From: Maribacter thermophilus
Lineage (GTDB): Bacteria > Bacteroidota > Bacteroidia > Flavobacteriales > Flavobacteriaceae
Length of the DNA: 64,000 bases
Assembly (NCBI RefSeq): GCF_001020565.1
Contig: NZ_LDAS01000001.1
Coordinates: 1,340,402-1,404,401, forward strand
Reading direction: 5' to 3'
Numbering within the stretch: the stretch's first letter is position 1; the number at the start of each line of letters is the position of its first letter. Position numbers and translations under genes: made by a program. Under the pieces are notes generated by a model, which made no database searches, was not told where the DNA came from, and worked only from the letters and a program-made list of their open reading frames with translations. This document shows positions 1 to 64,000 of the stretch, piece after piece.

Positions 1-2349
1 AATGAATTATTGGCGTTGCATAAATCTAAACCCGTACAAAATATCCGAAATCCTTATTTCATTAAAATCGACGATCGGTTGGCCATCAGTTATCTGGTAA
101 ACGGGGAACGAAAAATTAACATTATAGACGAATCGCATGGCCTACTGCCCCACCCTGGTTTTGATGCCATAGCAGATGCAAAAATAAACCAGATTCGGTA
201 TCTAGAAGATGAACTTTGGTTTGCCACGAACCATGGTATTTTTATCTACCGGAAAAATAAAGAAAAATATTTGTTGGAAGAGCAACTGTTGGCTCCCTAT
301 TTTGTAACAAGTCTTTTGAAGGACAAAGATGATAATTACTGGATCTCTACTTTAAGGAACGGTGTTTTTTTGATTCCGAATATCACCTTAAAAAAGATGC
401 ATCTAGATGGGCTGCAAGGAAGTATATCATCTATCATCGGGGCCAAATCGTATTTGGTCTTGGCCACTACGAAAGGGGAAATTGTTCTGATGGACCAACA
501 AAGTAAAAAAATTACCGATACCTTTAGTTTACCCAAACAAAATGCGATCGGTAAAATATTCTACGACCCGTTTACACACACGGTGATCATTAGTATAAAT
601 GGCGAGGAATCATACAAATTGGACCTAGAGACCAAAAAATTGTTCCCTTTATATAAAAAATACAATGTCTGTAAAGATTTGGCTTTTATAAACGAATCTA
701 AAAGCATCTATCTTACGTACAACAAAGCCGTTTTGTACGAACAACCAAGGTACGGTGCCCTTAACGCAAAAACTATTTTAACAAAACGGCCCTACTCGGT
801 CGTATATGACCATGATTCAAAAAACAGCTACATCGCCTATATCGATGAACTAATCCAGTACGATAGTATATGGAACCCCACACCTATTACCTATAAAGAC
901 CGCTCTTTATATTTGTCTAACCTGGAACAGACCACAAACGGCATTGTCTGGGGCACCAGCAATGAACATGGGTTAATAGGTATTAAAAACAAAAAGGTCG
1001 TAAAAAAGTACGGAACAAATAGTGGATTGTTGAGTACCAACATACAAAACCTGAAAAGCGATGGCAACATATTATGGATTACTTCACAAAAAGGAATTCA
1101 AAGAATAGATACAGATACAGACTCCATAAAAAGTATTACCCAAAGAGACGGTATACCCAATAACCTAGGTGACCTTGAAATAACCGAAGACCATATTTTT
1201 GCATCATCGGAAAAAAGCCTGCTGATCTTAAACAAAAAGGAACGCTCAACTTTTAAGCAATTTAAAGTACCGAAAGTATATTTCACCAACATTAAACTCA
1301 ACAAAAGAGACACACTTATACATAGTTCTTACAAATTGCCCTACCATATAAATGCAGTAAGTTTTGGCTTTCATGCCAACACGTTTAGAAGCCCTGAGTT
1401 TGTATCTTACGAATACCAATTAAAAGGTTTGGACACCACTTGGCAGGTTACCAATAAATCGCAAGTAACATACGAAAGTTTGCCTCCGGGCAATTATAAA
1501 TTTAACATAAGACCAATATCTTCGAACAAAAAAGGAGAAACCTTATCAATATCCTTGGTTATTACCAGACCTTTTTGGCAAACTTGGTGGTTTCGGTCAT
1601 TAAGTGTTATCATAATCGGTTTATCGGCGTGGATGTTCTACAGGGGCAAAATGAAAAAAAACGAAAGGGAAAAACAAAAAGAACTCGCCGATTTGATCAA
1701 GGACAAAAGGTTGACCAACCTTAAACTAGAAATCTTAAGATCGCAAATGAACCCCCATTTTATGTTCAATGCCCTAAACTCCATTCAACTGTACATTGTT
1801 AACAATGAAAAACACCTCGCCCGCACCTACTTGGTAAAGTTTTCTAGGTTGATACGAATCTATTTAGAACACGGACAAAAAAACGAGGTATCACTTGCGG
1901 AAGAACTAGAAGCCCTAAAACTATACCTACAATTAGAAAAAATACGTTTTGAAGAAAAACTCGACTTTTCTATAACCGTTTCGCCAGAAATTGATGTTCA
2001 CCAAATTAAGGTTCCGTCCATTTTTATACAGCCCTATGTCGAAAATTCGATCAAACATGGTCTAAGAGGAGATTCTAACCAAAACAAACTGACTATTTGC
2101 TTTGACCTTGCCCCCCTATCGAACGAACTTGTATGTACCATAAAGGACAACGGTATCGGGATCAACGCATCTATGGCACAAAAACAAAAAACAGAACACA
2201 AACCATTTGCCAGCAAGGCAAATATGGAACGCATAGAACTTTATAACCTAAAGCGGAACAAAAAGATCCGTTTAGAAGTTATGGATCTAAAGGTACTGGG
2301 CCAACAGGGCACATTGGTAACTATTAACATTCCTCTACAAAAACATTGA
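1..2349 (+). CDS. Propeller / Y_Y_Y sensor histidine kinase of the LytS type (5' end cut off)
   Basis: Membrane sensor kinase of a two-component system. The frame is open to base 1, so the true start lies left of the window; the TTG at 10 is only the first possible start inside it. Counting from base 1, residues 1 to about 430 look like two-component-regulator propeller blades, 450-520 form a Y_Y_Y domain (YEYQLKGLDTTW, LPPGNYKF), and about 526-550 is one membrane segment. The His_kinase domain follows, with H586 in QMNPHFMFNALNS, and then an HATPase with an N box (YVENSIKHGL) and a DNGIGI box. The layout implies periplasmic ligand sensing and phosphotransfer to the response regulator encoded 2 bases downstream. 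The ligand is unknown; relatives often sense polysaccharide fragments, but no glycan-use genes adjoin it here. Confidence 0.9.
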   Translation, partial: NELLALHKSKPVQNIRNPYFIKIDDRLAISYLVNGERKINIIDESHGLLPHPGFDAIADAKINQIRYLEDELWFATNHGIFIYRKNKEKYLLEEQLLAPYFVTSLLKDKDDNYWISTLRNGVFLIPNITLKKMHLDGLQGSISSIIGAKSYLVLATTKGEIVLMDQQSKKITDTFSLPKQNAIGKIFYDPFTHTVIISINGEESYKLDLETKKLFPLYKKYNVCKDLAFINESKSIYLTYNKAVLYEQPRYGALNAKTILTKRPYSVVYDHDSKNSYIAYIDELIQYDSIWNPTPITYKDRSLYLSNLEQTTNGIVWGTSNEHGLIGIKNKKVVKKYGTNSGLLSTNIQNLKSDGNILWITSQKGIQRIDTDTDSIKSITQRDGIPNNLGDLEITEDHIFASSEKSLLILNKKERSTFKQFKVPKVYFTNIKLNKRDTLIHSSYKLPYHINAVSFGFHANTFRSPEFVSYEYQLKGLDTTWQVTNKSQVTYESLPPGNYKFNIRPISSNKKGETLSISLVITRPFWQTWWFRSLSVIIIGLSAWMFYRGKMKKNEREKQKELADLIKDKRLTNLKLEILRSQMNPHFMFNALNSIQLYIVNNEKHLARTYLVKFSRLIRIYLEHGQKNEVSLAEELEALKLYLQLEKIRFEEKLDFSITVSPEIDVHQIKVPSIFIQPYVENSIKHGLRGDSNQNKLTICFDLAPLSNELVCTIKDNGIGINASMAQKQKTEHKPFASKANMERIELYNLKRNKKIRLEVMDLKVLGQQGTLVTINIPLQKH

Positions 2350-2351
2350 TC

Positions 2352-3104
2352 ATGAAAGCCATTGTAATAGATGACGAAGAAAAAGCAAGGGACCTATTGT
2401 TTCATTTATTGAAAGAGTACTGTCCACAGATCCACCAAATAAGTCTTGCAAAAGATCTATTCGAAGGGGTGGAAAAAATAAAAAAAGAACGGCCCGACAT
2501 AGTTTTTTTGGATATTGAAATGCCACAGGCCTCGGGGCTGGAACTGCTTGATCATTACACAGACGAGGTAAACTTCCAAATTATATTTACCACGGCCTAT
2601 AGCTCGTACGCCGTTGATGCCTTTAAGTTGAACGCTATAGACTATTTATTAAAACCAATAGATTCCGATGAGTTGAAAGTGGCCGTCGAAAAAGCGGAGG
2701 TACTCGCCAATAGCGAGGCTATACATAGCAAAATAGAACATCTACGAACATCGTTGAAGATGATCAGTCTAAATAAAATTGCACTGGAAGTACCCAAAGG
2801 AATTTTATTTGTCTCATACAACGACATACTTTATTTTGAGGCGGATGGCATGTACACTACCGTATATATGAAGAAAGAGGGCAATAAGACCATTTGCAAA
2901 CCACTCAAGTTTTTTGCAGAACAATTAGCGGATAACAACCTATTTTTTAAATGTCACAGATCATATCTGATCAACTTAAAATATGTTGAGGAGTTGGTTC
3001 GCGAAGATGGTGATTACCTGTTAATGGAGAACAAAAAGAGAATTCCGGTATCAAAAAGCAAGAAAGAAGAATTTATAAGTGTTGTCAGAGAAACATTCTG
3101 GTAA
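2352..3104 (+). CDS. LytTR-family response regulator
   Basis: Response regulator, 250 residues. The receiver domain carries the acidic pocket D7/D8, the phosphoacceptor D54 (VFLDIEMP), and K101 in DYLLKPID. A LytTR DNA-binding domain follows at about 145-245 (YFEADGMYTTVY, FFKCHRSYLINLKYV). An upstream in-frame TTG at 2346 exists, but the ATG at 2352 begins directly with the conserved MKAIVIDDE strand and is preferred. The gene begins 2 bases after the kinase stop, so the two are almost certainly co-transcribed partners. Targets cannot be read from the sequence. Confidence 0.93.
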   Translation: MKAIVIDDEEKARDLLFHLLKEYCPQIHQISLAKDLFEGVEKIKKERPDIVFLDIEMPQASGLELLDHYTDEVNFQIIFTTAYSSYAVDAFKLNAIDYLLKPIDSDELKVAVEKAEVLANSEAIHSKIEHLRTSLKMISLNKIALEVPKGILFVSYNDILYFEADGMYTTVYMKKEGNKTICKPLKFFAEQLADNNLFFKCHRSYLINLKYVEELVREDGDYLLMENKKRIPVSKSKKEEFISVVRETFW

Positions 3105-3107
3105 AAC

Positions 3108-3134
3108 AAAAGCGACCAAAAAAAGGTCGCTTTT
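3108..3134. terminator. Bidirectional terminator hairpin
   Basis: Perfect 10-base arms AAAAGCGACC / GGTCGCTTTT with a seven-A loop lie between the convergent response regulator and the secreted-protein gene. The A and T runs on either side fit termination in both directions. Confidence 0.75.
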
Positions 3135-3157
3135 ATATGCTATATCTATAGTTTTGA

Positions 3158-4327
3158 TCAGTTTTTGTATTTAAAGGCCTCTTCGTTTTTTACATAGTAA
3201 ATACGTTGGTCGTTCATAAGCATATAGCTTTTTCCATAACCGCTACCGTTATATTTCTGTGCGATAAAAAAGCCTTCTCGCTTGTAATTGCCGTCGGGTG
3301 TTTTCATCACAGCGATCAATTTTAACTCCCTTCTCAAGGGTACCCCCGTTAGGGCATGGGTAATAATATTCCAATCGTTTGATTGTATGTAGGCATACAC
3401 GGGTTGTTCTTTCCATTTGTAATAAGCCGCCCTTTCTTTAATGAACTTTAGACCGTCGGCCTCTATACCCACATCTTTCATACCCCGGGCCGGTAAGGCA
3501 GGAGCATTGGCCAAGCTTTGTTCTTTAAGGTGCAACTGCAACATATCAAAGACCTCGACACTACGTTTTTTTACATATTCGGGGGTCTGTAACAAATTCT
3601 GAATATGTTCCAAGTCTCTACCCATTAATAAATACTGGTCGCCCCCTACCCATTCATTGCCCAATTCTTGGCCCTTTATGGGCACAACCGGTGGAGCAAC
3701 GATCAGTACATCTTTTTCAATAGCATAGGCCCGTTTCATTTTCATGGCCTCGGGCCCCGCAAAATTAGCGAACTCTATAATAAAGGTTCCACGGTCGACC
3801 AGCTCTCTATACTCCTCCAGAATCACAAAATGGTTCTTGGCCTCGTCCGACAAATGCATGGTACCACTATATGCCTTAGGATCATATTCCAACGAAAAAC
3901 CACCGTAGGCATACAATGGAAATTCGGAAAAATGGTTTCCTACTTGATCGAACATAACCGCAGATAGGTAATAAGTTCCCGATAACCCTTTTTCATCTGT
4001 AAAATCTTTTTTATAGACCGGCCAGGCCTTTACCTTGTTTCTATTGTATACAAATGGGTATGGCTCCGTAATTTCATAAAGGTTTATCGTTGCCTCTTCT
4101 GCCTCCTCGGTATCTGCCGCTTCATTAGTAGTACTATTTTCATAAGTACCCTCATGACCCGAAACCGGTTGCGAAGAAGTTTTGGAGGATGTTTCCGGAT
4201 CGTCTTTATCCATTTTTTTGTTTAACTCTTTCTTTGCGACATTCTTTAGTTTTTTCATGAACTGGGCCTCTGCCGATTGATACCCTAACATCACGCCTGC
4301 ACAAAGCAGTAAATAAATTCTCTTCAT
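3158..4327 (-). CDS. Secreted protein of unknown function
   Basis: No family recognised. With the start at 4327 the 389-residue product begins with a signal peptide (MKRIYLLLCAGVMLGYQSAEA, cleaved before Q). The longer reading from 4378 only adds an unlikely N-terminal extension. A Lys-rich stretch (KKLKNVAKKELNKKMDKDD) and an acidic low-complexity linker (about 40-80) follow, then a globular part of about 300 residues rich in aromatic residues with no cysteines conserved in an obvious pattern. It is probably exported to the periplasm or surface. It converges on the two-component pair and shares their terminator, so it is not in that operon. Confidence 0.75.
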   Translation of the reverse strand: MKRIYLLLCAGVMLGYQSAEAQFMKKLKNVAKKELNKKMDKDDPETSSKTSSQPVSGHEGTYENSTTNEAADTEEAEEATINLYEITEPYPFVYNRNKVKAWPVYKKDFTDEKGLSGTYYLSAVMFDQVGNHFSEFPLYAYGGFSLEYDPKAYSGTMHLSDEAKNHFVILEEYRELVDRGTFIIEFANFAGPEAMKMKRAYAIEKDVLIVAPPVVPIKGQELGNEWVGGDQYLLMGRDLEHIQNLLQTPEYVKKRSVEVFDMLQLHLKEQSLANAPALPARGMKDVGIEADGLKFIKERAAYYKWKEQPVYAYIQSNDWNIITHALTGVPLRRELKLIAVMKTPDGNYKREGFFIAQKYNGSGYGKSYMLMNDQRIYYVKNEEAFKYKN

Positions 4328-4531
4328 TATTAAATTGGTTTGTTGTTGCCACAAAAAAAAAGATAGTCCTATATACAAGGTTCAAAACTTTTCTAAACCC
4401 CGTGATTTTTTTTCTGAACAGAAAACAGCGAAAAGGCTTAGAAAAAAAAAACGCCATTTAAGAAAGAACCGGATTATATAACGGCCCTACCGATATAGTT
4501 TTGAACTCCCAAAAAATTAATAATACCAATT

Positions 4532-6199
4532 ATGAAAAACACAAATCTTTTACTGATCTACGCATTGACCTTCGGGTCTCTAATTTCATCATGTTCCAAA
4601 GATGATGATAGCTCCACCGACGAAACGATTGAGGAGCAAACCACGGTATCCATCACCACAGAGGACATTTCGATTGAAATGGACGAGATCACCGAAATTG
4701 ATAACGAAGAAGAGTTGCCCCTTGATCTAGCCGAACTTACGGATTACATTACCATTGAGAACGGTGCAGATGTGTCGCCCACGTTTTCTATAAAATCACA
4801 GTCCGTAGACGGGGCCTTCTCCATAGAGAACGGAGTATTGGTGCTTAACGATAAATCTGTATTGGATTATGAAACAAATCCGGAATTTACGGCCGTGATA
4901 ACAGTGAGTGTCGGTGACGAATCTAAAGATTTCAACATAACCCTTACCCTAAACGATGTACTCGAATCCGTTTGGGCCATAGGCCCCATAGAGATCGGTA
5001 TGTACGAAAACCCGGATGCCGATGAACACTTGCTCACGATAGCACTTGGCGACTATGACGAAGAGCTATATGGAGAACCTACCATTACATTGAGCGAACA
5101 AAGTCACGAAGGTGCCTTGCGTGTAGAGGGCAGAGAGCTTTATGTAAACGACGCCAGTATATTTGATTATGAGACCAACCCTCTTATTACCTCAAAGTTT
5201 ACCGTCACCGATGGTCATGGAACATCCTTGGAAAACACCATTACCATTTCACTAATAGACGTTGACGAGGTTAGTTGGACGGCAGAGAACCTGACATTGA
5301 CCATAAATGAACATCCAAATAGCGGAACGGTTATTGGTAACATTGCCCCAAACACAAATGACCCTGATATCGTGTTTTCTTATTCCATTTCACAAATTAC
5401 GACCGATTTATTGGCTATAGACACCAATGGTGATGTTATTGTGAACCATGGTTACCTGATGGATTATGAAACGGGGGCCAAGACAGCTAACGTAACTATT
5501 TCTGACAACCAAGGCCATACCCAAGACATTACAATATTAGTACAACTGAACAACATACAAGAAAGTTCATGGGGTTTTAATACGAGTATCGGCACGAACA
5601 TTTCTATGGACGAAAACCGTAATACTTCGTCCCCTATTGCCGATATAACCCAATATTTGGAAGATTACCATGAAGGCATGCATGGGGCACTTTCCTACAC
5701 CGTATACAGCGAATCGGTTTCTGGTGCTTTCAGTGTAACCAATGCTGGTATGCTAGAGGTAAGCGATGCCTCTTTATTCGATTACGAAACAAACCCTACC
5801 CTCAACGTGACCGTAAGGGCCACGGATGAAAAAGGAACTTCTAGGGATATATCATTGGTAGTTAGTCTAAACGATCTAAGTGAACTTTCTATGCCCAACA
5901 AAAGCGTAACCCTAGGCAGTGGCTTTTCTCCTGGCGACATTGCTTTTACCGCCGAGGTATACCTAGACGGAGTCAGGGTACAAGGAGCCGATCTGTACAG
6001 CAATTATGTCGTCAACTTTAGTGACTATAAGATTAACGGCGTAGATACGGCCAGTTCAATTATAGAGCTCAACGCGTCGGGGCAAATAGTATTGCTCAAT
6101 GTTCTAGGATCTATGGATCATTTTACCACAACCATGAACGTTACATCTGCCAGTAACCCAAACCTAACAACTTCCGCCAATATTTTGATTCGTTTCTAA
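4532..6199 (+). CDS. Cadherin-like repeat lipoprotein
   Basis: Surface or periplasmic lipoprotein, 555 residues. The N-terminus is a lipoprotein signal (lipobox LISSC) followed by an acidic tether KDDDSSTDE. At least four cadherin-like repeats of roughly 95-100 residues follow. Each contains a core such as LDYETNP or FDYETNP (LMDYETG in one) about 20 residues before a segment like TVTDGHGTS / TISLIDVDE. The DYE and D-x-N type acidic positions are typical of calcium-binding cadherin folds. The last 90 residues form a different beta-rich end domain. An adhesive or matrix role is inferred from the fold. It is a single gene with its own terminator downstream. Confidence 0.82.
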   Translation: MKNTNLLLIYALTFGSLISSCSKDDDSSTDETIEEQTTVSITTEDISIEMDEITEIDNEEELPLDLAELTDYITIENGADVSPTFSIKSQSVDGAFSIENGVLVLNDKSVLDYETNPEFTAVITVSVGDESKDFNITLTLNDVLESVWAIGPIEIGMYENPDADEHLLTIALGDYDEELYGEPTITLSEQSHEGALRVEGRELYVNDASIFDYETNPLITSKFTVTDGHGTSLENTITISLIDVDEVSWTAENLTLTINEHPNSGTVIGNIAPNTNDPDIVFSYSISQITTDLLAIDTNGDVIVNHGYLMDYETGAKTANVTISDNQGHTQDITILVQLNNIQESSWGFNTSIGTNISMDENRNTSSPIADITQYLEDYHEGMHGALSYTVYSESVSGAFSVTNAGMLEVSDASLFDYETNPTLNVTVRATDEKGTSRDISLVVSLNDLSELSMPNKSVTLGSGFSPGDIAFTAEVYLDGVRVQGADLYSNYVVNFSDYKINGVDTASSIIELNASGQIVLLNVLGSMDHFTTTMNVTSASNPNLTTSANILIRF

Positions 6200-6259
6200 A
6201 CTTGGACCCAGAGGTTGTAAGTAACATATAAAACCCTATTGGGATAAAAACGTAACGAA

Positions 6260-6296
6260 TAGGCCCATATCCAGCATCGGATGTGGGCCTTTTTCA
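6260..6296 (+). terminator. Rho-independent terminator
   Basis: The arms AGGCCCATATCC and GGATGTGGGCCT pair with a single G-T wobble and are followed by TTTTTC. They sit about 60 bases after the lipoprotein stop codon. Confidence 0.8.
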
Positions 6297-6471
6297 ATGG
6301 TCCTTTTATTTTTGCATATACCGGTCAAATACACCAAAGAGTACTTACATACTTTTGTAAAACAATGATATGATAAAAGCCGAATCTATTTGGCCCATAT
6401 TAGGTGCTATTAAACTTGGAAAATCTCGGATAAGCAATAAATCTTACTAAACTACCAATGATATTCCTGTA

Positions 6472-6750
6472 TTATTCGCCCTTTTTTTTACCACAGATAA
6501 ACTCCATACCAAATAGCAATACCATGATCACCCACAGCAATTGTAGGTACATAAGGGATAAAGTATCCAAACCGACATTGATTGAAAGATCCCTGATATT
6601 ATTGTCAGGTTCTCTTGTTGTGGCCATAAGTCAAATATACGGATCGCTATAAAATTAGCTCCCGTTATAATCCCTAATGCGGCACCCAACCTGTTGGTTA
6701 TAAAATATATGATATAAAAAAACAGTCTATAGAGCCGGAGTTAAAATAGT
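6472..6750 (-). pseudogene. Decayed membrane-protein gene (candidate)
   Basis: On the minus strand one frame from about 6750 reads as a hydrophobic membrane protein (LYRLFFYIIYF, then LGAALGIITGANFIAIRIFDLW), with no start codon, and ends at a TGA near 6531. A neighbouring frame continues with more membrane-like sequence (MYLQLLWVIMVLLFGMEF) and a basic end GKKKGE, stopping at 6472. Joining the two by a frameshift near 6555 gives a continuous membrane protein of about 90 residues with a natural C-terminus. I read this as a truncated, frameshifted remnant. The alternative is a real 51-residue single-span protein from ATG 6627 to 6472. No family recognised. Confidence 0.4.
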
Positions 6751-6801
6751 ATATAAAAGTGATTAGCCTTCAATTTAATTCGAACAACTTTTAACAACAA
6801 C

Positions 6802-7290
6802 TTATTTATCAGGTAATATCATTTCTTTAAAAGCTTTCCATTTTACCTTATCTCCACTTATTTCATATGATTTAGAATTCTTAAAAAGAACAGTAATACC
6901 CCCGATTCCCGCACCTAAGGTCGCTCCTAATAAAGCTCCAGCACCAGCTCCTTCCCCAACTGAATACGCAAAAAAAGTGGCATTCGGATCCGCAGTGGCG
7001 GCTCCTAAAACTGCCATTGATGTGGCTCCTGTTGCCGCACCGACAAGAATATTGTTTCCTGCAGAACGTTTTGTTCTAATTGAGCCAATATTACTAACAG
7101 GAATTTCAAAAAACACCTCTTTTCTATATAATTGAAGTGATGTTTCGGTAATTGAATATATTTTTCCCCTACCTACCTTTTTACCTTCTAAATCATAAAC
7201 CCGTACAAAGACATTAGTATTTTCGAATTCATTTTGAGCATAAATACCGGTACTTAAAATCAGGGTGATCGCAAGAACTACACTTTTCAT
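6802..7290 (-). CDS. Exported glycine-zipper protein
   Basis: Unrecognised 162-residue protein. A signal peptide (MKSVVLAITLILSTGIYA-Q) is followed by a beta-rich part of about 60 residues (VRVYDLEGKKVGRGKIYSI) that resembles small proteins setting parameters at a membrane. A glycine/alanine-rich stretch at about 95-145 (GAATGATSMAVLGAA, GAGAGALLGATLGAGIGG) is typical of glycine-zipper membrane or outer-membrane insertion. The C-terminus reads SYEISGDKVKWKAFK. It is the last gene of the minus-strand accessory block. Function unknown. Confidence 0.72.
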   Translation of the reverse strand: MKSVVLAITLILSTGIYAQNEFENTNVFVRVYDLEGKKVGRGKIYSITETSLQLYRKEVFFEIPVSNIGSIRTKRSAGNNILVGAATGATSMAVLGAATADPNATFFAYSVGEGAGAGALLGATLGAGIGGITVLFKNSKSYEISGDKVKWKAFKEMILPDK

Positions 7291-7555
7291 AACATATTAT
7301 TTTAGATATAAGCGTAGTGGGGAGGATACACCTTCTGCTACAGCTACGGACAAGTATACGTATTGCCGGTTTGATCTGTGCACGAAGCCAAAGCTTATTG
7401 TTTAGGCCTATTTTGTCTTGGCAAAAGCTGAATTTGAATATTCGCTCTCGATTAATTTACAATTTAGTGAATATAGAGATACGCAGAAAACATTTAATGC
7501 TGTTCTAAAGTCCGTATTACATACAGCCATGGTTGTATGTTTTTTACTTTCTTGT
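7291..7555. other. Spacer of accessory block
   Basis: No convincing gene. A short stem, ACATACA / TGTATGT with T6 after it (7517-7543), could end transcription on the plus strand, but no plus-strand gene precedes it. Short reading frames on both strands overlap each other and lack coding character. Confidence 0.4.
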
Positions 7556-7924
7556 TCAGTTTGGGGAATGCAGACCAATTTTGTTTCCTTCCGAGTCAAT
7601 AAATATGGCATAATAACCGCTTTCATCTGCATGAAGTGATTTTGGGACCATAATTTTCCCGCCATTTTTCTCTACCCTATCAAGAATTATTTGAAGATTG
7701 TCCCCTCCATTTAAATAGATGGTAACTCCATCAGCCGAAGGTCTGTACCCCTCTGCCTTTACTATGACCCCTGTAACCATTTGTCCTTCGTACGGAAATA
7801 TGCCCATTTGCATATCAGGAAATTCCATTTTTTCAATGTTGATGTTCAAAATGGCGCAATAAAAATCGACCGCCCGTGAAATTTCTGTTGCAGGAATTTC
7901 AAAAATTGAAATAAAACTCTTCAT
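7556..7924 (-). CDS. VOC-family (glyoxalase/bleomycin-resistance fold) protein
   Basis: A 122-residue single VOC domain. The N-terminal beta strand and helix read SIFEIPATEISRAVDFYCAIL, the middle contains GGDNLQIILDRVEKNGGKI, and the end carries the family signature YYAIFIDSEGNKIGLHS. The glutamate of DSEGN and the terminal histidine are the usual metal-ligand positions. Members include glyoxalases, dioxygenases and resistance proteins, so the substrate cannot be given. It stands alone between long spacers. Confidence 0.85.
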   Translation of the reverse strand: MKSFISIFEIPATEISRAVDFYCAILNINIEKMEFPDMQMGIFPYEGQMVTGVIVKAEGYRPSADGVTIYLNGGDNLQIILDRVEKNGGKIMVPKSLHADESGYYAIFIDSEGNKIGLHSPN

Positions 7925-8304
7925 AGCCCTTTTTTTGTTTGGTTCTAAAAAATATACCGCCGTACGGTTTTTGAAACGTTTTGACGTTTATAGACTAAAA
8001 TACATAAGCAAAGTATAACTTTACTTTATAATATCGTCATTTTTAGATGTGCCGTGTAAGTTAACAACACAAACATGAAGTATTTACAAGGTAAAAAATG
8101 GTAAAAAAGAGATGCTATGTTTACTTGCAAATAGGTCTTTTACGAAAGCCGCCAACGTTTCTAAATAAAGCATGTTAAAAGAGGTTCTGACCCATAAACA
8201 AGTTTCTATCCTTTATCGTTATGAAAGCAGTTGATTTCGAAACATTAAAATTTTTGTTAGCACAAACTTCGTACAAGTCCATTTCTAGGATCCTATTGTC
8301 TCGC
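7925..8304. other. Gene-poor spacer, about 380 bases
   Basis: AT-rich spacer between the VOC gene and the DUF6544 gene. A plus-strand frame from ATG 8221 starts plausibly (MKAVDFETLKFLLAQTSYKS) but soon runs antisense into the 3' end of the DUF6544 gene and stops after about 50 codons. It may be a leftover of a lost gene. Nothing else is recognised. Confidence 0.35.
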
Positions 8305-9429
8305 CTATTTTTTATATCCATTTTTGGCCACTGGTATTTTTTTCACGTTGTATCGAATGTCCTTTATTTTTAATTTTAACCAAGTCCATTCACCCTTCTC
8401 GAGCCCCCATTTTGCTTCGCACTCAACGGGTATTGTTACTCCATTAATTTTTTCGGTTTTGGTTGCGGTTACGGTCCATTCGGTAGGTTCGGCATCGTTT
8501 GAATCTTGGTAACGCATTGCTACGAATTTTTCAAAATTTCCGTCTTTATCAAAATAAAATTCACCAGAACCTTTTGTTCCTTTATACTCCATTGTTGCCC
8601 TTGCCGTATAGTCATCTATAGTCTCCCATTTTATATACTGACTCAATGAGGCTGAGGGAAACCACACGATTTCCGCCAAATATCGCTGTAAGGTTGCTTG
8701 ATTTACCTTTTCGTCATTTTTTGCGTTTGCAACCGTAATAAGTGATAAAAGTTTAATGATCATCTCACCTTTACCATCTTCAAACTTGTCTCTACCCACC
8801 ACACTCAATATTGAGTTCATTTCGGTATTAACGTTCCAATTGAATGCTGGGGGTTGAACGGTAAAATACTGTTCTGCAGTACCCTTGTTAAAAGATGATT
8901 GTTCTGGTTTTAATTTGAGTTCTAGGCTTTGCGTCAAATGGACATTATAAATTAATTCTCTTCCGACCATTCCGTTATTCATCAACCATTTTTGAACAAT
9001 TGGTGGTAAATATACCAATGCTTTTTCGGTAACAATCTCTTGGTTCTTTAGTTGTGCATTCTTAAATAGAGCTATTCTTTCTTTTTTGATTTTCTCATTA
9101 AACCCGAAACTTGCATATCCGATAATTGCCGCCAATAAAATAAGGATGTTTGCAATTGTGCCAAATTTTGCGTCGGACCAATAGTTAAAAATCAGTACCT
9201 GCGATAAAATTACACCTATAAAACCGCTTAACCACCAATAATCGGCATGTAAAAGGATCAAGATTACTGTAATAACAAAAAGTAAAAATGTAAACAACCA
9301 AAATACACCGTAGGTTTTTGAGATCGGTTGTGAAATTGCATTAAACTCAGATACCCCAAATGCCTTAAAAAATCCAAATAAATGGATAATTGCGTGTATT
9401 CCAATTAATATAGTTAAACCTATTCGCAT
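8305..9429 (-). CDS. DUF6544-type membrane protein
   Basis: A 374-residue protein with four predicted membrane segments in the first 115 residues (GIHAIIHLFGFFKAF, FWLFTFLLFVITVILILLH, FIGVILSQVLIFNYW, IANILILLAAIIGYASF). A soluble domain follows at about 130-370, with PPIVQKWLMNNGMVG near its start, AEIVWFPSASL in the middle and GSGEFYFDKDGNFEKF later. This matches what I recall of the DUF6544 family, whose function is unknown. It starts 26 bases after the stop of the amidohydrolase and on the same strand, so the two may be co-transcribed. Confidence 0.75.
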   Translation of the reverse strand: MRIGLTILIGIHAIIHLFGFFKAFGVSEFNAISQPISKTYGVFWLFTFLLFVITVILILLHADYWWLSGFIGVILSQVLIFNYWSDAKFGTIANILILLAAIIGYASFGFNEKIKKERIALFKNAQLKNQEIVTEKALVYLPPIVQKWLMNNGMVGRELIYNVHLTQSLELKLKPEQSSFNKGTAEQYFTVQPPAFNWNVNTEMNSILSVVGRDKFEDGKGEMIIKLLSLITVANAKNDEKVNQATLQRYLAEIVWFPSASLSQYIKWETIDDYTARATMEYKGTKGSGEFYFDKDGNFEKFVAMRYQDSNDAEPTEWTVTATKTEKINGVTIPVECEAKWGLEKGEWTWLKLKIKDIRYNVKKIPVAKNGYKK

Positions 9430-9455
9430 TGTTTATAAACTTTGTTCTCTGGTCG

Positions 9456-10949
9456 TTAGTCTTTGACCCCTAGGTCTCCTCTATGTATGACTTCGCCTCC
9501 TACAACAACTTTTTCTATGGAATTATAAGCTTCAATTTCTTTTAACGGATTTTTAGACATAATAACCATATTAGCTTTTTTGCCCGTTTTTAAGGAGCCA
9601 ATAGAGGCATCTAAATGAAAAGCTTTTGCATTATTTATTGTAGCGGACGAAAGAATTTTATTTAATGGAACGCCTGCTTCTTTCATTAATTTGAGTTCCC
9701 AATATCCATTATAACCAGGTTGGTTTCCATAAGTTGGTGCCGATGGGGTATCTGTGCCAAATAAAATGAACCCGTCGTTGTCCGAAAGGTATTTTAGTGC
9801 CTGCATCGCATGTGCTTGAATATTTCCATAGATACCGTGTACCATCTCTACGTCGAATTCACTAAAAAGTTCTTTGGCAAACCATTGTCCTTCCTCCGTC
9901 TTATACCATTCAAGTAGTTTATTTGGTACAACCTTTTTTAATTCGGGCAAGTTTAGAAAGGCATCATCCGCCAAAGCCTCTTCACCGGCAATAACCGTTA
10001 ACGTAGGTGTGTAGCCTATTTGTTTTTGAATTTGCAAATCCAACGTTTCTTTTATGGGCAAGGGAAGAGAATCTCTAGGTGCATCCTTATATTCTTCCCA
10101 GTTCCACAAACCATGTGCTATAACATCTACCCCCACATCGGCCAAAAAGGAGTGGGCTTCAAGAGAATTACCATGAACAGTTAAAACAAGTTCATTTGAA
10201 CGAGACTCCTCTAGTAGTTCTTTCATAATACTTTTGGTAGGCACAGGTAATTTGGGCATTCCCCTAAAACCGGATTCATAATACGACTTTACGGCAATGG
10301 CCCCAGATTTTTTAATTCGCTCAACAACTGCTTTGGGCGTATGGTCGGCAGGATCAAATTTATCTGGAATGTTGTTTGCTTCACTTTCAATGAAAATGAA
10401 ATTGGGTGTTGTTTCAAATCTATTTTCTTCGGGGGCAAAATTCATTGGATAACCATTAGCAACGGATGCCCCTGAGTAGCCTGTATGATATAGATCGGGT
10501 TTATAGGGGCCTTGATCAAAAGATGTTATCTGCTCTTTTGATATGCCCCCAAGATTTATAAGCGTTGTAAAGCCATAGTATAAATAGCTTTTTGGCATTT
10601 GGCTGTTAAATTCTTTCGTTAGCTCAGGGTACTTTTCCATATGATGAGGGAGCATTCCTTGTACCTCTGTAATATGTACATGGTTATCTATCAACCCTGA
10701 AACTACAAACTTTCCGGTTCCATCAATTTTTTCAAATTTTCCGCTAATAGGTGGTTCGTTTTCTCCTATGTAAACTATTTTGTCCTTTTCCGCTACTAGG
10801 TGACCAATATATGGACTATAGTTTCCATCTTCTGTGGTGATTATTGAAACATTGGAAATGTGGAGTCCCTCTCTTAGGTTTAAGTTTTCTGTTTTCTTTT
10901 GGCAAGATAGTGCCAGTAAGGTAACAAATAGTACTAAAGACTTGTTCAT
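9456..10949 (-). CDS. Amidohydrolase-family lipoprotein (imidazolonepropionase-like)
   Basis: A metal-dependent hydrolase of 497 residues, exported as a lipoprotein (MNKSLVLFVTLLALSC, lipid on C16). The amidohydrolase TIM-barrel motifs are in order: H90-x-H92 in DNHVHIT after the small beta domain, a lysine in AIAVKSYYESG for the bridging carboxylate, histidines in TVHGNS and DVIAHG, and the aspartate of FGTDTPSAP. The C-terminal part (LKTGKKANMVIMSKNPLKEIEAY) is the usual return strand. The family cleaves amide and ring bonds of varied substrates, including dipeptides; the substrate is not deducible. It is followed at 26 bases by the DUF6544 gene. Confidence 0.85.
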   Translation of the reverse strand: MNKSLVLFVTLLALSCQKKTENLNLREGLHISNVSIITTEDGNYSPYIGHLVAEKDKIVYIGENEPPISGKFEKIDGTGKFVVSGLIDNHVHITEVQGMLPHHMEKYPELTKEFNSQMPKSYLYYGFTTLINLGGISKEQITSFDQGPYKPDLYHTGYSGASVANGYPMNFAPEENRFETTPNFIFIESEANNIPDKFDPADHTPKAVVERIKKSGAIAVKSYYESGFRGMPKLPVPTKSIMKELLEESRSNELVLTVHGNSLEAHSFLADVGVDVIAHGLWNWEEYKDAPRDSLPLPIKETLDLQIQKQIGYTPTLTVIAGEEALADDAFLNLPELKKVVPNKLLEWYKTEEGQWFAKELFSEFDVEMVHGIYGNIQAHAMQALKYLSDNDGFILFGTDTPSAPTYGNQPGYNGYWELKLMKEAGVPLNKILSSATINNAKAFHLDASIGSLKTGKKANMVIMSKNPLKEIEAYNSIEKVVVGGEVIHRGDLGVKD

Positions 10950-11159
10950 GAAGGTTTTTCTTTAAAAGAACATAATGGTTGGCTATGAACAATACGGAAA
11001 CAAACCAGCGTTTTTTCTGTTATTCACACGACGAAATCTTTTTGTTTTGCTTTTATTGTCCCGAACAAAATCCTTTGAATTTTGCTACCTTATAAAAATA
11101 CGCAAATCTTTCGATAAATTACACAGTAAAGTATTGACTGTAAGCGCTTTTAATATATG

Positions 11160-11855
11160 TTAGGATGCAAACAACAAGGGGAACGAAAAGAGCGCGTTAT
11201 TTAAAACATGTAAACCAATGGCCATTACCATTCCATATTTAAATCGGGCATAACTAAAGACCAATCCGCCCAACAAATGTGAAATAACCATAAAAGGAAC
11301 ATACGGCAACATAGAAACCCTCAAATCGTAGTTGCTCATATGTAAGAAAGCAAAAGCGAATAGCAAAGAGTAAAAAACGATCAGTCTGTTACTTTTCCAG
11401 AATTCCGCCATTCTATTCACAATTTGATCCTTTAACACCAAGGCCAATAACAAAACTGCCATACCGGCAATACAAAGAGAAGTGTACCATTGTAATTGCA
11501 GTATTAATTTTGACATCATGTAAGCAATACCAGAAAACATGATAAGAAAGTTGATTTTTGAAAACCTTAAACCCAGTCTAAATGTAAGCTCTTCTATAAT
11601 CGGAACTATTAATGCCGTTAAAATAAATTTTTGGGTTCCAGAAAAGGTATCTACCTCAAAGTTATTAGAAACGGCAGGTATCATTATTTTGTCCAACAAA
11701 TCAATTAGAACGGTTATACCCAAGTATAAAACTTTTATTACGAGCAGCACTAAAAACAATCTGATTAAAATGCGGGTCGATTCTTTAAATGTTTTTTTTT
11801 CTTGTTCAGCAAATCCAGTTTTAGCTAAAATCAAGATGTTTTTAAGTATTGCCAA
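11160..11855 (-). CDS. CPBP-family intramembrane glutamic protease
   Basis: A membrane protein of about 231 residues with six to eight hydrophobic segments and the CPBP (Abi) motifs: E88-E89-x-x-x-R93 in PIIEELTFRLGLR, H172 in FAFLHMSNYD, and H216 with N219/N220 in IGLHVLNNALF. Relatives cleave prenylated proteins or process bacteriocin peptides; many are self-immunity proteins. No ATG precedes the conserved part, so a TTG at 11855 is taken as start; this is uncertain. The upstream spacer carries the motif CACCGTTGTAAC also seen before other genes of this block. Confidence 0.8.
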   Translation of the reverse strand: MAILKNILILAKTGFAEQEKKTFKESTRILIRLFLVLLVIKVLYLGITVLIDLLDKIMIPAVSNNFEVDTFSGTQKFILTALIVPIIEELTFRLGLRFSKINFLIMFSGIAYMMSKLILQLQWYTSLCIAGMAVLLLALVLKDQIVNRMAEFWKSNRLIVFYSLLFAFAFLHMSNYDLRVSMLPYVPFMVISHLLGGLVFSYARFKYGMVMAIGLHVLNNALFSFPLLFAS

Positions 11856-12019
11856 AAGTCTTTCTAATATGTTACAACGGTGAATATATAAAAAGTAGGC
11901 AGTTTTTAAGCACTAAACTTATGGTTATGCACCAACTTTGATGCACGGCCAACCTTTTAATTCATCCTTGAATTTCCTATTGTACATTGGAGTTGATGCG
12001 GAGGTATGTGCAGTAATTC

Positions 12020-12682
12020 TTATAACTCGGATACCATATTAATATCGGCACCTTCAAGATGTTTCAACGATTGTGGACGATTGTATAAATTGATCATGGC
12101 AAGTCCTATTTTTGAAGTTGTGGTAACCGATTTCATTCTTTTTAACAAAGGAAAAATTGGTTTAGTGACAACATATAAAAAATGGTACAATTTGGTTTTA
12201 GATCTAACGCCACGTTCAGGCAGAATAGCTCCCGGCCTAAAGGCGTAAGCGTCTTTAAAACCCTTGTTCAAAATCATATTTTCGGTTTTGCCCTTTACGT
12301 TAGCCCACATGGTTTTTCCCTGCTCCGTACTATCGGTTCCTGCACCGGAAACATAAGTAAAAAGCATATTCGGATTTGCGCTATAGGCGGTATTTACAAG
12401 AGCCTCCGAAATTGTATATGTTAGTTTGTAATAGGCTTCCTCGCTTATACCTGCCGATGATACGCCCATACAATGAAAACAAGCATCATAATTTTTAAAA
12501 CTTTCTTTAATGCTACTAAAATCGGTAAAATCCTTATGTATAATTTCCTTTATTTTAGGATTCGAAATACCAACGGGGTTTCTGTTTACGAGGAGAATGG
12601 TGTCCACTCTTTCATCGTCTATACATTCCAGTAGAACACCCTTGCCGACCATACCCGTAGATCCTGTTATAATAACCTTCAT
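12020..12682 (-). CDS. NAD(P)-binding Rossmann-fold protein (atypical SDR)
   Basis: A 220-residue protein with an N-terminal beta strand and the dinucleotide-binding motif G7-x-x-G10-x-x-G13 (VIITGSTGMVGKGV). VNRNP follows at the position that reads the cofactor ribose, then DACFHCMGVSSAG. The typical SDR Tyr-x-x-x-Lys pair is not evident. It resembles small NmrA/HTATIP2-like proteins annotated as NAD(P)H-binding or epimerase. Probably a cytoplasmic oxidoreductase or redox sensor. Single gene between long spacers. Confidence 0.82.
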   Translation of the reverse strand: MKVIITGSTGMVGKGVLLECIDDERVDTILLVNRNPVGISNPKIKEIIHKDFTDFSSIKESFKNYDACFHCMGVSSAGISEEAYYKLTYTISEALVNTAYSANPNMLFTYVSGAGTDSTEQGKTMWANVKGKTENMILNKGFKDAYAFRPGAILPERGVRSKTKLYHFLYVVTKPIFPLLKRMKSVTTTSKIGLAMINLYNRPQSLKHLEGADINMVSEL

Positions 12683-12906
12683 GATTTTAATTTATATTTC
12701 TGTATTCAGAAGATGAGCCCCGTTTATGTTTTAAACACTTTGCTAAAATACTTCGGATACTCAAAACCAACATTGATAACGGTCTGAAACAAACGTATAA
12801 AACAGGCTTATGTAATAGCCCGATCCGGTTTAGAACGTGATAGGATTTTAGCAAGTGGAGTACACAATTTTTTATTGTTTTTTTACCCTGGTTCTTTGCA
12901 ATGGTA

Positions 12907-13467
12907 TTATTCAAGCGATACTACATCATTGTTTTTTAAGTAAACCGTAAGCCCATGTTCCTCGTTCCAACTACAATCAAAAAGCAACTCTAATTCATCA
13001 TCTTCTTGCCCAACACAAATGGTATTAATGCATAAATTTCGTTTTATGAATTCTTCGTTGGAAAACGTAGTTTGATGTAAAATTTCCATAGTTCTTTTCG
13101 CATATTCAAAATGTTTTGCAGCCGCATATGCCCCATTGTTTCCAAATGTATAGTCCACGACCGCATCCAATACTTTTTTTTCAATATTGACCGATTCTTT
13201 CACAAACGCTTCAATAGTCTCAAAATCACCAACCTTTTCCGACGCGTAAAAAGTTATCGTTTCTGCATTGGAACAAGGCTCTTCATAGTATTCATAAACA
13301 TCTGATTCGTCATACCATTCCGGACTATTTTCGGGATCTTCAAAATTTTCCGGGTTATAAAGGTTATAATAAACGTTCCAGTCCTTGAAAATAAAATTAG
13401 GTATCTCTACATCTATTTCTCCAACCTTTTCATTTTCTTCGTTAAGTTGCTTTAGTAGCATATTCAT
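12907..13467 (-). CDS. DUF6985/DUF2004-like protein, possibly immunity-type
   Basis: A 186-residue acidic soluble protein. The C-terminal part has LLFDCSWNEEHGLTVYLKN, which resembles the Cys-x-Trp-(D/N)-E-E-H-G-(L/V) signature I associate with DUF6985/DUF2004 proteins. Those are often found as stand-alone immunity-like genes in polymorphic-toxin or cassette settings. A helical segment of about 70 residues (KVLDAVVDYTFGNNGAYAAAKHFEYA) lies before it. No toxin is encoded next to it. The start at 13467 (MNM) could also be 13461. Function uncertain. Confidence 0.65.
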   Translation of the reverse strand: MNMLLKQLNEENEKVGEIDVEIPNFIFKDWNVYYNLYNPENFEDPENSPEWYDESDVYEYYEEPCSNAETITFYASEKVGDFETIEAFVKESVNIEKKVLDAVVDYTFGNNGAYAAAKHFEYAKRTMEILHQTTFSNEEFIKRNLCINTICVGQEDDELELLFDCSWNEEHGLTVYLKNNDVVSLE

Positions 13468-13645
13468 TCAATCTTTTCTTTCAATGGTTTAATTGCCGTT
13501 AAGCGTATCTTGTATTAGTAGTAGCCAACTTGCTCCACTAACTTTTCTGTTCTATTCTGTATTGGCCTTTGTTATAATTAAAAGTAAGAAATTTTAAAAG
13601 GCTAAAAGTGTAGCAATCAACTATGGCCCTTGCTGTAGCATGCTT

Positions 13646-14206
13646 TTATTGCTTTCTCAGTAAAATAATGCTAAAACCAATGAGGGTTAGCGCATAACCA
13701 AAAACCAGTCGATAAGGCAACGGAATTATATGCCATAAAATAAGATTGGCCATGAACACCAAGATGATTCCTAATATACCTTTCTTCAAATAGTTGAAAC
13801 TTAAAATCAGTAATCCCAGATTAAAAATTTTTGAGCTCGGCCCAATGGTCACAAAAGGTTTCCAAATGGACGGAATTTTAGAGATATGTCCCGTGAATTC
13901 ATTTCTCATTTCCTCATCAGGAAAGCTCCACCAAATAAAGTCCAATACACACATTCCAATAATGCAAACAATACCAACGATGGTCAAGGGAATTCCTATC
14001 AAGCTATATATTTTTTTAGGAAAAGTCACTGTTTGGGGAATCAAAAAAGTTACTCCCACCAATAAAAACCAATGCGCAAAATCTATAGGTTCTTGGTTAT
14101 ATACAAAATGATTTCCCTGAGATAATAATATTTGGCCAATCAAAAAGAAAACAAGTCCGATCAGAAAGAGTATTCTATTGGTTATCTCATATGTTCTATC
14201 TTCCAT
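13646..14206 (-). CDS. Small integral membrane protein
   Basis: Unrecognised 186-residue protein with about six hydrophobic spans: ILFLIGLVFFLIGQILL, FAHWFLLVGVTFLI, LIGIPLTIVGIVCIIGMCVL, IFNLGLLILSFNYL, GILGIILVFMANLILWHI and LVFGYALTLIGFSIILL. There are no charged residues within the spans that would suggest an active site. It ends in the short basic tail LRKQ. Encoded as a single gene. Function unknown. Confidence 0.65.
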   Translation of the reverse strand: MEDRTYEITNRILFLIGLVFFLIGQILLSQGNHFVYNQEPIDFAHWFLLVGVTFLIPQTVTFPKKIYSLIGIPLTIVGIVCIIGMCVLDFIWWSFPDEEMRNEFTGHISKIPSIWKPFVTIGPSSKIFNLGLLILSFNYLKKGILGIILVFMANLILWHIIPLPYRLVFGYALTLIGFSIILLRKQ

Positions 14207-14389
14207 TTATTTCGTTTTATTGTAATATGCCACATCTATATTGGCGATGGGCAGTAGCGAATTGCTACCTGCAACCCTTTTAATTTTGCACGGTGCCAAA
14301 TCGTTGTATTTTGTTTTTAATGGTTAGTGCTTAAAAGCCAACATTCATGCCTAAAAGGCCCATTTACAATATACAGTGTAGGCATTTTG

Positions 14390-15511
14390 TTATTTTTTTT
14401 CCAATGTTCTTATCAGACCAAAACACAATTGGTCGATATTGCCCATTTTTTCATGAAATGCAGAAACATTGGATAGAATTATTATTCCATTTTTGTTTTC
14501 TAGATCTAAGGCCATTGATGAAGTATAACCTCCAGTTCCTCCATTATGCCAAATTAATTCGCCTCCATTTTTTCTTTTTAATATATGCCATCCAAGTCCA
14601 ATACTCATATTGTCGTTTACTTTAAATGTAGGCTTTTGGGTTAGGGTTAATTCAATATTGGCAGTATCAAATTGAGCCACAGCAAATTTGGATAGATCTT
14701 CAACAGTAGAAAAAATAGCGCCACCACCGGCTAAAACATCAAAATCCCAATTTGAAGTCGTTTTTCCATTGGAATTTAGTCCTCCGACAAGTTTTGTTTT
14801 TAGGTTTTCTCTTGTACTTGTAGAATTGGACATTTTGTATTTTGAGAATATTTTCTTCTGTAGTAGTGATTCATACGAGGATTTTGAAATTGTTGCCAAT
14901 TCAAATCCCAAAATTCCGGCACCAAGATTAGAATATTCGTATGTAACTCCAGGATCTTGATTTAGTTTCATTTCTGTTGTCAAATAACTTATAAGCTTTT
15001 CTTGGTCGTAATCTTTATAAGGATTGTCTTGATCTACAAGTAAAAGGTTTAAATTGGAAGGCAATCTTGGAAGTCCAGATGTATGGTTTGCAAGTTGTTT
15101 GAACGTTATTACATTTTCTGTGTTAATGTTAAAATCAAGATAGTGTTGAATGTTGTCATCCAATGTTATTTTTTGGTCGCTCACAAAATTTGACAACAAG
15201 GTCGCTGTAAATACTTTGGTGATAGAACCTATTTCAAAAGCGTTCCTATAATTTTCAATTAACTTAATTGTGTCATTTTTTCTTTCAGTTCCAATAAAGT
15301 CGATTTTTCCATTTTTAATTAAGGCAATGGATAATTGAGTGTTGTTTGGCAACGATTTGGTGTTATCAAATATAAGTTCGGACTGTTCTTTATTGATACT
15401 ATTATTTATGACTTTAATTCCATTTTCGGCAACGGAGGTTTGCCCGTTAGAACAACTAGAAAGTAGAAGTATGACAAATGCAGCTACATATTTTTTAATT
15501 TTTTTCTTCAT
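14390..15511 (-). CDS. Serine hydrolase lipoprotein (class C beta-lactamase / esterase fold)
   Basis: A 373-residue exported protein (lipobox LLLSSC, lipid on C20). It has the beta-lactamase fold motifs in order: S96-I-T-K99 with the nucleophile serine, Y193-S-N195, and HNGGTGGY as the KTG-like box near the C-terminus. The family (PF00144) includes AmpC-like enzymes, D-aminopeptidases and esterases; penicillin hydrolysis cannot be assumed. The start at 15511 gives a clean lipoprotein signal (MKKKIKKYVAAFVILLLSSC); the start at 15523 adds four residues. The spacers on both sides carry the block's shared motifs. Confidence 0.85.
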   Translation of the reverse strand: MKKKIKKYVAAFVILLLSSCSNGQTSVAENGIKVINNSINKEQSELIFDNTKSLPNNTQLSIALIKNGKIDFIGTERKNDTIKLIENYRNAFEIGSITKVFTATLLSNFVSDQKITLDDNIQHYLDFNINTENVITFKQLANHTSGLPRLPSNLNLLLVDQDNPYKDYDQEKLISYLTTEMKLNQDPGVTYEYSNLGAGILGFELATISKSSYESLLQKKIFSKYKMSNSTSTRENLKTKLVGGLNSNGKTTSNWDFDVLAGGGAIFSTVEDLSKFAVAQFDTANIELTLTQKPTFKVNDNMSIGLGWHILKRKNGGELIWHNGGTGGYTSSMALDLENKNGIIILSNVSAFHEKMGNIDQLCFGLIRTLEKK

Positions 15512-15643
15512 AACTAATAACAACGGTTCGCACGTGGATGGCCCCTAGTTCGGACTATTCCGTGTAACTAAATTAATCAATTGGTAGAGACTTTGCGCCT
15601 AGCTTGAAACAAGCTATAAACTATAAACGGCTTAGCCATTGTT

Positions 15644-16054
15644 TTATCCTCTTGAATATAACAAATATCCGCCTCCGATAATCAGCAGAGGAGAAGCAAT
15701 ACATAAAAGTATAATGGTCCATCGGTACAAGCCCCAGAACGATACCACTTTTCTTTCATCAGATTCCGGGGAGTAAATAATATTGACCTTATCTCCAATT
15801 TTGTATGGCGCCGGACGTGAACTGACCTGACTTTTGAAGGTCATCAAATTTTTTGATCTATCCCTATATTCAAAAACTGGCTTGAAAGCAGTACCCTCAT
15901 CATCACTAACTTCTATTAAATCAACAACCTCCGCTTTCGTTTTTATTCCGCTTTGCATTAGTTCCCTGGTGCCGTTGTACTGCCGTAAGGCAAAATAGAT
16001 CAGGAAAATGGAAATTAGCAACATTCCGTAGTATAAATATTCTATCATTTTCAT
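15644..16054 (-). CDS. DUF3592 membrane protein
   Basis: A 136-residue protein with an N-terminal span (YLYYGMLLISIFLIYFALRQY) and a C-terminal span (WTIILLCIASPLLIIGGGYLL). Between them lies the DUF3592 domain, with AEVVDLIEV, then FKPVFEYRDRSK and PYKIGDKVNIIYSPESDERKVV, the last being the family hallmark. The central domain is a small beta fold and its role is unknown. It stands alone; the stop codon is followed directly by AACAATGGCTAAGCCGTT, one of the recurring border-like sequences of this region. Confidence 0.82.
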   Translation of the reverse strand: MKMIEYLYYGMLLISIFLIYFALRQYNGTRELMQSGIKTKAEVVDLIEVSDDEGTAFKPVFEYRDRSKNLMTFKSQVSSRPAPYKIGDKVNIIYSPESDERKVVSFWGLYRWTIILLCIASPLLIIGGGYLLYSRG

Positions 16055-16084
16055 TTACTTAATATAATAAAGGCCAACGGTCTA

Positions 16085-16114
16085 GTATATAAGCCGTTTC
16101 AATGGCTTATATAC
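16085..16114. repeat. Perfect 11-bp inverted repeat
   Basis: GTATATAAGCC and GGCTTATATAC are separated by 8 bases and preceded by CAACGGTCTA. There is no T run, so a terminator is unlikely. The layout resembles borders of gene cassettes. Confidence 0.6.
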
Positions 16115-16233
16115 CTCTTACGTTTTATTCTCATTAAATTGATGCAATAATAAGAAATAACAAAAGAGAGAATTAAGGTTATGTTATACAATGAAGCTTA
16201 GACTTCTACAACATTGGTAATCCTCCCTCTTGT

Positions 16234-16306
16234 ACTACCTTAACCACGTTCACTTCTGTGAGACCTTAGATCTCGTTTTCAAGTTGTTGAGGCTAAGGTA
16301 GTTTTT
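16234..16306. repeat. Long stem-loop with inner hairpin
   Basis: Outer arms ACTACCTTAACC and GGCTAAGGTAGT pair over 12 bases with one wobble or mismatch. Inside is a shorter stem GAGA/TCTC. TTTTT follows on the plus strand. It could be a small RNA end, a terminator or a folded recombination site. Confidence 0.4.
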
Positions 16307-16484
16307 GAAAAAAAATAGCTCGGAAACGGCCCCGGGAATTTGATTTATAAACCTATAGGTCTAGAACAATAGTTTGTTCAGGTGCTTAAAAATCAAAACC
16401 GCCTTGAAAAGCGGTTATGTGAGTCGTTATTTTAAGGATTATGGGGTTGTGCAACGGTTACCATTGTTGTAGCCAGTTATTTTA

Positions 16485-18527
16485 TTAATTCAATATTTTT
16501 CCATTCTCATCAAATAATTTAAAGCTTTTATATGATGTTGATAGAAATGATTTTTCTTCTTTAGTCATTAAGTCTTCGAATTTATAACCTGGTAACTCAA
16601 AGCCTTTAGGTATTCCTAACATCAATAAGTTTCCATTATTTAATAAAACAAAGCGTACATATTTTCTTTTCGGAAATGACACATATAGAGAAATTGCATT
16701 TTCAAAGTCTAATTCGTCTACTAATTCCATTGGCATATCTTCGGTCACTCTGTTTCTGTGATTAACAAATGACTTGTCGGTTGTGAATTTGATGTAAACC
16801 TTATTTTCTTTATTATCGTTGATGATTTTTTGTAAGAATAAATGTTCCTCAACACGAGATTTCAATTCGCTTTTTTTGTCTATAAAATTTTGAAGTGGCG
16901 TTATTTCTTCTCCAATTTCCATTGTCAAGTCGTAAATAATCTTTCCGTCAGATTTTTTGTCAATAAGTTCAGCTTGCCAGCAATCGCCATCAAAACTATA
17001 AGAACTAATGTGTGCTATAATTGATGATTTAACATCAAAATTATCTAGCTCTTCTTTCTCACGATAAAGTAAATCGTAAAGTTGTTTGTTTGGGTTTTCT
17101 ATTCGAGATTTTAATTCTATTGGAAGTAATGGTACTAAATTTTGAATATCTTTTTCCAACTCTGTTTTTTTGATACTATCTTTTATAAAGTATTGATAGT
17201 TTTTGAGTGTATTATAAAAATGTAGCTTGTTAAAAGCATCAATTTCCTCGTCTTTAATTATTTCATAAGTTTTACTCTCGAAATATTCTTGTTTGTCAGA
17301 ATTTAAGTTAGCATATGCTTTTGCGATTTTGCTACCATCTGAAAAATAGTGTTTTCGAGTTGCATCTTCAATTCTAACATTGGAACCCAATAAGATTTTA
17401 TCAATATCTAAATCAAGTTTTCCAAGCTCTTCGATATAAGTTTTTCTAACGTTTGAAGCAATATTACTATTTGCGTTTCTGGAAACGTTATCATTCATCA
17501 CATTTAAGAACGACTTAATAAAAACGTCCCAATTTTGAGTTTTGGAAGCTAAACTTGCAATCCTTTTTTGTTGAATGATTGGACCATTATCGAAACTGCA
17601 AGTTCCAACCTGTCTATTTAGTCTCATTAATTCTAAAGCTCTTTTTTTGGAAATTAATTGTGCGGTAAAGTCCTCTAAATCTCCATTAGAAACTTTATTT
17701 TCTTCTGCATATTCTAACGCTTCAATTAAGAGTTTTTTGAAATTTTGGTCATTAGTATAAAGACTATCTGCAAATATTTCTTTTTTAGATTGCCACTCAT
17801 TTAATTCCTTTCTTCGGGTAATGAAATCTTGCTCTTTTTTGTAAGGTGGTTTGTTGGTTTTTAGTTCGTAATAATTTACTAATGAGTCAATGATAGTTCT
17901 TTTGTATGGTTTAAATCCATTTGATTTATTGTCACTATCATAAAAAATAGAGGTTTCTGGTCTCACTATTAAATCAGTATAGTTAATCCAATCCGAAAGT
18001 CTTTTTGGAATAGCGACTGATTTGAATTCATTATTCAAATAAAAGCCACGAATTGTGGTTATGCTATCCCTTTTGTTTGTATAACTAGAGTAAAAATATT
18101 TTAAGTTATTTTGGTTAAGGGAATCATTAAATGATAGTGTAATGCCGTGGTTTTGATTGTTCGCAATTTCAAAAGATTTTATTTCTAATTTCTTTTCATT
18201 TTTATAATCGGAATAAACGTTTTTTATTACCAGTAAATCATTGTCAATTTGTAATCCTTTGAATTTATTTTGTATTTGTTCTAGGTTCTCTGATTTTTTT
18301 AATTCGGCAAGAAAATTTTTTGGGTCTTTAGCAATGATTTCAAAATAACTAGCTGATGTTTGTGGTAGAGAGTAAAAATTAGGTGTTTCACTTCGACTGT
18401 AATTCCCTTCCAAGTCATTAATAATGGAATCAAGTTTTGGAATATCACTTTCGCTAATTATTGAATTTTGACAGAAAACATTTCCTGAAATCAATAATAT
18501 TAGTAGTATGTAAAATGATTTTCTCAT
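16485..18527 (-). CDS. Large exported protein of unknown function
   Basis: A 680-residue protein I do not recognise. From the start at 18527 it has a signal peptide (MRKSFYILLILLISGNVFC-Q); the reading from 18542 adds five residues. The mature part is rich in Lys, Asn, Asp and Ile, mostly helical in appearance, without repeats. A few cysteines occur (GTCSFDNG; GDCWQAELIDKKSDGK). The last 180 residues look more beta-rich (IIAHISSYSFDGDCW, YVRFVLLNNGNLLMLGIP). Codon use is more AT-rich than in the core genes to the right, which fits acquisition by transfer. Confidence 0.7.
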   Translation of the reverse strand: MRKSFYILLILLISGNVFCQNSIISESDIPKLDSIINDLEGNYSRSETPNFYSLPQTSASYFEIIAKDPKNFLAELKKSENLEQIQNKFKGLQIDNDLLVIKNVYSDYKNEKKLEIKSFEIANNQNHGITLSFNDSLNQNNLKYFYSSYTNKRDSITTIRGFYLNNEFKSVAIPKRLSDWINYTDLIVRPETSIFYDSDNKSNGFKPYKRTIIDSLVNYYELKTNKPPYKKEQDFITRRKELNEWQSKKEIFADSLYTNDQNFKKLLIEALEYAEENKVSNGDLEDFTAQLISKKRALELMRLNRQVGTCSFDNGPIIQQKRIASLASKTQNWDVFIKSFLNVMNDNVSRNANSNIASNVRKTYIEELGKLDLDIDKILLGSNVRIEDATRKHYFSDGSKIAKAYANLNSDKQEYFESKTYEIIKDEEIDAFNKLHFYNTLKNYQYFIKDSIKKTELEKDIQNLVPLLPIELKSRIENPNKQLYDLLYREKEELDNFDVKSSIIAHISSYSFDGDCWQAELIDKKSDGKIIYDLTMEIGEEITPLQNFIDKKSELKSRVEEHLFLQKIINDNKENKVYIKFTTDKSFVNHRNRVTEDMPMELVDELDFENAISLYVSFPKRKYVRFVLLNNGNLLMLGIPKGFELPGYKFEDLMTKEEKSFLSTSYKSFKLFDENGKILN

Positions 18528-18546
18528 AATTGTGTACAACAATTGT

Positions 18547-18570
18547 ATAAACGTACCGAGGTACGTTTAT
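18547..18570. repeat. Perfect palindrome upstream of the orphan gene
   Basis: ATAAACGTACC and GGTACGTTTAT are separated by GA and lie about 20 bases before the start codon of the orphan gene. It may be an operator or a folded cassette border. Confidence 0.5.
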
Positions 18571-19236
18571 TTCTTTTTTAGGCGTAATTTACTAAATACC
18601 AATAAAACAGGCATTTATAGGGTTTATCGGTACATTAAACGTATACGATACCGTTACAAACGACTAAAATTGTATTAAATGAGTCTTATCACCTTTCTGT
18701 AATACCGGCATAACCTTAAACTATTTAACCATAGCTATGTTTTGTAAAGCGTATACATGTACATACTTTCTATAAGTAGAAATCCCCCTCAAATTAACTA
18801 TTTTTTTGAAAAGATCTCTTACAGAAAAGCGTAATCACCTAGACCATAATCGCTTATATACTTTCTATTATAATCCTGTTCTAATACAGCCAATGAAAAA
18901 AAGAGTTTTTTTAATTAACTTCTAAATAAAAGTACCGTTGTGTTATTTGCATTTAACAATCACCTAATCATGAATCTATCCCGTAATACTGTTTATCCCA
19001 CTATTATCCTTCGTTAATTAATATTAAAGTAAAGACAGAGTACAGACCAATAGAGTTAAATTTCTCTTAGTTGTCATATATCAATCAATTGTTAAATAGA
19101 GATGATAATTACTATTTTTTTAATTTTTTACATAATATTGCATGTAATATATACCTGATACACCTATCAGGTAACACAAAAAAAGCCGTGTCTTTCAACA
19201 CAGCTTCTAAAAACTAGGGCTTTTTAAGCCTCTCTA
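18571..19236. other. Non-coding AT-rich stretch
   Basis: No open frame with coding character on either strand. The stretch holds a perfect 8-bp hairpin ACCTGATA/TATCAGGT (19153-19172) and a stem GCCGTGT/ACACAGC (19185-19203, one mismatch) followed by a small hairpin GGCTT/AAGCC (19218-19230). These may belong to the small-RNA candidate to the right. Confidence 0.45.
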
Positions 19237-19353
19237 ACCATCTGGACAGAATGTCCAACATGGTGAGAATTAAAATAAAATCTTCCATATGAAGATATTT
19301 GAATGGATTTATAAATCCCTTTAAAAGCCAAGATTGCCCTCTTGGCTTTTTTT
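19237..19353 (+). ncRNA. Candidate small RNA ending in a strong terminator
   Basis: Three consecutive folds end in a terminator. The first is ACCAT/ATGGT enclosing GGACA-GAA-TGTCC (19237-19264); the second is the perfect palindrome GGATTTATAAATCC (19305-19318); the third is an 11-bp terminator stem with a T run (19323-19353). No gene lies upstream on this strand for at least 700 bases, so the terminator has no other obvious client. The 5' end is unknown and could lie as far left as about 19150. Confidence 0.35.
19323..19353 (+). terminator. Rho-independent terminator
   Basis: AAAAGCCAAGA, a 6-base loop and TCTTGGCTTTT with further T residues. Perfect 11-bp stem. Confidence 0.8.
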
Positions 19354-19603
19354 CATCCTAGTGGTTCTAGGAAACAGGGCTTCCGCAAAATTAATAGGTA
19401 TTTAATATTGATGATTAAAAGTTACTCGTAGTTATTAACGGTTTATTTAACAATTTTTGAATAAAAAACAGACTAAAATGCTGATTTTCAATTATATAAC
19501 AGAATTAAAGTAAAAAAAAAACTAAATGGTATATGTTTTTTTTATATACAAACCTCTCTTAAAAAATCTTAAATAAGATACCGGTATTAGCACCTAAAAA
19601 TAC

Positions 19604-19635
19604 AAAGCCCCGTAAACAGATGTTTACGGGGCTTT
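19604..19635 (-). terminator. Terminator of tRNA-Ser
   Basis: AAAGCCCCGTAAACA and TGTTTACGGGGCTTT are perfect 15-base arms lying directly downstream of the tRNA on the minus strand. Confidence 0.85.
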
Positions 19636-19639
19636 TATG

Positions 19640-19724
19640 CGGAGGAAGAGGGATTCGAACCCCCGGAGGTGTGACCCTCAACAGTTTTCAAGACTGCCGC
19701 ATTCGACCACTCTGCCATTCCTCC
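19640..19724 (-). tRNA. tRNA-Ser (anticodon UGA)
   Basis: On the minus strand the sequence starts GGAGGAATGGCAGAGTGG and ends TTCCTCC plus a discriminator G, so the acceptor stem pairs fully. The anticodon loop CTTGAAA gives anticodon TGA. A long variable arm (GTTGAGGGTCACACCTCC) and the T loop GGTTCGAATCC are present, as expected for tRNA-Ser. No CCA is encoded. The 3' end faces the accessory block, the orientation expected if islands insert at tRNA ends. Confidence 0.96.
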
Positions 19725-19836
19725 TAAGCGGGTGCAAATATAGAAAGCTTTTTCTTTCTATTAAAATCTTTTTTCCATAATTATTTTTAAAATCCATTTT
19801 TGGGCGGTGTTACCACCTTTTTTTTAAATTGCCGCC

Positions 19837-20844
19837 ATGAAAAATCCGTTGGTCAGTATTCTCGTTCCGTATAAGAATACCCAAGCTTATTTACCGGCCT
19901 GTATTTCTTCCATTTTAGAACAGACCTATGATCAGTGGCAACTTATTGCCGTAAACGACCACTCTACCGACAACAGCCCCGAAGTAGTGGCCGAATTCTC
20001 GAAAAAAGACTATAGGATCATAAATATAAACAACCACGGAAAAGGCATTATAGCGGCCTTGCGTACCGGTTTCGCCCACAGCAAGGGCTCCTTTATTACC
20101 CGTATGGATTCTGATGATATTATGGTACCCCACAGGTTAGATTATATGGTAAGGGCTTTACTAAAAAATGGTACGGGCCATGTGGCCGTTGGCCAGGTAA
20201 ACTATTTTTCTGACAGAGGTATCAGCAACGGCTACGACCGGTACGAAAAATGGCTGAACAAACTTACCGCCAAAGGCACCAACTACAGCGAAATCTATAA
20301 AGAATGTGTGATCCCCTCCCCTTGCTGGATGACCTATAGAGAAGACTTTATAAAATGTGGCGGTTTTTCGCCCGATAGGTACCCCGAAGATTACGACCTT
20401 ACTTTTCGTTTTTACGAAAACCACCTTAAAATAATACCCTGCGACCAAGTATTGTTGTTATGGCGAGATTATGATACCCGAACCTCTAGAACAAGTGAAC
20501 ACTACGCCCAGAATTATTTTTTGGACATTAAACTGTTCTATTTTTTAAAACTGGATCACGACCCCAATAAAACATTGGTGGTATGGGGCGCAGGTAACAA
20601 AGGAAAAAAAATTGCCAGAGAGCTATTAAAAAAAGAGATCCCTTTTTATTGGGTATGTGACAACCCCAAGAAAATAGGAAAAGATATATACGGTAAAAAA
20701 ATGCTACCTTTTAAAATCTTGGAAGAGCTACCCAACACACAAAGCATTATAACGGTGGCCAATGAAGAGGCGCAAAAAGAAATAAAGGATTATTTTAATA
20801 GTAGAAACATGCAACCCATGACCGACTATTTCTTCTTTTGTTAA
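19837..20844 (+). CDS. Family 2 glycosyltransferase with C-terminal Rossmann-like domain
   Basis: A 335-residue GT-A enzyme. The N-terminus reads VSILVPYKNTQAYLPACISSIL, then VNDHSTDNSPE for nucleotide binding, and the metal-binding D91-S-D-D94 in ITRMDSDDIMVPHRL. EDYDLTFRFYE serves as the catalytic-base region. After about residue 240 a second domain starts with VVWGAGNKGKKIARELL and continues VCDNPKKIGKDIYGKK, a nucleotide-binding-like fold found fused in some GT2 enzymes. It is probably cytoplasmic and acts on a surface glycan; donor and acceptor are unknown. Single gene next to the tRNA. Confidence 0.88.
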   Translation: MKNPLVSILVPYKNTQAYLPACISSILEQTYDQWQLIAVNDHSTDNSPEVVAEFSKKDYRIININNHGKGIIAALRTGFAHSKGSFITRMDSDDIMVPHRLDYMVRALLKNGTGHVAVGQVNYFSDRGISNGYDRYEKWLNKLTAKGTNYSEIYKECVIPSPCWMTYREDFIKCGGFSPDRYPEDYDLTFRFYENHLKIIPCDQVLLLWRDYDTRTSRTSEHYAQNYFLDIKLFYFLKLDHDPNKTLVVWGAGNKGKKIARELLKKEIPFYWVCDNPKKIGKDIYGKKMLPFKILEELPNTQSIITVANEEAQKEIKDYFNSRNMQPMTDYFFFC

Positions 20845-20909
20845 ATGCCCCGTTTTTAATTTTAACCAAAGAATAGAACTTTGGGCGGATCTTCTAATTA
20901 CAAAATAAG

Positions 20910-20917
20910 TATCTTTG
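20910..20917 (+). promoter_or_regulatory. Bacteroidota -7 box before the BatA-like gene
   Basis: TATCTTTG matches TAnnTTTG and lies 17 bases before the start codon. No well-spaced -33 TTTG is seen. Confidence 0.5.
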
Positions 20918-20934
20918 ACTAATCAATAACAGGA

Positions 20935-22854
20935 ATGCAGTTTAAACATCCAGAAATTCTTTGGGCCCTTCTACTCCTCATAATTCCCATTATTGTTCAC
21001 CTTTTTCAACTTCGCAGGTTTAAAAAAACCCCTTTTACGAACGTAAAATTGCTTAAAAAAGTGGTTTCGGAATCACGAAAGAGCAGCTCTTTAAAAAAGT
21101 GGTTGATCCTACTATGTAGATTAGGGCTATTTGCCGGGTTGATCATTGCCTTTGCACAACCCTTCAGCGCCAATAACGAAGCGCTTAGGCCCCAAGAAAC
21201 CGTCTTTTACATCGACAATTCTTTTAGCCTACAGGCCAAGACACAGAACGGTACCTTATTGCAGAACACCATTCAAGATTTTATAAAAGAGACGCCAGAG
21301 AACTATACGTTCTCTCTATTTACAAATGACAAGGTTTTCGAAAATGTAGCCATTACGGATATTCAGAACGATCTTATAGACCTGGCCCCAAGTGTAGGCC
21401 ACTTAAAATTAGACCAGATCGTACTAAAGGCCAATAGTTTGTTCTCTAATCGAAAAGAAACGTCTAAAAAAATAGTGCTCTTCTCGGATTTTCAAACATT
21501 GATGGGCCCTTTGCCTACCGATTCGTTGCCATCGCAACTATATCTTGTAAAATCGCCGACCCAGGATATTACCAACATCTCCATTGATTCTGTTTTCATT
21601 TCAAGATCTAACAATGAAATTATGGAACTTACGGCTCTCTTGTCTTCCAATAAGAATACGGAAGCCACTCCCGTTTCTTTGTACAATGGCGATAAATTGA
21701 TCGCAAAGACCTCTGCAACATTCGATACCAACAAAAAGGCGACCGTTACCTTTTCGATACCCGCCAGAGAGGCCATTTTGGGCAGAATCGTAATTTCCGA
21801 TTCAGGGCTTTTTTATGACAACCAATTTTATTTTAGCCTAAATACCACAGAAAAAATAAAGGTATTGGCCATTTCAAATGCAGAGGCGGAATACCTTCAG
21901 CGCATATACACCGAAGATGAATTCGATTTTACCAATACCGCACTCTCCAGTTTAAATTATGGCGCACTGGACAATTACAACCTAATAATACTGAACGAGC
22001 TGCAACAAATACCTTCGGGCCTTTCTACCTCCTTAAATACCTTTACAAAAAACGGAGGTAGTATTGTTGTTATTCCCGCAATAGAGATCAATGTGGATTC
22101 TTACAACCAGCTCTCTACCACCTATTTTAATACGGCCTACAAAGACCCAATAGCACAAACCGTGGCCATCTCCGAAATTGCTTTTGACCACCGTATCTAT
22201 ACCGATGTTTTTGAGAGAAACGTGGCTAATTTTCAATACCCAAAGGTTAATAGCTATTATGGTGTACAAACCAATGCACAAACGGCACTGGCACTACAGA
22301 ACAAGGCTCCGTTTTTAATGGGCAACGACAATGCCTACTTTTTTAGCGCGTCTTTATCGGACGACAACGCCAACTTTAAGAACTCGCCGTTAATAGTGCC
22401 CACTTTTTACAACATTGCCAAGAGCAGTCTAAAACTGCCCTCGCTATACACTACCCTGGGCGAGTACAAAGAGGTAGAAATACCCATAACGCTATCAAAA
22501 GACAATATTCTTACCCTTGTCAAAGACGACTACGAGTTTATTCCGCAACAAAGGTCCTTGCCAAAAAAAGTGCAACTTATTTTTGAGGAAAACCCGACTA
22601 CCGACGGAATTTTCGAAATACGAAACAACGGAAAAACCTTACAGAACATTAGTTTTAACTATAACAGAACAGAAAGTCGATTATCATATTTAAATCTGGA
22701 AAACCAAGAAAATATCAACTACTACGACACTGTTCTAAATTTCTTTGAGGATACGCAAAAAACAAATCGCATCAACGAATTTTGGAAATGGTTTGCTATT
22801 TTAGCGCTGGTATTTGCAGTGTTGGAAACCATACTCCAAAGACTATTAAAATAA
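20935..22854 (+). CDS. BatA-domain membrane protein with VWA-like region
   Basis: A 639-residue protein. Residues 1-80 form the BatA N-terminal domain: a first span HPEILWALLLLIIPIIVHLFQLRR, a short loop KTPFTNVKLLKKV, and a second span WLILLCRLGLFAGLIIAFAQ. A von Willebrand A-like domain follows (ETVFYIDNSFSLQ, KIVLFSDFQ), then a beta-rich periplasmic region. A glutamine-amidotransferase-like segment at about 320-420 (LDNYNLIILNELQQIPSG, KNGGSIVVIPA) comes next, and a last span near the C-terminus (FWKWFAILALVFAVLETIL). This is the usual Bacteroidota BatA-like arrangement. Its exact role (envelope stress or aerotolerance) is not established. It heads a run of four close genes. Confidence 0.85.
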   Translation: MQFKHPEILWALLLLIIPIIVHLFQLRRFKKTPFTNVKLLKKVVSESRKSSSLKKWLILLCRLGLFAGLIIAFAQPFSANNEALRPQETVFYIDNSFSLQAKTQNGTLLQNTIQDFIKETPENYTFSLFTNDKVFENVAITDIQNDLIDLAPSVGHLKLDQIVLKANSLFSNRKETSKKIVLFSDFQTLMGPLPTDSLPSQLYLVKSPTQDITNISIDSVFISRSNNEIMELTALLSSNKNTEATPVSLYNGDKLIAKTSATFDTNKKATVTFSIPAREAILGRIVISDSGLFYDNQFYFSLNTTEKIKVLAISNAEAEYLQRIYTEDEFDFTNTALSSLNYGALDNYNLIILNELQQIPSGLSTSLNTFTKNGGSIVVIPAIEINVDSYNQLSTTYFNTAYKDPIAQTVAISEIAFDHRIYTDVFERNVANFQYPKVNSYYGVQTNAQTALALQNKAPFLMGNDNAYFFSASLSDDNANFKNSPLIVPTFYNIAKSSLKLPSLYTTLGEYKEVEIPITLSKDNILTLVKDDYEFIPQQRSLPKKVQLIFEENPTTDGIFEIRNNGKTLQNISFNYNRTESRLSYLNLENQENINYYDTVLNFFEDTQKTNRINEFWKWFAILALVFAVLETILQRLLK

Positions 22855-22861
22855 CCCTTAC

Positions 22862-24121
22862 ATGAACGTACTCTTAAAATCGGTCAAGATAGTAAATGCT
22901 GAATCGAAAGAATTTCATCTGAAAAAAAGAGATATTTTAATTAAAAATGGGGTGATAGAAAAAATTGCCCCCAGCATTGAACCGCCGAGCAAAACAAAGG
23001 TGTTGAGCCATAAGAACATGCATGTTTCCATAGGGTGGATAGATACCGGGGTAAGTTTTGGCGAACCGGGATACGAGGAAAGGGAAACTATATTCAATGG
23101 GCTTAAAACGGCGGCAAGTAGTGGTTTTACAGATGTGGTCTTAAACCCCAATAGCTTTCCGTTGCCCGACAGTAGTTCAGATATTGTATTTCTTAAAAAT
23201 GCTGCGAAAGACCATTTGACAGGTCTACACCCACTTGGTAATCTTACCACAAGTGGAGAGGGCGTTGACTTGGCCGAACTTTTTGATATGAAAAATGCCG
23301 GTGCGGTAGGGTTTTACGATTTTAAACACCCCATAGCCAACCCAAACCTGCTAAAGATCGCTTTGCAATACGCACAAAATTTTGATGCTACCGTTTTCTC
23401 TTTTCCTTTGGACATGCACATTGCCGGAAAAGGTATTGTAAACGAAGGCATTGTTAGCACACGTCTAGGTTTAAAGGGTATACCGGCCATGGCAGAAGAG
23501 CTACAGGTGTCTAGAGACCTCTTTATATTGGAATATACGGGCGGAAAACTGCACATACCAACGATTAGTACCGCCAATTCGGTAAAACTGATCGCGGCCG
23601 CCAAAAAGAAAGGCTTAAACGTAACCTGTAGTGTCGCGGTACACAACCTATTTTTTACGGATACGGTACTGGAAGAATTTGAAACCGATTATAAGGTGCT
23701 CCCCCCCTTAAGGAGCGGTGCGGATACAAAAGAATTAATTAAAGGTGTTAAAAACGGCACTATCGATTTTGTAACCTCTGACCACACTCCTTTGAATATA
23801 GAAAGAAAGAACGTAGAGTTCGACAATGCCGATTATGGCACCATAGGACTAGAAAGTAGTTACGGAATTTTGAACAAAATATTCGACACCGAAGAGACTA
23901 TTGAAATATTGACCCGAGGAAGAGAGTATTTTGGATTGGAAACGCCAAAACTAAAAGAAGGCGAAACCGCAAACTTGAGCCTTTTTGAGCCGGACACAAC
24001 CTATAATTTTACCTCTGAAGATATTCTGAGCAGTTCCAAAAACTCTCTTTTTATAAATCAGGAACTAAAAGGAAAAGTTTTGGGAACACTCTCTAACCAT
24101 AAAATGGTCGTAAACTTTTAA
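22862..24121 (+). CDS. Dihydroorotase-like protein lacking metal ligands
   Basis: 419 residues, the length and order of a class I dihydroorotase (PyrC). It has the N-terminal beta domain, GWIDTGVSFGEPGYEERET, an ATP-independent TIM barrel and the TSDHTPL segment. The key residues are altered. The HxH after the first strand is G63 and S65 in D61-TGVS. The barrel histidine before NEG is replaced (VFSFPLDMHIAGKG), and the second histidine of the LHIxHVS motif is Thr (LHIPTISTA). The last motif keeps D but loses the following H (SDHTPL). It therefore probably lacks catalysis and may act as a structural partner, as non-catalytic dihydroorotases do for aspartate transcarbamoylase. It starts 8 bases after BatA-like and sits 3 bases before the next gene. 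Confidence 0.85.
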   Translation: MNVLLKSVKIVNAESKEFHLKKRDILIKNGVIEKIAPSIEPPSKTKVLSHKNMHVSIGWIDTGVSFGEPGYEERETIFNGLKTAASSGFTDVVLNPNSFPLPDSSSDIVFLKNAAKDHLTGLHPLGNLTTSGEGVDLAELFDMKNAGAVGFYDFKHPIANPNLLKIALQYAQNFDATVFSFPLDMHIAGKGIVNEGIVSTRLGLKGIPAMAEELQVSRDLFILEYTGGKLHIPTISTANSVKLIAAAKKKGLNVTCSVAVHNLFFTDTVLEEFETDYKVLPPLRSGADTKELIKGVKNGTIDFVTSDHTPLNIERKNVEFDNADYGTIGLESSYGILNKIFDTEETIEILTRGREYFGLETPKLKEGETANLSLFEPDTTYNFTSEDILSSSKNSLFINQELKGKVLGTLSNHKMVVNF

Positions 24122-24123
24122 CT

Positions 24124-24453
24124 ATGGCAACAAACCAAGATATTCCCGGTAAAACCACGGGCATCATCGCCTACCTAACCATTGTAGGGGCCATTATAGC
24201 CATAACGATGAACGTTGAACCAAAGCATGATTTTGCCCGTTTTCATACTAGACAGGCATTTGGCATTCATTTATTGTTTCATGCATTCGCCTTATTTTCC
24301 AGTGTGTGGTACAACCAATATGGACTTTATGGGCTATACCTGTGCTACATTGTGCTTTGGGTATATGGTTTCATTGGCGTACTCAACAATAAAAAACAAC
24401 TAATACCTATCCTTGGACCTTATTTTCAAAAGTGGTTCACCTTTATTCAATAA
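24124..24453 (+). CDS. Small membrane protein, DUF4870-like
   Basis: 109 residues with three to four hydrophobic spans: TTGIIAYLTIVGAIIAITM, AFGIHLLFHAFALFSSVWY, and GLYGLYLCYIVLWVYGFIGVL. The conserved motif FARFHTRQAFGIHL before the second span resembles the (Y)FHxRQA signature of DUF4870-type proteins. The C-terminus is the amphipathic PILGPYFQKWFTFIQ. Function unknown. It is packed between the dihydroorotase-like gene (3 bases) and the esterase gene (6 bases), so it belongs to the same operon. Confidence 0.75.
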   Translation: MATNQDIPGKTTGIIAYLTIVGAIIAITMNVEPKHDFARFHTRQAFGIHLLFHAFALFSSVWYNQYGLYGLYLCYIVLWVYGFIGVLNNKKQLIPILGPYFQKWFTFIQ

Positions 24454-24459
24454 TACTTT

Positions 24460-25119
24460 ATGACTACCGCTCCCCTATCTTTAGAACACGTTATCAGACC
24501 TTCATCATTGTCACAGGAAAAGGCACCTGTACTTTTTATGCTACATGGTTATGGCAGTAACGAAGATGACCTTTTCTCTTTTGCATCCGAATTACCGGCA
24601 GACCTATGCATTATATCGGTCAGGGCTCCATATACACTGCAACCTTTTGGCTATGCATGGTACGCGATAAATTTTGACAATGAAAAAGGTAAGTGGAGCG
24701 ATGACGAACAGGCGATAGAGTCAAGGGAAAAGATTGTAAAGTTTATAGACGAGGCGTGCGAAGCCTATTCGTTGGACAAAGACAATGTGAGCCTCTTAGG
24801 GTTTAGCCAAGGTACTATCCTTAGTTATTCCATTGCCCTCTCGTACCCAGAAAAGATAAAGAGGGTCGTTGCGCTAAGCGGATACATCAATGAGAATATC
24901 TTGGCAGAAAACTACACGAACAACAACTTTGAACAATTAAAAATATATACCTCACACGGTCAGGTAGATCAAGTGATCCCTATTGAATGGGCCCAAAGAA
25001 CACCGGTATTCTTAGATAAATTAAAAATAAAAAACGTGTTCGAAGAATACCCTACAGGCCATGGGGTATCGCCACAAAACTTTCATTCCTTTAAAAAATG
25101 GTTGATAGCGAATTCTTAA
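24460..25119 (+). CDS. Phospholipase/carboxylesterase-family alpha/beta hydrolase
   Basis: 219 residues. The oxyanion region is FMLHGYGSNEDDLFSFA. The nucleophile elbow is G-F-S116-Q-G, and the acid and base are D in HGQVDQVIP and H in YPTGHGVSP. The family (PF02230) hydrolyses short-chain esters, lysophospholipids or acyl-thioesters. There is no signal peptide, so it is cytoplasmic. It is the last of the four-gene run starting at the BatA-like gene. Its stop codon overlaps the stop of the converging gene by 3 bases. Confidence 0.88.
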   Translation: MTTAPLSLEHVIRPSSLSQEKAPVLFMLHGYGSNEDDLFSFASELPADLCIISVRAPYTLQPFGYAWYAINFDNEKGKWSDDEQAIESREKIVKFIDEACEAYSLDKDNVSLLGFSQGTILSYSIALSYPEKIKRVVALSGYINENILAENYTNNNFEQLKIYTSHGQVDQVIPIEWAQRTPVFLDKLKIKNVFEEYPTGHGVSPQNFHSFKKWLIANS

Positions 25120-25610
25120 TTGTTTCTGGTGTACAACAGGTGATCTACCAATGTAAAATCAACCCCCAAATCATCTTTTAGTTCGTATTTGATCAGTAAT
25201 TCCCCCCAATATTTTCCATCGGAAAAATCGGTTAAGATCCACTTATGGTTGAGTACCTTTATCTTGTTGATCTTAAAATCGTTCTGCATTCCCTCGTAAG
25301 GCACCAAAGGGTTATCTCCTTCAGACTCATTGGTCTCCAACAATTTATCGGAAATATATCTCGACGGGTTTTCTAAATCTAGATGCTCATAGTATGCCAA
25401 GGCATCATCATTGTTTTCCAAAGAAAAATATTGCATCTCCAATACACTAAGTTCTGCCTGTTGTAAAGAATCCTTTAAGTTTTCCACTTTGGTTTCCAAA
25501 GCCTGGATCCTGGCATCACTTGCCGCTGTCATTTTATTTGAGCTAACAAATAGGTAAAGGCATATTAAAGCCGCAAAAATAAATAAGTACAGATATATTT
25601 TATTCTTCAT
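25116..25610 (-). CDS. Membrane-anchored coiled-coil protein of unknown function
   Basis: 164 residues. One N-terminal span (IYLYLFIFAALICLYLFV) is followed by a short coiled coil at about 30-60 (RIQALETKVENLKDSLQQAEL). A small soluble domain of about 90 residues follows, with a C-terminal beta-rich half (KVLNHKWILTDFSDGKYWGELLIKYEL) and the end DHLLYTRN. Three bases after the MBL gene on the same strand, so co-transcribed with it. Homologues appear to be conserved in Flavobacteriaceae as I recall, but no function is assigned. Confidence 0.72.
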   Translation of the reverse strand: MKNKIYLYLFIFAALICLYLFVSSNKMTAASDARIQALETKVENLKDSLQQAELSVLEMQYFSLENNDDALAYYEHLDLENPSRYISDKLLETNESEGDNPLVPYEGMQNDFKINKIKVLNHKWILTDFSDGKYWGELLIKYELKDDLGVDFTLVDHLLYTRNN

Positions 25611-25613
25611 AAT

Positions 25614-26390
25614 TTAAATATGTATGCTAAGATTATCATAAGCCAAATGTACATTATCCGGCAAACTTTGTTCTACTTCTTCATGAAAACCCAACAAATG
25701 GCTAATATGGGTAAAATATGTTTTTTCGGGTTGCACCCGCTGGGCAAAATCCAGGGCTTCCTCCAAGTTAAAATGCGAGTGGTGGGGCTCTATCCTTAAG
25801 GCGTTTACGACCAAAACCTTGGTTCCCTTAATTTTTTCCAACTCTTCATCTTTCATAGATTTCACGTCGGTCAAATAGGTAAAATCACCAATTCGGTACC
25901 CTAAAATTTTTAATCTATTGTGCATGGCCTCTATAGGCACCACAGTTTGCCCCCCTAACTCTATCTCCATGTCCTTGTCCACATAATTAATGGCCACGGC
26001 GGGCGCTCCGGGATAGCGGTCCTTTGTTTCAAAAATGTAATCGAACCTTTTTTTCAACGATTTTACCACTCTCTTGTGCGCATATATGGGGATGTCTCCT
26101 TGCCTAAAAAAGAATGGTCGAATATCGTCTATACCGGCCGTGTGATCTGCATGTTCGTGGGTAAATAGAATGCCATCCAATCTTTTTACCTTGTTCGTCA
26201 ACATTTGTTGTCTAAAATCGGGACCACAGTCTATAACATAGTTATACTCGTCCCAAGATAACAGAACAGATACCCTTAAACGCTTGTCTTTAGAATCGGT
26301 ACTTAAGCAAACGGGGTGGTCACTCCCGATAATCGGAATGCCCTGCGAAGTGCCCGTACCTAAAAATGTTACCTTCAAATCTCTCTTCAT
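25614..26390 (-). CDS. MBL-fold metallohydrolase (PhnP/RNase Z-like)
   Basis: 258 residues of the metallo-beta-lactamase fold. The zinc motif is H78-x-H80-x-D82-H83 in FTHEHADHTAGIDD. D54 in YVIDCGPDF, H in AMHNRL, D in TYLTDVKS and H in THISHLLGF complete the dinuclear site. The N-terminal GTGTSQGIP matches the subgroup that includes PhnP and RNase Z-like phosphodiesterases. It is cytoplasmic; the substrate is probably a cyclic or phosphodiester compound but this is inferred. First gene of a two-gene operon with the coiled-coil protein. Confidence 0.88.
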   Translation of the reverse strand: MKRDLKVTFLGTGTSQGIPIIGSDHPVCLSTDSKDKRLRVSVLLSWDEYNYVIDCGPDFRQQMLTNKVKRLDGILFTHEHADHTAGIDDIRPFFFRQGDIPIYAHKRVVKSLKKRFDYIFETKDRYPGAPAVAINYVDKDMEIELGGQTVVPIEAMHNRLKILGYRIGDFTYLTDVKSMKDEELEKIKGTKVLVVNALRIEPHHSHFNLEEALDFAQRVQPEKTYFTHISHLLGFHEEVEQSLPDNVHLAYDNLSIHI

Positions 26391-26530
26391 TGCCCCAAAT
26401 TTAATTCTTATTCCTTAAAAATTGGTGCGATTATTTATAAGATAGATGGTAATGATTCGTTTATATAAACGATTAGGTAAACTTATAGTATTTTTTTGTC
26501 CGTAATGCCCGTAAGATAACCCATTCTTTA

Positions 26531-26538
26531 TAACTTTG
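26531..26538 (+). promoter_or_regulatory. Bacteroidota -7 box
   Basis: TAACTTTG matches TAnnTTTG and lies about 20 bases before the start codon at 26558. Confidence 0.5.
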
Positions 26539-26557
26539 CTCGAAACAACAATTTATA

Positions 26558-28018
26558 ATGGCTTCAATTTTAAAGAGAGAAAGTGTCTTTGAGAATATCC
26601 CTTCGATTAAAGCTAAAACTTTAAGAATAAACTTAAATCCCGATATCTACGGAACATTTGCAGAGATTGGGGCGGGACAGGAAACAGCGCGACATTTCTT
26701 TAGATCTGGGGGTGCCTCCGGTACCATTGCAAAGGCTATGAGTGCCTATGACAAAGATTTTAGTGATGCTATTTATGGTATCGAAAGTGACGGAAGGTAC
26801 GTTTCGCAGGCTCGTTTAAAAACCATGTTGCGGTACGAGATGCAGTTGATGGAAGAACGTATTAGCAAGAAAAAGCATCCAGAAAGGGTTTTTTTCTCTT
26901 ATGCCAATACCGTAGCCACCATCGATTTTTCTAAACGATACAAAGGTCATGGATGGGTAGGAATCCGTTATCAACTTGATCCCGACCAAAAAGAATACGA
27001 CGAAATTGTACTTCACATTCGTTTTAAACAGAACGAAGCCAGACTACAGCAAGAAACATTGGGTATTCTTGGTGTAAACCTAATTTATGGTGCTTTTTAC
27101 AAATATCATAAGCCTAAAAAGATGCTTAAATATTTGTACGACCATATAGATAAGGATACTCTGGAGATTGATATGATCAATTTCTCAGGTCCTAACTTTA
27201 AAGAGGTGGACAACAGGTTAATGAGCCTTCAGTTGATAAAAAACGACATGACCGATGCGGTGATGTTCGGCCCCGACGGAAACAACCTTCTCCCCGCCTC
27301 TGTGCTTTACAAGAAAAACATCTTGGCCATGCGTGGTAGTTTTAGACCCGTTACCAAGGTGAACAGCGACATGTTTCATAAGTCGTACGATATTTTTATA
27401 AGGGACCCGCAAGTAGAAGAAAAAAATACTATCGTAATATTTGAGATCACTTTATCCAACTTAAAAGCTTCAGGAGAAATAGATGAGGAAGACTTTATGG
27501 GCCGCGCAGAACTCCTATGCTCCCTTGGGCACTCTGTAATGATCTCTAAATTTCAAGAGTATTACAGGTTGGTGGAATACTTTAACAACTATACCAAAAA
27601 CAGGATCGGCCTTACCATGGGGGTCAATAATTTGGTAGATATTTTTGACGAAAAATACTATCGCCATTTAAGTGGTGGTATTCTTGAGGCCTTTGGTAAA
27701 CTATTCTTCAAAGACCTACAGGTATATCTGTACCCAATGAAGAACCCGGATACGGGGCAGATTATGACGAGCAACAATATAAAAGTACACCCTAGAATGA
27801 AAGAACTCTACAAGTTCTTTAAATACAATGGCAAGGTAATGGACATTATAGATTACGAGCCAGAGATCATGCATATTTTCTCCAGGGATGTGTTAAAGAA
27901 AATTATGAACGGTGAAGATGGTTGGGAAGAAATGCTACCTGAAGGTATTGCAGAAATAATAAAGGAAAAGAAGCTGTTCACGAAAAAGGAACTGGCTCCA
28001 AAAGCAGAAGAAAAATAA
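26558..28018 (+). CDS. Conserved Bacteroidota protein of unknown function
   Basis: 486 residues without signal peptide or membrane span. The N-terminus (FENIPSIKAKTLRINLNPDIYGTFAEIGAGQE) is followed by a glycine-rich patch GQETARHFFRSGGASGTIAKAMSAYDKDF. Charged segments follow, including FSYANTVATIDF, KRYKGHGWVGIRYQ and DFMGRAELLCSLGHSVMISKF. The sequence has the look of a highly conserved cytoplasmic protein. I recall homologues in many Bacteroidota under conflicting names such as nicotinate-nucleotide adenylyltransferase or TonB receptor; I see no adenylyltransferase motif and no barrel, so neither is adopted. Single gene with its own promoter and terminator. Confidence 0.7.
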   Translation: MASILKRESVFENIPSIKAKTLRINLNPDIYGTFAEIGAGQETARHFFRSGGASGTIAKAMSAYDKDFSDAIYGIESDGRYVSQARLKTMLRYEMQLMEERISKKKHPERVFFSYANTVATIDFSKRYKGHGWVGIRYQLDPDQKEYDEIVLHIRFKQNEARLQQETLGILGVNLIYGAFYKYHKPKKMLKYLYDHIDKDTLEIDMINFSGPNFKEVDNRLMSLQLIKNDMTDAVMFGPDGNNLLPASVLYKKNILAMRGSFRPVTKVNSDMFHKSYDIFIRDPQVEEKNTIVIFEITLSNLKASGEIDEEDFMGRAELLCSLGHSVMISKFQEYYRLVEYFNNYTKNRIGLTMGVNNLVDIFDEKYYRHLSGGILEAFGKLFFKDLQVYLYPMKNPDTGQIMTSNNIKVHPRMKELYKFFKYNGKVMDIIDYEPEIMHIFSRDVLKKIMNGEDGWEEMLPEGIAEIIKEKKLFTKKELAPKAEEK

Positions 28019-28020
28019 TA

Positions 28021-28044
28021 AAAGCCCCTTACCGGGGCTTTTTT
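28021..28044. terminator. Terminator between convergent genes
   Basis: AAAGCCCC, TTACC and GGGGCTTT followed by T residues. It serves the plus-strand gene and abuts the bcp stop codon. Confidence 0.75.
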
Positions 28045-28500
28045 TTATCCGGCCAACAATTGTGCCGCGTGATCTTTTGTTTTAACCTTATCTATAACCT
28101 TGGTCACGACCCCTTCTCCATTTACCACAAAGGTTTTTCTATGAATACCGTCATACTCTCTACCCATAAACTTTTTTGGGCCCCATACACCGAACGTATT
28201 TATTACCGTATGGTCTTCATCGGCCAATAACGGAAATGGAAATTTATATTTGTTTTTGAAGTTCTGTTGTCTTTTTTCAGAATCGGCACTAACACCTAAC
28301 AGCTCGTATCCCTGGTCCTGTAATTCTTTATAATTGTCCCTTAGATTGCAGGCCTCGGCGGTACAACCCGGGGTACTTGCCTTTGGATAGAAAAAAACAA
28401 TTAAATTTTTACCGGAATAATCCGATAAATTAATAGTATTGCCATCTTGATCTTTGGCCGAAAATGAAGGTACCTTGTCCCCTACCTTTAATGTGTTCAT
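28045..28500 (-). CDS. bcp: Thioredoxin-dependent peroxiredoxin Bcp (PrxQ type)
   Basis: 151 residues from the ATG at 28500 (MNTLKVGDKVP); the reading from 28548 adds 16 residues without family support. The peroxidatic cysteine is C46 and the resolving cysteine C51, in TPGCTAEACNLRD, the CxxxxC layout of PrxQ/Bcp. FFYPKAS before it and the later VWGPKKFMGREYDGIHRKTFVV are family hallmarks. It reduces hydrogen and organic peroxides in the cytoplasm using thioredoxin. It is divergent from the endonuclease III gene. Confidence 0.95.
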   Translation of the reverse strand: MNTLKVGDKVPSFSAKDQDGNTINLSDYSGKNLIVFFYPKASTPGCTAEACNLRDNYKELQDQGYELLGVSADSEKRQQNFKNKYKFPFPLLADEDHTVINTFGVWGPKKFMGREYDGIHRKTFVVNGEGVVTKVIDKVKTKDHAAQLLAG

Positions 28501-28551
28501 AGTCAATTTCTTTAAAGTCGTTAACTTATAGACCGTAAAATTAAACAATAT

Positions 28552-29214
28552 ATGACGAAGGCAGAAAAAGTGTCATTTGTAATTTCAACCCTACAAGAGC
28601 TTTACCCCGAAATACCGGTACCTTTGGACCATAAAGACCCTTACACATTATTGGTAGCCGTTCTTTTGTCCGCCCAAAGTACCGATGTACGCGTAAACAA
28701 GATAACGCCGTTGCTTTTTGAGAAAGCCGACAACCCCTTTGATATGGTAAAATTGACCGTTGAGGAAATTAGGGAAATTATAAAGCCCGTGGGTTTATCC
28801 CCCATGAAATCCAAAGGTATACACGGACTCTCTAAAATTCTTATAGAAAAATATAATGGCGAGGTACCAAAAGACATTAAACTGTTGGAAGAGCTGCCCG
28901 CAGTAGGCCACAAAACTGCAAGTGTAGTTGTTTCACAAGCCTTTGGTATACCCGCCTTTCCGGTAGATACGCATATTCACAGGCTTTTATATAGATGGGG
29001 ATTTACCAATGGTAAAAACGTGGTTCAAACAGAAAAAGATGCAAAAAGACTTTTTCCGAAAGAATTATGGAACAATCTGCACCTCCAGATTATATGGTAT
29101 GGGCGTGAATATTCCCCTGCAAGGGGCTGGGATCTTGAAAAAGACATTATTACCAAGACTATAGGAAGAAAAACAGTACTGCAAGAATATTATAACAAAA
29201 AAAAGACCCGCTAA
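28552..29214 (+). CDS. nth: Endonuclease III (Nth), form without Fe-S cluster
   Basis: Base-excision-repair DNA glycosylase/AP lyase, 220 residues. The helix-hairpin-helix and catalytic pair are intact: LPAVGHK121TASVVV with the Schiff-base lysine and the aspartate in FPVD139THIHR. The usual [4Fe-4S] ligands Cys-x6-Cys-x2-Cys-x5-Cys at the C-terminus are missing; the equivalent segment reads WYGREYSPARGWDLEKD, and the whole protein contains no cysteine. It therefore must fold without the cluster. The stop codon lies in the loop of a terminator hairpin. Confidence 0.94.
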   Translation: MTKAEKVSFVISTLQELYPEIPVPLDHKDPYTLLVAVLLSAQSTDVRVNKITPLLFEKADNPFDMVKLTVEEIREIIKPVGLSPMKSKGIHGLSKILIEKYNGEVPKDIKLLEELPAVGHKTASVVVSQAFGIPAFPVDTHIHRLLYRWGFTNGKNVVQTEKDAKRLFPKELWNNLHLQIIWYGREYSPARGWDLEKDIITKTIGRKTVLQEYYNKKKTR

Positions 29215-29228
29215 TGCGGGTCTTTTTT
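29205..29228. terminator. Bidirectional terminator overlapping the nth stop
   Basis: GACCCGC and GCGGGTC enclose TAAT, whose TAA is the nth stop codon, with A and T runs outside. It can also end the convergent transcript of the small 47-residue gene. Confidence 0.8.
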
Positions 29229-29370
29229 AATTTAAAAAGGTCTCAAACCTTAAATCTTTATATTCAACTTCATAAAGTGCTTGCGAAAAACTTAACAAAA
29301 AGTTTATTGTCTTCGGACATACTTTGCTAAATTCAGCCTTTTCCGGGTAATTAGTGTAAATTTTTTCCAT
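29227..29370 (-). CDS. 47-residue protein linked to a sigma factor (copy A)
   Basis: Small protein starting MEKIYTNYPEK, with the core CPKTINFLLSFSQAL and ending FETFLN. It aligns without gaps to the protein at 30366-30509: 19 of 47 residues are identical, including MEKIYT at the start, P19-x-T-I-x-F-L-L in the centre and L-N at the end. It lies 69 bases downstream of a sigma-factor gene on the same strand, as does its paralogue. No helix-turn-helix, zinc motif or membrane span is visible. A helix of about 14 residues (PKTINFLLSFSQAL) could bind a partner. Function unknown; an anti-sigma or adaptor role is only a guess. Confidence 0.75.
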   Translation of the reverse strand: MEKIYTNYPEKAEFSKVCPKTINFLLSFSQALYEVEYKDLRFETFLN

Positions 29371-29439
29371 ATTTCCAATGTTGTTACATTAAATTAACGT
29401 AACTACATCAGAAATATTGTTTCAACCGGTTACGGTCTT

Positions 29440-30036
29440 CTAATTTGTAAGCACTATATTGTTTTTCTCGATAATCTTTCTAAGGTTGATCAAAGCATAT
29501 CTCATTCTTCCAAGAGCAGTGTTTATACTTACTCCCGTGTTTTCTGAAATCTCTTTAAAGCTCATATCCTTATAGATACGCATAATCAAAACTTCTTTTT
29601 GATCATCTGGAAGTTCTTCTACCAACTCTCTCAAATCTGTATCTATCTGATCTTTTATCAATTGTTTTTCGGCATTCAACTTATCATCTCCGATAACGGA
29701 AAAAATATTGAAGTCATCGCTGCCCTCGAACATTGGCATTCTTTTGTTCTTTCTAAAGTGATCAATGATCAAGTTGTGAGAAATTCTCATTACCCATGGC
29801 AAGAACTTTCCCTCTTCACTGTAGCTACCTCTTTTCAAGGTCTTAATTACCTTGATAAAGGTATCTTGAAAAATATCTTCCGTTACATCCCTGTCCAATA
29901 CTTTAGAGTAAATAAAACTCGTAATACGTTGATTATGTCTGTTGATAAGGATTTCCAAGGCTTTTTCATCGCCACTGATATAATCTCTTACTAGTTCTGA
30001 ATCTTCTATTTGTAATTCCATATTAGTTGTTTTCAT
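29440..30036 (-). CDS. ECF-type sigma-70 family sigma factor (copy A)
   Basis: 198 residues with the two ECF regions. Region 2 runs over about residues 20-95 (SFIYSKVLDRDVTEDIFQDTFIKVIKTL, then LPWVMRISHNLIIDHFRK). Region 4 runs over about 135-190 (LPDDQKEVLIMRIYKDMSFKEISENTGVSINTALGRMRYALINLR), where the helix-turn-helix recognises -35-type elements. No C-terminal extension is present. It is a close paralogue of the gene at 30589. The start could also be the ATG five codons later (MELQIED). A 47-residue gene follows. No conventional anti-sigma gene is next to it. Confidence 0.92.
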   Translation of the reverse strand: MKTTNMELQIEDSELVRDYISGDEKALEILINRHNQRITSFIYSKVLDRDVTEDIFQDTFIKVIKTLKRGSYSEEGKFLPWVMRISHNLIIDHFRKNKRMPMFEGSDDFNIFSVIGDDKLNAEKQLIKDQIDTDLRELVEELPDDQKEVLIMRIYKDMSFKEISENTGVSINTALGRMRYALINLRKIIEKNNIVLTN

Positions 30037-30312
30037 TTAGGTGACTGGTTGGGGAATCCTGAGTTAATAATTATGATTAGTGTTTTAATTCTGAGATAAA
30101 ACTATATAAAACCCCTCCTGTAGGAAAAAGTATGTTGTCAAACTGGCTTTTTATGATGTGAAACAACGAAAACCTATTTCTCAGTACAATAAATAAGGGC
30201 TTTACTAGTTACTGGCGAAGAATACCAACATACTTATATTAAGGTATATACGATATTTCTAAGGCAAACCATCCTTATTATATATATATCCTTATATATC
30301 ATACCTATAAAG

Positions 30313-30346
30313 AAAAACCCCCAAGGAAAGTTCCTTGGGGGTTTTT
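30313..30346. terminator. Terminator between the two sigma modules
   Basis: AAAAACCCCCAAGGAA and TTCCTTGGGGGTTTTT are perfect 16-base arms. They lie 20 bases after the stop of the copy-B small gene on the minus strand. Confidence 0.88.
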
Positions 30347-30365
30347 ATATGATAGATTGTTTTTT

Positions 30366-30509
30366 CTAATTCAGATTACTCTCATATTTGATTCCATCTG
30401 CCTCCATCACTTGTAACGACTTAGAGTAATCCAGTAAAAACTTAATGGTCTCCGGTTTTGCCGATACTAATTTGTGTTTGTTTTTTTTGGTCGTGTAAAT
30501 TTTTTCCAT
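30366..30509 (-). CDS. 47-residue protein linked to a sigma factor (copy B)
   Basis: Small protein starting MEKIYTTKKNKHK with the core KPETIKFLLDYSKSL and ending YESNLN. It has the same length as the copy at 29227-29370 and 19 of 47 identical positions without gaps. It is 79 bases downstream of the second sigma-factor gene and is followed by a strong terminator, so it forms a unit with that gene. Conservation of start, centre and end in both copies argues for a real protein. Function unknown; the N-terminal half is basic. Confidence 0.78.
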   Translation of the reverse strand: MEKIYTTKKNKHKLVSAKPETIKFLLDYSKSLQVMEADGIKYESNLN

Positions 30510-30588
30510 ATTCCTCTTCGGTTTTTCTTGGTTCTATTCTACAACGCTAGAAAAATAAATATAGTAAAACTCTTCGACCTGTGACCAA

Positions 30589-31170
30589 TTAATCGGTCAA
30601 AACTATACTATTTGCTTCAACCAGCTTTCTAAGGTTGATCAGTGCGTATCGCATTCTACCCAATGCGGTGTTAATACTTACTCCCGTATTTTCCGATATT
30701 TCCTTAAAACTCATATCCTTGTACAAACGCATTTCCAATACTTCTTGTTGGTCTTCGGGCAGTTTTTTTATCAGTTTGGTCAAATCGGTTTCGATCTGTT
30801 CCTTTATTATCTGCTTTTCTACATTAAGGCGCTCATCTCCCATTAAAGAGAATACACTAAATACATCGGATCCTTCGAACATTGGCATTCTATTACTTTT
30901 TCTAAAGTGGTCTATTATAAGGTTATGGGCAATACGCATTACCCATGGAAGAAATTTACCCTCTTCGTTATACGCACCTCTTTTTAAGGTTCTGATAACT
31001 TTCATAAAAGTATCCTGAAAAATATCTTCGGTCAGTTCACGGTCACCTACCTTAGAATAGATAAAACCCGTTAAACGGGCATTGTGTTTATTGATAAGAA
31101 CCTCTATGGCTCTTTCATTACCATTAATATAATCCTGAACTAATTGGGAATCTTTAGTAGCCTGTGTCAT
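30589..31170 (-). CDS. ECF-type sigma-70 family sigma factor (copy B)
   Basis: 193 residues, with the same two regions as its neighbour at 29440. Long stretches match exactly, for example TEDIFQDTF, EEGKFLPWVMRI and KDMSFKEISENTGVSI. Region 2 is at about 15-90, region 4 at about 130-185. Differences are concentrated at the N-terminus and in the linker at about 105-135. It is probably the product of a tandem duplication that included the downstream 47-residue gene. A -7 box at 31291-31298 indicates its own promoter. Confidence 0.92.
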   Translation of the reverse strand: MTQATKDSQLVQDYINGNERAIEVLINKHNARLTGFIYSKVGDRELTEDIFQDTFMKVIRTLKRGAYNEEGKFLPWVMRIAHNLIIDHFRKSNRMPMFEGSDVFSVFSLMGDERLNVEKQIIKEQIETDLTKLIKKLPEDQQEVLEMRLYKDMSFKEISENTGVSINTALGRMRYALINLRKLVEANSIVLTD

Positions 31171-31290
31171 AACTTTACTTTTTGGGGTTAAAACCCATTC
31201 CCTATATCAATATGACTAGGGTTAATTTGGGTCTTATTCTAACTTAAAAAGTAATTTTGCGTTATAGGCTGATTGTATTTTATTGAGAAC

Positions 31291-31298
31291 CAAAGATA
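31291..31298 (-). promoter_or_regulatory. -7 box before sigma copy B
   Basis: On the minus strand TATCTTTG matches TAnnTTTG. It would give a leader of about 115 bases. Confidence 0.4.
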
Positions 31299-31389
31299 AA
31301 AAAAAATAAATACTCTAAAAATTATGTGAAAAATTACGCTCATATTTTTAGATTACCGGTATTTAATCGCCTAGAAAAGTACCATATCG

Positions 31390-31397
31390 TATCTTTG
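31390..31397 (+). promoter_or_regulatory. -7 box before uvrA
   Basis: TATCTTTG, matching TAnnTTTG, 17 bases before the uvrA start codon. Confidence 0.5.
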
Positions 31398-31414
31398 CGA
31401 ATTTAGAAATTGCT

Positions 31415-34192
31415 ATGCCCGTTATATCCCAAGTAAACCCCAAGAAGAACATCATCATTAAAGGTGCCAAACTTCATAACCTTAAGAATATCGATGTTGT
31501 AATCCCCAGAAATAAATTGGTAGTCATAACCGGACTTTCAGGGTCCGGTAAATCTAGTTTGACCTTTGATACGCTCTATGCCGAAGGGCAACGACGCTAT
31601 GTAGAAAGCCTTTCTTCATACGCCAGGCAGTTCTTGGGCAAATTGGATAAACCCAAGGTAGACTATATAAAAGGTATAGCCCCGGCCATTGCCATAGAGC
31701 AGAAAGTAAATTCAACCAACCCCAGATCCACGGTAGGTACCACCACCGAAATCTATGATTACATTAAATTGCTCTACGCCCGTATAGGAAAAACCTTCTC
31801 CCCAATATCTGGCGAAGAGGTCAAAAAAAATACCGTCTCGGATGTCATAAACTATGTAAAGTCTTTTGAAGAAAGCACCAAGCTGCTATTGCTGGCCCCT
31901 ATTCAGATAAGGGAAGACCGAGATTCTATAAAATCACTGGAGCTGTTTTCAAAACAAGGCTATGCACGTATAAAATATCAAGGAAAAGTGCTCAGAATAG
32001 ATCAGGCTCCCGCAGATATAGGTAAAGAGTTTGACCTTGTCGTGGATAGGATCATCACCAAAAATGACGAGGATTTTTACAATAGATTGGCAAATGCGGT
32101 AGATACTGCCTTTTTTGAAGGAAAGGGACAATGCATCATAGAATCCCTGAACGATTCGAACCAACGTTTATTCAGTAATAAATTTGAGCTTGACGGAATG
32201 CAGTTTTTAGAACCGAACGTCCATTTGTTCAGTTTTAACAATCCGTACGGTGCCTGTCCAAAATGTGAGGGTTATGGCGATGTAATCGGAATCGATGAAG
32301 ACTTGGTAGTGCCCAACACGGCGCTATCCGTTTATGAAAATGCCATTTTCCCTTGGCGGGGCGAAAGTATGAGCTGGTACAGAGATCAATTGGTAAACAA
32401 TTCCTATAAGTTCGATTTTCCGATACACAAGCCTTGGTTTGAGTTGAGCGATGAACAACGTACACTGGTATGGAACGGCAACGAGCACTTTATAGGATTA
32501 CACAAATTCTTTGAAACCTTAGAAGAGAAAAGCTACAAAATACAGAACAGGGTAATGCTTTCTCGTTACAGGGGCAAAACAAAATGTAACCTCTGCAACG
32601 GAAAACGATTGCGCAAAGAAGCAGATTATGTAAAAGTCGGAGGAACATCCATCTCTGAACTGGTAGAACTTTCAATAGAACGATTGATCGCATTTTTCGG
32701 ACAACTAGAACTAAGTGAACACGATCTAAAAGTTGCGGATAGGTTACTTAAAGAAATTAATACCCGACTCGGTTTTTTAGATAAAGTAGGTCTCAACTAC
32801 CTTACCTTGAACAGAAAATCGAATACCTTGTCCGGTGGTGAAAGCCAGCGTATAAATCTTGCCACGTCTTTGGGTAGTAGTCTAGTAGGTTCTATGTATA
32901 TACTAGATGAACCAAGTATTGGCCTACACCCAAAAGATACCGAAAACCTGATCGAAGTGTTGCTCTCTCTTCGAAATTTAGGCAATACCGTAATTGTAGT
33001 GGAACATGACGAGGATATCATGAAAGCTGCAGACCAAGTTATAGATATAGGGCCCGAAGCGGGCACCCATGGCGGAAAAGTAGTGGCACAAGGTACTTTG
33101 AAAGAGGTATTGAAATCTACTTCCCTAACGGCCAGTTATCTCAACGGCAGTATGGAAATTTCAATTCCGAAAGAAAGACGTACTTCTAAAAATTATATTG
33201 AAATTGTAGGATGTAGGGCCCATAACCTTAGAAATATCAACGTTACCTTTCCTTTAGATATGCTTACTGTGGTTACGGGAGTATCAGGAAGCGGTAAGAG
33301 TACCTTGGTAAAGAAACTATTGTATCCCATTATCTTAAAAGAAGTTGGCGGATATGGGGAAAAAGCCGGACAATTTACCTCTGTATCCGGCAAATACAAA
33401 CATATTAAACATGTAGAGTTCGTAGACCAAAACCCTATTGGCCGATCGTCGCGTTCCAACCCGGTAACCTATATAAAAGCCTACGATGACATCCGTAACC
33501 TTTTTGCGAACCAGAAGTTAAGTAAAATAAGAAATTACCAAGCAAAACATTTTTCTTTTAACGTAGACGGTGGACGGTGTGAGAAATGTAAAGGAGAAGG
33601 AGAAATTACCGTAGAGATGCAGTTCATGGCAGACGTTCATTTAGAATGTGACACCTGTGGCGGAAAACGTTTTAAAAAGGATGTACTGGAAGTTACCTTT
33701 AACAATGCCAATATAGATGACGTTCTAAACATGACCATTGACGATGCCATCGACTTTTTTGAAAAGGGACTACAAAATAAGATTGTTACAAAACTGAAAC
33801 CATTACAAGACGTTGGTTTGGGTTACGTAACCTTAGGACAATCTTCCTCTACCCTATCGGGTGGCGAAGCACAGCGAATTAAATTAGCATCATTTTTGGT
33901 AAAGGGATCCACAAAGGACAAGGCACTGTTCATTTTTGACGAACCAACTACCGGATTACACTTTCATGATATAAAAAAGTTGTTGAAATCATTTAATGCC
34001 CTCATTAAAAAAGGACATTCCATAGTAGTTATAGAGCACAATATTGAACTTATAAAATGTGCAGATTATATAATTGACCTAGGTCCGGGGGGTGGAGAAA
34101 ATGGTGGACAATTATTGGCTGAAGGCACTCCAGAAGAGGTCGCAAAAAGCAAAAAATCTTTTACCGCCAAATACCTAAAAGAGAAGCTTTAA
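31415..34192 (+). CDS. uvrA: Excinuclease ABC subunit A (UvrA)
   Basis: DNA-damage recognition ATPase of nucleotide-excision repair, 925 residues, close to the usual length. Two ABC cassettes are visible. The first has Walker A at 40-47 (GLSGSGKS) and the signature LSGGESQR; the second has GVSGSGKS and LSGGEAQR. The UvrB-binding/zinc modules are present: CPKCEGYG with CNLCNGKRL in the first half, and CEKCKGEG with CDTCGGKRF in the second. Both Walker B segments (YILDEPSIGLHP, FIFDEPTTGLH) are intact. It works in the cytoplasm with UvrB and UvrC, which are not in the window. Single gene. Confidence 0.97.
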   Translation: MPVISQVNPKKNIIIKGAKLHNLKNIDVVIPRNKLVVITGLSGSGKSSLTFDTLYAEGQRRYVESLSSYARQFLGKLDKPKVDYIKGIAPAIAIEQKVNSTNPRSTVGTTTEIYDYIKLLYARIGKTFSPISGEEVKKNTVSDVINYVKSFEESTKLLLLAPIQIREDRDSIKSLELFSKQGYARIKYQGKVLRIDQAPADIGKEFDLVVDRIITKNDEDFYNRLANAVDTAFFEGKGQCIIESLNDSNQRLFSNKFELDGMQFLEPNVHLFSFNNPYGACPKCEGYGDVIGIDEDLVVPNTALSVYENAIFPWRGESMSWYRDQLVNNSYKFDFPIHKPWFELSDEQRTLVWNGNEHFIGLHKFFETLEEKSYKIQNRVMLSRYRGKTKCNLCNGKRLRKEADYVKVGGTSISELVELSIERLIAFFGQLELSEHDLKVADRLLKEINTRLGFLDKVGLNYLTLNRKSNTLSGGESQRINLATSLGSSLVGSMYILDEPSIGLHPKDTENLIEVLLSLRNLGNTVIVVEHDEDIMKAADQVIDIGPEAGTHGGKVVAQGTLKEVLKSTSLTASYLNGSMEISIPKERRTSKNYIEIVGCRAHNLRNINVTFPLDMLTVVTGVSGSGKSTLVKKLLYPIILKEVGGYGEKAGQFTSVSGKYKHIKHVEFVDQNPIGRSSRSNPVTYIKAYDDIRNLFANQKLSKIRNYQAKHFSFNVDGGRCEKCKGEGEITVEMQFMADVHLECDTCGGKRFKKDVLEVTFNNANIDDVLNMTIDDAIDFFEKGLQNKIVTKLKPLQDVGLGYVTLGQSSSTLSGGEAQRIKLASFLVKGSTKDKALFIFDEPTTGLHFHDIKKLLKSFNALIKKGHSIVVIEHNIELIKCADYIIDLGPGGGENGGQLLAEGTPEEVAKSKKSFTAKYLKEKL

Positions 34193-34341
34193 TTAAAAAG
34201 CTCCCCTTATAGTAATTACAACAACCATTATAACAAACTGATTTACAGTATAATATAATAGCATTCTAAATTTTGGCACGCTGTTTGGTATAAGTAAAGC
34301 GAGTGTAAATAATTGCACTCAGAATTTTAAAACCTTATATC

Positions 34342-35496
34342 ATGAAAAATTTAGTACTCATTTTTACGGCGATGATTTTAGGCACTACCGGTGCCATGGC
34401 CACAAGTACAAACGAAGATAAGGTTGCAACCAGCAATGCTTATAGAAACAACAACTCATTCATATTTGTTGAAAACGGCATTACTTTTTCCGTTTACCCA
34501 GATGGGGAGTTCGACTTTTATATAGAAGATTATGTTACGGGAAATAGAAACGGAATCACATTTAATTCTGGATATGATTATAGCCCTTATGCCCAATATG
34601 ACGATTACGGTGCAGTAATACAAGTAGAGAACGTACCTATTTATTATGACTATTATGGTCGTGTAAGTCAAATTGGCGATGTAAACATCAACTATAGAAA
34701 CAATAGGATACGTAGTATAGGTGGAATGTATGTTTTTTATGACAATAGAGGATTTTACAATTATCACACCGGATTCATAAATATCTATAACAGAAATTAT
34801 ATATTCCGTCCGTTCCACAGATGGTTTGTTAGACCGGCCATAGGGTTTAGTCTAGTATTAAATAGACCTTACAGAAGGTATTACACTCCTATTAGATATA
34901 CTTTTCATAAACCCTACAGATACAATAAAAGAAGGGCTTATGTGAAAATCGGAAAAGAACACAGATACAATAAAGTAAGACGTGAAAGAGCCAACATCTA
35001 CAGAAATGACAAAAAGGTAGCTGTTAGAAGCAATTCATATAGAAGTAACAGAAGTGTATCCGCCAAGAATAATAGCTATAGAAGCGATAGGGCAATAGCC
35101 TCTAACAATAAGACAAGAAACAATAGAAGTGACACGGTTAAAAGATCTACCACTGTAAAACGTGGAAACAATGTTGCGACCGGTAACCAAAAAAGAACAG
35201 TTGTTACCAAAAGGGAAGTTACAAGAACACCACGTATCACTACGGTGAAAAGAACTACGACCACTTATAAGAAACCCACAACTAAAAATACAGGGGTACG
35301 TAGTAGCCAAGGCAGAACACAAAGATCGGTAGTACAGACCAAAACACAGAGAAGCGTTACAAGGTCTGTTCACAAAGCACCTTCTACGAAAAGAAGTACT
35401 GTTAGCAGAAGTACAAGCTCACGATCTATAAGCAAGGCTTCTTCCAATAACAGAAGTAGTTCAAGTTCTAGATCTGCGTCGGCCAGAAGAAATTAA
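34342..35496 (+). CDS. Exported Tyr/Asn-rich protein with Arg/Ser/Thr-rich tail
   Basis: 384 residues. The signal peptide is MKNLVLIFTAMILGTTGAMA. The first half (25-200) is rich in Tyr, Asn and Phe with recurring YDYYGRV / VYFYDNRG-like strands, suggesting a beta structure. From about 200 it becomes strongly basic and low in complexity, with repeats such as NSYRSNRSV and SYRSDRAIA and runs of Arg, Ser, Thr and Lys to the end (SSSSRSASARRN). Such a tail could bind nucleic acid or polyanionic polysaccharide, but this is inference. No family recognised. It has its own terminator. Confidence 0.78.
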   Translation: MKNLVLIFTAMILGTTGAMATSTNEDKVATSNAYRNNNSFIFVENGITFSVYPDGEFDFYIEDYVTGNRNGITFNSGYDYSPYAQYDDYGAVIQVENVPIYYDYYGRVSQIGDVNINYRNNRIRSIGGMYVFYDNRGFYNYHTGFINIYNRNYIFRPFHRWFVRPAIGFSLVLNRPYRRYYTPIRYTFHKPYRYNKRRAYVKIGKEHRYNKVRRERANIYRNDKKVAVRSNSYRSNRSVSAKNNSYRSDRAIASNNKTRNNRSDTVKRSTTVKRGNNVATGNQKRTVVTKREVTRTPRITTVKRTTTTYKKPTTKNTGVRSSQGRTQRSVVQTKTQRSVTRSVHKAPSTKRSTVSRSTSSRSISKASSNNRSSSSSRSASARRN

Positions 35497-35524
35497 TAAA
35501 TAAGATTTTTAAGATAGTTTTTAG

Positions 35525-35547
35525 GTTAGTTAGTTAGTTAGTTAGTT
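35525..35547. repeat. GTTA tetranucleotide repeat
   Basis: About five and a half copies of GTTA in the 3' untranslated region of the Tyr/Arg-rich gene. The repeat puts stop codons in all three forward frames. Confidence 0.8.
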
Positions 35548-35550
35548 GAT

Positions 35551-35590
35551 TGGCCCTGAAGTGAATAAATTTACTTCAGGGCCATTTTTT
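35551..35590 (+). terminator. Rho-independent terminator
   Basis: TGGCCCTGAAGT and ACTTCAGGGCCA with an A/T-rich loop, then TTTTTT. Confidence 0.85.
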
Positions 35591-35626
35591 ATACCAATTG
35601 CCATTGCCTATAAATGTGTTCAACAC

Positions 35627-36415
35627 CTACACCCCAAGAGTGTCCCCAAAAATCTTACGGAATTTTGAAGGTACTTCTTTATGGAGTACAATTGGCTTTT
35701 TAGAAAATGGATGAACAAACTCGATCATACCGGCATGAAGGTACAGTCCCTTTCCTTTCAACAATAAATCTGGCAAGTGGTATGTAGCATCCCCTAAAAT
35801 TGGATTCCCCATCATATACAAGTGTTTTCTTAGTTGATGCCTTCTTCCTGTTTTCGGATGTAATTTCACCAGGTTTAACCAACCAAATCTTGGTGAGGTA
35901 ACGGTTTTTACAATCTCATAAACCGTATGGGCTTCCTTGTCATCTATAGGAGTTGTTATCTCACCTTTAGGCTTCATTTTACCGATAGTGACCGCATAAT
36001 AGGTCTTAACAATTTTCTTACCCTCAAAAAGACGTCCTAGTTGCACCAGGCTAGCACTTGTTTTTCCCGCTACCAACAAACCTGTGGTTGGGTAATCTAA
36101 ACGATGTACGGGTTTCGGGGAAATGGCATCTGACTCCTGACTTTTACTCAAATTTTGCTCCAATGCATTTGCAACGGTCTTAAAACAGTTTCCGCTGACC
36201 AAAATACCGGCGGGTTTATTTACCACCGCCAAATATTCATCTTCAAAAACTACTTCTAATGGAAGATTTAGTCTTTTAAAACTAGTTTTCTTTGAAGCTT
36301 CCATTAATTCTATACACTCCCCTCCTTTTATAAACCACCCCGTAGTAGCTACCTTGCCATCTATTCGAACCAATTCTTTTTTTATAGCCTTTTTCAAAGA
36401 CGATTTGGTGGGCAA
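35627..36415 (-). CDS. RluA-family RNA pseudouridine synthase
   Basis: 262 residues. The catalytic aspartate is D107 in HRLDYPTTGLL. The family motifs LAVVNKPAGILV before it and HPKTGRRHQLRKHLYMMGNPILGD after it are complete. The first 50 residues (SLKKAIKKELVRIDGKVATTG) resemble a short S4-like RNA-binding region. It converts uridines to pseudouridine in ribosomal or transfer RNA; which site is not deducible. It is cytoplasmic and a single gene, convergent with the preceding secreted-protein gene. Confidence 0.9.
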   Translation of the reverse strand: MPTKSSLKKAIKKELVRIDGKVATTGWFIKGGECIELMEASKKTSFKRLNLPLEVVFEDEYLAVVNKPAGILVSGNCFKTVANALEQNLSKSQESDAISPKPVHRLDYPTTGLLVAGKTSASLVQLGRLFEGKKIVKTYYAVTIGKMKPKGEITTPIDDKEAHTVYEIVKTVTSPRFGWLNLVKLHPKTGRRHQLRKHLYMMGNPILGDATYHLPDLLLKGKGLYLHAGMIEFVHPFSKKPIVLHKEVPSKFRKIFGDTLGV

Positions 36416-36680
36416 TGACCTAAAAATACCTACCCCATATTCTTGTATTCTTTGGGGCCGATCTTGTTTGGTCGCAATATGTGTCTCTATTATTTTCAGA
36501 TTTAATGAATTAAGTTTCTGTATAACATTATTATATATGATACTTTATTGTATAATGTTTCTTCTGCCCCATGCACTTTTTAACTTCAGAAAAGCAAGTA
36601 TTGATTTATACCTCTTTTTTAGGGAAACAACTTTAGCAAACACCTATTGATACCTCCTTAAACTCTCTAAAAACGATGCA

Positions 36681-38138
36681 TCATTTATCTCCTATAAATT
36701 TCTTCATTACCTGATAAATATCCTCAGATATTCGAAATTTATACAAAACGGTTAAGTAAACCACGGCCATTATGGCACTCTTTAGCAATATATTGACTAT
36801 GGGGTGAAAAGAAAATTGAACGTAGTAAAAAACAAATCCCATTGCCCCCAACAAACAAAACACTTTAAAAGTGCCCTTTGTAAAAGGAACCATATTAAAT
36901 TTTTTCTTTACATAATAGAGCTTGAGTGAATTATAAATAAAAAAGGCGGAAAAACTGGCAATGGCCGCACCATTTAAACCATAGGCCGGTATCAACCATA
37001 GATTAAATCCTATGGCCATTAGGGCCAATAGTACACCGAACAACAAAATAGACCTATAATAGTCTGAATTATATAATATGGAGTTGTTATTGCCCAATAA
37101 TGCATCGTACACTTTGGTTAGTCCGATCCAGAAGACAATAAGGAATCCGCCTGCATACCCTTGGGGAAGCAATTTAAAAAGATCATTAAGATTAAGAACG
37201 ATCAACAAAAACAATAGACCTGAAATAATAAAAAGCGTCAGGGAACTTTTTTTATACAGATTAGAAAGGGCTCCAATATCTCCTTTGTTTATATATTCGG
37301 CGGTCATCGGGTAGGTAATCTGATGCATGGCCCGCGATGGAACGGCGATGGTTATGGCAATAAACCCCGCTACACCATAGTACGCCACATTCTCTATAGG
37401 CAAATAATTGTTAAGCATAACCTTATCTACCTCCATTAATACAATGGCGGTTGACCCACCTAAAATAATAAGTCCACTATACTTTACAATATCTTTCCAA
37501 TTCTTCGGAAGCTGAAATATTAATTTAGGCATATGCACACGATAGGCATATATTTTCATGATCAGGGTACGAACAATATAGAAGCCCACCAATGCATTTA
37601 TAAAAAAAGGAACATCGATTATATCTAACCACAGTAACGTTAGCAGAATAGTCTGTCCTATCCTACAAAACAGTTCTTTCATTAAATTCCCAAAAACGGA
37701 TTTCATCCGTATTCTGGACCAAGCATAAAAAACCTCAAAATAGGCCATTGCCATACCGGTAAAAAAAATATGCCAAATGTAATCTCTAACAATAGGATTT
37801 TCTTTGGATAGGAATGCACCAATTGCCTCATTGGCAAAATAGCTTATAAGGCCTATCGGAATAATCAGTACTAAGGGCAACAACAACATCATGGTCAAAA
37901 AACCCTCTTGCTCCCGTCCTCCTTTAAAACTACTATAGAACTTGACCAAGCTATTAGGAGCACCAAAGGCAAGTATAGGCATTAAAACCGCTGAAATGGA
38001 TAAGACGACCTGTACAAGTCCGTAAGTATCGGGGTGCATAAAGTGGGTATACAAAAACAACGTATTGATGGCACCGAGCGCAAAGCCAAAGTACGTAACT
38101 ACAGTGTTGTTCAATGATTGCTTTAGTACAATTCCCAT
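36681..38138 (-). CDS. Polysaccharide flippase (Wzx/PST family)
   Basis: 485 residues with about 12-14 hydrophobic spans and few charges between them. The N-terminus (SLNNTVVTYFGFALGAINTLFLY) and the following span with PILAFGAPNSLVKFYS match polysaccharide-export flippases of the MOP superfamily. Its start codon lies directly after the stop of the glycosyltransferase gene, so it is translated from the same mRNA. It most likely moves a lipid-linked glycan across the inner membrane. Last gene of the three-gene operon. Confidence 0.86.
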   Translation of the reverse strand: MGIVLKQSLNNTVVTYFGFALGAINTLFLYTHFMHPDTYGLVQVVLSISAVLMPILAFGAPNSLVKFYSSFKGGREQEGFLTMMLLLPLVLIIPIGLISYFANEAIGAFLSKENPIVRDYIWHIFFTGMAMAYFEVFYAWSRIRMKSVFGNLMKELFCRIGQTILLTLLWLDIIDVPFFINALVGFYIVRTLIMKIYAYRVHMPKLIFQLPKNWKDIVKYSGLIILGGSTAIVLMEVDKVMLNNYLPIENVAYYGVAGFIAITIAVPSRAMHQITYPMTAEYINKGDIGALSNLYKKSSLTLFIISGLLFLLIVLNLNDLFKLLPQGYAGGFLIVFWIGLTKVYDALLGNNNSILYNSDYYRSILLFGVLLALMAIGFNLWLIPAYGLNGAAIASFSAFFIYNSLKLYYVKKKFNMVPFTKGTFKVFCLLGAMGFVFYYVQFSFHPIVNILLKSAIMAVVYLTVLYKFRISEDIYQVMKKFIGDK

Positions 38139-39410
38139 TTAAATATATTCGGCCAATTTTTTTGTTAGCTCCCTTCTAGAATATGAATTAATATTCATGG
38201 ATGAAACCTGCAACGAGTTCTCTTTGTATTTTTTGAACCATTCTAAAATTACATTTTTAAGTTCAGAACGGTCTTGGTAATCAAACACTTTTCCCGTTTC
38301 CGTATCGGAAACCATGGCGGCCACTTCCCAACCTTGGGGCCCTACACCCAAGATAGGACGTTGTGCGGACATATACTCGAACAACTTTCCGGGAATAATA
38401 CCCTTTGTTTCAAAAGAATCTATTTCGGCCAAAAGTAGTACCTGAGCTTTTCGTTGGTACTCTAAAGCCTTCTTATGAGAAACATAACCGACAACTTCTA
38501 CATAGTCTTTGAGTCCATACCTATGTACAGAGGCCAATACATCTTCACCGACAATGCCTATAAAATTTAATTTAAAAACATTTTTAAATTCACTATTCTC
38601 TTTAACCAATTGTCCCAAAACTTGCCACAAATTAATAGGATTGCGCCCCGTAAGCATGGATCCTATATGTGAAATGGTAAAATTACGGTCTAGTTGAACT
38701 TCATCAAGGTCTTTAGGTTCAAACCCATTGGTAATAACTTTGATAGGTTTTGATGTAAGTTGCCCAAATTCCTCTTTTGTGGTCTTGCTGGTCACCAGCA
38801 CCTTATCTGCTGTGTTCAATACCAAAGACTCCAACCGCTTATGTTTTTTCTTTGAAGAATTGGTCAGTTTTAATTTCTTATGATATCCTATGGAAGTCCA
38901 TGGATCCCTAAAATCGGCTATCCATTGAATATTTTTCTTTTCTTTTAAGCCAAGACCTATAAGATGAAGACTATGGGGCGGACCCGTGGTAATAATAGTT
39001 TCGATACTCTCTTTATCTATAATATCGGACAAGAATCGCACAGAAGGTCTTACCCAAAATTTTCTAGCGTCGGGTATAAAGATATTGCCCCTGACCCAGA
39101 GCATAAATTTTTCTAAAAACGACTGATCTCTGTTTTTAATAACTCCAGAACTTATACGCTTTGTCTTCTTACTAGAAAAAAAACTTGCTATCCCGTAAGG
39201 CTCTATAATCGGATGTTTATAGATACGTACCTGCTCAGGAACTTCATCTAAAAAAGTATCGTCCACCAAAGGGTAATGTGGGTTCTCTGGAATATAAACT
39301 ATGGGCTCTATACCAAAATCTGGAAGATACTTTACAAACTTAAGCCAGCGTTGTACGCCCGGCCCTCCTGCCGGTGGCCAATAGTACGTAATGACCAGAA
39401 CCCTTCTCAT
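38139..39410 (-). CDS. Family 1/4 glycosyltransferase
   Basis: 423 residues of GT-B fold. The N-terminal half starts RVLVITYYWPPAGGPGVQRWLKFVKYL, the donor-site loop pattern of GT4 enzymes. The C-terminal half has FEYMSAQRPILGVGPQGWEVAAMV, with the glutamate/arginine region binding a sugar nucleotide. Its start overlaps the stop of the YfhO gene (TAATG). With the flippase it points to building a surface or capsular polysaccharide. The sugar is unknown. Confidence 0.86.
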   Translation of the reverse strand: MRRVLVITYYWPPAGGPGVQRWLKFVKYLPDFGIEPIVYIPENPHYPLVDDTFLDEVPEQVRIYKHPIIEPYGIASFFSSKKTKRISSGVIKNRDQSFLEKFMLWVRGNIFIPDARKFWVRPSVRFLSDIIDKESIETIITTGPPHSLHLIGLGLKEKKNIQWIADFRDPWTSIGYHKKLKLTNSSKKKHKRLESLVLNTADKVLVTSKTTKEEFGQLTSKPIKVITNGFEPKDLDEVQLDRNFTISHIGSMLTGRNPINLWQVLGQLVKENSEFKNVFKLNFIGIVGEDVLASVHRYGLKDYVEVVGYVSHKKALEYQRKAQVLLLAEIDSFETKGIIPGKLFEYMSAQRPILGVGPQGWEVAAMVSDTETGKVFDYQDRSELKNVILEWFKKYKENSLQVSSMNINSYSRRELTKKLAEYI

Positions 39411-41842
39411 TAAGAATTATTCTCTTTCTTATTTCTGTAAAAAGTAAATCCTAACCCTCCAAGAAATACAAGGCCCAATAAAATAGTACTTGCCAAAGAT
39501 ATTTTACTTCCTTGTTCCACTACCTTGGGTTCAAACTTAAACTCAATCGTGTGTTGCCCCTCTGGCACTCTCATGGCACGTAACACATAATCTACCTTAA
39601 AGTGGTCGGTTGGTGTACCATCTATATAGGCATTCCAACCATGTGCATAATACATTTCTGAAAATACCGCCACTCCGGGGTTCATATTTTTAGAACTATA
39701 CGTTAAATGATTGGGCTTATAATCGGTAAGGGTGATGGATGCCGTAGAATCTACTTGATATTCAAATCTGTTAATACTGAACTTGTTAGTGTTGACAACA
39801 GCGGTTACCTTGGTATCTATACTATCCAACGCCATTATTTCCTCATCTGCCGACCCTACGGCCAGTAGTTCTTTAACAAACCACGCATTTCCGTTTGCAT
39901 TCGGGTTCTGTATCGGAAACTTATTTCCCTGCTCATCTTGCTGAACTACATATTTAACATTGAGCATATTAAATACGGATAGGTTTCCTTTGTACACATG
40001 AAAATCGAAAAGGTCTTGCATACCCGCAGGTTTTGCGGCATGGTAACCGGTAATACTATTATGAAAATAAGCTGTTTTTGCTGAGTCAAAACCATCGGTT
40101 TGATCAAATACCCTATATACGCTAGTATCTTTCAAAATTTGAGTATCGGCCGCCGTTTTCTGAAAAGGTTCCAACATTCTTCTTTTAGACACAAAGTTGT
40201 CCTCATTCACATATCTAAGGTTCACACCTACCAAATCAAAAACAAGCAAAGCTCCTATCACAATAACGGTAAGGTTCATTTTCAATTTTCCTTTCAAATA
40301 GAACCATAATAAAAGAACCACTACCAATACATATCCTAAAGAACGGAACAGATCACTGTTGTACACAGCCTTACGGTCTAACTTAAGCATTTCAGGCAGT
40401 TCCTCTAACCCGGTCATTCTTAGTCGTTCGTCCACCGGCCCGGTAAAGTCGAACATACCTTTAAACAAGAACAAAAGAACCCCCAAACCAAGAACCGTTG
40501 CCGCAGCATATTTTAAAGAGGTAATCTTATCATTAAGATCCATCTTGGAAGAAAAGATTTTCTTTAATGCCAAAATTGCCAGAATAGGCATACACAACTC
40601 CAGTATTACCTGAATAGAAGATACGGCCCTAAACTTGTCGTATAAAGGAAAGTAATCGATCATAAAATCGGTTAGGACACTAAAGTTCTTTCCCCAAGAC
40701 AATACCAGCGAAAGTATTGTGCCGAACAACAACCACCATTTATGCTTTCCTTTTACCAAAAACAGTCCTAAAAAGAATAAGAAAAACACAATGGCACCTA
40801 CATAGGCTGGTCCCGAAACACCGGGTTGCTGCCCCCAATATAACGGAATACCACTTACAAAATCCAACGCACTTGATCTTGGTAACCCTTTATCAATAAG
40901 ATACTTAAAAGATTTGGAGTCCTCCCCTAGATTCTCTTGGCTCGCACCCCCAAAAAGTCTAGGAACAAATATGTTCAAAGATTCCGATATACCATAACTC
41001 CACTGGGTAATATAATCTTTACTAAGTCCGCCCGTATTATCCTTCGGAGACCCATCGGGGTTAATGGTCAGCTCACTTTTGCCCCTTGTACTCCAATCGG
41101 CATATTCCTTGGTTGCCATTAGTCCCGTGGCGTTCGCCGCGATACCCAGCACAACGGCACAGACCAAAATACCTACCGAAACAAAAAAATGCTTTAATTC
41201 TTTCTTCTTAATCGCATCTATTAAATATACAACCCCTAGAACCAATACCAAGAGCATAAAATAATAGGTCATTTGGTAATGGTTGGCAACAATCTCCAAA
41301 GCCATTGCCAAGGCCGTGACCAAGAATCCCCAGAGATATTTCTTTCTGAACACCAGCACAATACCGGCCAATAATATTGGCAAATAACCCAGCGCGTGTG
41401 CCTTGGCGTTGTGCCCCGCCCCAATAATAATGATCAGGTATGTTGAAAAACCAAAGGCCAGGGCCCCTACAATAGCCAGTTTATAATCCACTTTAAGACT
41501 ACATAAAAGGATATAAAAACCTATTAAATAGAGAAAAAGATAATCTGCCGGTCTGGGCAAAAACCTAATTAAACGATCTAATTTTTTAATATAGTTATGT
41601 GGGTAGTTGGCACCTAATTGATAGGTGGGCATACCACCAAAGGCACTATTGGTCCAATAAGGTTCAGCGTCATTTTTTTTTCTGAAATCATTTTGCTCTT
41701 TGGCCATGCCCGTATACTGGGCAATATCGTGCTGGTAGATAACCTTTCCCTGAAGAACAGGATGAAAATAGGCCAAAGCGGCAACGATAAAAAATACGGT
41801 TACAAAAAAATGGGTGAAAAAGAATTTTAGACCTTTCTTCAT
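39410..41842 (-). CDS. YfhO-family membrane protein
   Basis: 810 residues. About 12 or more hydrophobic spans occur in the first 530 residues (FFTHFFVTVFFIVAALAYFH, YLFLYLIGFYILLCSL, ILVCAVVLGIAANATGLM and others). A periplasmic domain of about 200 residues follows, then a last span near the C-terminus (KISLASTILLGLVFLGGLGFTFY). Loop 1 holds the acidic region of GT-C-like enzymes (HDIAQYTGMAKEQNDFRKKN). YfhO proteins in Firmicutes glycosylate teichoic acids; here it probably handles a lipid-linked glycan. First gene of an operon with a glycosyltransferase and flippase. Confidence 0.86.
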   Translation of the reverse strand: MKKGLKFFFTHFFVTVFFIVAALAYFHPVLQGKVIYQHDIAQYTGMAKEQNDFRKKNDAEPYWTNSAFGGMPTYQLGANYPHNYIKKLDRLIRFLPRPADYLFLYLIGFYILLCSLKVDYKLAIVGALAFGFSTYLIIIIGAGHNAKAHALGYLPILLAGIVLVFRKKYLWGFLVTALAMALEIVANHYQMTYYFMLLVLVLGVVYLIDAIKKKELKHFFVSVGILVCAVVLGIAANATGLMATKEYADWSTRGKSELTINPDGSPKDNTGGLSKDYITQWSYGISESLNIFVPRLFGGASQENLGEDSKSFKYLIDKGLPRSSALDFVSGIPLYWGQQPGVSGPAYVGAIVFFLFFLGLFLVKGKHKWWLLFGTILSLVLSWGKNFSVLTDFMIDYFPLYDKFRAVSSIQVILELCMPILAILALKKIFSSKMDLNDKITSLKYAAATVLGLGVLLFLFKGMFDFTGPVDERLRMTGLEELPEMLKLDRKAVYNSDLFRSLGYVLVVVLLLWFYLKGKLKMNLTVIVIGALLVFDLVGVNLRYVNEDNFVSKRRMLEPFQKTAADTQILKDTSVYRVFDQTDGFDSAKTAYFHNSITGYHAAKPAGMQDLFDFHVYKGNLSVFNMLNVKYVVQQDEQGNKFPIQNPNANGNAWFVKELLAVGSADEEIMALDSIDTKVTAVVNTNKFSINRFEYQVDSTASITLTDYKPNHLTYSSKNMNPGVAVFSEMYYAHGWNAYIDGTPTDHFKVDYVLRAMRVPEGQHTIEFKFEPKVVEQGSKISLASTILLGLVFLGGLGFTFYRNKKENNS

Positions 41843-41865
41843 GTTCCGAGTAGTAGTTAGTTACG

Positions 41866-41873
41866 CAAATATA
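41866..41873 (-). promoter_or_regulatory. -7 box before the YfhO operon
   Basis: On the minus strand TATATTTG matches TAnnTTTG; a TTTG lies 15 bases upstream of it. It overlaps the end of the DUF4834 gene. Confidence 0.5.
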
Positions 41874-41874
41874 A

Positions 41875-42138
41875 CTAGTCTAACTCTTCAAAATCTATAT
41901 ACTCGCCAACTTTTTCGGAATCGGTCTTCTTTCTATTGGATTTCTTATCTATAATTACATCCCCAAACTTCTCTTCAGACCTTGATGGTTGTTGTTCAAA
42001 CCCATCAAACGCCTGTCTAAAATGAGATTCGGTTTTCTTGGCGGCGTAGTTCAATATTTTTGGGGCAAACAACCTTGCTAAAATTTTAAGCAAATAATAC
42101 ACCAAAAGAATAATCAGTATTGTTTTTAAAAATGCCAT
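41875..42138 (-). CDS. DUF4834 membrane protein
   Basis: 87 residues. One N-terminal span (FLKTILIILLVYYLLKILARLF) is followed by a basic then acidic cytoplasmic tail (APKILNYAAKKTESHFRQAF; RSEEKFGDVIIDKKSNRKKTD). This matches DUF4834, a small protein common in Bacteroidota. Function unknown. It precedes the YfhO operon on the same strand (33 bases), which has its own likely promoter. Confidence 0.8.
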   Translation of the reverse strand: MAFLKTILIILLVYYLLKILARLFAPKILNYAAKKTESHFRQAFDGFEQQPSRSEEKFGDVIIDKKSNRKKTDSEKVGEYIDFEELD

Positions 42139-42225
42139 TTATTTTAGTTTGATATATATCAAAAATACAATTATCACGTTGTATTACTAGATTCAAAGTA
42201 TTAAAATAATTATAAAGTCGTTTCA

Positions 42226-43311
42226 ATGGGAAGGTCCTTTATTATCAAAAGAATCAATTTTCAGCTTTTATTCGTACTGTTTTTACCATTGGTATCCATT
42301 GGTCAGTATACAGATGTCATCAATTCGAACAGGCCAGGATTATCGGTAAGTGCCTATGCAGTGGGCAAAAACGTGGTGCAGGCAGAGATGGGACTGTTCT
42401 ATGAACAAAGTGATCATGGTCTGTTGAATACGCAGTCGGATATCTGGGGGACCAATTTCTCTTTGCGCTATGGTTTGCTGTTCGAACAGTTGGAACTTAA
42501 TTACGAAGGAACGTTTCAAAACCAGAATATTCTTTATGAGAATTTTAATCTAGAGGCAAAAAGAACCGATTTTACCAGAAATCGCCTAGGATTAAAATTC
42601 TTGATATACGATCCTTTTAAAAACCCAGAAAGAAACAAACCCAATTTATACAGTTGGCGTGCCAACAACAAATTTCAGTTAAAAAATCTATTACCGGCCA
42701 TATCCATATATGCAGGTGCAAATTTTGTACTTGGCGACAACCCCTATTATTTAGACGAGCCAACAGTATCACCTAGGGTAATGATCGCTACACAAAGCAG
42801 GCTTACCCCAAGGTTTGTAATGATCACCAATACATCTTATGACCGTATTGGGACCGAATATCCGGAATTAAGCTACATCATATCATTATCACATGCCTTT
42901 CGCAATCCGAAATGGAGTACTTTTTTAGAGCATCAAGGTATTAAAAGCGATCGCTATTCCGATTTGTTATTACGGGGCGGTGTAGCGTACCTAATGAACG
43001 AAAGACTACAGTTCGACGTAAGCTTAGGAGCTAGTTTTAAAGATACCCCATCACGTGTGTTCGCTGGCTTGGGGGGTTCTTATCGTTTCGATTTTCATAA
43101 AGACAGCCTAGTACCCATAGAGGATCAATCTGCAGATGAAAACGGCGGTGCCATAGAAAAGAACGCCATGAAAAAAGAGAAAAAGAAAAAAAGGAAAAAA
43201 CAAGGCAGTGGCGCCGAGGATATAGATTTAGGACCTTCTAAAAAACAATTACGCAAACTTAAAAAAGCCCAAAAGAAGAAAAAGAAAGACGAAAGTGAAA
43301 TAGATTTTTAA
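42226..43311 (+). CDS. Outer-membrane transporter-like beta-barrel protein
   Basis: 361 residues. A signal peptide (INFQLLFVLFLPLVSIG-Q) is followed by TDVINSNRPGLSVSAYAVGKNVVQAEMG, the hallmark start of the putative MetA-pathway/phenol-degradation-type outer-membrane proteins. Alternating beta strands fill residues 45-300. The last 60 residues are strongly Lys-rich (EKKKKRKKQGSG; KKQLRKLKKAQKKKKKDESE), an unusual tail. It probably sits in the outer membrane; its transported substrate is unknown. Start could be slightly downstream of the first ATG. Confidence 0.72.
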   Translation: MGRSFIIKRINFQLLFVLFLPLVSIGQYTDVINSNRPGLSVSAYAVGKNVVQAEMGLFYEQSDHGLLNTQSDIWGTNFSLRYGLLFEQLELNYEGTFQNQNILYENFNLEAKRTDFTRNRLGLKFLIYDPFKNPERNKPNLYSWRANNKFQLKNLLPAISIYAGANFVLGDNPYYLDEPTVSPRVMIATQSRLTPRFVMITNTSYDRIGTEYPELSYIISLSHAFRNPKWSTFLEHQGIKSDRYSDLLLRGGVAYLMNERLQFDVSLGASFKDTPSRVFAGLGGSYRFDFHKDSLVPIEDQSADENGGAIEKNAMKKEKKKKRKKQGSGAEDIDLGPSKKQLRKLKKAQKKKKKDESEIDF

Positions 43312-43397
43312 GCCTCTTATATAGTATAGAATTTATTTTCATAAGATTTTTAGGTGTTGTTTAATATCCCTAATATTGGTACCTATAAAATGTGCCC

Positions 43398-44516
43398 ATG
43401 ATTACAATAAAAGAGGTTACATCACAAACCGAACTAAAAAAATTCGTAACCTTTCCCTTTTCGCTATACAAAGACTCTAAATATTGGGTCCCTCCCATTA
43501 TTAAAGATGAACTGGAAACTTTTGACAAGACCAAAAATCCCGTCTTCAAAAATGCGGATGCATGGTTTTATCTGGCCTACAAAGACAACAAAATAGTCGG
43601 TAGGGTCGCTGCTATAATCAACAGGCTCGAAGTGGAGCGACAAGGCCTAAGAAAAATGCGTTTTGGATGGTTTGATTTTATCGACGACCAAGAAGTTTCA
43701 AAAGCCTTATTACAAAAGGTAGCCGAAATCGGAACCAAGAACAATTTGGAATATATGGAAGGCCCCGTAGGCTTTTCAAATTTGGACAAAGTAGGTGTTC
43801 TTGTGGAAGGTTTTGACCATATCGGCACCATGATCACATGGTATAATTACCCTTATTACAAAACCCATTATGAAAATTTAGGCTTTGTAAAGGAAAAAGA
43901 GTACATGGAAAATAAGTTTCCTGCCAGTAACGCCGATCCCGCTCTTTTTACCAAGCTAAACGATTTAATAAAAAGACGATACGGACTCAAAGAGGTTAAC
44001 TTTACCAGCACCAAAGAGGTCATGCCCTTGGCGGATGAGATGTTCGACCTTTTTAACGAAACGTACTCCAAACTATCTTCTTTTGTTCCTATCACAGAGG
44101 TTCAAAAAAATTATTTTAAAAAAAAATACATCAGCTTTATAAATCCGGAGTATATAAAGTTTATAAAGGATAAAGACGATAAACTTATAGCGTTTGCCAT
44201 AGTAATGCCCTCTTTTTCAGAAGCACTGCAAAAGGCAAAGGGCAAACTCTTCCCGTTTGGCATATTCCATCTTTTAAAAGCCAAGAAGAACAGCAAAGAC
44301 GTTATATTCTACTTAATAGGTATTCATCCAGATTATCAAAACAAAGGGGTAACCGCCATAATCTTCAATGAATATTATAAAACATTCAAAGAGAAAGGAA
44401 TTAAAATGTGCTATAGAACTCCTGAACTGGAAGAGAATGTCGCCATAAAACAAATGTGGAAACATTTTGACCCCGTTATCTATAAAAGACGAAGAACATA
44501 TAAAAAGAGTCTTTAA
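43398..44516 (+). CDS. GNAT-family N-acetyltransferase-like protein
   Basis: 372 residues. The ATG at 43398 (MITIKEVTSQTEL) is preferred to the GTG two codons upstream. It appears to be a two-lobed GNAT protein. The first lobe contains AWFYLAYKDNKIVGRVAAIINR and FDFIDDQEVSKALLQKV; the second contains FAIVMPSFSEALQKA and FYLIGIHPDYQNKGVTAIIFNEYYKTFKEKGI, where QNKGV is the acetyl-CoA loop. It is cytoplasmic. The substrate is unknown. Followed by its own terminator. Confidence 0.84.
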   Translation: MITIKEVTSQTELKKFVTFPFSLYKDSKYWVPPIIKDELETFDKTKNPVFKNADAWFYLAYKDNKIVGRVAAIINRLEVERQGLRKMRFGWFDFIDDQEVSKALLQKVAEIGTKNNLEYMEGPVGFSNLDKVGVLVEGFDHIGTMITWYNYPYYKTHYENLGFVKEKEYMENKFPASNADPALFTKLNDLIKRRYGLKEVNFTSTKEVMPLADEMFDLFNETYSKLSSFVPITEVQKNYFKKKYISFINPEYIKFIKDKDDKLIAFAIVMPSFSEALQKAKGKLFPFGIFHLLKAKKNSKDVIFYLIGIHPDYQNKGVTAIIFNEYYKTFKEKGIKMCYRTPELEENVAIKQMWKHFDPVIYKRRRTYKKSL

Positions 44517-44521
44517 ATTAA

Positions 44522-44551
44522 AAAGGCCAAACTTTGTAAAGTTTGGCCTTT
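44522..44551. terminator. Bidirectional terminator
   Basis: AAAGGCCAAACTTT and AAAGTTTGGCCTTT are perfect 14-base arms with a two-base loop, between convergent genes. Confidence 0.88.
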
Positions 44552-44573
44552 CTAATACTCGGTAATCTATACT

Positions 44574-45833
44574 TTATTCTCCCATCGCAGCGGCAACGGC
44601 AGCCGATAATCTTTTATAGGTTCCATTGTTCAATCGCTCTCTAATAGCAGAAAACGCATCCAATGTTTCACTAATATCTTCCATTGTATGTGTTGCGGTA
44701 GGTATTAACCTTAACAAAATCATTCCTTTTGGAATTACAGGATATACCACTATAGAGCAGAAAATTCCATAATTCTCACGCAAATCCTTCACCAAAGCCA
44801 TAGCTTCAGGAATACTTCCGTTAAGATATACGGGAGTCACACAGGTATTTGTACTTCCGATATTGAAACCTCTGTCTTTAAGTCCGTTTTGAAGTGCGTT
44901 TACGTTCTCCCAAAGTTTTGCTTTTAGCTCTGGTCGATTGCGCAACATATCCAAACGCTTTAAAGCTCCCTTTACATATACCATAGGAAGCGATTTTGCA
45001 AACATTTGCGAACGCAAATTGTATTTAAGGTAGTCGATAATTTCTTGATCAGCAGCTACGAAAGCCCCGATACCTGCCATCGATTTTGCAAATGTTGCCA
45101 AATACACATCTATATCATCTTGTACGCCTTGCTCTTCTCCGGTACCGGCACCTGTTTTTCCCAAAGTTCCAAAACCATGGGCGTCATCTACCAAAAGTCT
45201 AAAGTTGAATTTCTTTTTAAGTGCTACAATTTCCTTTAAGATACCTTGTTCACCGCGCATTCCGAATACTCCTTCGGATATTACCAAAATTCCGCCTCCG
45301 GTCTGCTCTGCCATTTTAGTGGCACGCTCCAAGTTTTTTTCTAAACTGTCAACATCATTATGAATAAAGGTAAACCTTTTACCCATGTGCAACCTTACGC
45401 CATCAATTATACAGGCATGGCAATCCACATCATAAACAATAATATCATCTTTTGTTACCAAGGCATCAATGACAGACATAAACCCTTGGTATCCAAAATT
45501 CAATAAATAAGATGCGTCCTTTTGGGCAAAATCTGCCAATTCTCTCTCCAATTGCTCATGAAAATCAGTATGGCCACTCATCATTCTGGCCCCCATTGGG
45601 TATGCAGCACCATGTTCGGCAGCCGCTTCACCGTCCACCTTTTTTATTTCCGGCAGGTTCGCAAGACCTAAATAATCATTTATACTCCAAGTAATAACGT
45701 CTTTCCCCTGAAATTTCATCCTGTTCGAAATTGGACCTTCCAATTTTGGAAATACGAAATAGCCTTCTGCTTGTGAGGCCCATTTTCCTAATGGACCTTT
45801 GTTCTCTATGATTCTTTCAAATAAGTCTCTCAT
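44574..45833 (-). CDS. Alpha-oxoamine synthase: likely cysteate acyltransferase (capnine) or serine palmitoyltransferase
   Basis: 419 residues, PLP-dependent. The internal-aldimine lysine is K250 in ATFAKSMAGIGAF. The cofactor-stacking H139 is in DVDCHACIIDG, and the acidic ring contact is in LLVDDAHGFG (D216/D217). It has the AONS/SPT length and order. In Flavobacteriaceae an enzyme of this kind joins cysteate (or serine) to an acyl-ACP/CoA to begin capnine sulfonolipids (or sphingolipids). The PLP synthase gene 114 bases upstream favours cysteate, but sequence alone does not separate the two. It has its own promoter and a terminator precedes it. Confidence 0.85.
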   Translation of the reverse strand: MRDLFERIIENKGPLGKWASQAEGYFVFPKLEGPISNRMKFQGKDVITWSINDYLGLANLPEIKKVDGEAAAEHGAAYPMGARMMSGHTDFHEQLERELADFAQKDASYLLNFGYQGFMSVIDALVTKDDIIVYDVDCHACIIDGVRLHMGKRFTFIHNDVDSLEKNLERATKMAEQTGGGILVISEGVFGMRGEQGILKEIVALKKKFNFRLLVDDAHGFGTLGKTGAGTGEEQGVQDDIDVYLATFAKSMAGIGAFVAADQEIIDYLKYNLRSQMFAKSLPMVYVKGALKRLDMLRNRPELKAKLWENVNALQNGLKDRGFNIGSTNTCVTPVYLNGSIPEAMALVKDLRENYGIFCSIVVYPVIPKGMILLRLIPTATHTMEDISETLDAFSAIRERLNNGTYKRLSAAVAAAMGE

Positions 45834-45855
45834 CGCCTAAATTTGGTTCTGCCTG

Positions 45856-45863
45856 CAAAAGTA
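45856..45863 (-). promoter_or_regulatory. -7 box before the acyltransferase
   Basis: On the minus strand TACTTTTG matches TAnnTTTG about 22 bases before the start codon. Confidence 0.5.
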
Positions 45864-45901
45864 AAAATTTTTAAGAAGCATTCATAAATAATTGCACACA
45901 G

Positions 45902-45926
45902 AAAAGCGGGCTAAAAGCCCGCTTTT
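45902..45926 (-). terminator. Terminator between the two lipid genes
   Basis: AAAAGCGGGCT and AGCCCGCTTTT, loop AAA, with T residues beyond. It separates the synthase from the acyltransferase gene. Confidence 0.8.
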
Positions 45927-45947
45927 ATAATTATTATCTTAAACTCT

Positions 45948-46988
45948 TTATTTTATATATTGTATTTCTTGGGTTTCCTCTACAGGATTAGACTCCAAGA
46001 ACCCTTGATCTTCCATCCATTGGTCACTGTATATTTTACTCATATACCTAGAACCATGGTCAGGAAAAATAGCCACTACCTTACTGTTATCATCAAAGGT
46101 ATTCAACTCGTTCAACTGTTTCATGGCCTGCATCGCCGCACCACTGGTATACCCTACAAAAAGACCTTCTGTTCTAGCAATTTCTCTTGCTGTATGGGCA
46201 CTTTCTGCATCCGTCACTTTTATAAACTCGTCAATGATCTCGAAATCTGTAGCAGCAGGTATCAGGTTTTTACCCAAACCTTCTATTCTGTAGGGATAGA
46301 TTTCATTGGCATCAATACTACCGGTCTCATGATACTTTTTAAGTATTGACCCATAGGCATCAACACCTATTACCTTTATATTGGGGTTTTGCTCTTTCAG
46401 AAACCTTGCCGTTCCGGAAATTGTTCCTCCGGTACCGCTACAAGCTACCAAATGGGTAATTTGCCCTCCGGTCTGTTCCCATATTTCCGGGCCTGTAGAC
46501 CTGTAATGCGCATCAATATTCAATTTATTAAAATATTGATTTATATAGATAGAATTTTTGGTCTCTTCATGTATGCGTTTCGCTACTTGATAATACGACC
46601 TTGGGTCGTCTGCACTTACGTGTGCCGGGCAAACGTATACCTGCGCGCCCATAGACCTCAGCATGTCTATTTTATCTTTTGAAGATTTAGAACTAACCGC
46701 TAAAATACAATCGTAGCCTTTTATAATACTGACCATGGCAATACTAAAACCTGTATTACCCGATGTAGTTTCTATAATCGTACTTCCTTCTTTAAGTATT
46801 CCTGCTCGTTCAGCTTCTTCTATAATATGAATAGCTATACGGTCTTTGGATGAATGCCCAGGATTAAACGCTTCTACTTTAGCGTAAAAATCACCTTTAA
46901 AATTTTTGGTAATTCTATTAAGTTTTACCAGCGGTGTTTTCCCAATTAATTCTAAGATATTGTTATGAGCCTTTATCTTATTTTCCAT
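45948..46988 (-). CDS. PLP-dependent cysteine-synthase-family enzyme, possibly cysteate synthase
   Basis: 346 residues of fold type II. PLP lysine K48 is in [16 protein letters not shown]. The substrate loop TTSGNTGFS is at about 80-90, and the phosphate cup is [11 protein letters not shown]. Family members make cysteine, cystathionine or cysteate from O-acetylserine, serine or phosphoserine. Its position beside the alpha-oxoamine synthase matches the layout I recall for capnine synthesis genes in Flavobacterium johnsoniae, where a neighbour is proposed to make cysteate. A plain cysteine synthase or cystathionine beta-synthase remains possible. A perfect 9-bp dyad lies upstream. Confidence 0.82.
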
Positions 46989-47010
46989 AAGGGGGATATG
47001 TTTTTTCTAT

Positions 47011-47036
47011 TTAGCAAATTTTATTTTATTTGCTAA
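47011..47036. promoter_or_regulatory. Perfect dyad in the leader of the PLP-synthase gene
   Basis: TTAGCAAAT and ATTTGCTAA flank TTTATTTT, 23 bases before the start codon. The spacing suits a dimeric regulator. No regulator is known. Confidence 0.4.
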
Positions 47037-47065
47037 AATTCCGTTACAAATCTACTATTTTTTTT

Positions 47066-49126
47066 CTACAGTAATATTTTTCTCTCTAAATCTAATAGAA
47101 AAGCATACTCTTTTGCGGTCTCCCGTAAAGCTTCGAACCTTCCTGAAGCCCCACCATGCCCTGCTTCCATATTAATATGGAACAATAAAATATTTTCATC
47201 CGTTTTTAGATCTCTTAGCTTTGCCACCCACTTTGCTGGCTCAAAATACTGCACTTGAGAGTCATGTAGCCCTGTTGTTACCAGCATATTTGGATAATCT
47301 TGGGGCTTTACATTGTCATAGGGAGAATACGATTTCATGTACTCATAATATTCCAATTGGTTCGGGTTTCCCCATTCATCATATTCCCCTGTAGTTAGCG
47401 GAATAGAATCATCTAACATTGTGGTTACCACATCTACAAAAGGAACCGCAGCTATAATACCGTTATAAAGTTCCGGTGCCATGTTGACTATAGCACCCAT
47501 GAGCAATCCGCCGGCAGAACCTCCCATTGCATATAAGTGATCGGGACTGGTCATTTCCTCGGAAATAAGATACTTTGAGCAATCTATAAAATCGGTAAAC
47601 GTATTTTTCTTTTTCAACAGTTTTCCGTCCTCATACCATGGGCGCCCCAAATACTCACCCCCACGAACATGGGTAATGGCATAGGCAAACCCTCTATCCA
47701 GCAGACTGAGCCTTACGGTAGAAAAATACGGGTCTATGGTATAACCATAAGATCCGTAGGCATATTGTAGTACCGGTGTTTCTTTTGAAAGTGGAAAATT
47801 CTTATGGTGTACAATGGAAATAGGAACCTTTACCCCATCAGTCGCAGTTGCCCATATTCGTTTTTCCACGTAATTCTCCTTCTTAAAGGTACCCCCGAGA
47901 ACTTCTTGTTCTTTTTTAACCTCTTTCTCTTTCGTTGCCATATTAAAATCTATGACAGAGCTTGGGGTCGTTAAGGAGTTATAGGAATACCTAAGCAGTT
48001 GTGTATCAAAATCAGGGTTGTTTCCAACGTAAGCGGTATACGTTTCACTATTAAATGGAAGGTAATACGCATCAGCACCGTCCCAACGTACTATTTTTAT
48101 CTGGTTTAACCCATTTTTACGTTCAGAAAGCACATAGTAGTCCTTGAAAATTTCTATATCGTTCAACAACACATCTTCTCTATGCCCAATAAACTCTTGC
48201 CAATGTTCAGAACCGGTATTCTCTTCACCCACCTTCATCAATTTAAAATTGGTGGCACCGTCCTTATTCGTTAATATATAAAAGAACTCACCGTAATGGG
48301 CAATAGAATATTCCAATCCTCGCTTTCTTGGTGAAAAAATCTTAAAACCCGCTTCCGGTTTATCCAACGACATGATCTGAAACTCTGATGTTAGAGTACT
48401 ATGCGAGCCAATTACAATGTATTTCTTCGATTTTGTTTTGTAGATAAAAGTGCTAAAGGTTTCGTCCTTTTCATGAAAAACCAGTTCGTCATCATCGACC
48501 GGAGTACCGAGAACATGCTTATAAATTTTGTCGGAGCGTAAAGTGACCGGATCCTTTTTTGTGTAAAAGAACGTTTTATTATCATTAGTCCATACGCCAC
48601 CACCGGTCGTATTTTCGATCTTATCGCCGTAAACTTCTCCGGTCTCCAAATTTTTTACCCTAAGAACATATTGCCTACGAGATACGGTATCTACGCCAAA
48701 TACCCCTAATTTATTATCAGGACTGACAGATATACCCCCCAAGCTAAAATAATCGTGCCCCTTGGCCATCTCGTTACAGTCGAAAATTGTTTCTTCTTCC
48801 GCATCCAAACTCCACTTAAACCGTGTATAGATAGGGTATTCTTTTCCTGTTTCATATCTAGTCTTGTACCAGTAGCCATTTAATTTATAAGGAACAGAAG
48901 AATCATCTTCTTTGATCCTACCCTTCATTTCGTTAAAAAGTATATCTTGAAATGCCTTGGTATGCGAAGTCATTTGATCATAATACTCATTCTCGCTCTT
49001 TAAATATGAAATAACTTCTGGGTCTTCCCTGTCGTTCAACCAATAATAATCGTCCAATCTTACATCATTATGTGTAACCAATTGTTTGGTTATCTTTTTA
49101 GCTCTTGGAGCTTTTATTTTGTTCAT
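47066..49126 (-). CDS. S9-family prolyl oligopeptidase / oligopeptidase B
   Basis: 686 residues. The N-terminal part (about 70-400) is the beta-propeller that gates the active site (DVRLDDYYWLNDREDPEVISYL before it). The C-terminal alpha/beta hydrolase domain has the nucleophile serine in MGGSAGGLLMGA, the aspartate near VTTGLHDSQV and the histidine in MEAGHGGASGR. EYLGRPWYEDGKL resembles the oligopeptidase-B substrate region, which favours cleavage after basic residues. There is no signal peptide, so it is probably cytoplasmic or released by other means. Single gene. Confidence 0.9.
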   Translation of the reverse strand: MNKIKAPRAKKITKQLVTHNDVRLDDYYWLNDREDPEVISYLKSENEYYDQMTSHTKAFQDILFNEMKGRIKEDDSSVPYKLNGYWYKTRYETGKEYPIYTRFKWSLDAEEETIFDCNEMAKGHDYFSLGGISVSPDNKLGVFGVDTVSRRQYVLRVKNLETGEVYGDKIENTTGGGVWTNDNKTFFYTKKDPVTLRSDKIYKHVLGTPVDDDELVFHEKDETFSTFIYKTKSKKYIVIGSHSTLTSEFQIMSLDKPEAGFKIFSPRKRGLEYSIAHYGEFFYILTNKDGATNFKLMKVGEENTGSEHWQEFIGHREDVLLNDIEIFKDYYVLSERKNGLNQIKIVRWDGADAYYLPFNSETYTAYVGNNPDFDTQLLRYSYNSLTTPSSVIDFNMATKEKEVKKEQEVLGGTFKKENYVEKRIWATATDGVKVPISIVHHKNFPLSKETPVLQYAYGSYGYTIDPYFSTVRLSLLDRGFAYAITHVRGGEYLGRPWYEDGKLLKKKNTFTDFIDCSKYLISEEMTSPDHLYAMGGSAGGLLMGAIVNMAPELYNGIIAAVPFVDVVTTMLDDSIPLTTGEYDEWGNPNQLEYYEYMKSYSPYDNVKPQDYPNMLVTTGLHDSQVQYFEPAKWVAKLRDLKTDENILLFHINMEAGHGGASGRFEALRETAKEYAFLLDLERKILL

Positions 49127-49274
49127 TTAAATCTAGATAATGTTATAACAAGCAAATGCAAAAATAAAACTAAATACCGGGAGGCTATAGGGTGTATCGA
49201 ATTGATTTTAATCATTAAACCTGTATCCGCTCAATTTACTACTTTTACACCCTAAACACATAAATTTATCAACT

Positions 49275-49601
49275 ATGTTCGGAGATATGATGGGAATGAT
49301 GGGCAAGCTTAAAGAGACCCAGCAAAAAGTAGAAGCCACAAAAAAAAGAATGGATACCGTTATGTTGGAGGAAAAAAATTCTGACGGATCATTAACGGTC
49401 ACAATTACAGCAAATAGGGAAATAAAGAAAATTGAAATTGCCGATAGCCTTTTAGAGGACAAAGAACAATTGGAAGACTATTTGATACTCACCATAAACA
49501 AGGCAATAGCGCAAGCCACCAAGGTCAACGAAACAGAACTTGCCGCCGTAGCAAAGGAAGGCATGCCCAATATTCCGGGAATGGATTCGTTATTTAAGTA
49601 A
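49275..49601 (+). CDS. YbaB/EbfC-family nucleoid-associated protein
   Basis: 108 residues. It starts [28 protein letters not shown], the long helix of YbaB, followed by the three-strand sheet ([19 protein letters not shown]) and a C-terminal helix ending [10 protein letters not shown]. It forms dimers that bind DNA and compact the nucleoid. Elsewhere the gene follows dnaX or recR, but here it precedes a thioredoxin-like gene (30 bases apart) and may be co-transcribed with it. Confidence 0.92.
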
Positions 49602-49631
49602 TAAAGGTCGTTACCCTTAAATAACAAAACA

Positions 49632-50084
49632 ATGAAAAAAGTGATATTACTTTTATTTCTTCCATGCTTATTGATGGCACAAGAAATAAAGGCGCAGCCC
49701 AGCAATATAGAATGGCAGTATAATTTGGACACGGCTATTGAAAAAGCGAAAAAACAAGATAAAAAGGTGTTGGTATATTTTACCGGAAGTGATTGGTGTG
49801 CCCCGTGTAAAATGCTAAAAAAAGACCTTTTTGAAACTACGGAGTTCAATGATGTTTCAGATAATTATATTTGGGTCTATATAGATATGCCTCGAAACCA
49901 AGATTTGCTAACACCCGATCAATTATCGTACAACAAACAAATGGTTTCAAAACTCAATAAAAGAAAAGTATTCCCCTTGTTTCAAGTTTTAAACAAAAAG
50001 GGAAAGGTATTGGACGAATATTCGGGCTACGCAATGAACGGCGATATTAGATACCACATGCAACTCCTTAAAAAGTATTTATAA
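49632..50084 (+). CDS. Exported thioredoxin-like protein
   Basis: 150 residues. The signal peptide is MKKVILLLFLPCLLMAQEIKA. The thioredoxin active site is C56-A-P-C59 in FTGSDWCAPCKMLKKDLF, a WC-x-PC variant, and the family cis-proline region follows in NKRKVFPLFQVLNKKG. It acts in the periplasm, probably in disulfide reduction or as a DsbD-like partner; the partner is not identifiable here. A strong terminator follows. Confidence 0.86.
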   Translation: MKKVILLLFLPCLLMAQEIKAQPSNIEWQYNLDTAIEKAKKQDKKVLVYFTGSDWCAPCKMLKKDLFETTEFNDVSDNYIWVYIDMPRNQDLLTPDQLSYNKQMVSKLNKRKVFPLFQVLNKKGKVLDEYSGYAMNGDIRYHMQLLKKYL

Positions 50085-50116
50085 AAAAAGGCTTTCCAGA
50101 TTGGAAAGCCTTTTTT
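50084..50116. terminator. Bidirectional terminator
   Basis: AAAAAAGGCTTTCCA and TGGAAAGCCTTTTTT are perfect 15-base arms with a three-base loop. Confidence 0.9.
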
Positions 50117-50159
50117 ATTACGGGAACTATTGGGGGAACTTTGTTAGGGCAAATTCTGC

Positions 50160-51260
50160 TTACTGATTTATTAACCTAAACTCTGTTCTTCTGTTAACGG
50201 AGTGTTCTCTTTCTGTACAAGAAACTCCTTCTTTACATCTATTCTTAATTCTTGTTTCACCATAACCATTGGCTACCAACAAGCTAGAGTTTACACCTTT
50301 GCTTATTAAATAATCGGCTACCGCCTTAGCCCTTCTTTCAGACAAATCTTGGTTAAAAGAAGCATTGCCCCTTACGTCTGTATGGGAAGCGATTTCTAAT
50401 TTAGCTCCAGGATTTTGCTTTAAAACAGGCATTAAACGGGTATCAATGATCGTTTTGGCCTCTGCAGTTAATGTAGCACTTCCTAAATTCCAGTTAATAG
50501 GTAAAGCTTGGTACTCTACTAAAGCACACTCAACTTCTCTCCAAGTAGTAAGTCCACCTTTTTCTTTCAACACCTCTTTAGTGATGGTTTTTGTTACTGC
50601 AGGTACAATTTCTTCAACAGTGTAAGCATCTTTATCCAAAACCGTTTTAGTAATTGTCTTATACTCCGCTGGAATAATCTCCTCTACCACTTTGGCAGGC
50701 TCCAACAAAACTCTTTTGGTATAAGAACCATTTTCTGATGGAATAGGGGTTTTAACGGTAGATGCGTCAGAAGCCAAAACTTCTGTATCCACGTTCACAA
50801 ATTCTGCAGGGTACCCTTTGTAACACCAATACCTACAATCATCCGGATTTCCAGATTCACAATCAGGTGCGGGCGCCCCTAATTCCCATTGGGCGTATGC
50901 CGGCTTAATCTCTATTGTTTCAGAGCTTGGCCTAAAGGTAGAAGGAACTACTTTTAAAGTGTTTCCACCTTCTTTAGATACATAAGTTACGGTCTCTGTA
51001 CCCCATTTTGCCGGAACCACGGTTAACTTTTTACCTTCTTCCTTTACCAGAACACGTTCTGTGACAGTTTTGTAAGTTGCAGGTACGGTTTTTAAGACCT
51101 TATAGGCCGGTTTAACCGTTACCGTTACGGTTTCATTGACATAAACGTCCGGAGTAGTACAACGAACATAACATTTTCCCGGCTCGGGATCGGCGGGCAA
51201 ATCTTGCGCCATTGCAACAGACGCGGTAACAAATGTGAAAAGAAATAATACTTTTTTCAT
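50160..51260 (-). CDS. OmpA-family protein with repeated N-terminal segments
   Basis: 366 residues. A signal peptide (MKKVLFLFTFVTASVAMAQ) is followed by a mature region of about 200 residues with at least five repeats of the type (V/I)-P-A-x-(Y/W)-K-T-(V/I)-T-x-x-V, for example TVPATYKTVTERVLVKE, IIPAEYKTITKTVLDKD and IVPAVTKTITKEVL. The C-terminal 110 residues are an OmpA peptidoglycan-binding domain (LEIASHTDVRGNASFNQDLSERRAKAV, GYGET). It probably ties the outer envelope to peptidoglycan. Cysteines GKCYVRCTTP and DCRYWCYKGY may form disulfides. Confidence 0.88.
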   Translation of the reverse strand: MKKVLFLFTFVTASVAMAQDLPADPEPGKCYVRCTTPDVYVNETVTVTVKPAYKVLKTVPATYKTVTERVLVKEEGKKLTVVPAKWGTETVTYVSKEGGNTLKVVPSTFRPSSETIEIKPAYAQWELGAPAPDCESGNPDDCRYWCYKGYPAEFVNVDTEVLASDASTVKTPIPSENGSYTKRVLLEPAKVVEEIIPAEYKTITKTVLDKDAYTVEEIVPAVTKTITKEVLKEKGGLTTWREVECALVEYQALPINWNLGSATLTAEAKTIIDTRLMPVLKQNPGAKLEIASHTDVRGNASFNQDLSERRAKAVADYLISKGVNSSLLVANGYGETRIKNRCKEGVSCTEREHSVNRRTEFRLINQ

Positions 51261-51412
51261 AATGGCTGATCTTTAATTAATCATTAGTGTTTATAATGTT
51301 TAAGAAACAGACATTTCTAAATGGTCACATTTTTTTTAAGATTTTTTTTAGAAAATTAAAATATGGCCTCAAAAAAATATTAATTGACTATCTTTAATAG
51401 AAAGATATTCTT

Positions 51413-51730
51413 ATGATAGAAGTTGGTAAAATTGACAACCAAGGTTACCGGTTCACGGTAAAATCAGAAACGGGACAGACGCTATTGGAAAGTATTATTT
51501 TTGAAAAAAGAGAGATACTGGAGACCACTTTAAAAGCCCTAAAAACAACCCCCTCCTCAAAACGTTTTGAGCGAAAAACGAATTTTGAAGGTAAATTTCT
51601 TTTCAACCTTACAAACGAACAGGGCCGTATTATAGGTAACAGTGGCCTTTACACTTCTGAGGCCGGAATGGAAAATGGCATTAAAAACCTGAAGAACATT
51701 CTCGGCCAAGGAAAAGAAATTAAATTATAG
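51413..51730 (+). CDS. DUF1508 (YegP-type) protein
   Basis: 105 residues with two DUF1508-like repeats: YRFTVKSETGQTLLESIIFEKREILETTL and FLFNLTNEQGRIIGNSGLYTSEAGMENGIKNL. The second matches the family core (F-x-L-x-x-x-x-G-x-x-I-x-x-S-x-x-Y). The first is diverged. Function unknown; related proteins are small and stress-associated. Its stop overlaps the stop of the threonine aldolase gene by six bases. Confidence 0.85.
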   Translation: MIEVGKIDNQGYRFTVKSETGQTLLESIIFEKREILETTLKALKTTPSSKRFERKTNFEGKFLFNLTNEQGRIIGNSGLYTSEAGMENGIKNLKNILGQGKEIKL

Positions 51731-52747
51731 TTTTTTAATCACCTCCATAAAGCGATTGTGCATATCATCGGTATAATCTAAATGGGTCACCATTCTCAAC
51801 TTACCTTGCCCCATACTTATTATATATATATTCTTTTCCTCTAACTTGGATGTAAATTCAGAACTGGTCATATAATTTTCGTCTATTTCAAAAATTACAA
51901 TATTCGTCTCTACAGGCTCTACTTTTTTAATATAGTTTAACCCTAAAAGCAACTCTCCTATTTCTTTTGCCCTTAAGTGGTCTTCGGCCAACCTTTCTAT
52001 ATGGTGGTCCAAGGCATAGGTGCCGGCCGCCGCCAAGAACCCCGACTGCCTCATACCCCCACCAAGTATTTTTCGAATTCTGACCGCATCATGAATCGTT
52101 TTGGCATCCCCTACGAGAACAGACCCTACAGGACACCCTAATCCTTTACTAAGGCATACACTTATGGTATCAAAAACAGCCCCATACTGCTCTGGTGTTT
52201 CGTTTTTTGCCACCAAAGCATTCCATAAACGGGCTCCGTCCAAATGGTATGCCAAACCGTGGTTTTTACAAACGTCCGCTATTTTCTTGAGCTCCCTAAA
52301 ATCCCAACAGGCACCACCTCCTTTATTCGTGGTATTTTCAATACAAACAAGTGAGGTTAACGGACTATGATAAAAATCGGGAGGATTAATGGCATCCTCC
52401 ACTTGACCTGCGGTCATCATTCCACGATTACCATCTACCAGTCTACAGGACACCCCGCTATTAAAACTCGCCCCACCCCCTTCATAATTGAACACATGGG
52501 CATATTTATCGCAAATAAGCTGTTCCCCTGGTCGCGTATGCAGTTTGATCGCCGTTTGATTGGTCATGGTGCCACTTGGAAAAAACAACGCGGCTTCCTT
52601 TCCGAACAATTTGGCCGTTTTTTCTTCCAACTTATTTACAGATGGATCATTTTTAAATACATCATCACCTACTTCTGCATACATCATGGCATCTAACATG
52701 CCAGGTGTAGGTTTTGTAACCGTATCACTAATAAGATTTATTTTCAT
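51725..52747 (-). CDS. Low-specificity L-threonine aldolase
   Basis: 340 residues of the fold-type-I PLP family. The Schiff-base lysine is K201 in SVCLSKGLGCPVGSVL. The N-terminal NLISDTVTKPTPGMLDAM and GDDVFKNDPSVNKLEEKTAKLFGKE segments are characteristic. H-L-D170-G in YHLDGARLWNA holds the pyridine-ring aspartate. It splits L-threonine or L-allo-threonine into glycine and acetaldehyde in the cytoplasm. No neighbour in glycine metabolism is seen. Confidence 0.93.
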   Translation of the reverse strand: MKINLISDTVTKPTPGMLDAMMYAEVGDDVFKNDPSVNKLEEKTAKLFGKEAALFFPSGTMTNQTAIKLHTRPGEQLICDKYAHVFNYEGGGASFNSGVSCRLVDGNRGMMTAGQVEDAINPPDFYHSPLTSLVCIENTTNKGGGACWDFRELKKIADVCKNHGLAYHLDGARLWNALVAKNETPEQYGAVFDTISVCLSKGLGCPVGSVLVGDAKTIHDAVRIRKILGGGMRQSGFLAAAGTYALDHHIERLAEDHLRAKEIGELLLGLNYIKKVEPVETNIVIFEIDENYMTSSEFTSKLEEKNIYIISMGQGKLRMVTHLDYTDDMHNRFMEVIKKL

Positions 52748-52767
52748 GTTATAATGAAGGTCAAATT

Positions 52768-55176
52768 TTAATGAAAGCAGTCCATTCCTATAGGTGAACC
52801 ATCGGGAATTTTTGGAGAAGGTACCACCTTAAATGTTTCTGGATACTCGTAGAAATTATTTATTCTTCTGGCAATTTCTCCCTTTATAGGGTCTTTCATA
52901 GCTTCCTGTGCAGCGGAAAGATTTAATTTTTGAAGATATTGGTTAGCGATAGCATTTACCTGAGGGTGCACCTTATCGCTTGCAGCAAGATTCATTATAT
53001 AAAACAATACCCTAAAATTGATATTTTGTTGTACCTCGTTCTTGTAAGGGTCTTTATGCTTTTTATCAAAAGTATTGGATACCACTTCTTGTAATACCTC
53101 TTGTAAACCAATGTTATTGGGATCTAAGGCTTTTTGTTGAATTAACCTAGAGGCTCTTTCTGGATGTAAAAGCAATTCTAAGGTCATATCTGCAGCAGTT
53201 TCCGGAGCTGATAATGCATCAAAGGCAACTCCTGTTTTTCCTTTTAAAGACTCTCTTGTTCTTCCATAACCAATGGATCTAGGAGGAAAAAGGGACAATT
53301 TTTCTTTTGGTATCGCAATTTCTTCAGCGTCCAAGGTCAGTAATACTGCCTTTAACGCCTGTTCTTGGCTCTTTTTGTCTACAGGAGCAACGGTCAACTG
53401 CCCGTCTCCCTTTACCGTATAGTTATAATCCAAGCCACCGACTACCTTTGTAGCCGCTTCTGTTTGGTACCTATGAAAAAAGTATAAAGGCGCAAACACA
53501 TCTTCCAATACAGAATTTGGTTCGTTGGTTTTAATATTATCTATAGAAAAATTGGAAATGGCCGTTTTTCTGACACCCAACATAGCCTTAAGTTCATCAC
53601 TAATAGATTTTCCGTTGTCCCATAAATGGGCATAGGCATGCGCCCCTCCCATTGGTCTTGCGTCTTGGTCAGATATATATCTTAGACCTTTGGCCGAGGC
53701 ATCTTCCAAAATTTTGTTCAAGGCCTCTCGTTCATCGGTTCCTTCAGGAAAAACACTATAGGCGTAAGCCACCGTTACCTTGTCCCACTCCCCAATACCG
53801 GTGTCATATGCATCGGTAAAATCTATTTCCCCATTTTTTAATGAAAATTGTGGATGTGGGTAATCCATTACAGATGCCCTATTATTGGTACTAGCGGCAA
53901 AGTTATGGGCAAAACCCAAGGTATGCCCTATTTCATGAGCCGATAACTGACGGATACGTGCCAGAGCCAAATCTAACATTGTTTTATAATTATCGTCACG
54001 TTCCGCAAAAGGTTTGTTCATTAAGGCCTGTGCTATTAAAAAGTCTTGACGAATTCGCAAACTACCCAAACTTACATGCCCCTTAATTATTTCTCCTGTT
54101 CTTGGGTCGGCCACACTTGCCCCATAGCTCCACCCTCTTGTAGATCTATGTACCCATTGTATAACGTTGTACCTTATATCTAACGGGTCGGCATCGTCCG
54201 GCAACATCTTTACTTGAAACGCATTTTTGAAACCAATAGCTTCAAAAGCTTGGTTCCACCATCTGCCACCATCCAATAGGGCAGACCTTACAGGTTCTGG
54301 CGTACCATTGTCCAAATAATAAATAATGGGCTCAACGGCCTCACTAACCTCTAGATCAGGATTTTTTTTCTCTAAACGATGGCGCGGAATAAATCTTTTA
54401 ATCAACGATTCCTCTACAGGTGTCGCATAATCATAGTAAGAAAAAGGATAAGCCCCCGATCTAGGATCAAAAGCCCGTTTTTTAAATCCGTCGTCGGGTA
54501 GTTCTATAAAAGAGTAATGTTGCGCTACCGTTATTAAACCTGGAGTAGGCACCACACTTCTTACATAACTTCCTTTAGGGCTCCCTTTAAAGGTCATGGT
54601 AACATCGAACTCTATATTTTTTGGAAAGGCTTTGGTCCTATCCAAGTCAATAGCACTTTTCTCTTTGTCCAAAGAATAATTACCTTGATCGCTACGTTGT
54701 AACCTGGCAGACACGCCATGTGTGTCTTGCATTAAAAAGTTGGTAATATCGATTACATAAACCCCGTTTTTTTGTTCTTCGATAGGAAAACCGAACAAAA
54801 CGGACTTTGCAAAGGCCTGTTCTACTGATTTTTTTTCAAGCTCATTATCGGTCAATGCCCTAAATTTTAAATTAGGCTGAACCAACAGAAGTTTGTTTCC
54901 CGCCTTTCTAAAGAATACCACCCGCTCATTACCCAATTGCCCCCTATCAAGGCCAATATCATTACTTCCTATTCCACTGCTCAATGAGGATACATAAAGA
55001 AATTCTTTCTCAAGGTCCTTCACCTCTAGAAATATTTTATCGTTGCCTTCGTCATAATAGAAGTCAAAAAATCCTTCATATTTTTCAAAATTCTTCTTTT
55101 TTTCAGAGAACTGTGCAGATACAAAGACCGCACAAAAAAGGGTAAGGGTCAAAAATAACGGTAGCGCTTTTTTCAT
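52768..55176 (-). CDS. Zinc-dependent metalloprotease (DUF5117/DUF5118 family)
   Basis: About 802 residues from the ATG at 55176 (MKKALPLFLTLTLFCAVFVSA signal peptide); ATGs at 55182 and 55197 are also possible. The N-terminal region (DUF5117-like: FLYVSSLSSGIGSNDIGLDRGQLGNERVVFFRK) leads into the gluzincin/metzincin-type site HEIGHTLGFAHNFAAS near residue 410, with the zinc ligands H-E-x-x-H and a third histidine. The C-terminal region of about 350 residues is a DUF4953-like tail. It is exported and probably digests proteins in the periplasm or outside. Single gene. Confidence 0.9.
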   Translation of the reverse strand: MKKALPLFLTLTLFCAVFVSAQFSEKKKNFEKYEGFFDFYYDEGNDKIFLEVKDLEKEFLYVSSLSSGIGSNDIGLDRGQLGNERVVFFRKAGNKLLLVQPNLKFRALTDNELEKKSVEQAFAKSVLFGFPIEEQKNGVYVIDITNFLMQDTHGVSARLQRSDQGNYSLDKEKSAIDLDRTKAFPKNIEFDVTMTFKGSPKGSYVRSVVPTPGLITVAQHYSFIELPDDGFKKRAFDPRSGAYPFSYYDYATPVEESLIKRFIPRHRLEKKNPDLEVSEAVEPIIYYLDNGTPEPVRSALLDGGRWWNQAFEAIGFKNAFQVKMLPDDADPLDIRYNVIQWVHRSTRGWSYGASVADPRTGEIIKGHVSLGSLRIRQDFLIAQALMNKPFAERDDNYKTMLDLALARIRQLSAHEIGHTLGFAHNFAASTNNRASVMDYPHPQFSLKNGEIDFTDAYDTGIGEWDKVTVAYAYSVFPEGTDEREALNKILEDASAKGLRYISDQDARPMGGAHAYAHLWDNGKSISDELKAMLGVRKTAISNFSIDNIKTNEPNSVLEDVFAPLYFFHRYQTEAATKVVGGLDYNYTVKGDGQLTVAPVDKKSQEQALKAVLLTLDAEEIAIPKEKLSLFPPRSIGYGRTRESLKGKTGVAFDALSAPETAADMTLELLLHPERASRLIQQKALDPNNIGLQEVLQEVVSNTFDKKHKDPYKNEVQQNINFRVLFYIMNLAASDKVHPQVNAIANQYLQKLNLSAAQEAMKDPIKGEIARRINNFYEYPETFKVVPSPKIPDGSPIGMDCFH

Positions 55177-55375
55177 GGTCATAATTGGTTTTAGCATTAA
55201 AAATATGCAAATTCTAGTTAATACTTTTTATAGTGGGCCACCAAAACCAAAAAACAGGATTTAAATAAAAATTCGTGTTTTAATTATTGAAAACGAAATA
55301 TTCGAGTCCTATTAATATTAAAATATCATATGTTTTTAACAGAATAAAAATTACCTTTTAGGAAAACTAAATTGT

Positions 55376-56839
55376 ATGACCAACATCAAAAATCAAATTT
55401 TCTCATCCTATCAAAAAAACCCTGATTTATATGATGAAATTTATGATGATGAAGGGAAGGTAAAAGCTGTTTACCAAAAATTATTCGATATTTATGGAGG
55501 GCATTCCATCCAAGATTATGTAAATCTAAATTCAAAGGCAAAATCCTCATTTTTTAATCAAGGTATAACCTTTCAGGTCTACGGGGAAGACAATGTACAG
55601 GAAAAGATTTTCCCATTTGACCTTTTTCCCCGGATTATAGATTACGATGAATGGGAAATTATAGAAAAAGGTTCTATTCAGAGAAGCAAGGCCTTAAATC
55701 TATTTTTATGGGATATTTACCATGACAAGAACATTCTTCGTGAAAACATTGTTCCCTTAGAACTTATCACCTCGTCGGTAAACTATCTAGACCAAATGAA
55801 CGGTATAGATCCTCCGGGCGGCATTTACAACCACATTTCGGGAACCGACATCATTAAGCACAAAGACGGCAAATACTATGTATTGGAAGACAATATTAGG
55901 TGCCCTTCGGGGGTAAGTTATGTAATTTGCAACCGAACAGCCCTAAAAAGAGCTTTGTTCGGCGTATTCAACCATTACAAAACACATACCGTTACAAATT
56001 ATGCAGAAAACCTTTTAGACCTTTTGGAGTCTGTTAAACCCAAAGGGGTAGATATACCCAATTGTGTAGTCATTACCCCGGGCATGTACAACTCGGCCTT
56101 TTACGAACATTCTTATTTGGCAAAGACCATGGGTGTTGAGCTAGTTGAAGGTAGAGACCTTTTCGTCGAGAACGACTTTGTTTATATGAAAACAATCCAA
56201 GGACCAGAAAAGGTAGATGTTATCTACCGTCGTATCGATGATAGTTTTCTAGACCCTTTAGAGTTTAGGCCAGATTCCGCATTAGGGGTACCCGGACTAT
56301 TCTCAGCATACAAAAAAGGCAACGTAACCTTGGCAAATGCCCCTGGCACAGGAGTTGCCGACGACAAAGCAGTATACACCTACATGCCAGAAATCATAAG
56401 ATACTACCTTGGGGAAGAACCCATCTTAAACAATGTACACACCTATCATTGTAGTAGACCGTCAGAATTGGAGTATGTTCTTGACAATATAAAAGACCTT
56501 GTAATAAAACCCGTAGACGAGGCCGGCGGTTATGGTATTTCTATTGGAGACAGTTTGAGCAAAGAAGAAATAGAAAAGGTTAGAAAACAGATAAAGGAAT
56601 GCCCAAGAAAATATGTTGCCCAACCCATCATGTCTTTATCGGTGCACCCTACCTACATAGATAAAAGTGAATCTTTTGAGCAACGCCATGTAGACCTTAG
56701 GACCTTTACAATTTTAGGAGAGGACAAGCAATTTGTACTAAAGGGCGGATTAACAAGAGTGGCCCTAAAAAAAGGAAATCTAATAGTAAACTCTTCTCAA
56801 GGAGGTGGGTCAAAAGATACCTGGGTACTAAAAAAATAA
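55376..56839 (+). CDS. Circularly permuted type-2 ATP-grasp protein
   Basis: 487 residues matching the DUF404/DUF407 family. The N-terminal part contains FFNQGITFQVYG and RIIDYDEWEIIEKGSIQRSKALNLFLWDIYHDKNIL. KHKDGKYYVLEDNIRCPSGVSYV is the nucleotide-binding segment. VIKPVDEAGGYGISIGD and HVDLRTFTIL are the rearranged ATP-grasp residues. Members are predicted to ligate amines to carboxylates of peptides. It lies 8 bases before the alpha-E gene and is part of the trio. Confidence 0.93.
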   Translation: MTNIKNQIFSSYQKNPDLYDEIYDDEGKVKAVYQKLFDIYGGHSIQDYVNLNSKAKSSFFNQGITFQVYGEDNVQEKIFPFDLFPRIIDYDEWEIIEKGSIQRSKALNLFLWDIYHDKNILRENIVPLELITSSVNYLDQMNGIDPPGGIYNHISGTDIIKHKDGKYYVLEDNIRCPSGVSYVICNRTALKRALFGVFNHYKTHTVTNYAENLLDLLESVKPKGVDIPNCVVITPGMYNSAFYEHSYLAKTMGVELVEGRDLFVENDFVYMKTIQGPEKVDVIYRRIDDSFLDPLEFRPDSALGVPGLFSAYKKGNVTLANAPGTGVADDKAVYTYMPEIIRYYLGEEPILNNVHTYHCSRPSELEYVLDNIKDLVIKPVDEAGGYGISIGDSLSKEEIEKVRKQIKECPRKYVAQPIMSLSVHPTYIDKSESFEQRHVDLRTFTILGEDKQFVLKGGLTRVALKKGNLIVNSSQGGGSKDTWVLKK

Positions 56840-56847
56840 TAAATCAT

Positions 56848-57795
56848 ATGTTAGCAAGAGTAGCCAACAATCTTTTTTGGATGGGCCGTTATATCGAACG
56901 TTCCGAACATATAGCACGGTACATGAACGTTAATTATTTTTCTTCGTTAGATGCCCCCAATCAACTGTCGCAAGATCGCCAATTTGTATTGAGATCTATG
57001 TTGTTCATGGTTGGAGAACCGGAAAAAGACAATAACATAATATTAAAGGAAGAGGACATTCTATATAAGATAGGCCTTGACCCCAATTTTGAATTTTCAA
57101 TATTGAACAATGTAAAACAAGCTAGGGAAAATGCCAATAGCGCCAGAGACCTGATTTCAACGGAACTCTATGAGGCCATCAATAAATTTTACCATTTTGT
57201 GCTGAATTACCCTAGAGAAATATTTGTTAAAAGTGGATTGTATGACTTTACCACCAATATTTCGGAAATGAGCGCAATTTTAAGGGGAAAAATAAGGGGA
57301 ACCCTTCTGCACGATTCTATTTATGCCATTATTTTAATGGGTGTCAATATAGAAAGAGCCACGCAGGTTACACGTATGATAAACGCAAAATACAACGACG
57401 CATTGTTGACCCATGGAGACAACAATGTACTCTTTAGCAAAAGTGCCGAATGGGCCACCTTACTAAAATGTGCGGAATCTTATGATATGATGAGAAGAAT
57501 TTATAAAAAAACCCCGACCAGCATTTCCACTCTAGAGTTTTTGATTCTGAATCCAAACTGCCCTCGATCGGTCATGAATTCACTTAATCAAGTCTATCGG
57601 CATGTAAAAATATTGAACCCCAAAAAAAGATATGATAAAAACTCCACCACTTTCTTAATTGGAAGGGTGCGCGCAGAATACCAGTATAAATATATAGAAG
57701 AAATAGAGCAAGACATTAAATCCCTTATTGAAAACATACTCAAAAGTCTAAACGACATAAGCAATAAGATAAATGAAGAGTTCTTTAATTATTAG
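56848..57795 (+). CDS. Alpha-E domain protein (DUF403)
   Basis: 315 residues, all helical in appearance. The N-terminal MLARVANNLFWMGRYIERSEHIARYMNV is the DUF403 signature. Later conserved helices include NVKQARENANSARDLISTELYEAIN and FLILNPNCPRSVMNSLNQV. Its activity is unproven. In all organisms I know it travels with the permuted ATP-grasp and a transglutaminase, as here. A -7 box precedes the next gene. Confidence 0.92.
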   Translation: MLARVANNLFWMGRYIERSEHIARYMNVNYFSSLDAPNQLSQDRQFVLRSMLFMVGEPEKDNNIILKEEDILYKIGLDPNFEFSILNNVKQARENANSARDLISTELYEAINKFYHFVLNYPREIFVKSGLYDFTTNISEMSAILRGKIRGTLLHDSIYAIILMGVNIERATQVTRMINAKYNDALLTHGDNNVLFSKSAEWATLLKCAESYDMMRRIYKKTPTSISTLEFLILNPNCPRSVMNSLNQVYRHVKILNPKKRYDKNSTTFLIGRVRAEYQYKYIEEIEQDIKSLIENILKSLNDISNKINEEFFNY

Positions 57796-57809
57796 AGAAT
57801 TAAATAATC

Positions 57810-57817
57810 TATTTTTG
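57810..57817 (+). promoter_or_regulatory. Possible -7 box before the transglutaminase
   Basis: TATTTTTG matches TAnnTTTG, 21 bases before the start codon at 57839. An independent internal promoter is possible. Confidence 0.35.
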
Positions 57818-57838
57818 TAACAATAATGCAGAAAGTTT

Positions 57839-58705
57839 ATGTCGAAAGAATATACTGTTACCTATACAGCCGAAAACACGTATGAAAATTGGGTCGATGA
57901 TGCTTTTTGGCAATTTTTGATTATTCCGGAAGAGAATGAAACGCAAGATTTGGTCTCTATCGATTTCACAAATTCCATACATGCCATAAACCAGTTTTCC
58001 ATTAACGGTTACGGCTTTAATACCATTCGACTACATACCAGAAAAAAATTCAAAGAAATATCATTTAAAGCTACTTTTAAAATTATAAAATCTTTTCAGG
58101 ACAATACCCGAACACCATCTACCCCATCAATGGAGGAATATTCCAGATTGGCATCTACGACAGATTTCAAAGTAGATTTCGAAAAATATCTTAGGGAAAC
58201 ACGTCTTACCTCGATCCCCAATTCAAAAACAGGCCTTTTTGAATTTATCCCCTCTCTATCTATCTATGAAAATTTGTTGGCCTTGAACAACTGGACCTAC
58301 ATATACCTACAATACACCGCCGGCGTTACAGATGTAAATACCACCCTAGACGAAATAATAGATAAAAAGCATGGGGTATGCCAAGATTTTACACACCTTT
58401 TCTGTGCGATATCAAAACTAAACGGAATACCAGCCAGATATGTTTCGGGTTATTTAAATCATGAAAGTGGCTTTTTTGGAGATTCTCAAATGCACGCATG
58501 GGCAGAAACGTATATACCTTCATTAGGATGGGTCGGATTTGACCCCACAAACAATATTGTAGCAGACCACAACCACATCAAAGTTAGCCATGGAAAGGAT
58601 TATGATGACTGCTCACCTCTAAAAGGCGTTATTTATACCCAAGGATCCAACAAAACTTCACACTCCGTCTCGGTAGTAAGCCAGCAAAAGGCAGCACAAC
58701 AATAA
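57839..58705 (+). CDS. Transglutaminase-like cysteine protease/ligase
   Basis: 288 residues. The N-terminal region (5-110) matches the bacterial transglutaminase N domain. The core has the triad C181 in KHGVCQDFTH, H219 in SQMHAWAE and D235 in VGFDPTNN. It is cytoplasmic (no signal). Such proteins in this trio are predicted to cut or modify peptides made by the ATP-grasp enzyme. It begins 44 bases after the alpha-E stop. Confidence 0.92.
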   Translation: MSKEYTVTYTAENTYENWVDDAFWQFLIIPEENETQDLVSIDFTNSIHAINQFSINGYGFNTIRLHTRKKFKEISFKATFKIIKSFQDNTRTPSTPSMEEYSRLASTTDFKVDFEKYLRETRLTSIPNSKTGLFEFIPSLSIYENLLALNNWTYIYLQYTAGVTDVNTTLDEIIDKKHGVCQDFTHLFCAISKLNGIPARYVSGYLNHESGFFGDSQMHAWAETYIPSLGWVGFDPTNNIVADHNHIKVSHGKDYDDCSPLKGVIYTQGSNKTSHSVSVVSQQKAAQQ

Positions 58706-58770
58706 AACAGATATCAACAATTCCAAATTTGGTAAAAAAGAATACTATTTTTACCAGAAATTTTATCTAG

Positions 58771-59872
58771 ATGAGTATAACTACAGACCACTATAAAGGT
58801 CTTATTGATCGCCTTGGTGCGTTAAGGAGGTATCTTTGACATTGATGCCAAACTTATAGAAATAGAAAACGAACAAGAGAAAACATTAGCTCCGGATTTT
58901 TGGGACAACCCCCAAGAAGCCCAGGCCCACATGAAATATATTCAGTCCAAAAAGAAATGGGTAGACGACTATAATGCGGCCAGTACTTTAGTTAACGACC
59001 TAGAGGTACTGATAGAATTTCAGCAAGAAGGCGAGGTATCTGAAGAAGAAGTAGACTTGCAATACAAAAAGGCTTTGGATGCGTTGGAAAAAATGGAGTT
59101 CAAGAACATGCTTTCAGAAGAAGGCGACGAACTGCCCGCAGTTTTGCAAATTACGGCAGGCGCCGGAGGTACAGAGAGTTGCGATTGGGCAGCAATGTTG
59201 ATGCGCATGTACATGATGTGGGCCGAAAAAAATGGGTACAAGGTAAAAGAACTCAATTTTCAAGAAGGGGACGTTGCCGGTATTAAGACCGTAACATTAG
59301 AAATCGACGGAGAGTTTGCCTTTGGTTGGCTAAAAGGCGAAAATGGCGTACACCGTTTGGTACGTATCTCACCTTTCGACAGCAATGCAAAAAGGCACAC
59401 CTCTTTTGTTTCGGTTTACGTGTACCCATTGGTGGACGATAGCATCGAAATTGATGTAAACCCAGCAGATATAACCATTACAACGGCTAGATCTAGTGGT
59501 GCCGGTGGGCAGAATGTAAATAAAGTGGAAACCAAAGTACAATTGGTACACCACCCCACGGGAATTCAAATTTCATGTTCCGATTCTAGAAGTCAGCACG
59601 ATAACCGTGCCACGGCCATGAAAATGTTGAAATCCCAACTTTATGAAATAGAGCTGCGCAAGAAAATGGAAGCTCGACAAGAAATTGAGTCCTCAAAAAT
59701 GAAAATAGAATGGGGCTCACAAATTAGAAATTATGTAATGCACCCCTATAAATTGGTAAAGGATGTTAGAACCGGAGAGGAAACAGGCAATGTAGATGCC
59801 GTATTGGATGGCGATATAGACGCGTTCTTAAAATCTTACCTAATGATGATGGGCCAAAAAGAAGAAGAATAA
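58771..59872 (+). CDS. prfB: Peptide chain release factor 2, with programmed +1 frameshift
   Basis: RF2 reads UAA and UGA stop codons. From ATG 58771 the first 22 codons end at an in-frame TGA (58837-58839). The codons before it are AGG AGG TAT CTT TGA, preceded by the Shine-Dalgarno-like AGGAGG. A +1 slip on CTT gives the remaining 344 codons up to 59872, total 366 residues, the normal RF2 length. The tripeptide SPF is in [16 protein letters not shown], and the peptide-release motif is in [12 protein letters not shown]. Reading only from the ATG at 58931 would miss about 50 conserved residues. The frameshift regulates its own level. Confidence 0.96.
58823..58840 (+). promoter_or_regulatory. 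RF2 frameshift site
   Basis: AAGGAGGTATCTTTGAC: an internal Shine-Dalgarno sequence, slippery CTT, stop TGA and following C. This matches the known autoregulatory site. Confidence 0.95.
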
Positions 59873-59896
59873 ACTGTTTACACTAATTATACAACA

Positions 59897-60241
59897 ATGA
59901 TTAAGATATACCACAATCCAAGATGTAGAAAATCTAGGGAAGGATTAGAACTATTGGAAAAGTCTGGCAAGAAATTTGAAGTCAAAAGATATCTTGAAGA
60001 TATACCTTCAAAAGAAGAGCTAAGGGAAGTTTTAAAGTGTCTTGGCATCACGGCCGAAAACCTGGTAAGAAAAAATGAAGCCATTTGGAAAGAAAATTAC
60101 AGAAACAGACTCTTATCAGATGAAGATATATTGGACGCCATGATAAAACACCCCAAATTAATAGAAAGACCTATCGTCGTAAAAGATGGCAGGGCGGTCA
60201 TAGGCAGACCTTCTGCCAACATAGAGAACCTGATTTCATAA
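59897..60241 (+). CDS. ArsC/Spx-family protein (arsenate-reductase-like)
   Basis: 114 residues of thioredoxin fold. The reactive cysteine is C10 in IYHNPRCRKSREGLELL. The core is RYLEDIPSKEELREVLKCLGI, and the family's conserved end RPIVVKDGRAVIGRPSANIENL is present. ArsC members reduce arsenate with glutaredoxin. No arsenic genes are near, so it may be a housekeeping thiol-redox or Spx-like protein. Start at 59897 has good RBS spacing (CAACA before ATG; Bacteroidota often lack a canonical RBS). Confidence 0.88.
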   Translation: MIKIYHNPRCRKSREGLELLEKSGKKFEVKRYLEDIPSKEELREVLKCLGITAENLVRKNEAIWKENYRNRLLSDEDILDAMIKHPKLIERPIVVKDGRAVIGRPSANIENLIS

Positions 60242-60324
60242 ATTTATGATTTAGGGGTCTCAACAATTAACAAATAATTAACCAATCATACTTAAACCAA
60301 AGTATAATTTCACAATCTAACGTT

Positions 60325-60831
60325 ATGAAAAATATTTTAATACTTAGTCGTTTTAATGTTTTTGCCGTAGTACTATTATTATTTGCCGGCAGTGAAATTT
60401 ATGGCCAATATGGTTACGGAGGTTATGGCTATGGAAGAGGAGGTTACGGTTATGGAAGACAGAGAACTGGTATTCCGCAAGCCCAAGAGACCCCCAAAGA
60501 AGAAGAGCCCAAAACAGCCGAAGAAATTGTTGATGCTGAAATGCCCTCTATTACCGAGGCGTTACAACTAAACGATTTTGAAAGTGCCGTATTAAGTTCT
60601 GTTTTAAAAAAATACGTTCAGGAAAGAATCGAAGCTCAAATTTTAAAGCTTCCACCTGAAAAAATGAGGGAAGTTTATGAAAACATTACCAAAAAACAAG
60701 ACGAAGAACTAAGGGCCGGCCTGCCAGCCGATAAATATGAGGCTTTTGTTGAACTTCAAAAAAATGGAGTCGCGAAAACATTGAAAAAGAAGAAAAAACA
60801 AAAAAAGAAACAAAAGAAAAACAAAAACTAA
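60325..60831 (+). CDS. Exported Gly/Tyr-rich protein coupled to a TonB-dependent receptor
   Basis: 168 residues, unknown. A signal peptide (ILSRFNVFAVVLLLFAGSEIYG) is followed by a short Gly-Tyr-rich tract, YGGYGYGRGGYGYGR, then an acidic linker (EEEPKTAEEIVDAEMP). A helical domain at about 75-145 follows (LNDFESAVLSSVLKKYVQERIEAQIL, LPPEKMREVYENI). The C-terminus is very Lys-rich. The next gene, a TonB-dependent receptor, starts only 4 bases after its stop, so the two are one operon and probably work together at the outer membrane. Confidence 0.8.
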   Translation: MKNILILSRFNVFAVVLLLFAGSEIYGQYGYGGYGYGRGGYGYGRQRTGIPQAQETPKEEEPKTAEEIVDAEMPSITEALQLNDFESAVLSSVLKKYVQERIEAQILKLPPEKMREVYENITKKQDEELRAGLPADKYEAFVELQKNGVAKTLKKKKKQKKKQKKNKN

Positions 60832-60835
60832 ACTA

Positions 60836-63331
60836 ATGAAAAAACTTTTCCCTTTACTCCTGCTATTACTAACTTTCAACCCTATTATAAGTCAAAGACC
60901 AGGAGGAGGCCGGGAAAATGGCCAAACATCGATCAAAATCACCGGTACAGTACTGGACCAAGAAACAGGAGAACCTTTAGAATACGCAACCTTAGTTTTA
61001 CAAGACGCACAAAACCCACAAAAAATCACTGGAGGCATTACGGACATGGACGGTAAATTTAGCGTCGAAACCACTCCGGGCAAATACAACATAAGAATAG
61101 AGTACATTTCTTATAAGTCGTATACCCTACCTAATCAAACCCTAAGCGAATCAAAAGATTTGGGTACGGTAAGATTAGCTTTGGATGTTGCTCAGCTAGA
61201 AGGAGTAGAAGTTGTCGGTGAAAAAACAACGGTAGAAGTACGGTTGGACAAGAAAATCTACAATATCGGCAAAGACCTTACCAATAGCGGGGCCACCATT
61301 ACAGATGCCCTTAACAACGTACCCTCTGTAGATGTTGATGTAGAAGGGGCCATCAGTTTAAGAGGTAACGAAAATGTTAGAATATTGATAAACGGCAAAC
61401 CATCTGCCCTTGCCGGATTTGGTTCTACGGACGCCCTTACACAATTGCCTGCAGATGCCATAGAAAAAGTAGAGGTTATCACAAGCCCCTCTGCACGTTA
61501 TGATGCCGAGGGTACCGCCGGTATACTGAACATTGTGTTAAAGAAAGAAAAGACACTAGGTTTCAACGGTTCGGTAAACACAACCATTGGTTACCCCGTA
61601 AACAGTGGTATTTCCGCAAACGTAAATTTAAGAACCGATAAGTTCAATATCTTCAACACCACCGGATATAGTTATAGAGACGCACCCGGAAATGCCTTTT
61701 ACGATAACACGTATACTTCTGGAACCTACGATAGGCTAATTGAAGACAGGGAATACAATAGGTTAAGAAAAGGGTTTAACACCAACTTAGGTTTAGAGTA
61801 TTTCTTAACAGAAACTTCCTCTATTACAGGTAGTGTTTTCTACAGAACATCCGATAGTGAAGATGAAACCGAAAATACCAACAAGAGATATGTCGATAGC
61901 GCACTGAACAGTGAAACGTTTAGGACTGAAGACGAAAATGAGGATGATGAAAACTACCAGTTTTCATTAAACTATGTAAACAATCTGAACGAAGATGGTC
62001 AAAAATTAACAGTAGACCTACAATATTCTAAAGGTGACCAAAATAAAATTTCTATTATCGAGGAAAACAATACCATGCCCGATGAGAGTTTAATCGCATT
62101 AGAAAAGGTCTATGAAACAGAAATAGAAGACGAATACTTAGTTCAGGCAGATTATGTACTTCCGATGGGAGATGCACAATTTGAAGCAGGTTACAGAGGA
62201 ACGTTCGAAAAAGATGCTACAGATTACCGTTTGGATTCTTTGAACCAAGATACCGGTCTGTTCGACATCAATAAAGATTTGACCAATATGTTCACCTATA
62301 CAGAAAACGTAAATGCCCTGTATACCCAATACGGTAACAAATTCGGAAAATTTTCTTTCTTATTAGGATTACGATTAGAAAACACACAACTTAAAGGGGA
62401 ATTGGATTCTGAATATGACAGTAGCGAACTAGAAGAACAATTTGGTGTAGACGTTGATTTAAATTTTGATAAAAATTACTTGGGACTTTTCCCTACGGTT
62501 AATTTCATATTTGAATTGGCGGATAATGAAAATATATCACTTGGTTATAACAGAAGAATCAATAGGCCAAGAGGTAGGTATGTAAACCCTTTTCCTTCCC
62601 GTTCAAGTAGAACCAATATTTTTCAGGGAAATCCTGATCTAGATCCAGCATATTCTAACGCTTTTGATGTTGGTTACTTAAAAAGATGGGACAAATTAAC
62701 ATTTACCTCTTCTATTTATTACCAAAGAGAGACCAACTCTTTTCAAAGCGTACAAGAAGAAACAGGACAAACAACTACCGATGGTATAGAAATAATTAGG
62801 ACCATACCTATTAACCTGTCTACAAACGACAGAATCGGCGCTGAAGCGGGAATGCTTTACAACCCGACCAAATGGTTACGTTTAAATTCTAGTTTCAACT
62901 TTTTTAGATTCTCTACCGAAGGTGATTTTAACGGTGTAGATTATGGCGCAACCAATACAAGTTGGTTTGCAAGGTTCAGCTCTAAGGTGTCTTTACCTGC
63001 AAAAATAGATTGGCAGACGAATGCCTTTTATAGAGGGCCTTCACAAACTGCACAGACCGAATACAAAGGGATATTATCATTGAACCTTGCCTTTAGTAAA
63101 GATATACTGAACGACAACGGAACACTTTCTATGAACATTAGTGATTTATTGAACTCTAGAAAAAGAAAGTCCTACACCGAAACCGAATTCTTTACCTCCG
63201 ATAGCGAATTTCAATGGAGACAAAGACAAATTACCTTAGGTTTCGTATATAGGTTCAATCAGCCAAAAGAACGTAACAGAGGCAACAATAGAGGTCCTGC
63301 AGAAGACATGGAGGAAGAAATAGAAGGTTAA
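60836..63331 (+). CDS. TonB-dependent receptor / outer-membrane beta-barrel protein
   Basis: 831 residues. A signal peptide (LFPLLLLLLTFNPIIS) is followed by a carboxypeptidase-regulatory-like beta domain at about 30-115 (ITGTVLDQETGEPLEYATLVLQD) and a plug domain at about 130-250 (NVPSVDVDVEGAISLRGNENVRILINGKP, ITSPSARYDAEGTAGILNIVLKK). The last 570 residues form the outer-membrane beta barrel of the OMP_b-brl_3 type. The substrate is unknown. It is co-transcribed with the Gly/Tyr-rich protein and followed by a terminator. Confidence 0.92.
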   Translation: MKKLFPLLLLLLTFNPIISQRPGGGRENGQTSIKITGTVLDQETGEPLEYATLVLQDAQNPQKITGGITDMDGKFSVETTPGKYNIRIEYISYKSYTLPNQTLSESKDLGTVRLALDVAQLEGVEVVGEKTTVEVRLDKKIYNIGKDLTNSGATITDALNNVPSVDVDVEGAISLRGNENVRILINGKPSALAGFGSTDALTQLPADAIEKVEVITSPSARYDAEGTAGILNIVLKKEKTLGFNGSVNTTIGYPVNSGISANVNLRTDKFNIFNTTGYSYRDAPGNAFYDNTYTSGTYDRLIEDREYNRLRKGFNTNLGLEYFLTETSSITGSVFYRTSDSEDETENTNKRYVDSALNSETFRTEDENEDDENYQFSLNYVNNLNEDGQKLTVDLQYSKGDQNKISIIEENNTMPDESLIALEKVYETEIEDEYLVQADYVLPMGDAQFEAGYRGTFEKDATDYRLDSLNQDTGLFDINKDLTNMFTYTENVNALYTQYGNKFGKFSFLLGLRLENTQLKGELDSEYDSSELEEQFGVDVDLNFDKNYLGLFPTVNFIFELADNENISLGYNRRINRPRGRYVNPFPSRSSRTNIFQGNPDLDPAYSNAFDVGYLKRWDKLTFTSSIYYQRETNSFQSVQEETGQTTTDGIEIIRTIPINLSTNDRIGAEAGMLYNPTKWLRLNSSFNFFRFSTEGDFNGVDYGATNTSWFARFSSKVSLPAKIDWQTNAFYRGPSQTAQTEYKGILSLNLAFSKDILNDNGTLSMNISDLLNSRKRKSYTETEFFTSDSEFQWRQRQITLGFVYRFNQPKERNRGNNRGPAEDMEEEIEG

Positions 63332-63349
63332 CAGTAAAAACCTCTATAA

Positions 63350-63382
63350 AAAAACGGGAAGCTATTCGCTTCCCGTTTTTTT
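63350..63382 (+). terminator. Rho-independent terminator
   Basis: AAAAACGGGAAGC, loop TATTC, GCTTCCCGTTTTT then more T. It ends the receptor operon. Confidence 0.88.
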
Positions 63383-63550
63383 ATTATATACAATGTGATT
63401 TTGGTTCTTTTCTTTCTATAAATAAAAATCTACCACATAAACCTATAACTTATCAAAAAGTTCTTATGTAAGGTAAGAAACCGTAAAAAGAGAACATAAC
63501 CAATTAAAGACCTCAACTAAGAAGGAGGAAAATAAATTTAGCGGCAACAA

Positions 63551-63577
63551 AAAAGGGAAGCTTTTTGCTTCCCTTTT
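63551..63577 (-). terminator. Terminator of the small membrane-protein gene
   Basis: AAAAGGGAAGC and GCTTCCCTTTT around a five-base loop, directly downstream of the minus-strand gene at 63580. Confidence 0.8.
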
Positions 63578-63579
63578 CG

Positions 63580-63756
63580 TTATATATTATCGGCGGCGGC
63601 CCTTTTCTTATCGCGCCTTTCTTTCAACAATTCTTTTATATTACCAAACAACCAATACGGAACAACGAACGTTAATAAAAATATCATCAACCAAAAACCA
63701 ATGGTCAATATCGTCAAAAATGCTAAAAATCCTAAATATTGGTCAAAATCAAACAT
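63580..63756 (-). CDS. Small membrane protein
   Basis: 58 residues if the start is the ATG at 63756 (MFDFDQYLGF); 63762 and 63807 are alternatives and the longer one is unlikely. One or two hydrophobic spans (LGFLAFLTILTIGFWLMIFLLTFVVPYWLFG) are followed by a basic tail KELLKERRDKKRAAADN. Unknown function; such short proteins are common in Flavobacteriaceae. The terminator just after its stop supports transcription. Confidence 0.7.
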   Translation of the reverse strand: MFDFDQYLGFLAFLTILTIGFWLMIFLLTFVVPYWLFGNIKELLKERRDKKRAAADNI

Positions 63757-63863
63757 AATCATAAGTTTTACGCTCCAAAGATACTTTGAAATACCTAAAT
63801 TTTGCAAATCAAATTTAAAAAATATTTAATTCTCAATGATCCCCAAATAATTCGTTAATCTGC

Positions 63864-63871
63864 TAACTTTG
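63864..63871 (+). promoter_or_regulatory. -7 box before fumC
   Basis: TAACTTTG matches TAnnTTTG, about 22 bases before the start codon at 63893. Confidence 0.5.
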
Positions 63872-63892
63872 TTATTCTAAAAATTTATCATC

Positions 63893-64000
63893 ATGAGTTA
63901 CAGAATAGAAAAAGATACCATGGGCGAAGTTAAGGTACCCAAAGACAAATACTGGGGCGCCCAAACCGAGCGATCTCGCAATAACTTTAAAATTGGACCA
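63893..64000 (+). CDS. fumC: Class II fumarase (or aspartase-like) N-terminus, cut by the window end
   Basis: The first 36 codons read [21 protein letters not shown], then [11 protein letters not shown]. This is the typical start of class II fumarate hydratase (fumarate to malate in the citric-acid cycle). The catalytic loop is beyond the window, so aspartase or argininosuccinate lyase-family enzymes with a similar start cannot be fully ruled out, though the D-x-MG-x-V-x-VP pattern favours fumarase. Confidence 0.85.

Follow-up and report, generated by a model that had tools for sequence, protein, structure and literature searches.

Class I anti-sigma domains (ASDI; RseA, RsiW, ChrR and RskA) are among the closest described counterparts of the proteins considered here, and their genes, like the small genes below, adjoin an ECF sigma gene. 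As outlined in a published survey, helix 4 of the ASDI sits on sigma regions 2.1/2.2 and is the variable, specificity-setting part of the domain; anti-sigma domains adjoin 6% of Bacteroidetes ECF sigmas versus 32% overall, and the survey leaves open how the remaining Bacteroidetes ECF sigmas are regulated (PMC7406223). Very small sigma-binding segments are described for class II proteins of the CnrY/NepR type; in CnrY two helices embrace both sigma domains, the last of them resting on sigma2 (PMC7406223, PMC4598750). CfrX of Pseudomonas aeruginosa, the partner of SigX, is described as a small, soluble, putative ECF anti-sigma (PMC8999054), and in Bacteroides and Phocaeicola the ECF sigma EcfO has an unusual partner, Reo, reported to span the inner membrane, the periplasm and the outer membrane (PMC13114119).

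The window, that is, the whole stretch of DNA analysed here, comprises 64,000 nucleotides of the Maribacter thermophilus genome (Flavobacteriales; Flavobacteriaceae) and contains two tandem ECF sigma genes, each followed on the same (-) strand by a separate gene of 47 codons (Table 1). Both larger genes match PF04542 and PF08281 above the curated cut-offs and carry region 2 and region 4 domains, and in a Foldseek search a model of a read-through sigma-small fusion matched ECF sigmas, with 8z6g on top (E 2.7e-06). The two sigmas are 74% identical and their next relative in the same genome stands at 28%; this identity and the coordinates bear out the original prediction of two sigma paralogues in a row, each with its small gene. 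As had also been claimed, the small proteins align without gaps and are identical at 19 of 47 positions (BLASTP E 9e-12 in a single comparison). The tandem pair was found in 35 of the 36 Maribacter genus genomes searched, the lone exception being 83% complete. Each module had further been thought to end in its own terminator. This is so for module 1, where a hairpin of 15 pairs and a T-run, absent from the pattern-scan list, follows the small gene, but not for module 2, whose terminator overlaps the ends of both small gene 2 and the convergent nth gene; it is therefore not solely the module's own and is probably shared with nth. The claim that a conventional anti-sigma gene is missing is correct for these two modules, and a search of both small ORFs against Pfam and NCBIfam with a limit of E 10 gave no match.

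Table 1. Features of the two sigma modules (positions are those of the window).
Feature	Position	Strand	Basis or remark
ECF-type sigma copy 1 (upstream module), 193 aa	30589..31170	-	Sigma70_r2 E 2.1e-14, Sigma70_r4_2 E 9.8e-11
Small partner gene copy 1, 47 aa	30366..30509	-	79 nt past sigma stop
Helix segment, small protein 1, residues 19-31 (by alignment)	30417..30455	-	ungapped alignment to the AF2 model of copy 2
Intrinsic terminator, module 1	30313..30346	-	RNA fold -24.7 kcal/mol and T-run
ECF-type sigma copy 2 (downstream module), 198 aa	29440..30036	-	Sigma70_r2 E 3.4e-13
Small partner gene copy 2, 47 aa	29227..29370	-	69 nt past sigma stop
Predicted helix, small protein 2, residues 19-31	29278..29316	-	AF2 H19-31
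Predicted beta-hairpin, small protein 2, residues 32-45	29236..29277	-	AF2 E32-37, E40-45
Terminator after module 2, overlapping convergent nth end	29199..29228	-	pattern scan and RNA fold

A neighbourhood search and the substitution pattern had been named beforehand as two checks that could refute the importance of the small gene, and both came out in its favour. In a Flavobacteriaceae-centred set, the gene lies downstream of all 159 copies of this sigma (at least 60% identity), of which 157 were assigned by rule, one by inspection and one (L081) at a gap of 409 nt. Spacing between the two genes is 51-79 nt in 151/157 copies. When six-frame ORFs from the loci holding the sigma, the scope of this count, were compared with the small-protein profile, 268 of 18,661 entered it; 264 of these lie directly 3' of the sigma on the same strand, and the other 4 sit so close to the end of a locus that a complete upstream sigma would not fit. 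Within its own genome, profile A1 recovered copy 1 (E 4.0e-21) and copy 2 (E 1.0e-16), the next match being at E 0.2. The small ORF is under purifying selection in this frame only, with a median dN/dS of 0.10 for copy 1 and 0.06 for copy 2, pN/pS exceeding 1 in each of the two alternative frames, and variation mostly at third positions. Conserved linkage and purifying selection thus support the earlier proposal that the co-duplicated gene matters to sigma function. At 18 two-copy loci the nearest neighbour was the same copy in 36/36 cases for the small proteins and in 34/36 for the sigmas; the paralogous small proteins have diverged along with their own sigmas.

Outside this set the linkage is not absolute. 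The sigma is present in 268/296 Bacteroidia genomes, and among 75 Bacteroidia loci outside the order a partner was found in 48 (38 scored and 10 recognised by eye), with plausible unscored partners in a further three (L291, L296 and L309). No partner was found within reach at the other 24, which include 12/12 in families f17 and f18. Partner-like ORFs away from the sigma, on another contig or at a distance, were detected in the three genomes G054, G317 and G282 (E 1.3e-5, 0.002 and 0.003). For L228 and L231 the partners are known from L185 and L195, the loci that duplicate them.

The same gene slot is occupied by proteins of graded size across the phylum. At outgroup loci from other classes, 15/17 hold an anti-sigma-like protein of 181-287 aa whose start falls from 35 nt ahead of the sigma stop to 85 nt beyond it; a hydrophobic stretch (Kyte-Doolittle, 19-residue window, at least 1.6) is present in 12 of the 15, and the other 3 fall below this limit. 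In Bacteroidia the slot contains soluble proteins of 72-88 aa that resemble an anti-sigma domain, intermediates measure 52-80 aa, and in Flavobacteriaceae and relatives the slot protein is reduced to 41-50 aa. None of 76 scored partners exceeded 1.6 in the hydropathy scan, and the two Maribacter proteins, with top 19-residue values of 0.77 and 0.32, have no membrane stretch. Kept across the series are a start of the form M-x-K-x-[YF]-[ST] and a last helix, P..ET[IV].FLL.YSK.L, which by position corresponds to anti-sigma helix 4 as described for the ASDI (PMC7406223). Three bridging ORFs (L307, L165 and L166) combine an anti-sigma-like N-terminal part with the C-terminal motif. An apparent second, independent reduction to 39 aa in family f21 (L244 and L268) was withdrawn, because the true ORF starts within the 3' end of the sigma gene and encodes a full anti-sigma-like protein.

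Profile comparisons with hhalign connected the 47-aa proteins to the intermediates (P 98.5, E 4e-15), the intermediates to the soluble form (P 97.0, E 8e-11) and the soluble to the transmembrane form (P 97.4, E 1e-11), and also the 47-aa proteins directly to the soluble form (P 86.7, E 4e-6). For each of these four links, neither the reversed profile nor any of 200 column-shuffled profiles reached the real score. Direct comparison with the transmembrane form was negative for both the 47-aa proteins (P 0.5) and the intermediates (P 2.9); by profile, the smallest and the transmembrane proteins are connected through the soluble forms. NF052375, the NCBIfam model named "anti-sigma factor", was matched by each of the three transmembrane forms searched against it (E 2.6e-12, 5.3e-10 and 3.6e-6), with scores below its curated cut-off of 100 bits. 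For a 17-member alignment of soluble and transmembrane forms, the two top families were NF052375 and NF010501, "putative anti-sigmaE protein", each matched by 7/17 members at E values up to 1 and below the curated cut-offs; Pfam zf-HC2 was matched by 2/17 (best E 0.022). A profile search of the PDB gave nothing significant, with RskA at E 0.52. Descent of the small protein from a class I anti-sigma is, on the stepwise links, probable; no solved ASDI was matched significantly and no family model above its curated cut-off.

AF2 predicts that small protein 2 consists of one helix (residues 19-31) followed by a hairpin with strands at 32-37 and 40-45 (pLDDT 76, 90 and 92 for residues 11-20, 21-30 and 31-40). 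The helix lines up with the one that comes last in the anti-sigma-like relatives of 72-88 aa, and the corresponding segment of small protein 1 is, from the alignment to this model, the predicted equivalent by position of anti-sigma helix 4. In the Flavobacteriales forms there is a C-terminal hairpin that closes with a nearly invariant LN; the soluble f21-f23 forms lack it. Foldseek returned zero matches for the small-protein model at E 0.001. The read-through fused sigma-small fold had a mean pLDDT of 63 and was uninformative on contact. Mean-field DCA was run on 263 sigma-small pairs (effective number 140), with two cluster limits, and at neither limit did any of 25 permutations reach the observed mean of the top 20 scores. 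The strongest couplings within the sigma are implausible as contacts, and for this reason the analysis yields no claim of coevolution.

Compared with the known systems, the small protein shares with the ASDI its place beside an ECF sigma gene, the stepwise profile similarity through intermediates and the helix 4-like segment. Unlike the ASDI, it has no membrane anchor and no zinc-ligand motif, carries a predicted beta-hairpin after the helix and, at only 47 aa, is too short for the helix 1-3 bundle of the four-helix domain. CnrY and NepR are likewise very small sigma-binding segments, but on published description CnrY has two helices, whereas AF2 predicts a single one here. The likeness to CfrX likewise holds at the level of description, small size and solubility being common to both and the phylum different. 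Identity with EcfO-Reo was rejected, since Reo as reported crosses both membranes and the 47-aa protein here has no membrane stretch.

We favour the reading that each module is a sigma/mini-anti-sigma pair whose 47-aa protein derives from a class I anti-sigma, with a probability of roughly 0.6. An anti-sigma role is preferred because the same slot elsewhere in Bacteroidota holds longer anti-sigma-like proteins to which the small ones are linked stepwise by profile. We infer the following course, both for the losses, with their direction and sequence, and for binding, its site, inhibition and the signal for release. A class I ancestor would first have shed the membrane anchor along with the periplasmic part and next the helix 1-3 bundle, which holds sigma domain 4; the last helix would have been kept, with a C-terminal beta-hairpin in Flavobacteriales. 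The predicted seat of this helix is sigma region 2.1/2.2, the docking surface for the beta' clamp of RNA polymerase, and a sigma so bound would be unable to join the core enzyme until something in the cytoplasm, for instance turnover of the small protein, released it. The entire unit has duplicated in Maribacter and relatives, and each small protein has diverged in step with its sigma, which is what a specificity-setting helix would predict. A broader proposition is put forward tentatively, at slightly less than even odds: a single free-standing helix 4 plus hairpin, 41-50 aa altogether, would be a working anti-sigma conserved in Flavobacteriaceae and allied families. It would have arisen as a transmembrane class I anti-sigma shrank step by step, and would have escaped notice because its size is below what the family models searched can recognise.

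With helices 1-3 gone, the remnant lacks the sigma4 contact described for ECF anti-sigmas of known class and may fail to inhibit. It might instead bind the sigma and help it, much as Crl does, by acting as a chaperone, a stabiliser or a recruitment factor. The missing sigma4-binding bundle, which takes away half of the known inhibitory contact, and the hairpin of the Flavobacteriales forms, lacking in the soluble f21-f23 forms, both speak for a helper, but the profile similarity points to anti-sigma-like proteins. In published complexes, as the survey describes them, helix 4 moreover occludes the polymerase-binding surface (PMC7406223), and a helper seems unlikely. One helix retained together with a separate conserved end would also suit a two-ended adaptor or tether that hands the sigma over to a protease or fixes its location and thereby governs its amount, not its activity; we consider this distinctly unlikely.

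It is also conceivable that the longer proteins in the slot are unrelated genes, that the small family arose separately and that the size series is a coincidence of position. The negative direct comparison of 47-aa and transmembrane forms is what such a history would give, but the bridging ORFs unite both parts in a single reading frame and no shuffled profile reproduced any of the four links, which leaves coincidence very improbable. Least credible is that what is conserved is an element acting as RNA or in translation coupling, placed at the 3' end of the sigma transcript, with the peptide irrelevant. The short spacing to the sigma gene and the terminator soon downstream in the window are compatible with such an element; it was rejected on the frame-specific substitution pattern and on an Rfam search without a match, and the peptide is recognisable across families.

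Throughout the Flavobacteriaceae-centred set and at the 48 other Bacteroidia loci with a partner, the sigma's partner has probably shrunk below recognition by Pfam and NCBIfam. If it is a working mini-anti-sigma, it would help to explain the apparent scarcity of anti-sigma genes beside Bacteroidota ECF sigmas. Should the remnant still inhibit, it would show the minimum of an anti-sigma that suffices and offer a route to other hidden regulators, and the two Maribacter modules would constitute a natural experiment on whether helix 4 alone sets specificity.

A literature search of titles and the beginnings of abstracts, with most subscription journals outside its coverage, found the small protein nowhere described. 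The sigma itself is probably orthologous to RA0C_1534 of Riemerella anatipestifer, an assignment made from the two published qPCR primers, which translate to AKRIAH and DHISEPT; AKRIAH is present in 6 of the 9 orthologues listed for family f4, inferred to be Weeksellaceae. The paper on RA0C_1534 connects this sigma factor with H2O2 survival and with its induction by H2O2 and by iron limitation, and its main text does not contain the word "anti-sigma". Upstream of the sigma genes, a housekeeping-type promoter match was seen in 45/157 copies and an AAC/CGT pattern in 8/157, both being counts without a shuffled control.

Two modules, each an ECF sigma gene with its own 47-codon small gene, lie in tandem on the minus strand at 29227-31170, flanked by a divergent uvrA (31415 onwards) and a convergent nth (ending at 29214), and the original prediction of such a pair proved genuine. 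The 3-kb flanks of 80 related loci contained uvrA in 77, nth in 77 and bcp in 75, names that we take to be correct from recognition of the protein sequences, without a family search. Because all three occur together in 72 of the 80 loci, the neighbourhood of the modules is old. The nearest outside sequence to sigma copy 1 came from Maribacter sp. MMG018 (98%). Elsewhere in the window, two adjacent same-strand ORFs of 186 aa (12907-13467 and 13646-14206) have the appearance of another tandem pair, a reading rejected because they share no similarity; the first matches DUF6985.

Coordinates of the two sigma/small-gene modules
Feature	Position	Strand
Sigma copy 1	30589-31170	minus
Small ORF of module 1	30366-30509	minus
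Sigma copy 2	29440-30036	minus
Small ORF of module 2	29227-29370	minus

Conservation was measured on 159 sigma copies (identity at least 60%) drawn from the 80 loci and from 30 genus loci, two sets with some species in common. A fixed rule found a small ORF beside 157 of them; that of locus L025 was overlooked by the rule and recognised on inspection, and that of L081 lies 409 nt downstream of its sigma. The small gene thus adjoins or follows the sigma in 159/159 copies of this Flavobacteriaceae-centred set, and its median dN/dS of 0.10 (copy 1) and 0.06 (copy 2) indicates purifying selection, so that both the linkage and the constraint implied by the original prediction were borne out. The median for the sigma genes was about 0.02. 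Since 108 of 132 different small proteins are exactly 47 aa long, the equal length of the two in the window is typical of the family. The sigma pair is present, with two copies each, in 35/36 genomes of the genus, and two modules were found in 19 of the 80 loci (18 by count, plus L025). Across the 18, the nearest neighbour was the same copy in 36/36 cases for small proteins and 34/36 for sigmas, with between-copy identities of 38-60% and 71-83%, respectively; sigma and partner thus diverged together, the small protein faster. The small gene is conserved, sigma-linked and selected; it is no artefact and more than a Maribacter duplication.

A profile of 48 small proteins matched 161 of 246 Flavobacteriales genomes, in 61 of 74 genera (E ≤0.01). 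Among the genomes listed, all 53 of the same family matched and the 20 non-matching ones belong to other families; 65 more did not match. In a phylum sample, 42/198 genomes matched (E ≤0.1), 12 of them outside Bacteroidia, and in 11 of these 12 the match sits in a long ORF or spans a stop and looks like chance. The sigma itself, mostly single, was found in 120/247 genomes of the phylum (E 1e-30) and 268/296 of the class (E 1e-40). Within sigma-holding loci, to which the count is confined, an iterated profile took in 268 of 18,661 ORFs, 264 directly downstream of sigma and 4 too close to the locus edge for judgement. Around profile matches outside the family or at its rim, 28 of 39 loci held sigma and 11 lacked it, with apparent chance matches in 8 of the 11. 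The remaining three, L173 (genome G054, E 1.3e-5), L186 (G317, E 0.002) and L187 (G282, E 0.003), appear to be genuine partners. In G054 and G317 the sigma sits on a contig different from its partner's; in G282 the two are 1.47 Mb apart, and the sigma (L227) is followed by a transposase-like ORF some 456 aa long; in all three the pair seems split yet retained.

The gene slot downstream of the orthologous sigma holds proteins of graded size. In other classes of the phylum, 15 of 17 loci carry a protein of 181-287 aa (N-terminal part of L252: IRYLMKEMDPSEELEFEKQMREDEDLLIEVESL) starting from 35 nt before to 85 nt after the sigma stop. A 19-residue hydropathy of at least 1.6 occurs near residues 82-101 in 12 of these 15 "transmembrane" forms; L250 (1.02), L258 (1.41) and L262 (1.56) fall below. 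Bacteroidia outside Flavobacteriales have soluble proteins of 72-80 aa (MIQTFTPDDVIRYVYEETTDEENTLIEDALIGDQELLEFYLDTLEIKSLMTKIERAPSNRAVSNILEYSRNY..., L233). L165 and L166, from one family of the order, encode 88 aa that combine the N-terminal part of the soluble forms with the full C-terminal motif, and many other partners are intermediates of 52-80 aa with an eroded middle part. Partner length is 56-69 aa in families f10 and f14, and 41-50 aa in Flavobacteriaceae, f2, f3, f4 and f6. An N-terminus resembling M-x-[KNQ]-x-[FYST]-[ST] and a helix P....[TSV][IV]..IL.YS[KR] are mostly kept along the whole series. Among 75 Bacteroidia loci outside the order, a partner was scored in 38, recognised by eye in 10, plausible though unscored in L291, L296 and L309, and absent within reach downstream of sigma in 24; these 24 include all 12 loci of families f17 and f18 (L234-L239, L242, L245, L247-L249, L266), which keep the sigma with no recognisable downstream partner. 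In families f21, f22 and f23 (L241, L243, L244, L246, L267, L268, L233) the anti-sigma-like ORF begins within the sigma 3′ end, in another frame.

Profile comparisons with hhalign, whose E-values apply to single comparisons, linked the 47-aa proteins to the intermediates (P 98.5, E 3.9e-15), these to the soluble forms (P 97.0, E 8.4e-11), and the soluble to the transmembrane forms (P 97.4, E 1.3e-11). The 47-aa and soluble forms were also linked directly (P 86.7, E 4.4e-6), and for each of these four links the real score was reached by none of 200 column shuffles or the reversal. Comparisons with the transmembrane forms were negative for the 47-aa proteins (P 0.5) and the intermediates (P 2.9). 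Against a 17-member alignment of soluble and three transmembrane forms, the 47-aa proteins gave P 81, E 1.2e-5. NCBIfam anti-sigma models were the top families for this alignment, under their curated cut-offs; Pfam gave no match above cut-off, and a profile search of the PDB returned nothing significant. By these comparisons, relatives of the small gene appear to grade into anti-sigma-like proteins, and we infer that size changed from large to small. In a FastTree sigma tree rooted on other classes, L165 and L166 fall within the Flavobacteriales clade (98), a placement consistent with shrinkage inside Bacteroidia; because 53 of 143 inner branches are open and some labels are wrong, independent reductions were left uncounted.

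Given 82 sequences, AF2 predicted for the small protein a helix (19-31) and a hairpin (32-37/40-45), with mean pLDDT 82 and pTM 0.47; Foldseek of this model gave zero matches at E 0.001. The same helix and hairpin (block pLDDT 84, 83 and 73) appeared in a single-chain read-through model of sigma 2 and small protein 2, joined by a low-confidence linker; the whole model had mean pLDDT 63 and matched ECF sigmas in the PDB, several solved together with their anti-sigmas. In published complexes, as described in PMC7406223, helices 1-3 of the class I anti-sigma domain lie on sigma4; helix 4, the more variable part that sets specificity, covers regions 2.1/2.2 of sigma and blocks RNA polymerase. Since helix 4 covers 2.1/2.2 and, according to PMC4598750, a two-helix segment of CnrY can inhibit, a stand-alone helix 4 could by analogy still occlude sigma2, perhaps more weakly. 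Most likely, the 47-aa protein acts as the sigma2-binding helix does in class I anti-sigmas; because it lacks the four-helix domain, we keep it out of class I itself.

A likely physiology comes from Riemerella. The qPCR primers for its sigma RA0C_1534 in PMC6557517 translate to AKRIAH and DHISEPT, and AKRIAH is present in 6 of the 9 orthologues listed for f4, a family that is presumably Weeksellaceae. On these two primers, RA0C_1534 is probably the orthologue of the Maribacter sigma. Because the same paper reports that deletion of RA0C_1534 reduces H2O2 survival and that H2O2 and iron limitation each induce the gene, this two-primer orthology points to a function of the sigma in oxidative stress.
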